From the IMG/VR virus record IMGVR_UViG_3300028363_000006, positions 1-30,458 of that record: 30,458 nt of DNA, one strand, 5' to 3'. This document shows, piece by piece, positions 1 to 30,458 of this stretch. This DNA comes from a virus. The position numbers and the translations under genes were made by a program. Position 1 is the stretch's first letter, and the number at the start of each line of letters is the position of its first letter. The notes under the pieces were generated by a model that made no database searches, was not told the origin of the DNA, and saw only the letters and a list, made by a program, of their open reading frames with translations.

Positions 1-2
1 CC

Positions 3-662
3 GTTGAAGACGCTGGTATGACAACCAGTCTTACTTTTAGAGCCAACACAGTTGCCGAGGTTATCCAACAAGCCTACCAGGTTGCGCCATCGGGACACTT
101 TTACTACGTTGACCTTGGTACTAACCTAGTAAACTTTAGGGACAAATCAGCCACAGCAGAGCGGACATTCTTACTTGGAAAGCACATAAAATCGCTTGAT
201 CTTCGCACTTACATCGGCGACGTTGTAAACCAAGTGCTATTTACTGGTGGTGATATACCTGCCTCACCTTTTAAGCTTTACACCAGAGCCCTTCAAACAG
301 GGACACGCAGGGGACTTAAGCGAATATCTGACGCAAGGGTTACGCTGGTTGGTACTGCCGACTCCATTTCAAACGCAGAGCTTGACTCAAAAGTTACAGT
401 CCAGTACCGCTCAACCGTAACGATTCTTTCAGAAGCCTTTGATATTGAGTCAATCAACCTTGGAGAAACAGTGCAATTTAGGAACTTTGACAACTTCGTA
501 GACGACCTGAACTTCCAAATTGTCGCTAAGACATACACGCCTGACTTCGTTACCCTACAGCTTGACACCCTACCACGAAACGTCAACCGAGTAATCGACA
601 CTATACAGCGCCAACTAGAGGTAGAGCAGAACAACGATGTCCCAGTAGCACCTACAACATAG
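3..662 (+). CDS. Gp37-like tail/baseplate protein, C-terminal part (5' end outside window)
   Basis: The frame is open to the left edge of the window, so this is probably the C-terminal ~220 residues of a larger protein. An internal ATG at 18 has no Shine-Dalgarno (SD) sequence. The segment around 'GHFYYVDLGTNLVNF' resembles the Gp37-like/XkdQ tail proteins of Gram-positive siphophages, where a glycine- and aromatic-rich strand precedes 'vd..g.v.F'. The family sits at the tail tip downstream of the distal tail protein, which fits the gene order if the window is joined end to end. The family call rests on a weak motif and on position. The truncation is seen directly. Confidence 0.6.
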   Translation, partial: VEDAGMTTSLTFRANTVAEVIQQAYQVAPSGHFYYVDLGTNLVNFRDKSATAERTFLLGKHIKSLDLRTYIGDVVNQVLFTGGDIPASPFKLYTRALQTGTRRGLKRISDARVTLVGTADSISNAELDSKVTVQYRSTVTILSEAFDIESINLGETVQFRNFDNFVDDLNFQIVAKTYTPDFVTLQLDTLPRNVNRVIDTIQRQLEVEQNNDVPVAPTT

Positions 663-667
663 CAATC

Positions 668-676
668 TGTTAAAAT
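668..676 (+). promoter_or_regulatory. Extended -10 promoter for the fibre gene
   Basis: TGTTAAAAT forms an extended -10 (TG-n-TAAAAT, hexamer 671-676) with no good -35. The predicted start near 683 gives a ~30-nt leader containing AAAAGGAAA before the ATG at 714. Confidence 0.5.
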
Positions 677-713
677 AAGAGTAGACAAGAAAAGAAACTT
701 AAAAGGAAACAAT

Positions 714-1289
714 ATGCCAAAGATTCCAGACTATACAGGATTAACCACACCAGACAACAACGACCTTCTCGTTATTGAAGACAGCGTTGCGGGAAGCACA
801 AAAAACATCACAAGAGAGGACTTCCTTTCAGGTGCGCCATTGCCAGCAGACACCGTTGACACTCAGGCAATACTAGATGCTAACGTTACTACGCCTAAAC
901 TAGCAGATACCTCGGTGACTAACCTCAAGATGGGATTGACAACAACAAGCTGGACACCAACAATTACACCTCAAGGGGCTATGACGTACACAACTGTAAC
1001 AACCGTAGCTTGGTATGCGGATTTTGGAAGCTTTTACTACATAGCTATTCGCTCAGAGGGTACGACTGGCGGAACAGCTAGTATAGGCTTCAACATAACC
1101 AACCTACCATTTGCCTTAGATACAAACGAACAGGCATTAGTTGGTATAGCTGACGCTGGCGCAAACGATTCGGGTTACGCACAAAGCATATCTGGCACTG
1201 AGCTTGCGATACGCCGACCAGCTGGCGCAAACTGGAACTTGGGCGCAGGTCGTGGGTTTATAATTAGCGGTATACTGAAAAAGGCATAG
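714..1289 (+). CDS. Putative tail fibre / receptor-binding protein
   Basis: 191 aa, with AAAAGGAAAC upstream of the ATG. The N-terminal part ('DLLVIEDSVAGSTKNITREDF') and the spacer 'ILDANVTTPKLADTSVT' are typical of phage tail fibre attachment segments. The rest is Gly/Thr/Ala-rich beta-type sequence ending in 'RGFIISGILKKA'. It lies between the tail tip gene and the lysis genes, where host-recognition proteins are common. The role is inferred from composition and place; no catalytic motif is visible. Confidence 0.55.
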   Translation: MPKIPDYTGLTTPDNNDLLVIEDSVAGSTKNITREDFLSGAPLPADTVDTQAILDANVTTPKLADTSVTNLKMGLTTTSWTPTITPQGAMTYTTVTTVAWYADFGSFYYIAIRSEGTTGGTASIGFNITNLPFALDTNEQALVGIADAGANDSGYAQSISGTELAIRRPAGANWNLGAGRGFIISGILKKA

Positions 1290-1305
1290 ATTCTAGTAAC
1301 TAATT

Positions 1306-1611
1306 ATGACAAACACAAAAACAGACGGAGAAAGATTGGTGAAACTAGAAGTTAAAGTAGAGAACATTGAAAAGCTAGTTACAGGGATGGACAGCAAACT
1401 GGATAGCATCTTAAAAGAGCAGAGCGATGTCCGTGTAAATAACGTGACTCGTGGTGAACTTGATGCAGAGCTTAAACGATTAGAAGAGGCAGTCGAGGGA
1501 ACCAAGAAGCGTAGCGCTACACAGATATTCATCACAGGTTCACTCGCTGCACTGTTCGGTTCAATCTTAACACTTCTACTCAGTTACTTTATTCAAACTA
1601 TAGGGAGATAA
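1306..1611 (+). CDS. XhlA-like lysis protein (coiled coil plus C-terminal TM)
   Basis: 101 aa. Residues ~8-68 are charged and heptad-like ('LVKLEVKVENIEKLVTGM'), a predicted coiled coil. Residues ~73-98 form one hydrophobic membrane segment ('FITGSLAALFGSILTLLLSYF'). This is the layout of XhlA/haemolysin-type proteins that work with an amidase and a holin. It directly precedes the amidase with a one-base gap, which supports a lysis role. No clear SD is present upstream of ATG 1306; the stretch reads CTAGTAACTAATT, so translation may depend on coupling or another signal. Confidence 0.65.
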   Translation: MTNTKTDGERLVKLEVKVENIEKLVTGMDSKLDSILKEQSDVRVNNVTRGELDAELKRLEEAVEGTKKRSATQIFITGSLAALFGSILTLLLSYFIQTIGR

Positions 1612-1612
1612 T

Positions 1613-2506
1613 ATGTCTTATCAGTACTTAACGCAATGGGACTCACCAAACTTTACACCAGCTATTCAAACTCGCAATACTTGGGGTGTTGACCGTCAGA
1701 TTAAAGAAATCGCTATTCACTGGTGGAACGCACCAAACGCTGGCGCAACCTTTGAGGGTGTTGTCGGTGGCTTCTTAAGACCTGGTGGACTATCAGCCCA
1801 CTACGTCGCAACTGGTAACGGACGGCGAGTCGCCTGTCTTGTCAGTCCAACCGATAACTCTTGGGCTACTGGACGTGGCAACCCTGTCACTATCTCTATC
1901 GAGTGTGACCCAGCTCAATCTGACGCTGACTTCGACACGATTGCCGAGTTGATTGCTGACATTCGTTCAGTTTACGGCGACCTACCGCTCGTGCCACACT
2001 TTAAGTACGTCGCTACTCGCTGTACACCTTACGACCTAGCCCGACTTGATAGGGAAGCACGAAACAAGTTCTCTCACGCAACCGACTGGGGTAAGGGTGG
2101 TTCTATCACCCCCCCTGCACCAAAGGTGACACTCGCCCAAATTGAGGCTGCTTACCGAGAGGTGCTAGAACGTGAAGCCGATGGTGGTGGGATTAAAACC
2201 TACCTCGCTAGTGGGTTTGACATTGAAAGGATTAAGAACGAACTCCGTAACTCAAACGAATACGCAGAATTAAAAGTCCGTAAAGCTCAAGCCTCTCAAG
2301 CTGCACTAGACGCAGCCAAGAAGCAAGCCGAGGAACAAGCTCGACTTGACCTAGAACGTGCTGAAAGTGATCGTGCGAGTGCTATTGCCGACGCAAAAGC
2401 TCAAGCTGATGCAGAGCTTGCAAAGTCCGATGCACAAAGCTGGTTTCTTAAACTCATTACCGCTATCTTTACCGTGATAACTAATTTCATTAAGGGTATT
2501 AAATAA
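1613..2506 (+). CDS. N-acetylmuramoyl-L-alanine amidase (endolysin)
   Basis: 297 aa. The N-terminal ~145 residues are an Amidase_2/PGRP-type zinc domain, with candidate ligands H36 ('IAIHWW'), H129 and C137 ('PHFKYVATRC'), and H63 ('SAHYVATGNG'). Residues ~175-225 ('AYREVLEREADGGGIKTYL') resemble the DUF4214-type repeat. A long Ala/Lys/Glu helix (~225-270) follows, then a C-terminal hydrophobic/amphipathic helix (~274-297). It cleaves the amide bond between muramic acid and the stem peptide. A C-terminal membrane-active helix is unusual for an endolysin and may anchor it. GGGAGATAAT gives a good SD. The upstream XhlA-like and downstream holin genes complete the lysis cassette. Confidence 0.9.
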   Translation: MSYQYLTQWDSPNFTPAIQTRNTWGVDRQIKEIAIHWWNAPNAGATFEGVVGGFLRPGGLSAHYVATGNGRRVACLVSPTDNSWATGRGNPVTISIECDPAQSDADFDTIAELIADIRSVYGDLPLVPHFKYVATRCTPYDLARLDREARNKFSHATDWGKGGSITPPAPKVTLAQIEAAYREVLEREADGGGIKTYLASGFDIERIKNELRNSNEYAELKVRKAQASQAALDAAKKQAEEQARLDLERAESDRASAIADAKAQADAELAKSDAQSWFLKLITAIFTVITNFIKGIK

Positions 2507-2551
2507 CGTGCAAAATTGAAGGCGTAAAAACCTAACCAGAGTACAGGTTAA

Positions 2552-2557
2552 TATAAT
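2552..2557 (+). promoter_or_regulatory. Possible -10 upstream of holin
   Basis: TATAAT in the 94-nt gap between amidase and holin, without a TGn extension or clear -35. It lies just downstream of a small AACCT/AGGTT inverted repeat (2530-2550). The holin SD region (AAGAAGGAAGAAC) follows. Confidence 0.35.
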
Positions 2558-2600
2558 AAAAGAACTGCACAAGTGGCAGGAAGAAAGAAGGAAGAACAAG

Positions 2601-2864
2601 ATGAGTAGCAAGATAATTGACGCAATCAAACACCTAGACATCAAAGACATAGCTTCAAGGGCAGCCTGGACTGCGGCTCAGGCGTTCCTAGCCGTCTTAC
2701 TGTTCACAGCCGAGCCAATACTCGACCTGCTGTTTAGTGGAGATCTGACAGGCTTATACGCCCTCACAGTTACAACCCTCGTAGCTGGTGCTGCTGCTGG
2801 ACTTTCAGCAGTTAAGACAATACTGCTTTCGGTTATTGCCGATATTAAATTAAAGAGTGTATAA
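2601..2864 (+). CDS. Holin (phage r1t-like)
   Basis: 87 aa. An N-terminal amphipathic segment is followed by two hydrophobic stretches (~residues 26-46 and ~52-78). The pattern 'RAAWTAAQAFLAVLL...GLSAVKTILLS' matches r1t-type holins of Gram-positive phages. It would form the membrane lesion that lets the amidase reach the wall. SD AAGAAGGAAG lies upstream. Its stop codon overlaps the -10 of the next gene. Confidence 0.8.
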   Translation: MSSKIIDAIKHLDIKDIASRAAWTAAQAFLAVLLFTAEPILDLLFSGDLTGLYALTVTTLVAGAAAGLSAVKTILLSVIADIKLKSV

Positions 2865-2865
2865 T
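2860..2865 (+). promoter_or_regulatory. -10 element giving a near-leaderless transcript
   Basis: GTGTATAAT spans the end of the holin gene, and 9 nt separate TATAAT from ATG 2875. Transcription should begin about 3 nt before the ATG, and no SD exists. Confidence 0.45.
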
Positions 2866-2874
2866 ATAAGCATT

Positions 2875-3090
2875 ATGGAAACTCCATTCATGGAAGAAAT
2901 CCCACACACTGACTTAATCCGCTTAGCGGAACAGTCGAACCAAGGCGGTGAATACGAAGCCGCCAGAGGACTCATACAAAGAGAACTAGCCCGCCGTGCA
3001 AGAATAATCGAAGCTATGCACACTGTAGACGATGCCTACCTAGTACCACAAGACCCTGCCGATCTTAACATATGCGATAGTTGCGAATAA
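2875..3090 (+). CDS. Hypothetical protein
   Basis: 71 aa, soluble, acidic and helical ('LIRLAEQSNQGGEYEAARGLI'), ending in 'ICDSCE'. No family recognised. I chose ATG 2875 over an in-frame GTG at 2857 because the GTG lies inside the previous gene and inside the -10. A second Met at 2887 is possible. The stop overlaps the next start (TAATG). Confidence 0.6.
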   Translation: METPFMEEIPHTDLIRLAEQSNQGGEYEAARGLIQRELARRARIIEAMHTVDDAYLVPQDPADLNICDSCE

Positions 3091-3497
3091 TGGAAAAGGC
3101 CTACCCTACTTCTAGTAGCGGTATGCCCCTTCCTGTTGAACAGTTGCACCTCCGTCGCTCACACCTAGAAGACCTACCAGAGAATAAGTCTTTACACCAC
3201 CATCAGTACACTGCCGAACGTATGAGTCGGCTTTTAATTACCCAAACGGTCAGAGATTTAGAGTACGAGCAGACCTTTATGCAAAACGACCAACACAATC
3301 TTGGTCGCTATGCCCTGCACCACCTTTTCGGTCCACCGAAGCCAGCCACCCTTCTGCAATATGTGGACAGGCTAGACGCGGCTCGTGAACAGGGCGAGGA
3401 AATGCGAATCAGGGCAAACGGTCAATGGGTAATGCACAGGATTACCGACGTTCACTGGAATCAAATAATGCAAGAATACAACAGAGAGGCTGACTGA
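3090..3497 (+). CDS. Hypothetical protein
   Basis: 135 aa from ATG 3090, coupled to the upstream gene by TAATG. Soluble and rich in His/Gln/Arg ('HLRRSHLEDL', 'LHHHQYTAERMS'), with no recognised domain. It is followed after one base by the metallophosphoesterase gene, so the two are probably co-translated. Confidence 0.6.
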   Translation: MEKAYPTSSSGMPLPVEQLHLRRSHLEDLPENKSLHHHQYTAERMSRLLITQTVRDLEYEQTFMQNDQHNLGRYALHHLFGPPKPATLLQYVDRLDAAREQGEEMRIRANGQWVMHRITDVHWNQIMQEYNREAD

Positions 3498-3498
3498 T

Positions 3499-4800
3499 AT
3501 GAAACGCTTTTGGGCAGGCGATAACTTACACAACCTATTGACTAAGTCACTGGATGAACTTGTACAATTATACCCAGAGAAGAATAGAAAAAACTTACAG
3601 CGCAGACAAGAAGAATACAAAAAGAAATTGGGGGATGCAATGGAACGAATACCACAGTCAGACGGAACACCAGACAAGCTCGACAAGTTCGAAGAGCTTC
3701 TAAAGCGTTCAGGCATCGACCCCAATGATGTTGCTGCAATATCACGAATGAACGTCTGGCAGACCTCTAAGCGTGGCGAGGACGGCGAGTGGGATACTAT
3801 TGACCAGTACGGTATGCAGATTAAGCCAAAGCTAGAAAGTACCTCTGAAGCCTACCAACCGGTTGAACCTGCTAAGATTACCGCCACACGGCGCAAAGCG
3901 GCTAAAAGACTTGGCAAGCTTGTTATGGTTTACGGAGATGGACAGGTCGGGTATCGACGCAGAATTGACCCTGTGACAGATGAAACAGAACTTATACCAA
4001 CGCATAACATACCTATGCACAACGTCATCCAACAGGTCAACGCAGACCACATGCCCGAAACAACGGTCAACCTTGGCGATTTTGCAGACTTTGCAGAACT
4101 CTCACGCTTTGACCCCGACAGCGACCACTTCCATAAGACCCTCGGTATGAGTATGAGATATATACACGACTTCTACGCACAGTTGGTAGCAGACAACCCC
4201 AAGGGGCATCACGTTGAGGTGGACTCTAACCACGCCATAAGACCGAAGCGACAGATACTCAAACACATACCAGCCCTGTACGACTTTGTGCGACCCGGTG
4301 CAGAAGATGAAGGCGCAATGCTCACCTACTACTACCTTGCGAACCTTGGCAAGCTTGGTATCGACTTTAGAAGTGGCTATGGCGGTGCTGAATATGCCTA
4401 TGGCGAAGAGTACAATGCTCCACCAGTTATCTTTAAGCATGGCAACCACTCATCGGCTTCACAGGGTACAACCGTTAAAAAAGAGTCAATGCAAAACCCC
4501 GATGTTCACGTTATAAGGGGTCACGGACATAATGACGAACAGATAATGGTTACAAAGCGAGATGGCTCAGTCCTGATATATAAACAGTTTGGTAGCTCTT
4601 GCCTTAATGACGGCCCGACACCTGGCTATGCTTCATCAATAGATGACCAGAACCGACCAGTCAAGTACCATAATAAAGGACACCAGAACACGTTTGGTAT
4701 GCTCCACGATCACGGCGATGGAAGCTACGACCTTGACACGATAATCGTAAGAGATGGTAAGGCTATCTACCGTGAAAAGGAATACAATGGAAACCTTTAA
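3499..4800 (+). CDS. Calcineurin-like metallophosphoesterase
   Basis: 433 aa. Residues ~1-75 look helix-turn-helix-like ('LDELVQLYPEKNRKNLQRR'), similar to actinophage phosphoesterases with a DNA-binding N-terminus. Metal-site motifs are in order: D147 in 'VYGDGQVG', the GDxxD-type 'LGDFADF' (193-198) followed by 'ELSRFDPDSDHF', 'SNHAIR' (243-248, in place of GNHD), 'KHGNH' (313-317) and 'RGHGHND' (340-346, GHxH). It probably hydrolyses phosphodiester or phosphomonoester bonds using two metal ions. The substrate is unknown. The second motif is a variant (SNHA rather than GNHD), though its key Asn-His is kept. Confidence 0.75.
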   Translation: MKRFWAGDNLHNLLTKSLDELVQLYPEKNRKNLQRRQEEYKKKLGDAMERIPQSDGTPDKLDKFEELLKRSGIDPNDVAAISRMNVWQTSKRGEDGEWDTIDQYGMQIKPKLESTSEAYQPVEPAKITATRRKAAKRLGKLVMVYGDGQVGYRRRIDPVTDETELIPTHNIPMHNVIQQVNADHMPETTVNLGDFADFAELSRFDPDSDHFHKTLGMSMRYIHDFYAQLVADNPKGHHVEVDSNHAIRPKRQILKHIPALYDFVRPGAEDEGAMLTYYYLANLGKLGIDFRSGYGGAEYAYGEEYNAPPVIFKHGNHSSASQGTTVKKESMQNPDVHVIRGHGHNDEQIMVTKRDGSVLIYKQFGSSCLNDGPTPGYASSIDDQNRPVKYHNKGHQNTFGMLHDHGDGSYDLDTIIVRDGKAIYREKEYNGNL

Positions 4801-4999
4801 GCAGGGTGCTTACAATCCCGCAGAACACAACCATATTGAATGGTCAGACGAAAAGCTAGACGAGGAAATGGCTATGTGCGACCTTCTACTAGCTCCGTGG
4901 CAACGATCAGAGGAACGTAGACGGCAAATCGGGCAAAGAGCCTTACTAGCTAGGGAAGAAATGATAAACCGCTATGGTGAAAGGCATCAAAATGACTGA
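4787..4999 (+). CDS. Hypothetical protein
   Basis: 70 aa. ATG 4787 with AAAAGG six bases upstream is chosen; it overlaps the end of the phosphoesterase by 14 nt. Acidic and helical ('SDEKLDEEMAMCDLLLAPW', then 'RSEERRRQIGQRALL'). No family recognised. Confidence 0.55.
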   Translation: METFKQGAYNPAEHNHIEWSDEKLDEEMAMCDLLLAPWQRSEERRRQIGQRALLAREEMINRYGERHQND

Positions 5000-5342
5000 A
5001 AAAGAACCCCAGATCAACCTAAGCATAGGCAGCCAAGAGTATTATCTTAGGCGAGATAACTCAGAGCTGTTTCACTTTATTGGAAAACTGGCGGTTTGGA
5101 ATCACATCTTTGTTCTTGACAACGAAAATGACGATGTTAAGCGTGGCACGTTTATACCAAGAGAATACATCGGTGAAGAACCGTTTGATCTACTCGCAGC
5201 AACAATGATACAGAATAAATACCCATCACGTCTGAACCAACGAGAGGTCGCAGAGAGTGACGTAGAGATAATAACAGGTATATTGTCACGCGATGCACAA
5301 AAGCTCGACACAGAGCGTCCTGAGTGGCTAGACGAGGTTTAA
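4992..5342 (+). CDS. Hypothetical protein
   Basis: 116 aa from ATG 4992, chosen for GAAAGG seven bases upstream; an in-frame ATG at 4974 lies deeper in the previous gene. Soluble mixed alpha/beta ('INLSIGSQEYYLRRDNSELF'), with no recognised motif. The C-terminal 'RPEWL' also ends the doubtful protein at 15517-15771, which may be coincidence. Confidence 0.55.
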   Translation: MTEKEPQINLSIGSQEYYLRRDNSELFHFIGKLAVWNHIFVLDNENDDVKRGTFIPREYIGEEPFDLLAATMIQNKYPSRLNQREVAESDVEIITGILSRDAQKLDTERPEWLDEV

Positions 5343-5422
5343 TGAGCGTAGCCACAACAGTTACTCTTTGGATAGCTATGGTGTTTGTACTTATAATGTT
5401 TCTGTTAATGCTTGGCTACTGA
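5342..5422 (+). CDS. Small single-TM membrane peptide
   Basis: 26 aa, almost entirely one hydrophobic helix ('TLWIAMVFVLIMFLLMLGY'), translationally coupled by TAATG to the previous gene. The TGA stop forms the TG-A of the next extended -10. Possibly a late membrane or lysis accessory peptide; the function is unknown. Confidence 0.45.
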   Translation: MSVATTVTLWIAMVFVLIMFLLMLGY

Positions 5423-5428
5423 TATAAT
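5420..5428 (+). promoter_or_regulatory. Extended -10 promoter driving a ~50-nt RNA
   Basis: TGATATAAT is a perfect TG-n-TATAAT. The predicted start is A5435, directly in front of a terminator and not of a gene. Confidence 0.55.
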
Positions 5429-5434
5429 ATAATC

Positions 5435-5486
5435 ATTCAGACTTTAATAGTTCCGAACGGTTAGTTGCCTAAGGAGCTATTTTTTA
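5435..5486 (+). ncRNA. Candidate short RNA / terminator of the late operon
   Basis: AATAGTTCC (5446-5454) pairs with GGAGCTATT (5473-5481), eight Watson-Crick pairs plus one G-U. An inner TTAG/CTAA helix (5461-5472) stacks on it, and six T follow (5480-5485). This is a good intrinsic terminator for the late genes. Because a strong extended -10 sits just upstream, it could also be a self-contained ~50-nt RNA. Confidence 0.55.
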
Positions 5487-5530
5487 TCACCCTTTTATCG
5501 ACACACTTCTGTATCTGTTGTACTGGTGTA

Positions 5531-5821
5531 TCAGCATAAATTGGAGTTCTTGCGGTTAGATATTACACTAAGTAGCTTGGTTCTCATTGCCGCCACCTTA
5601 GCGGGGTCTGAGGTTCTTTCTACAGGCTGAGGCAAGGTCTTGTATTCTACCGTGTTCTTGTTCTTCGCCACTGATGATATAGAAGATGTGGATATTAAGT
5701 CGTCGCCTATCTCTATCCACCGTGCATTTGATACCAGAGTATTTTTTAGGACTGCTGCTCGTTGATCTGATATTGTCTGAGTCGGTTTGTCTTTATCGTA
5801 GAAGTGGATTGAGTAGGTCAT
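5531..5821 (-). CDS. Hypothetical protein paired with the replication initiator
   Basis: 96 aa on the minus strand. Its ATG overlaps the initiator's TGA (ATGA), so it is translationally coupled. N-terminal 'YSIHFYDKDKPTQTISDQRA' and 'ARWIEIGDDLISTSSISSV' suggest a small beta-rich domain, and the C-terminus is basic. No family recognised. Its place after the initiator suggests a replication or regulatory partner. Confidence 0.6.
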   Translation of the reverse strand: MTYSIHFYDKDKPTQTISDQRAAVLKNTLVSNARWIEIGDDLISTSSISSVAKNKNTVEYKTLPQPVERTSDPAKVAAMRTKLLSVISNRKNSNLC

Positions 5822-6540
5822 ATCTTAACCACCTTGCTGGTATGGCTGACAGATTGGCGCTTACCCCAAGCGATCAGTTCGTCCCACTTCTTGTTGAGAT
5901 CAATGTAATTACTGATACGCGGCGCAAATTGATCGGTTTGGCTCATTGCAACACCTGTAAGCATACGCTCAACCTCGTCTTTGGTCTTGTGTTTAATGAT
6001 ATCTGACACGGCTTTGCGATTAGCTGGCATCTTGGAAGTTAGTTCGTAACCCACTATAGACTCCCACGATTGAAGCATTTCATTTATGTTATTAGTATTA
6101 GTCTTAGTAATATATATATCTTTATTATTATCTTTATCTATATGTTCTGGTGCGACACCAGAAGAACTCTGGAGGATTTCATCATCGATCAACAGATTAA
6201 AGTGGTCTAAAACGTGTTCGGGTATAAGCTCTTTTTCTTTCTCTACGGTCTTGTCAGTAAAACGACCCTTTTTTGCCATTTCGTGACCCTTGGCTAGTAT
6301 GTAAAAGCCGTCAAATATATCAACATAGCCTAGATCTATAAGCTGTTTAACCGCCACCTCTACCTGCTCGGTGCTAAGACCCGAGTATGCTGATATTACC
6401 TTTGGCTTGTAGTGATAGATATTTGCCAGTCCCTTTTCTGGATTAGTAAGCATATATAAATATAGCAACTTACTGTCTAGGTGTAGAAGATCAATGGTAT
6501 CTTCTTTCCAAAAGGTTGTGTTGATTAAAGTTGTTCTCAT
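5818..6540 (-). CDS. Replication initiator / replisome organiser (winged helix, DnaD-like tail)
   Basis: 240 aa, minus strand. The N-terminal ~90 residues read as a winged helix of the phage replication-protein type ('WKEDTIDLLHLDSKLLYLYM', 'KPKVISAYSGLSTEQVEVAV', 'LIDLGYVDIFDGFYILAKG'). A polar Asn/Thr-rich linker follows (~120-160). The C-terminal ~80 residues ('PANRKAVSDIIKHKTKDEVE', 'APRISNYIDLNKKWDELIAW') resemble the DnaD-like segments that end with the stretch contacting the helicase loader. It would bind the origin and recruit the host helicase. It has two promoters and an SD buried in a hairpin, so its dose appears tightly controlled. Confidence 0.7.
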   Translation of the reverse strand: MRTTLINTTFWKEDTIDLLHLDSKLLYLYMLTNPEKGLANIYHYKPKVISAYSGLSTEQVEVAVKQLIDLGYVDIFDGFYILAKGHEMAKKGRFTDKTVEKEKELIPEHVLDHFNLLIDDEILQSSSGVAPEHIDKDNNKDIYITKTNTNNINEMLQSWESIVGYELTSKMPANRKAVSDIIKHKTKDEVERMLTGVAMSQTDQFAPRISNYIDLNKKWDELIAWGKRQSVSHTSKVVKI

Positions 6541-6547
6541 AAAGAAA

Positions 6548-6566
6548 CCCTCCTTTTTGGGGAGGG
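6548..6566 (-). promoter_or_regulatory. SD-sequestering hairpin of the replication gene
   Basis: On the minus strand CCCTCC pairs with GGAGGG (6 bp, 7-nt loop). The GGAGGG is the SD itself (AAGGAGGG, 7 nt before ATG 6540). In the closed form the ribosome site is masked. Confidence 0.55.
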
Positions 6567-6568
6567 CT

Positions 6569-6657
6569 ACCTACTTAGTCTTATTCATTATATCAGACAA
6601 AGGTGTTACCCTCAACCCCTATTTAGTATTGAGAGTATCACGAACGACTAAGTAGGT
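6569..6657 (-). repeat. 12-bp perfect inverted repeat in the rep leader
   Basis: ACCTACTTAGTC (6569-6580) and its exact complement GACTAAGTAGGT (6646-6657) flank 65 bp that contain the proximal rep promoter. The arms could pair in the longer transcript or be paired operator sites. One arm lies at the predicted start of the proximal transcript. Confidence 0.6.
6587..6615 (-). promoter_or_regulatory. Proximal rep promoter
   Basis: Minus strand: TTGAGG, 17 nt, TATAAT (6592-6587) preceded by TGA, an extended -10. The predicted start near 6580 is 40 nt upstream of the rep ATG. Confidence 0.6.
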
Positions 6658-6669
6658 GATACAACCTCT

Positions 6670-6698
6670 ATTATACATAAAATACTGCTTACGTTCAA
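6670..6698 (-). promoter_or_regulatory. Distal rep promoter
   Basis: Minus strand: TTGAAC, 17 nt, TATAAT (6675-6670). The predicted start near 6663 makes a ~120-nt leader that includes both arms of the 12-bp inverted repeat. Confidence 0.55.
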
Positions 6699-6750
6699 CC
6701 CCCAAAATATCTAGCCTGTGTAGAACCTGTGCCTAAAGTTTAATGTGTAG

Positions 6751-6833
6751 AAAAAAAGAAGCCGTGTAGACTTCTTTTAGACCGTACCGACAGACATCAA
6801 TTTGCCGGTAAACAGGTGCGCCCCAATGGGGAT
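6751..6833 (-). ncRNA. Candidate sRNA 5 of the minus-strand array
   Basis: An extended -10 TGGTATAAT (hexamer 6845-6840) predicts a start at A6833. The RNA begins with a CCCC-ATT-GGGG hairpin (about 6831-6821). It contains a TACCG/CGGTA helix and ends in AAAAGAAG / CTTCTTTT (6778-6771 with 6761-6754, 8 bp perfect, 9-nt loop) followed by further U's: a strong intrinsic terminator. Predicted length ~83 nt. No reading frame with an SD is visible. Its promoter directly abuts the terminator U-tract of sRNA 4. Confidence 0.6.
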
Positions 6834-6847
6834 ATGCTTATTATACC

Positions 6848-6947
6848 AAAAGAAATACGAGCCTCATAGTGTAGATGTCTCGTATCCTTCTGAAAAAAGT
6901 TGCCGTGAGGGCATAAGGTGCGATAGACTGCCGTAGCCTGTCTTTAC
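6848..6947 (-). ncRNA. Candidate sRNA 4 of the minus-strand array
   Basis: Extended -10 TGATATAAT (hexamer 6959-6954), start ~6947. The 3' end is ATACGAG / CTCGTAT (6885-6879 with 6861-6855, 7 bp, 17-nt loop) followed by TTTCTTTT. An earlier TGCC/GGCA hairpin followed by AC and six T (about 6915-6893) could also terminate, giving a shorter form. The loop carries TCTACAC, also found in the sRNA 5 terminator loop. Confidence 0.55.
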
Positions 6948-6965
6948 ATAAGCATTATATCACAT

Positions 6966-7060
6966 AAAAATATCCCCTTAATTCTTGGGGATATTATACC
7001 TGTTGGTGTGCGCTTTCAACGAAATACCCCGATAGTTATGTTTCCAGTGAACTTACGGAT
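6966..7060 (-). ncRNA. Candidate sRNA 3 of the minus-strand array
   Basis: Extended -10 TGGTATAAT (hexamer 7072-7067), start at A7060. The RNA ends in AATATCCCC / GGGGATATT (6995-6987 with 6977-6969, 9 bp perfect) running into five U. Predicted length ~95 nt. The body (GTAAGTTCACTGGAAAC, ATCGGGGTATTTCG) has no SD-preceded ORF. Confidence 0.6.
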
Positions 7061-7078
7061 AATTACATTATACCACAA

Positions 7079-7136
7079 TTAAAAATAGAACCCCGGACAG
7101 AGTTCTATTGTGTTTGGCAGTTACCAACAATATCTA
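7079..7136 (-). ncRNA. Candidate sRNA 2 of the minus-strand array
   Basis: Extended -10 TGCTACAAT (hexamer 7148-7143), start ~7136. The terminator is AATAGAAC / GTTCTATT (7109-7102 with 7091-7084, 8 bp perfect, 10-nt loop) followed by U's. A second hairpin ATTGT/ACAAT (7131-7107) overlaps the terminator stem by three bases, so the two folds compete. Predicted length ~58 nt, the shortest of the array. Confidence 0.55.
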
Positions 7137-7162
7137 GTAATTATTGTAGCACACAGTTATTA

Positions 7163-7255
7163 AAAATAAAAGAGCCGCTGGTGGGAGCGACTCAGTAGCA
7201 GTGGGTAGAAAGGTCTACAACAGAATTAACAAAACTGTAAGAGATTCCCACTACT
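7163..7255 (-). ncRNA. Candidate sRNA 1 of the minus-strand array, with anti-SD loop
   Basis: Extended -10 TGGTATAAT (hexamer 7267-7262), start at A7255. The body can close AGTAG/CTACT and GTGGG/CCCAC pairings. The terminator is GAGTCGCT / AGCGGCTC (7193-7186 with 7179-7172, 8 bp with one G-U, 6-nt loop) then TTTTATTTTT. A small hairpin GTAG-ACCTTT-CTAC (7218-7205) shows ACCUUU in its loop. The segment UUGUAGACCUUUCU (7220-7207) is complementary to the SD regions of the early cassettes. Predicted length ~93 nt. Confidence 0.6.
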
Positions 7256-7292
7256 GCCTACATTATACCAGATAAGTCACAGGTTAAAAGTG

Positions 7293-7321
7293 TTGTATAT
7301 GTATTGCGGTCGTGGTACAAT
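7293..7321 (+). promoter_or_regulatory. Early promoter cassette 1
   Basis: TTGTAT, 17 nt, TACAAT (7316-7321) with TGG before the hexamer. The spacer contains ATTGCGGTCGTGGTA (7303-7317), identical to 12163-12177. The predicted start near 7328 drives the recombination operon. It is back to back with the sRNA 1 promoter (7262-7267). Confidence 0.75.
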
Positions 7322-7348
7322 AGGGGTATAAACAAGAAAGGTTTACAA

Positions 7349-7480
7349 ATGAACAAAGACCAAGTAACTATAATTGAACTATTAATCAGGAAGTCTGCAC
7401 TTAAAGACGTAGAGATTTGGCTTAACGAGCAGTACGTTATCATCGATCAAGCCATTCGGGAAGTTGAGGAAACAAAATAA
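7349..7480 (+). CDS. Small hypothetical protein
   Basis: 43 aa, helical ('IIELLIRKSALKDVEIWL'). First gene of the early operon; SD AGAAAGG lies in the conserved leader just before the ATG. The stop overlaps the next start (TAATG). No family recognised. Confidence 0.6.
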   Translation: MNKDQVTIIELLIRKSALKDVEIWLNEQYVIIDQAIREVEETK

Positions 7481-7575
7481 TGAGTATAGTACACTGCGAC
7501 ACACACGGAAACATTGACACTGACTTTAACGCAGAGCATTTTAACGCCACTGAAGATTGTGCGGAGGATCTATAA
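7480..7575 (+). CDS. Small hypothetical protein
   Basis: 31 aa, acidic ('MSIVHCDTHGNIDTDFNAEH'), coupled on both sides by TAATG overlaps. It may act mainly to carry ribosomes from the leader to the annealase gene. Function unknown. Confidence 0.5.
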   Translation: MSIVHCDTHGNIDTDFNAEHFNATEDCAEDL

Positions 7576-8108
7576 TGTCACGCGAAATTACAAGAGCCGA
7601 ACTATTAAAAGTAAACTCTGAACTTACTACCGAGCAGGTACAAAAGTTCTTTACCCAGACACCCAAGAACAAGATTAAGAGCCGACCAGCAAAAGGTGGA
7701 GGTCAATGGGACTATGTCGCAGGCTCATACGTTACTCAGGTATTAAACTCCCTGTTTGGCTTTAACTGGAGCTTTAAGGTTGTTACATCAATGACCGAAG
7801 CCCTAGCAACAGCAAATACAGGTACAGTCGTAGTACAAGGTCAACTAAGCGTCAAGATTGGCGATGAGTGGATTACCAAAGAACAATACGGACGCAAAGA
7901 AGTTGCCTACAAAAAAGGTACTGATATGCCCCTAGACTTCGGTAACGACATGAAAGCCGCAGCCACCGACGCTAAAAAGAAATGCGCCAGTGAACTCGGA
8001 CTTTTTGCAGATGTCTATTCAAAAGAAGATTTCTTTGAGGCTGATGTCGTAGAGCAAAAGACCGTTGAAGATAAGGTTGCTGAACTTAAAAAGAAAATGG
8101 AATCGTAA
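7575..8108 (+). CDS. Rad52-family single-strand annealing protein
   Basis: 177 aa from ATG 7575, chosen for GGAGG (7563-7567) seven bases upstream; an in-frame TTG at 7557 lies before the SD. The segment 'WDYVAGSYVTQVLNSLFGFN' with 'WSFKVV' (~residues 45-75) is the conserved Rad52/Sak core, and 'DMKAAATDAKKKCASELGLF' (~130-150) is the second conserved block. The protein anneals complementary single strands during phage recombination. It is followed with a one-base overlap by the partner exonuclease. The C-terminal ~30 residues are charged, as usual. Confidence 0.85.
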   Translation: MSREITRAELLKVNSELTTEQVQKFFTQTPKNKIKSRPAKGGGQWDYVAGSYVTQVLNSLFGFNWSFKVVTSMTEALATANTGTVVVQGQLSVKIGDEWITKEQYGRKEVAYKKGTDMPLDFGNDMKAAATDAKKKCASELGLFADVYSKEDFFEADVVEQKTVEDKVAELKKKMES

Positions 8109-8782
8109 TGAGAATAATTGAAACACAGCAACGCAGCGAAGAATGGATTGAAGCCCGCAGGGGAATCATTACCGGAACTAAAGCCAAGACTGTCGCCCCT
8201 CCCAAGCGTGGCAACGTTACCCCACAGGGTATCTACGAGCTACTAGCTGAACAGGTCGCTATTGCTAAAGACGGCGAACCAGAGCGTGATCGTGGACTAA
8301 GGCTTGAAGAAGAAGCCATTAAAAAGACAGCCGACAAGTACAAACTAAACATCACAACCGAAGCTGGTATGTGGCTCTCAGACGATGGCAAGCTAGGCGT
8401 AAGCCCTGACGGTGCAGAAGTCGGCGACAAGCCAACCTACGCAGTCGAAGCTAAGTGCCTTGATAGCAAGAACCACCTACAAGGAATACTCAACGACGTA
8501 GCCAACAAAAAGCTCCCCGGCTACAACCCACTAGGCAGCCTCAAGATTGCAACCTCGGACTATTCGGATCAGGTTATTCAATACTTTGTCGTTAACCCTG
8601 ACTTAAAGATTGTTTACTTCACGCTATACGATGACCGCATCGCCCTTGATAACATTGTCCACTACGTCATAGAAGTTAAAAGAGATGACATTGCAGAATA
8701 CATCGAGGGTCAAGAAGCCTACGAAAGAGATGCGCTTAACAGGGTCGCAGAGATGATTAAAACATTAAAGGAGATAAAATGA
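8108..8782 (+). CDS. YqaJ / lambda-exonuclease-like recombinase nuclease
   Basis: 224 aa. N-terminal 'QRSEEWIEARRGIITGTKAK' is the typical YqaJ entry motif ('r..eW...R.g.iTaS'). 'GLRLEEEAI' supplies the conserved Glu. The PD-(D/E)xK core is 'LGVSPDGAEVG' (D ~103) and 'YAVEAKCLDSK' (E-x-K). A beta strand with 'DQVIQYFVVNPDLKIVYF' follows. It digests one strand from double-strand ends to load the Rad52-type annealase encoded just upstream, an arrangement analogous to Red alpha/beta. Start and stop overlap both neighbours. Confidence 0.88.
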   Translation: MRIIETQQRSEEWIEARRGIITGTKAKTVAPPKRGNVTPQGIYELLAEQVAIAKDGEPERDRGLRLEEEAIKKTADKYKLNITTEAGMWLSDDGKLGVSPDGAEVGDKPTYAVEAKCLDSKNHLQGILNDVANKKLPGYNPLGSLKIATSDYSDQVIQYFVVNPDLKIVYFTLYDDRIALDNIVHYVIEVKRDDIAEYIEGQEAYERDALNRVAEMIKTLKEIK

Positions 8783-9078
8783 ACCAAACACTAAAGAACG
8801 TACTAATACTTGCGGTATCAATCGCATTCGCATTCGGGGCTTACTTCGCAGTAACATCAATAGCCCGAACAAACGAAATCAACTCTATGAGCGCAGAGTT
8901 CCGCACAAGCTTTATGCAGGGTTGCGAAGAAGAAGGCTCGAAAGCATTATGCGCCTGTGTCTATAATGACCTTGAAGAGCGCCTTGGTACTGTAGGTATA
9001 TACGAATTGGCAGTCGAATACGAAGAAACAGGCGTGCTGAACGACAAAGCTTATGCCTCAGTATGGGCTTGCATCTAA
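8779..9078 (+). CDS. Cys-containing exported or membrane-anchored small protein
   Basis: 99 aa. Residues ~8-28 ('VLILAVSIAFAFGAYFAVT') are a signal anchor or signal peptide. The outer part has 'FMQGCEEEGSKALCACVYND' (C...CxC) and a final Cys ('VWACI'), suited to disulfides outside the cell. ATGA overlap with the exonuclease gene. An exported protein inside a recombination operon is odd; it could be a superinfection-exclusion or surface factor. No function is established. Confidence 0.6.
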   Translation: MNQTLKNVLILAVSIAFAFGAYFAVTSIARTNEINSMSAEFRTSFMQGCEEEGSKALCACVYNDLEERLGTVGIYELAVEYEETGVLNDKAYASVWACI

Positions 9079-9140
9079 TGTTCGACAGCTGGACATCTGA
9101 CAATATGAGTGAAGAAGAACCTAGAGAGGAACAGCTATGA
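9078..9140 (+). CDS. Micro-ORF
   Basis: 20 aa acidic peptide (MFDSWTSDNMSEEEPREEQL), starting in the previous stop (TAATG) and ending in the next start (ATGA). The strict overlaps suggest it is translated, perhaps only for coupling. Confidence 0.35.
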   Translation: MFDSWTSDNMSEEEPREEQL

Positions 9141-9184
9141 GTAATACACCAGACGAGATACTAAACAACAAGGAGAACAACTAA
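9137..9184 (+). CDS. Micro-ORF
   Basis: 15 aa (MSNTPDEILNNKENN). AGAGAGGAACAGCT gives an SD, and the ORF contains AAGGAGAAC, the SD for the next gene. Likely a translated spacer; no function seen. Confidence 0.35.
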   Translation: MSNTPDEILNNKENN

Positions 9185-9363
9185 TGTCAATTTTAATCTA
9201 CCTAATACTAATCACGGTAAACACAACCGCAGAAGTACCAGCATGGATTCTTGCAACATCAGGCTTTATCGCACTTGCAGAGTTACTGCTGTGGGTCGTG
9301 ATAATAGTATTTAACATAATCGCATTTATAATTACATGGATTGGAGAACGAAATGAACGATGA
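9184..9363 (+). CDS. Small membrane protein
   Basis: 59 aa with two hydrophobic segments (residues ~2-14 'SILIYLILITV' and ~20-53 'AWILATSGFIALAELLLWVV' onward). SD AAGGAGAAC is seven bases upstream. The stop overlaps the SSB-like gene start. No family recognised; it could be a membrane-acting early peptide. Confidence 0.55.
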   Translation: MSILIYLILITVNTTAEVPAWILATSGFIALAELLLWVVIIVFNIIAFIITWIGERNER

Positions 9364-9661
9364 ACGACGCGAAGTTCGTGCAAAAATACGAACATACAAA
9401 GACAAGCAGACAGGCGAGGACAAGAACTTCTACTCCACGATCGGCACAGCTTGGGTCAGCGAACACGGCACAAAGATTAAGGTATCGCTCGACACCACAC
9501 CAGTCAACTGGGACGGCACCTTTTTCATTAACGAACCCTACGAAAAGAAAGAACCTCAAAGCGAAACACACGCCTTCAACAAAAAGGTAAACGACAACCT
9601 CCCGGCTGACGATGAGATGGAAAAACCAATCAACCTCGAAGACTTAAACATCCCGTTCTAG
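9353..9661 (+). CDS. SSB-like protein
   Basis: 102 aa from ATG 9353, with GGAG (9343-9346) six bases upstream. It is a beta-rich small domain ('REVRAKIRTYKDKQTGEDKN', 'KIKVSLDTTPVNWDGTFFI') followed by a disordered acidic tail ending in 'DLNIPF'. A C-terminal acidic -IPF is the hallmark of single-strand binding proteins, which use it to dock partner enzymes. An OB-fold cannot be proved by eye, but the tail and the neighbours (annealase, exonuclease, NinG) support the call. Confidence 0.6.
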   Translation: MNDERREVRAKIRTYKDKQTGEDKNFYSTIGTAWVSEHGTKIKVSLDTTPVNWDGTFFINEPYEKKEPQSETHAFNKKVNDNLPADDEMEKPINLEDLNIPF

Positions 9662-9701
9662 GAAAGGAACACAAAATGAAAACACTAAAGGTAAAACTAT
9701 A

Positions 9702-9890
9702 ATGTCCGGTACATCAGCGGGTGGGCTTAAAACTAAGCTCAAGATACTTGAAAACAACCCCAACCACTACAAGGAAATAGGCTCAACAGGCGGCAAGAAC
9801 AGCAAGGGCTACGGCTTCTCTCACGGCAAGCTAGACCCGGTAGAAACAGGGCGCAAGGGCGGTTCAGCGCCACGCAAGAATAAGAGGTAA
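9702..9890 (+). CDS. Small basic Gly-rich (KGG-type) protein
   Basis: 62 aa, basic, with 'GSTGGKNSKGYGF' and 'GRKGGSAPRKNKR', resembling the KGG repeat of small stress or DNA-binding proteins. A 9-codon ORF (9676-9702) ends in its start codon (TAATG) and may couple translation. Probably nucleic-acid binding, by charge. Confidence 0.55.
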   Translation: MSGTSAGGLKTKLKILENNPNHYKEIGSTGGKNSKGYGFSHGKLDPVETGRKGGSAPRKNKR

Positions 9891-9891
9891 T

Positions 9892-10023
9892 ATGACCGAA
9901 TCACAATTCGTAGTAGAGATGGAAGAATCAATCTATAACTTCATAGAGTTGCAAGCGGCAGCCGACAAGCCATTTACTGTAGAGGCGTATGCCAGACACC
10001 TACTAGACAGCTATGACGATTAA
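9892..10023 (+). CDS. Small hypothetical protein
   Basis: 43 aa, acidic ('MTESQFVVEMEESIYNFIEL'), with SD AAGAGG before the ATG. It overlaps the NinG gene by 11 nt, so the two are coupled. No family recognised. Confidence 0.55.
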   Translation: MTESQFVVEMEESIYNFIELQAAADKPFTVEAYARHLLDSYDD

Positions 10024-10525
10024 ATCTAACCCATGTAAACTATGTAGCAGTACTTACCACACTGCTGCTTTTTGCCCGACTAAACCCCGCAAAGAAATAC
10101 CACGCACGGCAATAAAGAAAACAGTTAAAGCACCCGTTAAAAAGAAAGCCAAGAAGCGATCCTACTACGTCAAGAAGCTAGACACCGTGTTCAGCCAGTA
10201 CATACGGCAAAGCAAATCAGTAGACGGCATTGCAACCTGTGTAACCTGCGGCAGTCAAAAGCCCTGGAAGGAAATGCAAAACGGTCACTTCTACACTAGG
10301 GGAAGATACGGCACACGCTGGGACGAAACCAATTGTCACATACAAGACGCGGCTTGCAATGTGTTCTTAAAGGGAAACTACATAATTTACACCCGTTATA
10401 TGATCGACAAATATGGCCGTGAATACGTAGATGACCTAGAAAAGAAGTCACTTACAACTACAAAGTTTACCACCGTTGAGATACAGGAAATGATTGAAAA
10501 GTACCAAAGACTCTTGACATTGTAG
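10013..10525 (+). CDS. ninG: NinG/Rap-like recombination endonuclease
   Basis: 170 aa. A CCHC knuckle at the N-terminus (C8, C11, H16, C21; CX2CX4HX4C) is followed by a basic Lys-rich linker (~residues 28-55). The NinG domain then reads 'KLDTVFSQYIR', 'CVTCGSQKPWKEMQNGHF' (a second CxxC with the catalytic His) and 'ETNCHIQDAACN' (further Cys/His). The family cuts branched recombination intermediates in lambdoid phages. The retroviral-type spacing of the N-terminal knuckle is unusual for NinG. It sits downstream of annealase, exonuclease and SSB-like genes, as expected. Confidence 0.82.
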   Translation: MTIKSNPCKLCSSTYHTAAFCPTKPRKEIPRTAIKKTVKAPVKKKAKKRSYYVKKLDTVFSQYIRQSKSVDGIATCVTCGSQKPWKEMQNGHFYTRGRYGTRWDETNCHIQDAACNVFLKGNYIIYTRYMIDKYGREYVDDLEKKSLTTTKFTTVEIQEMIEKYQRLLTL

Positions 10526-10542
10526 CACGAGCGTGATAGTAT
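10514..10542 (+). promoter_or_regulatory. Consensus sigma70-type promoter
   Basis: TTGACA (10514-10519), 17 nt, TAGTAT (10537-10542) with TGA before the hexamer. This is the best -35/-10 pair in the window. The predicted start near 10549 lies upstream of a structured leader and not directly before a gene. Confidence 0.75.
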
Positions 10543-10636
10543 GAGGACAGCCAAGAAAGAAAGGGCTAAGAAGCGAACAGAGATAGAATGCTCTCGCAAG
10601 ACTAGGCAACAAGGTCTACGCTTCCAAAATTAACAC

Positions 10637-10739
10637 TTCGATAGTCCTTACCCGGACGACAAACCTGCTAGAACGAGCAATGCGTTCCAAGCCCTCCTAA
10701 GCAAAACAGCGTCAATGTGTCTGGGTAAAGGCTATCGAA
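10637..10739 (+). ncRNA. Structured leader RNA A (19-bp stem, 65-nt head)
   Basis: TTCGATAGTCCTTACCCGG (10637-10655) pairs with CTGGGTAAAGGCTATCGAA (10721-10739): 18 of 19 positions, including two G-U. The head contains a TGCT/AGCA hairpin (10666-10679) and an exposed AAGCCCTCCT. Upstream (10549-10624) further hairpins are possible (AGCC/GGCT, and AAGCG/CGCTT enclosing AGAC/GTCT). No U-tract follows; the SD GAAAGG of the gene at 10756 starts five bases later. It could be a regulatory 5' leader, a riboswitch-like element or a processed RNA. It matches no RNA family I know. Confidence 0.6.
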
Positions 10740-10755
10740 TAAAAGAAAGGTCATT

Positions 10756-10971
10756 ATGACTAACGAAAAAACACCAAAGATCAAAAAGAACAAAGCAGCG
10801 TGGAACAAAGCCCAGATTATCGGCCTTTGGTTCATCATCATAACCAGCGTTTCATTCTGGTCTGGGGTATACCTTGGACAAATGCAGATGACACTCTCGA
10901 ACAACAACGTAGACGCAGCCAAGACTCAAGCAGTTGAGGACTACAAGGCTACGTTAAAAGCAGAGCAGTAG
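10756..10971 (+). CDS. Membrane-anchor protein, upstream half of a probable frameshift gene
   Basis: 71 aa. A basic N-terminus is followed by one TM segment (~residues 19-42, 'AQIIGLWFIIITSVSFWSGV') and a short extracellular helix ('DAAKTQAVEDYKATLKAEQ'). SD GAAAGG lies five bases upstream. It is the first gene after leader RNA A. The reading frame of the transglycosylase is open from 10938 and overlaps this gene; a -1 slip at GTTAAAA (10953-10959) would fuse the two. Confidence 0.7.
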   Translation: MTNEKTPKIKKNKAAWNKAQIIGLWFIIITSVSFWSGVYLGQMQMTLSNNNVDAAKTQAVEDYKATLKAEQ

Positions 10972-10989
10972 ACGCGCCACACGCTACTG
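10953..10989 (+). promoter_or_regulatory. Probable -1 programmed frameshift signal
   Basis: Slippery heptamer G-TTA-AAA (10953-10959), a 6-nt spacer, then a stem-loop. CAGTAG (10966-10971) pairs with CTACTG (10984-10989) and, after one bulged A, CG pairs with CG around a 7-nt loop. The zero-frame TAG lies in the stem. The layout is that of classic -1 sites. Confidence 0.6.
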
Positions 10990-11000
10990 AACTTAAAGAT

Positions 11001-11366
11001 GTGGCAAACAACGCACCTGAACAACTAAAGACGCTCACAACGCCCCAGAACACGCCACAGGCTGCAAACAGCGAGGTAGTCATAGGCACTGGAGCTTGTG
11101 ATATCGTAAAGAACTATAGTTGGGACGTAAAAATAGCCTATGCAGTCTGTATGGCTGAATCAGGAGGCAACCCCAACGCCGCAAACTTAAACGACAGGCA
11201 CAACGGCTGTGTCGGAAGTTACGGACTTATGCAGATAGCTTGTATACACGGCGGCATATTTACAGACCCAAAGCAGAATATGGACAAGGCATTTGAGATA
11301 TACAACCGCTCGGGCTGGAAACCATGGGGTGCATACACTAACGGATCGTACCTGCGTTACATCTAA
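11001..11366 (+). CDS. Lytic transglycosylase (SLT-like), downstream frame
   Basis: The only possible initiator in this frame is GTG 11001, and it has no SD. Expression as the -1 frameshift product of the upstream gene (~203 aa, TM-anchored) is more likely. The catalytic region reads 'YAVCMAESGGNPNAANLNDR' (Glu in AESGG), then 'GCVGSYGLMQIACIHGG' (the conserved SYGLMQI), 'AFEIYNRSGWKPWGAYTNGS' and a final 'YLRYI'. Four Cys may form two disulfides outside the membrane. The enzyme would cleave glycan strands. It lies in the early region, far from the lysis cassette, so a role in exclusion or host-wall remodelling is possible. Confidence 0.72.
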   Translation: MANNAPEQLKTLTTPQNTPQAANSEVVIGTGACDIVKNYSWDVKIAYAVCMAESGGNPNAANLNDRHNGCVGSYGLMQIACIHGGIFTDPKQNMDKAFEIYNRSGWKPWGAYTNGSYLRYI

Positions 11367-11371
11367 ACAAC

Positions 11372-11385
11372 ACGATTTCGTGTAG
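11372..11385 (+). repeat. Short palindrome next to a weak -10
   Basis: ACACGA-TT-TCGTGT lies just after the transglycosylase stop and runs into TAGAAT (11383-11388), a possible -10 for leader RNA B. It could be an operator. I see no clear -35. Confidence 0.35.
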
Positions 11386-11404
11386 AATAGAATCATTAAC
11401 AATT

Positions 11405-11514
11405 CAAGTGTGTCGTGTTGGATTGGAGGGTAGCCAAAAGAGTAATCTGCGGCCTCGTGATACCTTCGGGTAAAGCTAAATTACCGACCACTCCAATCTG
11501 ACACCACACACTTG
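11405..11514 (+). ncRNA. Structured leader RNA B (24-bp stem, 62-nt head)
   Basis: CAAGTGTGTCGTGTTGGATT (11405-11424) continuing GGAG pairs with CTCC and its matching arm at 11491-11514: 23 of 24 positions pair, with one C-C mismatch and two G-U. The head (11429-11490) carries TACC-TTCG-GGTA (a UUCG tetraloop), possible GTAAT/ATTAC and GGT/ACC helices, and GAG/CTC. It lacks a T-arm, so it is not a tRNA. No terminator follows; the pentapeptide gene's AAGGAG is 11 bases downstream. Such a long, nearly perfect helix is rare by chance. Confidence 0.62.
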
Positions 11515-11536
11515 AATAACTAATAAGGAGAACAAT

Positions 11537-12019
11537 ATGTCCAAACTAACAAAAGAACAAGCGCTAGAGAAAATCGAAGAACTGAAAAAATACGTTGATG
11601 AGGTAGATACTAAGGTTAAAAAGACTATTGGTGTAGCTATTAAATCACGGTATGGGAGTGCAGGTGTAATTTACCAGTCAACTAAAACAACTATAAAAGA
11701 GGCGGTGGAGGAGGCGGTACAAAGTGGTGCTGACCTGTTTAGTGCTGACCTGAGTGGTGCTGACCTGAGTGGTGCATACCTGAGTGATGCTGACCTGAGT
11801 GATGCTGACCTGAGTGGTGCTAACCTGAGTGGTGCATACCTGAGTCGTGCAAACTTGCGTGGTGCTGACCTGATTAGTGCTAACCTGTATGGTGCCGACC
11901 TGCGTGGTGCTGAATTAAACAGTGCAAAGTTCTACGGTAGAGGCTGTACAATACGCCTAACACGCTCACAACTACCAGACTTTCTAGCTGCACTCGGATT
12001 TATGTTAGAAGATGAATAA
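11537..12019 (+). CDS. Pentapeptide-repeat protein
   Basis: 160 aa. The N-terminal helical region (~1-60) is charged ('[20 protein letters not shown]'). Residues ~64-130 are tandem A(D/N/Y)LxG pentapeptides ('[20 protein letters not shown]'), forming a right-handed quadrilateral beta helix. A C-terminal segment '[19 protein letters not shown]' follows. Some such proteins mimic DNA and shield gyrase, but many are uncharacterised. At DNA level a ~15-bp unit (AGTGGTGCTGACCTG) repeats from 11726 to 11920, prone to copy-number change. SD AAGGAGAAC. Confidence 0.8.
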
Positions 12020-12028
12020 GGAGAACAG

Positions 12029-12142
12029 ATGAACCTAGAATCAGCCCTGCTTGACCTCTACATCTTTAGACTTAGGCGAGTAGGACGTAGGAATATGACA
12101 GACTATCAAATCCACCAAGAGTGGCTAGAGAGAGGCGAGTAA
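12029..12142 (+). CDS. Small hypothetical protein
   Basis: 37 aa basic peptide (MNLESALLDLYIFRLRRVG...), with AAGGAGAACAG before the ATG. The terminator hairpin begins inside its last codons. No family recognised. Confidence 0.5.
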   Translation: MNLESALLDLYIFRLRRVGRRNMTDYQIHQEWLERGE

Positions 12143-12160
12143 TATCGCTTCTTTTTATTT
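12133..12160 (+). terminator. Intrinsic terminator
   Basis: AGGCGA (12133-12138) pairs with TCGCTT (12145-12150), 6 bp with one G-U and a 6-nt loop, followed by CTTTTTATTT. It ends the first early operon just before promoter cassette 2. Confidence 0.6.
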
Positions 12161-12186
12161 ACATTGCGGTCGTGGTATGGTACTAT
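12158..12186 (+). promoter_or_regulatory. Early promoter cassette 2
   Basis: TTTACA, 17 nt, TACTAT (12181-12186) preceded by TGG. Its 15-bp ATTGCGGTCGTGGTA (12163-12177) is identical to cassette 1, and the leader AGAAAGGTCTATCAA is nearly the same. Confidence 0.7.
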
Positions 12187-12215
12187 TAAATAGATAACTA
12201 AGAAAGGTCTATCAA

Positions 12216-12497
12216 ATGCAAAACTACTTCGATAACAACATTAAGCCCCTAGTCGATACCCTAGAACGGCTGAAGGGTACAACCCACCTCACCATCAGGC
12301 AGGTAGAAGATGAGGACGGCGAAACTCAGATCTCAGTCTGGGTAAACGATGAATGCAACCACGCAGCCGCCGATTACCAAGACGTACTTATAGCTAACTT
12401 TGACAACGACAGCCACGAATGGATTAAAAACGACTCAGAGCGCACCCTTGTCTGCGATACCTGCGACAAGCAACTTATCTTTGGGGAGTGGCTATGA
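12216..12497 (+). CDS. Hypothetical protein with two CxxC-type cysteine pairs
   Basis: 93 aa, acidic. The middle is 'THLTIRQVEDEDGETQISVW'; the C-terminal half has 'DECNHAAADY' and 'LVCDTCDKQLIFGEWL', so a small zinc-binding site (C/H plus CxxC) is plausible. First gene of the second early operon, reading straight from cassette 2. No family recognised. Confidence 0.6.
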   Translation: MQNYFDNNIKPLVDTLERLKGTTHLTIRQVEDEDGETQISVWVNDECNHAAADYQDVLIANFDNDSHEWIKNDSERTLVCDTCDKQLIFGEWL

Positions 12498-12784
12498 AAG
12501 ACCTCGGAAAGATACAGCGCAGGGTACTACAGGTTATAACCTTTTACCCAGAAGCAGCTAACGATGACGCTGCACTGCTTAGTAACTACTGGTTGATGTA
12601 CGACGGCTGGGATGACAGCAAGAGCCTATACTGGAACTTGTCACGATCTACACGCCCCGAAACCATCACAAGGCGAAAGCGCGAACTTTATAACCTCGGC
12701 TTAATTGAATACTCAGAAGAACGACAAAAGGTTGTAATAGAGGCAATAAAAAGCGAAGTAGACAGGGCTAAGTATATTTACTAA
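12494..12784 (+). CDS. Winged-helix-like DNA-binding protein
   Basis: 96 aa from ATG 12494 (GGGGAGTGGCT upstream; ATGA overlap with the previous stop). 'RRVLQVITFYPEAANDDAAL' and 'RPETITRRKRELYNLGLIEY' read as a winged helix: a recognition helix rich in Arg, then a short wing. A likely small transcription factor or replication accessory. No known family assigned. Confidence 0.5.
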   Translation: MKDLGKIQRRVLQVITFYPEAANDDAALLSNYWLMYDGWDDSKSLYWNLSRSTRPETITRRKRELYNLGLIEYSEERQKVVIEAIKSEVDRAKYIY

Positions 12785-12789
12785 GACTG

Positions 12790-12798
12790 TGATATAAT
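12790..12798 (+). promoter_or_regulatory. Own promoter of the HNH gene
   Basis: TGATATAAT, a perfect extended -10, 17 nt before ATG 12816, with AGGAGA between. Confidence 0.6.
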
Positions 12799-12815
12799 GG
12801 TTGCAGGAGAGCTAT

Positions 12816-13553
12816 ATGAATATATGTAAAGTTACTGGTTGTGATAAGCGAGTTGATGCAAAGAGCCTTTGTTCAACACACTACAGCCGACTAAGAAAAA
12901 CGGGCGATGCCGGTATAGACACGCCAATAGCCAAACACACAAAAAGAAAAGAGTGCGAAGTATCTGGGTGTAATAATCTAAATGTTTCTACAAAGCTTTC
13001 TACATTATACTGCGGTAAACACTACGCACGACTTTCAAGCGGTAAATCGATTACCGCCCCAACAGCAAGAGACCACCGCCCCGCAATAATTAAAAAAGAC
13101 CACGCTCTAATTCCGCTTGGCATAAACTCTAAGGATGGATTTACAATCGTAGACACAGCACACGCATCAATTGACAAGTATAAGTGGCGGCTTTCAAATG
13201 ACGGCTACGCAGTAAGCAATAGTTACGGCGAAAGAGGCATAAACAATCGCCTACACCATCTCGTATTTGGCAAGCCACCCAAGGGAATGATGATTGACCA
13301 CATCAACAGAAACAAACTTGATAATCGAATGTCTAATCTTAGAGAGGTAACGCCGCAGATTAATACCATCAACAGGGGTATGCAATCTAACAATACATCA
13401 GGATACACAGGCGTGAGAAAACATAAGGACGGAAAGTGGGTAGCCTACCTAAGAAGAGACGGTAAAGTAAAAAGCGTTTACGGGTTTAAGTCCCCAGAAG
13501 ATGCAAGCGTAAAATATTTACAAATGATGAACGAACACAAGTCGGTGGGCTAG
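12816..13553 (+). CDS. HNH homing-type endonuclease with AP2-like domain
   Basis: 245 aa from ATG 12816 (AGGAGA upstream). Two N-terminal zinc modules ('CKVTGCDKRVDAKSLCSTHY' and 'CEVSGCNNLN...YCGKHY') precede a beta segment. The HNH motif follows: 'LHHLVFG' and 'IDHINRNKLDNRMSNLREVT' (His-Asn-Asn type). The C-terminus has 'SGYTGVRKHKDGKWVAYLRR', an AP2-like DNA-binding fold. Such free-standing enzymes cut intron-less or competing phage genomes and spread their own gene. It has its own promoter and splits an operon of short coupled genes, which fits a later insertion. Confidence 0.85.
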   Translation: MNICKVTGCDKRVDAKSLCSTHYSRLRKTGDAGIDTPIAKHTKRKECEVSGCNNLNVSTKLSTLYCGKHYARLSSGKSITAPTARDHRPAIIKKDHALIPLGINSKDGFTIVDTAHASIDKYKWRLSNDGYAVSNSYGERGINNRLHHLVFGKPPKGMMIDHINRNKLDNRMSNLREVTPQINTINRGMQSNNTSGYTGVRKHKDGKWVAYLRRDGKVKSVYGFKSPEDASVKYLQMMNEHKSVG

Positions 13554-13555
13554 TA

Positions 13556-13912
13556 ATGATTTACTGCACCTACTGCAAGACCCCAACCCACGCCGACACA
13601 AGCTGTCCCTATCAATTAAAGGAGGCAACTATGACCACACCAGAAGATACAGAGCTACGAGAGCAAATATTTAACCTTATGACCGAGGACGACTTCCCGA
13701 TACTTGACGAAGTAAACAAAAAGCTCGACTCCGTTATGAACCTCATCACCCTACACACCAATAAGGCAGTAGCGGAAGCAATAGGGCAAGACGAAACCAC
13801 CGTCAACATACACCGTTTATACCTAAAAGAAGTTAAAGTATTGAACAAACTAAGGGCAGAGCAACGAGCAAGGGCAGACCTCACCAACCCCACAGAAACA
13901 GGAGAACTATAA
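13556..13912 (+). CDS. Hypothetical protein with N-terminal CCHC knuckle
   Basis: 118 aa from ATG 13556 (no clear SD, two bases after the HNH stop). C4, C7, H12, C17 form CX2CX4HX4C, the same spacing as in NinG. An internal ATG at 13631 has a near-perfect SD (AAAGGAGG), giving a 93-aa form without the knuckle. The rest is helical and acidic ('LREQIFNLMTEDDFPILDEV', 'KEVKVLNKLRAEQRARADL'). Both forms may be made. Confidence 0.6.
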   Translation: MIYCTYCKTPTHADTSCPYQLKEATMTTPEDTELREQIFNLMTEDDFPILDEVNKKLDSVMNLITLHTNKAVAEAIGQDETTVNIHRLYLKEVKVLNKLRAEQRARADLTNPTETGEL

Positions 13913-14193
13913 TGACTAACACCCCCAACCCCCAAGCTAATACACTAGATGAACAAATACGAAAAGCCATCAAAGCCTACAGGGTAGCTGGTGGCGACCC
14001 AGAGTTTTACATAATCAGCAAATCAGACCACGATAGAAACTGGGCTAAAGCTGTAACAGAAGCAAGGATAGACGAGCTAAAGAAAATGTGGAACAACACC
14101 CAACCCGACATCAAGCCAGAAGGTGCTGATGACACGCCAATAGACCCAGCTTATATAACTGACCGCCTAGCCCAACTAAAGGAGAATAAATAA
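13912..14193 (+). CDS. Hypothetical protein
   Basis: 93 aa, charged and helical ('LDEQIRKAIKAYRVAGGDPE', 'EARIDELKKMW'). SD AGGAGAAC; coupled to the upstream stop (TAATG). It shares an N-terminal 'MTNT..LDE' with the next protein. No family recognised. Confidence 0.6.
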   Translation: MTNTPNPQANTLDEQIRKAIKAYRVAGGDPEFYIISKSDHDRNWAKAVTEARIDELKKMWNNTQPDIKPEGADDTPIDPAYITDRLAQLKENK

Positions 14194-14517
14194 ATGACTA
14201 ATACACTAGATGAGATTAAAAACTGTATGTTTCAATACGCAGTTGGCCATAGACTTATTAACAATGAGATATTACAAGACACAGACTTAATAACGCTGAC
14301 ACAAGCTAAAAAACTGTGGAACGAGTACCTGCCAGATTTTATCGGGCGCAGAGAAAACGAAAGGGGCGACCCAGAAATGGCTATATGGATAAACTGTGAT
14401 AACAACACCGATTATAGCGACACCCTGGAGCACATAGACTTTGAAAGTGTTATAGAAGGTGGCAAGCTGTACGAAATAAAGAAACGAGAAATTAAAGCCT
14501 TTGAGGAGAATAAGTAA
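14194..14517 (+). CDS. Hypothetical protein
   Basis: 107 aa. SD AAAGGAGAA upstream; the ATG directly follows the previous TAA. N-terminal 'MTNTLDEIKNCM' resembles its neighbour's start, while the remainder ('TLTQAKKLWNEYLPDFIGRR') differs. Acidic and soluble, with no recognised domain. Confidence 0.6.
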   Translation: MTNTLDEIKNCMFQYAVGHRLINNEILQDTDLITLTQAKKLWNEYLPDFIGRRENERGDPEMAIWINCDNNTDYSDTLEHIDFESVIEGGKLYEIKKREIKAFEENK

Positions 14518-14670
14518 ATGAAAATACACTACACCCACATCAAGCGTATTGAACAGCTATTCAAAGAACGCTTTAACCTCACCGAACTCCACATAATGTA
14601 CAAAGGCAAGATAGACTGGTCAAGACTCCGAGAGATCACCTCAACGGTAAAGCAAGACGATAGGATATAA
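14518..14670 (+). CDS. Small hypothetical protein
   Basis: 50 aa, basic ('MKIHYTHIKRIEQLFKERFN'), with GAGGAGAATAAGTAA before the ATG. Its TAA stop is part of the next gene's -10. No family recognised. Confidence 0.5.
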   Translation: MKIHYTHIKRIEQLFKERFNLTELHIMYKGKIDWSRLREITSTVKQDDRI

Positions 14671-14671
14671 T
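14666..14671 (+). promoter_or_regulatory. -10 element of a leaderless gene
   Basis: TATAAT ends exactly 6 nt before ATG 14678, placing the start of transcription at the A of the ATG. There is no TGn extension here. Confidence 0.4.
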
Positions 14672-14677
14672 AAGACA

Positions 14678-14767
14678 ATGAGTAAAGAGATTAAGTTCAA
14701 CCTACACTTTGAATACGACCGGACACTAAAGGACATAAGGAAAGAGATAAAGGCAAGGACACTATGA
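14678..14767 (+). CDS. Small hypothetical protein (leaderless start)
   Basis: 29 aa basic peptide ('MSKEIKFNLHFEYDRTLKDI'). No SD precedes the ATG; a -10 lies 6 nt upstream. The stop overlaps the next start (ATGA). Confidence 0.45.
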   Translation: MSKEIKFNLHFEYDRTLKDIRKEIKARTL

Positions 14768-15024
14768 CTGAGCTAACACTCTACATTCACGGTTGCCGGG
14801 AGTGCGGCAAGACAGGTAAAGATGTTGCCATCCTACAACGGTTCTGCTGGAATAACAGCATTAACCTTACGGTCAAAGACTCACGGTTCAGCGATGCTAT
14901 AAGGGCCGAACACGCCAACGCAATGCAAGACCTGAATCTCTCGATGGCAACCTACAAGCCAGTAGTTGAAGCCGAAGACGGCTCACTTTACGAACTAGCC
15001 ACACTTGATTATTCAACACTATGA
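14764..15024 (+). CDS. Glutaredoxin/NrdH-like protein
   Basis: 86 aa thioredoxin-fold candidate: strand 'LTLYIHG', then CxxC ('GCRECGKTGKD'), a helix ending 'FCWNNSINLTVKDSRF', and 'MATYKPVVEAEDGSLYEL', where the Pro fits the cis-Pro loop and the acidic strand the final hairpin. It would supply reducing power, for example to ribonucleotide reductase. ATGA coupling to the previous gene; ATGA overlap with the next. Confidence 0.6.
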   Translation: MTELTLYIHGCRECGKTGKDVAILQRFCWNNSINLTVKDSRFSDAIRAEHANAMQDLNLSMATYKPVVEAEDGSLYELATLDYSTL

Positions 15025-15284
15025 CAATTATTCTTATATTGCTGACCATTTATATTATCACCCTTGCCCTTACTTCTTCAGACGGGCCGTACAAGTCTAT
15101 TGCAAGGCTCCGGTCAAACGAAAAAGTAGACAGGTTCGGCCTTCTAAACTGCTACCTTTGCACATCAATATGGGTGTCTGCAATAGTATGCCTTCTAACG
15201 CTCCCCATCAACTTAGAAATAATAATCTATATATTCGGTCTAGCTGGCGCTGCAACCGCCCTACACAAGCTCACAACACGCTAG
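15021..15284 (+). CDS. DUF1360-like membrane protein
   Basis: 87 aa. Hydrophobic segments lie at ~2-18 and ~50-82, with a cytoplasmic stretch 'SSDGPYKSIARLR' and 'GLLNCYLCTSIWVSA' (CxxC near the membrane). The GP..I..lR and CxxC-W pattern resembles DUF1360, a family of unknown function found in phages and Gram-positives. Confidence 0.6.
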   Translation: MTIILILLTIYIITLALTSSDGPYKSIARLRSNEKVDRFGLLNCYLCTSIWVSAIVCLLTLPINLEIIIYIFGLAGAATALHKLTTR

Positions 15285-15285
15285 A

Positions 15286-15294
15286 TGGTACAAT
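15286..15294 (+). promoter_or_regulatory. Extended -10 of a leaderless gene
   Basis: TGGTACAAT ends 6 nt before ATG 15301, so transcription should begin at the ATG. Confidence 0.5.
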
Positions 15295-15300
15295 AAGAGT

Positions 15301-15480
15301 ATGAACACTATCCTACAAGACTACAAAGAAGGACAAATTGCCAAAACACGAACCGGCAAGTACCTATATATCACTAAGAACAAAACATCTAAGCCCTTTG
15401 ACACTATCGCCGACCTAGTAAAGTCACAAACTATCGAAGTTGAAAAGCCAGAAGACAAGAAAACACCCACTAAAAAATAG
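15301..15480 (+). CDS. Small hypothetical protein (leaderless start)
   Basis: 59 aa, Lys/Thr-rich. 'GQIAKTRTGKYLYITKNKTS' suggests a small beta domain, and the tail 'VEKPEDKKTPTKK' is charged. There is no SD; the extended -10 places +1 at the ATG. No family recognised. Confidence 0.55.
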   Translation: MNTILQDYKEGQIAKTRTGKYLYITKNKTSKPFDTIADLVKSQTIEVEKPEDKKTPTKK

Positions 15481-15500
15481 TTTACATAACCACTATAACC

Positions 15501-15509
15501 TGTTATATA
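15501..15509 (+). promoter_or_regulatory. Extended -10
   Basis: TGTTATATA, or the overlapping TATAAT at 15508-15513. The first predicts a start at 15516-15517, again at an ATG; the second starts inside that codon region. Confidence 0.4.
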
Positions 15510-15516
15510 TAATGCT

Positions 15517-15771
15517 ATGCAGGTGGACAATAAACCAGACGCTATAACATACAAATACCCTACCATTACTTTCATTATTACACCGACTAAAACTGCCGTG
15601 GCAACTCCATTGCAGTTTTTTGTTCTATTACCACTTCAGCCGTATTACACAAAACGCCTAAACACCATAAGATTGATGATACAAATTGGCGCTATAACAT
15701 CTATAAGCGACCTACTCCAATACTCAGACGGAAAGCTAGAGTGGCGATCCAGCAGACCAGAGTGGCTATAG
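15517..15771 (+). CDS. Doubtful hypothetical protein (contains a terminator)
   Basis: 84 aa open frame ('MQVDNKPDAITYKYPTITFI'). It lacks an SD, and a strong terminator hairpin sits inside it at 15589-15621. Either transcripts usually end there, making the 5' part an RNA of ~105 nt, or the hairpin is a chance feature. A 31-codon sub-frame at 15679-15771 ('MIQIGAITSISDLLQYSDGK') could be the only coding part. Low confidence either way. Confidence 0.3.
   Translation: MQVDNKPDAITYKYPTITFIITPTKTAVATPLQFFVLLPLQPYYTKRLNTIRLMIQIGAITSISDLLQYSDGKLEWRSSRPEWL
15589..15621 (+). terminator. Intrinsic terminator
   Basis: AAAACTGC (15589-15596) pairs with GCAGTTTT (15612-15619), 8 bp perfect with a 15-nt loop, running into six T. 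With the -10 at ~15504-15513 it bounds a possible ~105-nt RNA. Confidence 0.6.
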
Positions 15772-15772
15772 C

Positions 15773-15801
15773 TTCACATTCTATAAGGGTCGTGGTACAC
15801 T
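15773..15801 (+). promoter_or_regulatory. Early promoter cassette 3
   Basis: TTCACA, 17 nt, TACACT (15796-15801) preceded by TGG. It shares GGTCGTGGTAC with cassettes 1 and 2, and the leader AGAAAGGCTACACA before ATG 15827. Confidence 0.65.
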
Positions 15802-15826
15802 ACGAGTAGCAAAGAAAGGCTACACA

Positions 15827-16291
15827 ATGAAAATACTAATCGTAACCACCCTAGCAGCAGCATTACTGTTCTTATTGTTGGCCCCTCAATTAGCTAAAGC
15901 ACCAGAGACCACAGTACAGCCTACAATGACTATCTCAAACGACATCGAAACCCTAGTCAATCAAGCCAGAAACACAGAGAGCCTCGTACCGTTTAACAGC
16001 AATCAAACTCTCAGGAATAGCGCCTGCAACAAAGCCCAAGACATGATAGACAAGAACTACTGGTCACACAACCAACCAGACGGCACTACACCCTGGCACT
16101 TTATTACAGACGCAGGATACAACTACACCAAAGCTGGAGAGAACCTAGCTAGAAACTACCCAACACCAGAAGCAACCGTACAGGCATGGCTTAACAGCCC
16201 ACTTCACAAAGCAAACATTACCGACCACTTCACCGACCAAGGCATCTGCACAGTACAGAACATCACAGTACAACACCTAGGACGCAAGTAA
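15827..16291 (+). CDS. Secreted CAP-domain (SCP/PR1-like) protein
   Basis: 154 aa. Signal peptide ~1-25 ('ILIVTTLAAALLFLLLAPQL'). CAP core: 'LVNQARNTESLVPFNSNQTL', 'YWSHNQPDGTTPWHFITDAG' (His of the cavity), 'AGENLARNYPTPEATVQAWL' (Glu), 'SPLHKANI' (second His) and 'QGICTVQN'. Bacterial CAP proteins act at the envelope, some on lipids or wall. It is the sole gene of cassette 3, so it is expressed with the early genes and exported. This is unusual for a phage and may alter the host surface or protect the infected cell. Confidence 0.82.
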   Translation: MKILIVTTLAAALLFLLLAPQLAKAPETTVQPTMTISNDIETLVNQARNTESLVPFNSNQTLRNSACNKAQDMIDKNYWSHNQPDGTTPWHFITDAGYNYTKAGENLARNYPTPEATVQAWLNSPLHKANITDHFTDQGICTVQNITVQHLGRK

Positions 16292-16314
16292 CATTAGAAA
16301 CCTTAACGCTTATG

Positions 16315-16323
16315 TGGTAAAAT
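16315..16323 (+). promoter_or_regulatory. Extended -10 of a leaderless gene, start of the packaging operon
   Basis: TGGTAAAAT ends 6 nt before ATG 16330. Confidence 0.5.
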
Positions 16324-16329
16324 ATACCC

Positions 16330-16497
16330 ATGAATGCCCTCAAAGTAAAAGCCGAAGTTATGGAAGTGAAGTCAAAGAAAACAGCCTCACTCGATGTAAC
16401 CTATCGCTTAGTGCTACAGACCAACGACCCTTCTGTTCTTGCACTCGGATACCTAGAGGGCGACACTATCTTAAACCTAACTTTGGAGGAAGAGTAA
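16330..16497 (+). CDS. Small hypothetical protein (leaderless start)
   Basis: 55 aa beta-rich peptide ('KVKAEVMEVKSKKTASLDVT', then 'LQTNDPSVLALGYLEGDTI'). No SD; the ATG lies at the predicted transcription start. Its last codons contain the SD (GGAGG) of the small terminase and its stop overlaps that start (TAATG), so it may couple translation into the packaging genes. Confidence 0.6.
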   Translation: MNALKVKAEVMEVKSKKTASLDVTYRLVLQTNDPSVLALGYLEGDTILNLTLEEE

Positions 16498-16883
16498 TGG
16501 TAGCTAAAAAGAACGGACGACCAACCATTATGACACCCGAAGTCATTGATAAATTAGAAGAGGCTTTTGCCTGGGGTTGCACTGACATCGAAGCCTGTCT
16601 ATGGGCTGATATTGGAGAAAAAACACTGTATAATTATCAAGAGAAGACACCTGGCTTTGTACAGAGAAAAGAGCGGCTTAAACAGACACAGATACTAAAG
16701 GCTCGTCAGTCAATCAGTAATGCCCTCAGGCGTGACCCGAACTTGGCGCTAAAGTATTTAGAGCGCAAAGCCAAGGCAGAGTTTAGCTTACGAACCGAAA
16801 CAGACCTAACGACAAAGGGTGAGAGTATGAGCCCCTATGCATTACTTTCACTGGAAGAACTTAAAAAACTAGCAGGTAAATAA
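16497..16883 (+). CDS. terS: Terminase small subunit
   Basis: 128 aa from ATG 16497 (SD TTGGAGG). An upstream in-frame extension is rejected because another gene occupies it in a different frame. The N-terminal HTH is 'RPTIMTPEVIDKLEEAFAWG' and 'TDIEACLWADIGEKTLYNYQ', the usual TerS DNA-recognition fold. The C-terminal helix 'QISKARQ'-type region ('QTQILKARQSISNALRRDPN') supports oligomers. It recognises the packaging site and hands DNA to TerL, the next gene but for ~100 nt. Confidence 0.75.
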   Translation: MVAKKNGRPTIMTPEVIDKLEEAFAWGCTDIEACLWADIGEKTLYNYQEKTPGFVQRKERLKQTQILKARQSISNALRRDPNLALKYLERKAKAEFSLRTETDLTTKGESMSPYALLSLEELKKLAGK

Positions 16884-16984
16884 TCTGATGGTGATATATT
16901 CACTACTTGGTAATAGGAATTACGTGCCAGAATATACGGCTTTTTATAAATACATAGCTAAAACTATTGTCATGGGTGATATAA

Positions 16985-18391
16985 ATGCAAGAAATACCTA
17001 AAGGTGTTAACAAAATAGCTAATATATATCTAGCAAGGCGATCCTTTTGGTACTTTGAGCAACTGCTCTACCCCCAACTATTTACCGATGACCGCAAGCT
17101 GCTAAAAGAAATGGCTGATACGATACAGGACTTTATAGAAAACAGCGAGAAGCACTACCTTGTCTTATCAGTACCACCGGGTCACTATAAGTCATTTACC
17201 GCCAAGAACTTATCTATGTGGCTTATGGGGCGTGACCCCTTAAAGCGTATCATCGGCGTTGCCAACTCTGGCGACCTTGCAAGTATGTTCTCGACACAGA
17301 TACGGGATACAATCCTTGGTATTAACTATGGCAAGGAGGGTACACCCTACCCGGAGATATTCCCAGACACTAAGATTAAGTACGGATTCGCCACCAAGAG
17401 TAAGTGGGAGCTTGAGGGCAGCGCAGAGCCTAGCTACCGATCTACTAGCCCTACAAGCGCCATAACTGGGTCAAGGGCTGACTACTTTATTGTCGATGAT
17501 ATTATTAAGAACGCAACCGAGGCTATGAACTCTAATGCCCTAGCTGACCATTTCAGTTTTTACAAGAACACGCTATTTTCTCGTACTGATGGCGATGACT
17601 ATAAGTTTATATTCGTCATGCAGAGATGGGCGACCAACGACCTGTCGGGTGAGATTATAAAGCTATATGGTGATGATGTCGTTCAGGTCAAATATGAGAT
17701 TGAAACAGAAGGCGAAATGCTAGAGCCAACTATTATGAGTGCCAAGAAGTTTGAGGAAACAAAGAGGACACTCGACCCCACTGTCTTAAAGGCAAACTAT
17801 TACCAACAGCCAGTAGACATTGAGGGAAGGCTTTACAACGGGTTTCAGGAATGGACAACGCTACCCGAATCGGTCATGCGCTACAACACAACCGACGTTG
17901 CAGACCAGGGCAAAGACTACCTGTGTTCAGTTAACTGGTTTGATGTTAAAGACGAGGACGGCACTAAGGTTTATATTACCGATATTTACTACTCAAAAGA
18001 AAAAGCCGAGATAACAGAGCCTCAAGTGGCGAAGATGATTACTGCCGATAACATAACTATCGCAGACTTTGAATCAAACAATGGCGGCAAGGGATATGCC
18101 AGAAACGTAGAGCGTGAGCTGGTTAAGCTCGGTAACTCTAAAACGGTTGTTCAGTGGACACCACAAAACACAAACAAGGTGGCTCGTATATTAGCCTCAA
18201 GCGCTTGGGTCAGTCGGAGCGTATATATGCCGCCAAACTGGACGACTAAATATCAGGAGTTCTCCGCTGAGGTTCTGAGTTACGTCGCTGGTGGAAAGAA
18301 CCCACACGATGATGGAGTCGATGTACTGGCCACTATATACGAGAGAGCGGCCAACTATCAGAAGCTAGAATACGTCGCCCCCATTATGTAG
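16985..18391 (+). CDS. terL: Terminase large subunit
   Basis: 468 aa. Walker A-like 'SVPPGHYKS' (62-70) and Walker B 'YFIVDD' (167-172) form the ATPase. 'MQRWATND' (~212-219) is the coupling motif. The RNase H-like nuclease begins with 'TTDVADQGKDYLCS' (Asp 304), continues 'IADFESNNGG' (Asp 361) and ends 'HDDGVDVLA'. It cuts and pumps DNA into the prohead. The SD is weak (GGGTGAT). The ~100 nt before it hold no clear gene; a 37-codon frame there overlaps TerL. Confidence 0.95.
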   Translation: MQEIPKGVNKIANIYLARRSFWYFEQLLYPQLFTDDRKLLKEMADTIQDFIENSEKHYLVLSVPPGHYKSFTAKNLSMWLMGRDPLKRIIGVANSGDLASMFSTQIRDTILGINYGKEGTPYPEIFPDTKIKYGFATKSKWELEGSAEPSYRSTSPTSAITGSRADYFIVDDIIKNATEAMNSNALADHFSFYKNTLFSRTDGDDYKFIFVMQRWATNDLSGEIIKLYGDDVVQVKYEIETEGEMLEPTIMSAKKFEETKRTLDPTVLKANYYQQPVDIEGRLYNGFQEWTTLPESVMRYNTTDVADQGKDYLCSVNWFDVKDEDGTKVYITDIYYSKEKAEITEPQVAKMITADNITIADFESNNGGKGYARNVERELVKLGNSKTVVQWTPQNTNKVARILASSAWVSRSVYMPPNWTTKYQEFSAEVLSYVAGGKNPHDDGVDVLATIYERAANYQKLEYVAPIM

Positions 18392-18400
18392 TGAGTGGAC

Positions 18401-18409
18401 TGTTATAAT
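18401..18409 (+). promoter_or_regulatory. Extended -10 before the portal gene
   Basis: TGTTATAAT (TG-T-TATAAT) with predicted start ~18416 and a 26-nt leader containing AGGAAC before the TTG start. Confidence 0.55.
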
Positions 18410-18441
18410 AGTAATAACAACACAACATAGGAACTTATACT

Positions 18442-20505
18442 TTGCCCGACAATATCTTCACAAAACTATTTAGCCGCAACGGTACAAAGAATATAGACAG
18501 CGACTTAGGGCGAAGCCTAGAGCGTCAGGGTATAACCGGCGACTCTCTTTTTGGTAGGTTCAAGAATAACGACTACGAAAACGCCTACCCTTCTATCTCT
18601 AAACTTGCTAACGCTTTTACAATGATTGAACCGTACACCGTTGACATAAACGGCAAGCCTGTTGGCTCTAACATACTTGATCGCTTCTACACACCCAACG
18701 TACAGATGAGCGCAGCAGACTGGCGTGAAGCCCTTGCTGTTATGACCATTGTCCACTCAAAGGTATATATTCGTGTCCACCACCGCACAACCAGAGCGCT
18801 TGCCTCTACAATTACTGGCTTTACAATTCTCGAAGGTGTCTATGAGTTCACCGAAAAAGGAAAGACAGTCTATCAACTTACAACAGGCGAACACCTTGGC
18901 GCTGAAAACGTGATTGTATTAAAGGGCATTAACCCCTACGGACTATCTAGGGGCTTCTCACCAATAGAAGCTGCTCGCAAGTGGATTAACATTGACGACT
19001 ACATCGCCGCTTACCAGAGTGGCTTCTTTGCTAACGGTGCAGTACCAGCAGGGCAGTTTATTATCTCAGCCCGAACACACACAGAGTTTAACGACATTGT
19101 TGCAGGGCTTAAAGCCAAACACCGAGGTGCTGACAAGAACAACAACGTAGTGTATACCTACAACCAATTTGACCCTTCAACTGGTAAGGGTGACGGGGGT
19201 GCTATTCAGTGGATTCCTTTTAACACAACCAACAAAGACCTCGCACTCAAGGACATATTTGCCCAAGCTAATAAGAAGATTGACTCAGCCTTTGGTGTTC
19301 CTGCCTCAATTCGTGGTGTAAACGACCAAAATACCTATGCCTCAGTACGTATTGACGAAGTAATCTTTGCTAAGTACGCCGTAGACCCTATGGCAATGAA
19401 GCTATACAGCAAGTTCACCCACGAACTAAACCGCATCACTGGCGGAACTGGCGTTGCATTTGCATACAACCTTGAAATCCCACAGGTTGCAGACGAGGAA
19501 AAGGTCAAAGCAGAAGCTAAAGCAATCGAACTCAAAATAATCACAGACGCAATCCTTGCTGGCTATTCACTAGAAAGCATCGTAAGTTCGTTTGACCTAC
19601 CGGAAAGCTACAACAACCTTAGAACTACTGGCGTTGTAACTATTGAAGACGACAAGCCAGAAGTACTTACTACCGAGGAAATGGCTGAAACACCAGACCA
19701 ACCGCTTGAGGCAATCGGTGAGCTAGTCGTCCACGCTAACAAAAGCCACAAAGAAACCAAGAACCTAGATGACGAAGAACTCCGAGCTGAATACGAAGGC
19801 AAGGTTGAAGCTATCGCCAAGGCTCAGTTGCAGAAGCAGGTTGACGGTGCTGACGCTGAAATAACTAAATCAATCGAAGCAACAGAAGATGATATTACGA
19901 CATTTGCAACCAACGTCTTTGCTGCCGTGTCTGGCTTAATCCTTATCGAGGGTGCAAAGCAAAGAACCCAAGGTCTTGCCCTACTTGTTGAGGCAGGACT
20001 ACAAACAACACCTGGTGAGTTCCTTATGACACAAGCTCAGACAGATGCCTATCGTACCTACCTCCTACGAGTCGGAGAATCATATACGAGTACAAATGCC
20101 ACTTTGATACGTGCAGTGCTAGATAACGCCTCTGAGCGTGGTCTGAGCGTGTCACAAACCAAAGCGGAGCTTACAGACCTAGTATCGAGGGACTTTCAAG
20201 CTCAAAGACTAGCAAGAACCGAAGTATCTCGCGCCGCATCACAAGCATCTGTTGACGCAATGGAAAACATCCAAAGCGAAACAGGCTTTTCGGTCGTCAA
20301 GGTGTGGAATGTAAACGCCGACGCTTGTGAGTTCTGCCTAGAGCTTGAGGGTAAAGAAGAGCCTGTCGATGGCGTATTCCTTAAAGAGGGTTCAGACATT
20401 ACAGGTGCAAGTGGAGCTAAGTTTGAGAATAACTTTGTAGATGTACAAGACGCAACCCTACACCCTAACTGTTCTTGCTTCACTACCTACGAGGTCAGAG
20501 GCTAG
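18442..20505 (+). CDS. Portal protein fused to a MuF-type minor head protein
   Basis: 687 aa, starting at TTG 18442 (AGGA nine bases upstream). Residues ~1-400 are an HK97-type portal ('DRFYTPNVQMSAADWREALA', 'LKGINPYGLSRGFSPIEAAR', 'VPASIRGVNDQNTYASVRID'). Residues ~400-470 are a charged linker. Residues ~520-687 match the SPP1 gp7/MuF head-morphogenesis domain: 'LARTEVSRAASQASVDAMEN', 'CEFCLELEGKEEP', and a terminal 'LHPNCSCFTTYEV'. Portal and MuF are normally two adjacent genes; here one uninterrupted frame fuses them. The portal forms the dodecameric DNA gate; the MuF domain probably goes inside the head. Confidence 0.88.
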   Translation: MPDNIFTKLFSRNGTKNIDSDLGRSLERQGITGDSLFGRFKNNDYENAYPSISKLANAFTMIEPYTVDINGKPVGSNILDRFYTPNVQMSAADWREALAVMTIVHSKVYIRVHHRTTRALASTITGFTILEGVYEFTEKGKTVYQLTTGEHLGAENVIVLKGINPYGLSRGFSPIEAARKWINIDDYIAAYQSGFFANGAVPAGQFIISARTHTEFNDIVAGLKAKHRGADKNNNVVYTYNQFDPSTGKGDGGAIQWIPFNTTNKDLALKDIFAQANKKIDSAFGVPASIRGVNDQNTYASVRIDEVIFAKYAVDPMAMKLYSKFTHELNRITGGTGVAFAYNLEIPQVADEEKVKAEAKAIELKIITDAILAGYSLESIVSSFDLPESYNNLRTTGVVTIEDDKPEVLTTEEMAETPDQPLEAIGELVVHANKSHKETKNLDDEELRAEYEGKVEAIAKAQLQKQVDGADAEITKSIEATEDDITTFATNVFAAVSGLILIEGAKQRTQGLALLVEAGLQTTPGEFLMTQAQTDAYRTYLLRVGESYTSTNATLIRAVLDNASERGLSVSQTKAELTDLVSRDFQAQRLARTEVSRAASQASVDAMENIQSETGFSVVKVWNVNADACEFCLELEGKEEPVDGVFLKEGSDITGASGAKFENNFVDVQDATLHPNCSCFTTYEVRG

Positions 20506-20506
20506 T

Positions 20507-20704
20507 ATGGATCTAAAATGTAAACACTGCCAACGCTACATCGGTAAGTCACACGGCACTATTATCGCTACCCTCAAATGCCCCAACTCAAGCTGTAAAG
20601 GCGAGACACAATTCAAGATAGTAGAAGCCGACGTGTCAAAATCATTTAACTTTAAGTTCCTAGAGCAACCAATCGCACCAAAAAACAGGGAGACAACACA
20701 ATGA
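20507..20704 (+). CDS. Com-like zinc-ribbon protein
   Basis: 65 aa, one base after the portal stop. 'CKHCQRYIG' (CxxC) and 'LKCPNSSCKG' (CX4C) make a four-Cys zinc site, as in Mu Com-type regulators. The C-terminal half is polar. Com proteins bind mRNA or DNA; here a role in head gene control is only inferred. The stop overlaps a 12-codon ORF. Confidence 0.6.
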   Translation: MDLKCKHCQRYIGKSHGTIIATLKCPNSSCKGETQFKIVEADVSKSFNFKFLEQPIAPKNRETTQ

Positions 20705-20739
20705 AATGCCTACCAGAAATACTACTACGATACCAGTGA
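20701..20739 (+). CDS. Micro-ORF
   Basis: 12 aa (MKCLPEILLRYQ), with GGGAGA upstream and ATGA overlap. It may be translated; no function seen. Confidence 0.25.
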   Translation: MKCLPEILLRYQ

Positions 20740-20744
20740 ACAGT

Positions 20745-20750
20745 TATAAT
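20745..20750 (+). promoter_or_regulatory. -10 element before the capsid gene
   Basis: TATAAT, predicted start ~20757, gives an ~84-nt leader with AGAAC/GTTCT and GCTC-AAAT-GAGC pairings before ATG 20841. The upstream -35 is poor. Confidence 0.45.
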
Positions 20751-20840
20751 AGGTACAGAACAATGTATAAGAACCCTAGCGCTCAAATGAGCAAAGTTCA
20801 CCCAGAGTTCTAAGCTAAATAATACAAAGGTTAAAGCTAT

Positions 20841-22700
20841 ATGAGTCAAACCAAAAAGGTAGCTCAATTAGTAACTAAATCACTAAGCATTAACGACGAA
20901 CGTGTACTACACTTTATCGCTACAGCACCAACGCTAGATCGAGACTTTGAGGTTCTTTCAACGGCAGATATAAGGATTCCAACTAAAAATGGTATCAAGT
21001 ATGCCTCAGAACTAACCGATAGTGACGAAACAATTGCCCCACTGCTCATAGAGCACGATTGGACAATCAAAGCGCAGGCAGGTGTAGTCTTTAGAATGAA
21101 GATGAACGAACTCGGACAGTTAGAGGCTTTCGCTAAACTATCAACCAACGCTAACGGTGAAGAAATTTACCAGATGGCAAAAGAAGATATGTTAGGCAAC
21201 AGCTTTTCAATAGGTTACACACTCGGTAACGCTACAGATGAAGAGGGGCAGATCAAGAACATTGAACTGCTCGAAATCTCAGTAGTAGCAACCGCTAGCA
21301 ACCCAGATGCAAAACTGATTAGTTACAAAAGCGCCGACAAAGGAGAGAAAATGGCAGAAGCCACCAAATCCGAGAAGATTGACGCACTGAAAGCTGAACT
21401 AAAATCACTTGAGGAAGCCGTAGTTGTTGAAACTCCAGCCGAACCAGTTGAAGAAGTTCCAGCCGAAGAAGTCAAAGAAGAGGTTGTCGAAACACCTGTC
21501 GCACCAGTCGTAGAGATTAGCGAAGAAGAAGTCGAAGAAGTTGCGGAAGCCCCAGTGGTTGAAGCTCCTGTCGAAATCAAATCAATTAAAAAGGAAACTA
21601 AAATGACTGATGTCACAAAATCAATCGTTCCAGAAGTAACCGCTGTTGAACAGCCAGAAACTGTTGTCAAGAGCATGGACAAGTACGACCTAGTTGCAAA
21701 ACAGTTCGTTGCTTTCGTAAACAAAGACCAAAAAACACTAAGTGAACTAAACGAAATCGCTATCAAAAGCTACGTCGGTCAAAATGGTACAAAAGCTACC
21801 TACTTGAACGCCGCTACCACTGCTGATGGTGGATCACTCGTGCCAAGCGCAGAGCTTATGGCTGAGGTTTACACCGTTCTTGCTGACTACTCAACTGTAG
21901 CTAACGACCTTAAGGTTGTTACTCTTACAGAAGGAAACAGCCTGGACATCGCTACACTTGTCACAGATGTTATCATCCGTGAAGTAGCAACCGAAGGTGG
22001 AAAGAAAAGCTCAACTAAGCCTGTTACCGGTGAAGCCGCAGTTAGCCTACGAGAGTTTGCTGGTATCGCTATCGTTACTAAGAAATTAGTACGCCAAGCT
22101 GCTATCAACATTTTCGACATGCTTCGTGATTCATTCGCACGTGCAATCGCAACACAGCGTTCAAAGATGGCACTCACAGACTCAGCTACAGGAATCGGCG
22201 TTATCGCTGGTACTGCAAGCTCAAGCTCTGCTGCTGCCGTCCCTACATACGCAGAAATTGCTGCACTTGTCTATGACATCCCAGCAGGCGCAACACAGGG
22301 TGCAAAATACTACATCGCACGAACTGTACTTGCATCACTTGCTGCCGCAGTAGACTCAACTGGACGCAACCTAGACCTAGTTCGTCTTGACGGAACAGGT
22401 GTAAGCGGTACTCTTGCTAACGGATTCCCATTCGTTGTAGAGGAAACTTTGGTTGCTGGAAGCGGACTTCCACTTGTTATCTTTGGTAACATGGGTCGTT
22501 ACGGTATCTTGCTTCGCCAAGGAACCGTTGAAGCTGAAACATTCGACACTGGAATCGTCAACGACGGTACAAACGGTGCGGGTGGTACAGACCACAACTT
22601 GCTACAAGACAACAAACTTGCTTACCGTGTTGCTTTCTACGAAAACGTAGGATTCCCAGTACCAAGCGCATTTGCTGTTCTTAAGCAAGTAGCAGCCTAG
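20841..22700 (+). CDS. Prohead protease - scaffold - major capsid fusion (HK97 type)
   Basis: 619 aa. Residues ~1-165 are an HK97/S78-type prohead protease, with H72 ('LIEHDW'), Ser in 'GNSFSIGY' (121/123) and E145 ('ELLEIS'). Residues ~172-255 are very acidic and Val/Glu/Pro-rich, like a scaffold or delta domain. Residues ~270-619 are the HK97-fold major capsid ('YLNAATTADGGSLVPSAELM', 'SLREFAGIAIVTKKLVRQAA', 'RDSFARAIATQR'). Two internal SD-ATG pairs in the same frame (M171, M255) would yield scaffold-capsid (449 aa) and capsid (365 aa). Protease cleavage could instead release the mature coat. Most phages of this type have separate protease and capsid genes. Confidence 0.92.
   Translation: MSQTKKVAQLVTKSLSINDERVLHFIATAPTLDRDFEVLSTADIRIPTKNGIKYASELTDSDETIAPLLIEHDWTIKAQAGVVFRMKMNELGQLEAFAKLSTNANGEEIYQMAKEDMLGNSFSIGYTLGNATDEEGQIKNIELLEISVVATASNPDAKLISYKSADKGEKMAEATKSEKIDALKAELKSLEEAVVVETPAEPVEEVPAEEVKEEVVETPVAPVVEISEEEVEEVAEAPVVEAPVEIKSIKKETKMTDVTKSIVPEVTAVEQPETVVKSMDKYDLVAKQFVAFVNKDQKTLSELNEIAIKSYVGQNGTKATYLNAATTADGGSLVPSAELMAEVYTVLADYSTVANDLKVVTLTEGNSLDIATLVTDVIIREVATEGGKKSSTKPVTGEAAVSLREFAGIAIVTKKLVRQAAINIFDMLRDSFARAIATQRSKMALTDSATGIGVIAGTASSSSAAAVPTYAEIAALVYDIPAGATQGAKYYIARTVLASLAAAVDSTGRNLDLVRLDGTGVSGTLANGFPFVVEETLVAGSGLPLVIFGNMGRYGILLRQGTVEAETFDTGIVNDGTNGAGGTDHNLLQDNKLAYRVAFYENVGFPVPSAFAVLKQVAA
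21339..21353 (+). promoter_or_regulatory. Internal RBS and in-frame ATG (M171)
   Basis: AAAGGAGAGAAAATG at the protease/scaffold border, exactly in frame; the best SD in this gene. Confidence 0.6.
21590..21605 (+). promoter_or_regulatory. Internal RBS and in-frame ATG (M255)
   Basis: AAAGGAAACTAAAATG at the scaffold/capsid border, seven-base spacing, in frame. Confidence 0.6.
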
Positions 22701-22720
22701 TAAATAAGTAAAGGAGCGCT

Positions 22721-23314
22721 ATGCTAACCCAAGCCCAAATCAGCAAGTTACTCAACCGCCCCCTGACTACAGCCGAAGTTACAAACTTTGACTCGTACCT
22801 TAAAATCGCAACCGAAAGATTAGAATCGCTGCTATGCACGAAACTATCTATCACCGACGCAAACCAAACGTACTTGATACGTGAAGGATACAGAACACTC
22901 TACACGGATATATTTAACGGTACACCGACTGTTACAATCAACGGAGTAGCGGCGGAGGCTGACTCGTTCAGCCCTCGCCAGTTCGACAACCTAAACGGTA
23001 ACTGGTATAACTCAATCGTTTTCAAGAAGTTCTTGTCGAGAGATGTCGAAGAAGTAACCGTTGCAGCCGATTTCGGCTTTGACGCAGTACCAGAAGACTT
23101 TCAACTACTTCTAGCCAGAATGTTCGCTCTTAATACCAGCGAGCAAACTGGCGACGATAGAGTACGCTCAAAGAAGATTGAGGACTTTAGCGTTACACTT
23201 AACGATCACACGGCTTACCAGCAACTTGTTGCTTCTAATGCCGCCGTTATACGACGCTACTCAACCTGCCAATCTGGAGAGGTAACACATGGACCCGTTT
23301 CATATTTTATCTAA
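22721..23314 (+). CDS. Head-tail connector (gp6-like adaptor)
   Basis: 197 aa, SD AAAGGAG. Helical N-terminus ('ISKLLNRPLTTAEVTNFDSY', 'KIATERLESLLCTKL'), a beta domain ('RTLYTDIFNGTPTVTINGVA') and a C-terminal helix. Placement right after the major capsid and the helical start fit the adaptor ring that binds the portal. Overlaps the next gene by 26 nt. Confidence 0.65.
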   Translation: MLTQAQISKLLNRPLTTAEVTNFDSYLKIATERLESLLCTKLSITDANQTYLIREGYRTLYTDIFNGTPTVTINGVAAEADSFSPRQFDNLNGNWYNSIVFKKFLSRDVEEVTVAADFGFDAVPEDFQLLLARMFALNTSEQTGDDRVRSKKIEDFSVTLNDHTAYQQLVASNAAVIRRYSTCQSGEVTHGPVSYFI

Positions 23315-23681
23315 CACAGATTACACCTTCCTGAAAATTAAGCAGGACGTAACAGGCAACACAATTGAGCAAGAGTACCACGCAACCGGAGTATTAAAGA
23401 TTAGAGATGCTATGGTTCAGATAGATAATGTCGAGCAGTATGACGGCCTTGAGGCATCACTTCACGTGAGGCCATCAGAGACGTTTATAGCAGACTTAAA
23501 CGCACAGCTAGTTGGTCACGGAATTAAAGCAAGTAAAGACGGCAACACGCCCCTCACATACCGTATAAATGGTATGCAAGAGGGTCGTGACTTCGACACT
23601 GGACTGCTTTCCTTCTACCGACTAATACTAAAGCGAGAGAGTTTGTCACAATGGCAGCCAACCGATCTTCCGTTAGAGTAG
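23289..23681 (+). CDS. Head closure / head-tail joining protein
   Basis: 130 aa, SD GGAGAGG. Beta-rich ('YTFLKIKQDVTGNTIEQEYH', 'QIDNVEQYDGLEASLHVRPS'), and by position the stopper between adaptor and tail. Sequence identity to a named family is not visible. Overlaps the next gene by 31 nt. Confidence 0.55.
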   Translation: MDPFHILSNTDYTFLKIKQDVTGNTIEQEYHATGVLKIRDAMVQIDNVEQYDGLEASLHVRPSETFIADLNAQLVGHGIKASKDGNTPLTYRINGMQEGRDFDTGLLSFYRLILKRESLSQWQPTDLPLE

Positions 23682-23995
23682 AATCAACCTTGTTGAGCCG
23701 ATGGATTCCCTTAACGGGGATTCAGCTAGATAGAGCTACGCTCGAAATAGCAACCGACATCGACAGGGGAGCTAAAACTCTAGCCCCTAAAGCGACTGGC
23801 GCTCTAAGAAAGAGTGGAAAAATCACACGTAAAGGCGCTGCCGACTATGTAATATCATTCGGAGGAAGCAGAGTACCTTACGCAAGACGACGACACTTTG
23901 AGAACCAGAAAAGCCCCGGCACACTTCGTTATCTTGAAAGAGCTGGCGAGGCCGTGTCCAGAGGAAGCATAAAGAAATACCTAAGGAATAAATGA
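23651..23995 (+). CDS. Tail completion protein (HK97 gp10-like)
   Basis: 114 aa basic protein. 'LAPKATGALRKSGKIT' and 'GGSRVPYARRRHFENQKSPG' are the gp10-type signature (small helix, strand, then a Tyr-Ala motif). Joins head and tail. Stop overlaps the following ATG pair. Confidence 0.65.
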   Translation: MAANRSSVRVESTLLSRWIPLTGIQLDRATLEIATDIDRGAKTLAPKATGALRKSGKITRKGAADYVISFGGSRVPYARRRHFENQKSPGTLRYLERAGEAVSRGSIKKYLRNK

Positions 23996-24399
23996 TGATA
24001 ACACTTCACATTATACAGTTACTACAAAATGAAGGCTTTGGCACTATAGATGCGCCAGTAAACGGTCTTTTTTGGGAGAAACTGCCACTTAATTCGACAG
24101 GAGTTGCAATCTTTAGCCGAGGTACAGAGCTTGGGCGTGGTCTGAGAAGCTCACAAGCCTTTGACCTGTACTCTAGGGGTACAAGCGACCTAAGGGGCGC
24201 AGACAATTTAGAGAAGATTATGGAGTATATCGAGGGAAACTTCGTTCAATGCGACCTACCTCTCACAGCAAAAAGCAACAAACAATACAAAAAGGCTACC
24301 ATCGTGATGACATCTAACGTTGAAAATCTAGGATTAGACGAAAACGATAGACTGATATTCAGGATTTCAGCCGAAGTAAACTATAACAAAGGAGCATAA
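23992..24399 (+). CDS. Tail terminator-like protein
   Basis: 135 aa, start ATG 23992 or 23995, SD AAGGAA. 'NGLFWEKLPLNSTGVAIFSR', 'RSSQAFDLYSRGTSDLRGAD' and the end 'LIFRISAEVNYNKGA' fit the minor-capsid/tail-terminator group of Gram-positive siphophages. It would cap tail tube growth. Confidence 0.6.
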   Translation: MMITLHIIQLLQNEGFGTIDAPVNGLFWEKLPLNSTGVAIFSRGTELGRGLRSSQAFDLYSRGTSDLRGADNLEKIMEYIEGNFVQCDLPLTAKSNKQYKKATIVMTSNVENLGLDENDRLIFRISAEVNYNKGA

Positions 24400-24401
24400 C
24401 C

Positions 24402-24932
24402 ATGTCAGTTTTAGGCGGACAAGCAGAAGTTTCCCTCAACGAAATTACAATCCCAGCAGACTTGCTGAGTGAAGTAAACGTTGAGATCATGAGCGGAACA
24501 CGAGAACGTACTACACTTGCCGGAACATTTACACGTCCTAGCGGTACACTCGACACAGCGCAAGCAACATTTACAATGTTCTTGCCCTCAATCGACTACC
24601 TAAAGAATATCGTTCCAGCACAGTTCAACGCACCAACGACACCTCAAACAACCGGAAACGTTATCTGGGGCGCAAGCTCTTGTACCGTTACCTCGACACC
24701 AGTAAACATCCACTTCGTGTGTGATACTACTGATGACAACGATGTGTTCTTCCCAGAAGCAGAAGTCATGCTGAACTTTAACCCAAGTTACACCAGCAGC
24801 GACGAGCTTACAGTGGAAGTAACCGTGTTCGGACAACCTTCATCAACTGGAGTAGTTGCACGAGCAGGTACAGGAAACCTTACAGCAGCGTCAATTTATA
24901 ACGCTGCTACAGAAGCAACCGATACTATCTAG
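24402..24932 (+). CDS. Major tail protein (tail tube)
   Basis: 176 aa, SD AAAGGAGC. Beta-rich, with 'VSLNEITIPADLLSEVNVEI', 'TLDTAQATFTMFLPSIDYLK' and an ending Thr/Ala-rich tail. Its place before the chaperones and tape measure, the size and the terminator after it support the tube subunit, which is made in many copies. Confidence 0.75.
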   Translation: MSVLGGQAEVSLNEITIPADLLSEVNVEIMSGTRERTTLAGTFTRPSGTLDTAQATFTMFLPSIDYLKNIVPAQFNAPTTPQTTGNVIWGASSCTVTSTPVNIHFVCDTTDDNDVFFPEAEVMLNFNPSYTSSDELTVEVTVFGQPSSTGVVARAGTGNLTAASIYNAATEATDTI

Positions 24933-24946
24933 TATCTAACCAACGT

Positions 24947-24980
24947 AATAACCCCATCGGTGTGTGGGGTTATTATTATT
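24947..24980 (+). terminator. Intrinsic terminator after the tail tube gene
   Basis: AATAACCCC (24947-24955) pairs with GGGGTTATT (24966-24974), 9 bp perfect with a 10-nt loop, then ATTATTT. The U-tract is moderate, so it may terminate only partly and set the tube/chaperone ratio. Confidence 0.6.
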
Positions 24981-24990
24981 TAAGCCCCTT

Positions 24991-24999
24991 TGATATAAT
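24991..24999 (+). promoter_or_regulatory. Extended -10 before the tail chaperones
   Basis: TGATATAAT, a perfect extended -10, with no clear -35. Predicted start ~25006; AAGGAG precedes ATG 25023. Confidence 0.6.
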
Positions 25000-25022
25000 A
25001 AGAATATACACTAAGGAGCACT

Positions 25023-25379
25023 ATGACACAGCCAATTAGCATCAAGCTCAACCAACTCAAGACCCGCAAGAAAGTTCTTATCGACGACCACGAATACACC
25101 GTGAGGCGTATGGGTAACATCGAACAAATAGAGTATGCTCGTGGCATCAAGAAACTACAGACCCTAGCATTGCTTGAGGCTGACCGTCCTTTGACCGATG
25201 AAGAGAGCGCCGAGATTGACACAGTCAGCAAATACCTTACCAGTGTTTTTATAGATTTATTCGACGATGGTGGCGACCAAGAAAAGTCTAAACGTTTGAT
25301 TGGCTCATTAAGTGATGAAGAAATTGCCCTAGTATTGGCGCAGATTTTTGAAGAGAAGGAAGATGGACAAACCAGCTAA
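25023..25379 (+). CDS. Tail assembly chaperone (gpG-like)
   Basis: 118 aa acidic-ended protein ('KVLIDDHEYTVRRMGNIEQI', 'LTDEESAEIDTVSKYLTSVF', 'EEIALVLAQIFEEKEDGQTS'). Its position between tube and tape measure and the overlapping next gene define it as the G half of the G/GT pair. The downstream frame is reached only by a +1 or -2 shift, not the common -1. Confidence 0.7.
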   Translation: MTQPISIKLNQLKTRKKVLIDDHEYTVRRMGNIEQIEYARGIKKLQTLALLEADRPLTDEESAEIDTVSKYLTSVFIDLFDDGGDQEKSKRLIGSLSDEEIALVLAQIFEEKEDGQTS

Positions 25380-25692
25380 AGTATATCTGGAAATCAAACC
25401 AGAAGACAGGGACAAAGTAGCTCGTGCAAAACAGGCGCGACAGCTTGCTGATATCCCAGAAGAATATATGGAAGTGGCAGAGCTAGGCTATCATTACGGC
25501 TGGGAGGCCGTGAGAGACTTCCTAACGGACGTTATAAACAAAGAGCAACTAGTACTCTATGTTCGTGCCGCGCGCAAGCTAGAGGCTCGTAGAACCTATG
25601 ACAATTCTATTGCAGGCATTGCCTCTAACTCACAGAAACTCGCAACCTATAAAAAACTTATGAACCCTTATATTAAAGAGATGGCAAACTAA
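25363..25692 (+). CDS. Tail assembly chaperone second part (gpT-like)
   Basis: 109 aa from ATG 25363, overlapping the G gene by 17 nt. The frame is open from 25333, which also allows a frameshift product. Helical, with 'KQARQLADIPEEYMEVAELG' and 'VLYVRAARKLEARRTYDNSI'. In many phages T is made only as a G-T fusion; here AGAGAAGGA upstream could allow its own start. The protein would bind the tape measure. Confidence 0.65.
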   Translation: MDKPAKVYLEIKPEDRDKVARAKQARQLADIPEEYMEVAELGYHYGWEAVRDFLTDVINKEQLVLYVRAARKLEARRTYDNSIAGIASNSQKLATYKKLMNPYIKEMAN

Positions 25693-27539
25693 TGGAAAAT
25701 GTAGGCTCAATTAAGTATGTAGCAAGGATTGAAACGTCAAAGCTAAAGACCGACGCAAAAGGCGTAGAGAAAATAGCCAAAGGTACTGGTGATGACTTTG
25801 GTAATCAGATGGAAAAAGGAACCGGCAAGGCTGGAAGAGCCTTTAAGAACTTCGCAAAAGTCGCCGCCGTTGCAGTTGCCGCCGCTGGTGCTGCTACCGT
25901 AGCCTTTGCAGTAAAGTCCGTCGCTGCATACAACAAGCAAATCGAAGCACAGACCAAGCTCTCTACAAACCTGCTAAACGTGGCAGGCAATAGTGAGGCA
26001 ACCGTTAAAAGCCTGACTAGTCTAGCCAGCGCCCTACAGAGCGTGGGTGTTATTGGTGATGAAGTTGTTATTGCTGGTATGAGCCAGCTCGCAACCTTTA
26101 ACCTACAGGGTAAGACCATCGAAACATTGACACCTAAGATTGTTGATATGGTTGCACAACTCAAGGGTCACAACGCAACAACCGAAGACTTTGTTAATGT
26201 TAACAACCTTGTTGGTAAGGTTATGAGCGGTAACGTAGGGTCGCTTTCTAGGTACGGAATAACACTAAATAAAACCCAAGGCGACATATTAAAGAACGGT
26301 ACAGAGTCGGAGAAAGCCGCAGCACTCGTTGAAGTACTTAGCCAGAACTTTGGAGATGTCAACAAGGCACTTCGTAACACACCACAGGGTCGAGTTACCG
26401 CACTTAAAAATGAGTTCGGTGACTTTCAAGAATTGATCGGTGAGTTCACCATTAAGACTCTTGGCCCAGTGCTAGTTGCCCTAGACACTTGGCTTGTATC
26501 GGTCGGCGGAGTGCAGGGTGCATTCGACAAGCTCATATCATCAGCAACACCAGTCTATGACTTCTTTGTAAACCTTGGTACAGCCGTCGGCAATCACCTC
26601 GCGCCCAAACTAAAAAGTCTCTGGGAGGCTATACAAAACAACGTCATTCCGAACTTTACTAAACTATACAACGGCATCCTGATACCACTTGCTACCTTCC
26701 TTGGAACCACACTCGTCTTTGCAATCGGCTTTGCTATTGATGCATTTACCAAGATACTAGAGGTAACGGGATACCTTATAGCCGAGTTTCAAAACGCTAA
26801 CCCCGTTGTTGTTTCCTTGACTCTGGCGTTTGCGGCCCTTGGTACTGCACTGTTGCTCGGCAAGGCTTTTGCTGCGGTTGACACCTCACTAAAGGTTATG
26901 AAAAAGACCACCATACCCGGCGTTATAACAAAGATTAAAGCGATGAAACTGCTCATTGCAACCCCGATGGTTATGCCAGCGATCGTTGTGGCGGCAGCAA
27001 TAGGCGCGCTAGTGGCTGTATTTGACGCAGCAATGAGGGCAAAATCTGCCATAGAGCAACTAGAAGAACAAAAAGACACCAACAGAAGGATCAACGATAC
27101 CGCTGTTGCCAGAAATAACGCAGCCCAAGCCTCCTCTACTATGAGTCCTGAGGAAAAGCGCCGAGAGCAAGACCTGTTTAATAGGCAAATGGCAGTCGAT
27201 GACCAGATCAGACAGGCCATACAAAACGAGCAGAACCAACGCAGGAACAGGCTACGAGGCCGTGCAGCGGGTGGCCCAGTATCAGCTAATACACCCTACG
27301 TCGTCGGGGAAAACAGAGACGGCTCACTGAACTCTACTAGCGAGCTATTTGTACCACGTCAGTCGGGTTCTATCGTAAACAGCAGTGACTTCCAAGATAT
27401 GATGGGCGGTTCAAGTATCGAAAACAACATCGGAACAATCAACATTGCTAGTGATGTAGACGCTGATAGCTTCCTAAAGAGGCTGACACAAAATCAAGAA
27501 ATAATCGGGAAAGGGCTGACACCAGCGACGGCTTACTAA
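25692..27539 (+). CDS. Tape measure protein
   Basis: 615 aa, by far the longest tail gene. N-terminal helices ('KTDAKGVEKIAKGTGDDFGN') are followed by a hydrophobic stretch (~55-75 'VAAVAVAAAGAATVAFAVKS'). A long helical core has further hydrophobic segments at ~325-355, ~375-400 and ~425-450. A Gln/Arg/Asn-rich region comes near 470-520, and 'AAGGPVSANTPYVVGENRDG' near the end is the usual tape-measure C-terminal motif. It sets tail length, with 615 residues fitting a tail of roughly 90 nm at 1.5 A per residue. Starts in the previous stop (TAATG). Confidence 0.88.
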   Translation: MENVGSIKYVARIETSKLKTDAKGVEKIAKGTGDDFGNQMEKGTGKAGRAFKNFAKVAAVAVAAAGAATVAFAVKSVAAYNKQIEAQTKLSTNLLNVAGNSEATVKSLTSLASALQSVGVIGDEVVIAGMSQLATFNLQGKTIETLTPKIVDMVAQLKGHNATTEDFVNVNNLVGKVMSGNVGSLSRYGITLNKTQGDILKNGTESEKAAALVEVLSQNFGDVNKALRNTPQGRVTALKNEFGDFQELIGEFTIKTLGPVLVALDTWLVSVGGVQGAFDKLISSATPVYDFFVNLGTAVGNHLAPKLKSLWEAIQNNVIPNFTKLYNGILIPLATFLGTTLVFAIGFAIDAFTKILEVTGYLIAEFQNANPVVVSLTLAFAALGTALLLGKAFAAVDTSLKVMKKTTIPGVITKIKAMKLLIATPMVMPAIVVAAAIGALVAVFDAAMRAKSAIEQLEEQKDTNRRINDTAVARNNAAQASSTMSPEEKRREQDLFNRQMAVDDQIRQAIQNEQNQRRNRLRGRAAGGPVSANTPYVVGENRDGSLNSTSELFVPRQSGSIVNSSDFQDMMGGSSIENNIGTINIASDVDADSFLKRLTQNQEIIGKGLTPATAY

Positions 27540-27540
27540 T

Positions 27541-28311
27541 ATGGATAACTACTCAGTAAAGTTTAACAGAAATGACCTCGCACTTGTGCCGGGTGCTGAC
27601 CTTTTTAACCACCAATTCAACAACCTGCCAAGCCGAGAGATTAAAATCTTCAAGGTTGCACGTCGAAACCTTAGCATAATCACCTCATCAGAGTACAGTA
27701 GCAAAGAGATTACCGTACAGCTTGAGGTCTGCGCCGCCTCACGCGCTCTAAGCGAGAGCATATTAACTAACCTAAAAGCACTCGTACAGCCCCAGAACGC
27801 GCCACTGGTGGTCTCTCAAGGCGGTAAGGACGTAGAATACACGGCAACGATGAACGAGTTTAACATCCGCTGGGACTCATACAAGGCTTATGTGGACATT
27901 ACTTTTATAGCTAGCAACCCAATCGGGCGAGAGCAACAGTCTCAAACACTGTTTAACATTAACGGCAACACGCTTGCAAGAGCTAGCCAGACCTTTAACG
28001 TTCAGGGTAGTGCAACAGCTTTCCCAATTATATCGGTAACAATAACAGCCGTAACGGGTGGAGCAAGCAAGCAAATCTTGATTGAAAACGGTAGAACTGG
28101 ACAGGGCATAAGAATTAACCGCACCTTCACGGCTGGGGACATAATCGTTGTAGACTCGCTTAACCTGCAAGTGACGGTAAATGGGTTACAGATTGACTTC
28201 GATGGAATGTTCCCAGTTTGGCCATCGGGTTCGCAGCAAGCAGTATACGGCGACAACTTTACAACCAGGAACGTAGACATTAACGCCACATATAACCCAA
28301 GACTTGTTTAG
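27541..28311 (+). CDS. Distal tail protein (Dit / siphovirus tail family)
   Basis: 256 aa directly after the tape measure. 'DLFNHQFNNLPSREIKIFKV' and 'EITVQLEVCAASRALSESIL' form the conserved N-terminal ring domain. The C-terminal galectin-like half includes 'RGIRINRTF'-type strands ('ILIENGRTGQGIRINRTFTA') and 'FPVWPSGSQ'. It forms the hub of the tail tip. Confidence 0.75.
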   Translation: MDNYSVKFNRNDLALVPGADLFNHQFNNLPSREIKIFKVARRNLSIITSSEYSSKEITVQLEVCAASRALSESILTNLKALVQPQNAPLVVSQGGKDVEYTATMNEFNIRWDSYKAYVDITFIASNPIGREQQSQTLFNINGNTLARASQTFNVQGSATAFPIISVTITAVTGGASKQILIENGRTGQGIRINRTFTAGDIIVVDSLNLQVTVNGLQIDFDGMFPVWPSGSQQAVYGDNFTTRNVDINATYNPRLV

Positions 28312-28317
28312 TCAATT

Positions 28318-28326
28318 TGATACAAT
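28318..28326 (+). promoter_or_regulatory. Extended -10 before the small tail protein
   Basis: TGATACAAT, predicted start ~28333, with AGAAGGAAGA as SD before ATG 28347. Confidence 0.55.
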
Positions 28327-28346
28327 AATAAGAGAAGGAAGAACAT

Positions 28347-28715
28347 ATGCCCGCATTTCCAAGCAACACACTTATAACAGAACTTTTTGGTTTAATAACC
28401 ACAAACACTCCGCACCTTGCGCTTTATACCAGCAACCCAACTGCTGCCAATAGCGGGACTGAGGTAACGGGTGGTTCTTACGCAAGACAACCAATAACCT
28501 TTGGCTCTATTTCTGGCGGTATGATTTCAAACACCGGAGCGGTAACGTTCACATCACTACCAACCGCTAACATTACCCACTGGGGTGTTCTTAGCGCACT
28601 AACTGGTGGAACACTTAGGGCTTTCGGGCCGTTCCCTGCCACCGTTGCAGCAGTTGCAGGCGATGACCTTAGTGTACCCATAGGACAAATCGACCTTACA
28701 TTTGCGGGAAGCTAG
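28347..28715 (+). CDS. Putative minor tail / virion protein
   Basis: 122 aa. 'HLALYTSNPTAANSGTEVTG' with 'GSYARQPITFGSISGGMISN' is a pattern shared by many small phage tail-associated proteins. Beta-rich, Gly/Thr-rich, no catalytic motif. It lies between Dit and the PKD protein. Confidence 0.55.
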   Translation: MPAFPSNTLITELFGLITTNTPHLALYTSNPTAANSGTEVTGGSYARQPITFGSISGGMISNTGAVTFTSLPTANITHWGVLSALTGGTLRAFGPFPATVAAVAGDDLSVPIGQIDLTFAGS

Positions 28716-28718
28716 TAT

Positions 28719-30458
28719 ATGGCCCAACGCTTCCTCGTAGCTAGCGGAAACTGGAGCAGCACCGCCGTTTGGAGTACGACTAATAATGGTGCGCCAGGCG
28801 CGAGTGTACCCGGTGCTAATGACTTCGCCAGAGGTTCATCATTTACGTCATACACTGTTGGTCTTACCTCTGATATTACCGTAGACCTAATTGTTATTTC
28901 CACCGGAACTATCAATTCAAACAATCACACGATTAATTGTCGTCTATTTAGCATCCTTGATCCTGGTAGCACAGTGGTAAATCTTGGAACCTCAACGCTT
29001 AACACTGGGTCAATTTCAGGCTCCGGGCCGATAAACGGTCAAAACGCTACAGTAAATATAGACACGGACACTTTTGGGATTAATCCAACTATTTTAGGCG
29101 GCAATGCATTTAACATGCAGCTCGGAACGGTGAACCTGTTAGGTGGTAAAAATGTAAGTATAGGTAATGCTAATATAACATCACTTGTTGCTAAAAAGAT
29201 TGACCCACTAAACATTTCCTTTAGGGGAGGCACCACCACACTAATTCGGAGGTTTATCGCCAAGGGTGTAAGTTCTGCAAACAGACTCAGGTTAAACAAA
29301 ATAAACACCGGAAACGCCAACATAACAATGCTTGGCTCTAACCAGCTATGGGCGTTCAAAGACGTTGACATCACAGACATAAACGTCATCGGTCTGGGTC
29401 AATACTACGCTGGTAGCACCTCAGTAGATGGTGGTGGCAACTCTGGTATTTTGTTTCAAGATGCCCCGTTGGTCCGCACGTTTACAGACACGTTTACTGG
29501 AGGTACTATAAACAGTGCCAAGTGGTCAACCAACACACTATCGGGTGGAGCAGTAACCCAGACTGGCGGTGTTGTAAGGTTGTCGGGTAATAGCAGTTCG
29601 TCTTTTGCACAGCTCATTTCAAAGGATCAATTCTTGCTAGACGGTTCTTCGGTTACTTTCAAGCTATCCCGTGCGCTTGGGCCACTGGGGTTTGGTTCTT
29701 TTAGTCTTGCAACGGCGACTAGCCAATACGGTATAACCTCAAGAAGGAACATACCAAACATCGGAGTTAGCTTTGGTCAAACTTCAACCAACTTCTTTAT
29801 ACAGGGGCAAACAACAGACACAACAGCCTACACGCTGACCGATAGCTATATTAGACTCAGAGAATCTAGTGGCACTATTTACTACGATTCAAGCGCCAAC
29901 GGTATTACATATACAAACAGGGAAAGTTACCTGCTCTCGGATTACGGTATTGACTCAGAGCAGATTCTTGCAAGGCCTATTTTTGAGTACGCAGCCTCGT
30001 CTGGCGGTGATTTTGATATTGAAGATTTTAACATAGACCTCACCCCAACAGCAGACTTTACAGGAACGCCATTGTCCATAAGCCGTGGTTCTTCGGTTGC
30101 CTTTACCGACACCTCAAACTTTAGCCCGACATCTTGGAGCTGGACTTTTGGAGACGCAGGTACATCTACTCTGCAAAACCCATCAAGAACCTACGCGCTG
30201 CCGGGTCTGTACACTGTTGGCTTGACCTCTAGTAATAGCTTAGATAGCGACTCCGAATCAAAGACAGACTATATTACCGTAACCAAGGTAATACAGGTAA
30301 GTAGCATTGACGGCGGCTTTGTCTTTGGTGGCGAAGTTATACACAAGCTAGAAGCAAAACGCTCAATCGAAGGAACGCTTGTTTTTGGCGGCGTAGTTAT
30401 TGGTGTACTCGACTCTGACTCTGGTAAGATCGAACGCAAAACCTATATGTACAAGGTA
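28719..30458 (+). CDS. Large tail-tip/adhesin-like protein with PKD domain (3' end outside window)
   Basis: At least 580 aa, ATG 28719 with CGGGAAG upstream; the frame is still open at the window end. N-terminal half is a repetitive beta structure ('VASGNWSSTAVWSTTNNGAP', 'VDLIVISTGTINSNNHTINC', 'NLGTSTLNTGSISG'), resembling a beta-helix. A middle jelly-roll-like domain follows ('FTDTFTGGTINSAKWSTNTL'). A PKD domain lies near 450-530 ('ADFTGTPLSISRGSSVAFTD', 'SPTSWSWTFGDAGTST', 'RTYALPGLYTVGLTSSNS'). Such proteins bind surface glycans. Likely the receptor-binding or tip protein. Confidence 0.7.
   Translation, partial: MAQRFLVASGNWSSTAVWSTTNNGAPGASVPGANDFARGSSFTSYTVGLTSDITVDLIVISTGTINSNNHTINCRLFSILDPGSTVVNLGTSTLNTGSISGSGPINGQNATVNIDTDTFGINPTILGGNAFNMQLGTVNLLGGKNVSIGNANITSLVAKKIDPLNISFRGGTTTLIRRFIAKGVSSANRLRLNKINTGNANITMLGSNQLWAFKDVDITDINVIGLGQYYAGSTSVDGGGNSGILFQDAPLVRTFTDTFTGGTINSAKWSTNTLSGGAVTQTGGVVRLSGNSSSSFAQLISKDQFLLDGSSVTFKLSRALGPLGFGSFSLATATSQYGITSRRNIPNIGVSFGQTSTNFFIQGQTTDTTAYTLTDSYIRLRESSGTIYYDSSANGITYTNRESYLLSDYGIDSEQILARPIFEYAASSGGDFDIEDFNIDLTPTADFTGTPLSISRGSSVAFTDTSNFSPTSWSWTFGDAGTSTLQNPSRTYALPGLYTVGLTSSNSLDSDSESKTDYITVTKVIQVSSIDGGFVFGGEVIHKLEAKRSIEGTLVFGGVVIGVLDSDSGKIERKTYMYKV

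Follow-up and report, generated by a model that had tools for sequence, protein, structure and literature searches.

Does the intergenic region between the replication initiator gene and the divergent early genes of this phage encode regulatory RNAs, and what would such RNAs act on? The window, i.e. the whole stretch of DNA that was analysed, is an IMG/VR virus record of 30,458 bp carrying genes for terminase, portal, capsid and holin. The surroundings of the region are laid out as follows:

5818-6540, minus strand: gene for a DnaD-like replication initiator / helicase loader
6541-7303: intergenic region between the initiator gene (minus) and the divergent early genes (7349 onward, plus)
6541-6698, minus strand: two sigma-70-type promoters of the initiator gene, with -35 elements at 6698 and 6615
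7303-7321, plus strand: promoter of the early operon, with element ATTGCGGTCGTGGTA and extended -10 TGGTACAAT
7335-7351, plus strand: RBS and start codon of the 43-aa gene (AGAAAGGTTTACAAATG), predicted RNA1 binding site
7349-7480, plus strand: gene for the 43-aa early protein
7575-8108, plus strand: gene for a Rad52-like single-strand annealing protein
8108-8782, plus strand: gene for a YqaJ/RecE-like exonuclease, in the same operon as the 43-aa and Rad52-like genes

The 43-aa protein is polar and charged. The small plus-strand reading frame listed from TTG 7304 is a real gene, but its start is ATG 7349; it has a homolog in L058 (78% identity over 41 aa). The host of the phage is likely saccharibacterial (patescibacterial), because the best genome matches of a profile of the Rad52-like protein were two Candidatus Saccharibacteria MAGs; a terminase scan of genome contigs gave no match.

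The earlier note had read the region as a tandem array of five small RNAs, each with its own promoter and terminator. Direct reading of the sequence located all five minus-strand extended -10 nine-mers where they had been placed, and each is followed by a GC-containing hairpin and a U-tract. The units comprise the following features:

7262-7270, minus strand: RNA1 extended -10 promoter TGGTATAAT, at the same position as relative to RNA A in the phage G005
7163-7255, minus strand: RNA1, predicted transcript of about 93 nt (ends approximate)
7255-7247/7205-7197, minus strand: closing stem of RNA1, 9 bp, with an inner hairpin within and the anti-RBS segment exposed
7207-7220, minus strand: anti-RBS segment of RNA1, UUGUAGACCUUUCU, 14-bp complement of 7335-7348
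7193-7172, minus strand: terminator stem of RNA1, then a U-tract
7079-7136, minus strand: RNA2, promoter TGCTACAAT at 7151-7143
7109-7084, minus strand: terminator stem of RNA2; G005 has a similar one
6966-7060, minus strand: RNA3, promoter TGGTATAAT at 7075-7067, terminator AATATCCCC/GGGGATATT, then a U-tract
6848-6947, minus strand: RNA4, promoter TGATATAAT at 6962-6954, terminator ATACGAG/GCUCGUAU
6751-6833, minus strand: RNA5, promoter TGGTATAAT at 6848-6840, terminator AAAAGAAG/CUUCUUUU plus a U-tract

The five-unit array is far above chance. Of the nine exact TGNTATAAT sites of the 30-kb window, five lie within 6541-7303, all on one strand (binomial P about 4e-8); one of these belongs to the initiator leader, and the value for the remaining four is 3e-6. 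Promoter-plus-terminator units number five in 763 nt as compared to 0-2 in 300 first-order Markov sequences, and a scan of other segments of the phage, not overlapping the array, yielded at most one or two. When each interval was folded, four of the five predicted transcripts beat dinucleotide shuffles (z -2.3 to -3.3), RNA3 being weakly better (z -1.6). Neither strand of the region holds a convincing gene: the open reading frames of 44-61 aa touching it lack supporting homology. Rfam returned no match for the region at the gathering threshold and no regulatory RNA of this kind at relaxed thresholds (E <= 5), nor did blastn of the array region against phage records. An array of phage small RNAs is the best explanation of the region; their independent transcription is predicted from the signals in the DNA.

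Other kinds of array were considered and rejected. A CRISPR or TIGR guide array would consist of regularly repeated tandem units, and no tandem repeat array was found over the region, in which repeats are short and dispersed only. An array of tRNA or tmRNA genes was dismissed for want of cloverleaf genes, none being found by ARAGORN, and 6S RNA for want of an Rfam match, RNA1 measuring about 93 nt. PADLOC applied to seven neighbouring proteins gave one marginal match and nothing useful. The five RNAs are not one repeated family, since their relatives differ RNA by RNA.

The leader of the initiator gene is structured as well. It contains a 12-nt inverted repeat (6569-6580/6646-6657) and a hairpin in which the SD lies, folds with a z of -4.1, and may be a riboregulator of the initiator gene. 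A weak Rfam match of this leader to Phe_leader (E 0.3) was rejected.

A candidate target emerged for RNA1. In the window, RNA1 can form 14 pairs with AGAAAGGTTTACAA, immediately upstream of ATG 7349, reflecting a direct repeat (7207-7225/7335-7353) that places a copy of the RBS inside the RNA1 gene. Among 47 gene starts of the window, the divergent gene is the best partner of RNA1 (-23.1 vs -17.8 kcal/mol for the next), and when the contiguous plus-strand complements of RNA1 in the 30 kb are ranked, the top two are RBSs. The energy of contiguous RNA1 complementarity in the whole genome was not unusual when compared to shuffled RNA, and therefore the case for RNA1 rests on position and comparison. 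Whole-RNA duplex energies were too noisy for target finding. When upstream regions were searched for RBS copies in general, 285 hits were obtained vs 229 in the null at -17 kcal/mol; being hardly above null, this indicates that RBS repetition is not a general feature. RNA1 (7255-7163) does not overlap its target transcript, predicted to start near 7328, as a cis-antisense RNA would. Rather, it has its own promoter, an intrinsic terminator and a complementarity that co-varies with the target, as is characteristic of trans-acting sRNAs. A type I toxin-antitoxin system was rejected, as the 43-aa target is polar and charged and the target is Rad52-like in five phages.

We also looked for RNA1 in other phages. 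The IMG/VR phages L042 and L041 are nearly identical to the window over the region, while G005 is a diverged phage, whose terminase and initiator are 78% and 31% identical to those of the window, respectively. G005 has the same layout at the same place: a small early gene with its promoter on one strand, and on the other strand TGGTATAAT, a terminated structured RNA, an additional RNA with an RNA2-like terminator, another TGGTATAAT, the leader and the initiator gene. Further phages were gathered by a search with the Rad52-like protein. At the equivalent divergent junction, G005, L043, L044, L047, L051, L082, L119, L121 and L171 each have a counterpart of RNA1, i.e. RNA1 is known from ten phage contigs including the window. 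A target-blind scan for structure plus CCTTTC recovered it in the window, G005, L044, L047, L119 and L121. The L082 counterpart was found by a promoter-terminator scan, those of L043 and L171 were recognised through reading of the region, and that of L051 by reading plus loop complementarity to the target. No RNA1 was detected upstream of Rad52 in several relatives (L045, L048, L052, L137 and others).

Most counterparts share the anatomy of RNA1: a closing stem that usually begins at or within a few nt of the predicted 5' end, an inner hairpin and, on the 3' side, a segment that is exposed in a bubble or loop and mostly contains CCUUU. For the most part, this core is unpaired or needs little energy to be opened. 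The terminator is separate in the window, G005, L043 and L121; in most other counterparts, the closing stem followed by U's serves as terminator. Domain folds were better than at least 97% of dinucleotide shuffles in 8 of 10 cases, the fold of L121 being weak and that of L043 no better than shuffles (z -0.8). L082 possesses two tandem RNAs (2867-2816 and 2782-2677, minus strand), both with AGCCCUUUCA and both aimed at the same Rad52 RBS, which apparently represent a duplicated RNA1.

Next, we asked whether RNA1 and its neighbouring gene belong together in each phage. The RNA1 segment can form 15 pairs with the early-gene RBS in L171, 13 in L047 and L044, 12 in G005 and 11 in L043. The apparent direct target is the Rad52-like gene in L043, L044, L047, L082 and L121; in L121 an HNH endonuclease gene intervenes and the complement lies at the next gene, which is the Rad52-like one. 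When RNAs and targets were swapped among the ten phages, which are not independent lineages and for which segments were partly chosen by reading, cognate pairs averaged -18.2 kcal/mol vs -11.0 for non-cognate pairs. The true pairing was the optimal assignment, and none of 400,000 permutations was as good. A test restricted to the eight phages known first, in which L121 was still assigned the wrong gene, had given 1 in 40,320, and counting exclusively pairs outside the common CCUUU/AAAGG core gave 4 in 362,880. The members are too divergent to align, which precludes a standard covariation test or a covariance model. In L043, the 12-nt RNA1-complementary RBS of the Rad52 gene recurs at two further genes (2003 and 2944, minus strand).

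From this co-change of RNA1 and neighbouring target across ten phages, we consider it probable that RNA1 is an antisense RNA that, without Hfq, competes with the ribosome for early mRNAs. RNA1 and the early recombination operon are predicted to be transcribed divergently, and RNA1 would act in trans. Its predicted fold consists of the closing stem, the inner hairpin and a bubble exposing UUGUAGACCUUUCU, and the bubble segment would pair with the RBS of the first early gene, AGAAAGGUUUACAAAUG. There, RNA1 would compete with the 3' tail of 16S rRNA for the same AGAAAGG. As 16S was not found in the two MAGs with Rad52 matches, its tail was read from genomes in the family of one of them, in which the 16S rRNA genes end with CCUCCUUUCUA. 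Hence AGAAAGG is read via the same CCUUUCU that RNA1 offers, and a bound RNA1 should keep the 30S subunit out. Duplex formation would lower translation of the 43-aa/Rad52/exonuclease operon; the expected sign is repression, its timing likewise being deduced. Hfq was detected in 0 of 145 genomes of the phylum by a search that was positive in five control genomes, and a structured RNA presenting its own seed in a bubble fits an Hfq-free system.

Two more promoters of the window bear on the reach of RNA1:

12163-12218, plus strand: second promoter, with ATTGCGGTCGTGGTA, and RBS AGAAAGGTCTATCAAATG with 12 contiguous pairs to RNA1
15783-15829, plus strand: third promoter, with GGTCGTGGTA, and RBS AGAAAGGCTACACAATG of gene 15827 (CAP-domain type)

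The element (ATTGC)GGTCGTGGTA is shared by the early operon promoter and these two (7303-7317, 12163-12177 and 15783-15797, plus strand), and all three genes have an AGAAAGG RBS. Genes 12216 and 15827 rank second and fourth among the RNA1 partners. Shared element, AGAAAGG sites and high pairing rank together suggest that RNA1 and the promoter element define a small phage regulon, in which RNA1 would probably also lower translation of the other AGAAAGG genes 12216, 15827 and perhaps 10756. The product of 15827-16291 (plus strand) is a secreted CAP-domain-like protein assigned to the PHROG 'sporulation protein'; G008 has one too.

RNA2 to RNA5 probably are regulatory RNAs, too. RNA4 has a core composed of GCUUAUGUAAAGA, a hairpin with a UACG-type loop and UCGYACCUUAUG, which is conserved over about 45 nt in L171, where RNA1 diverged much more. 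In a pattern scan of IMG/VR, this core occurred only in the window and L171 lineages. The near-identical phage L041 (92-215, minus strand) differs by a single substitution in the loop of the RNA4 hairpin, where UACG has become CACG. In L171, about 1.1 kb of apparently noncoding DNA (4230-5310) occupies the place of the initiator gene, and RNA1 and RNA4 are retained. RNA2 resembles its G005 counterpart only in the terminator and the following promoter, and no relatives of RNA3 and RNA5 were found. None of RNA2 to RNA5 had a phage RBS target better than shuffles. A 15-bp complement of RNA3 in the tape-measure gene (26961, plus strand), matched by 1 of 200 shuffles, was rejected after five tests as possibly due to chance.

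How else could the RNA1 data be explained? RNA1 might be a general mimic of the 16S tail, whose CCUUUCUA blocks or titrates SD sites of phage and host alike, without specificity. RNA1 does share CCUUUCUA with the 16S 3' tail of the host type, and CCUUU recurs in most RNA1 counterparts, but the gene-specific flanks form pairs as well and change along with the neighbouring target, as reflected by the flank-only swap test (4/362,880), and L171 and L051 use other segments that still match their own neighbour; we regard this possibility as improbable. We give equally little credit to the idea that a regulatory protein of the phage binds the repeated RBS, as DNA or as RNA, with the small transcripts as by-products. 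This would account for the direct repeat 7207-7225/7335-7353, and the shared promoter elements show that regulation at the DNA level exists. However, in each phage one copy of the repeat falls at an RBS and the other in an exposed portion of a transcript with a terminator, the opposite strand has no start codon at a consistent RBS distance, and an operator would not have to be positioned at an RBS. Very unlikely, in our view, is that the units are tandem promoters and terminators that insulate or attenuate initiator transcription, with mere spacer in between: every unit is directed toward the initiator gene, whose leader is strongly structured itself, yet both RNA1 and the core of RNA4 show conservation at the level of the transcript, and RNA1 and RNA4 are retained in L171 with no initiator gene downstream. 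Antisense action of RNA1 at the neighbouring early RBS thus remains the preferred reading.

For RNA2 to RNA5, action on host mRNAs or proteins in the course of host takeover, independently of RNA1, is a serious possibility, although we hold it to be somewhat less than even. Conservation of the RNA4 core over ~45 nt where RNA1 diverged would agree with a host target, as would the lack of an enriched phage RBS complement in RNA2 to RNA5, whereas RNA3 does have one strong phage complement, located within a coding region. Taken together, the earlier proposal of a phage sRNA cluster beside the initiator gene is supported, and control of early genes gains comparative support in the case of RNA1; for the suggested control of replication or host functions, we found no evidence of action on the initiator or host mRNAs.

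Phage RNAs with a comparable predicted mode of action have been described. The c4 antisense RNA of phages P1 and P7 blocks translation via RBS-complementary loops (Citron and Schuster 1990, summarised in PMC12197685), and the sar antisense RNA of phage P22 is a short RNA that targets the RBS of an early-type gene of that phage (PMC12197685). Like c4, RNA1 is a structured phage RNA with exposed segments complementary to a phage RBS. The c4 RNA arises by processing of the transcript that also carries its target ant, and it pairs through two complementary stretches; RNA1 is a minus-strand RNA that has a promoter and a terminator of its own, and its plus-strand target is a recombination operon. 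We do not assign RNA1 to the c4 family, given the lacking Rfam match and the different gene arrangement and target class. RNA1 resembles sar as a short phage RNA directed at the RBS of an early-type gene; sar is cis-encoded and overlaps its target fully, whereas RNA1 lies outside the target gene and its complementarity is short and imperfect. Short imperfect SD pairing, several targets and an intrinsic terminator are also traits of RBS-blocking bacterial sRNAs, from which RNA1 differs in that it is carried by a phage, sits beside its main target, forms part of an array and is found in a phylum in which Hfq was not detected. The array adjoins a replication initiator gene as do the plasmid copy-number antisense RNAs CopA and RNAI, but its RNAs are on the initiator's own strand, and the target identified for RNA1 lies on the opposite side. 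The statement that no described family has this layout holds within Rfam and the searched literature, with c4 and sar resembling the mode proposed for RNA1. The literature searches yielded no work on regulatory RNAs in Saccharibacteria or in phages that infect them.

A far-reaching and rather doubtful extension is that the array constitutes a phage-run, Hfq-independent layer of RNA regulation in patescibacterial hosts, whose structured antisense members have their own phage or host targets, with RNA1 heading a regulon and with arrays that expand as RNAs are duplicated and retargeted, for which the tandem copies in L082 give a hint. The comparison also offers a way to find such RNAs, namely by looking for an early-gene RBS that is repeated inside a divergent, terminated transcript. 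RNA1 itself is a defined RNA with a named target, which can be checked through swaps of the pairing bases. If this reading is true, a recombination operon of a phage would be under antisense control in a system that lacks Hfq.
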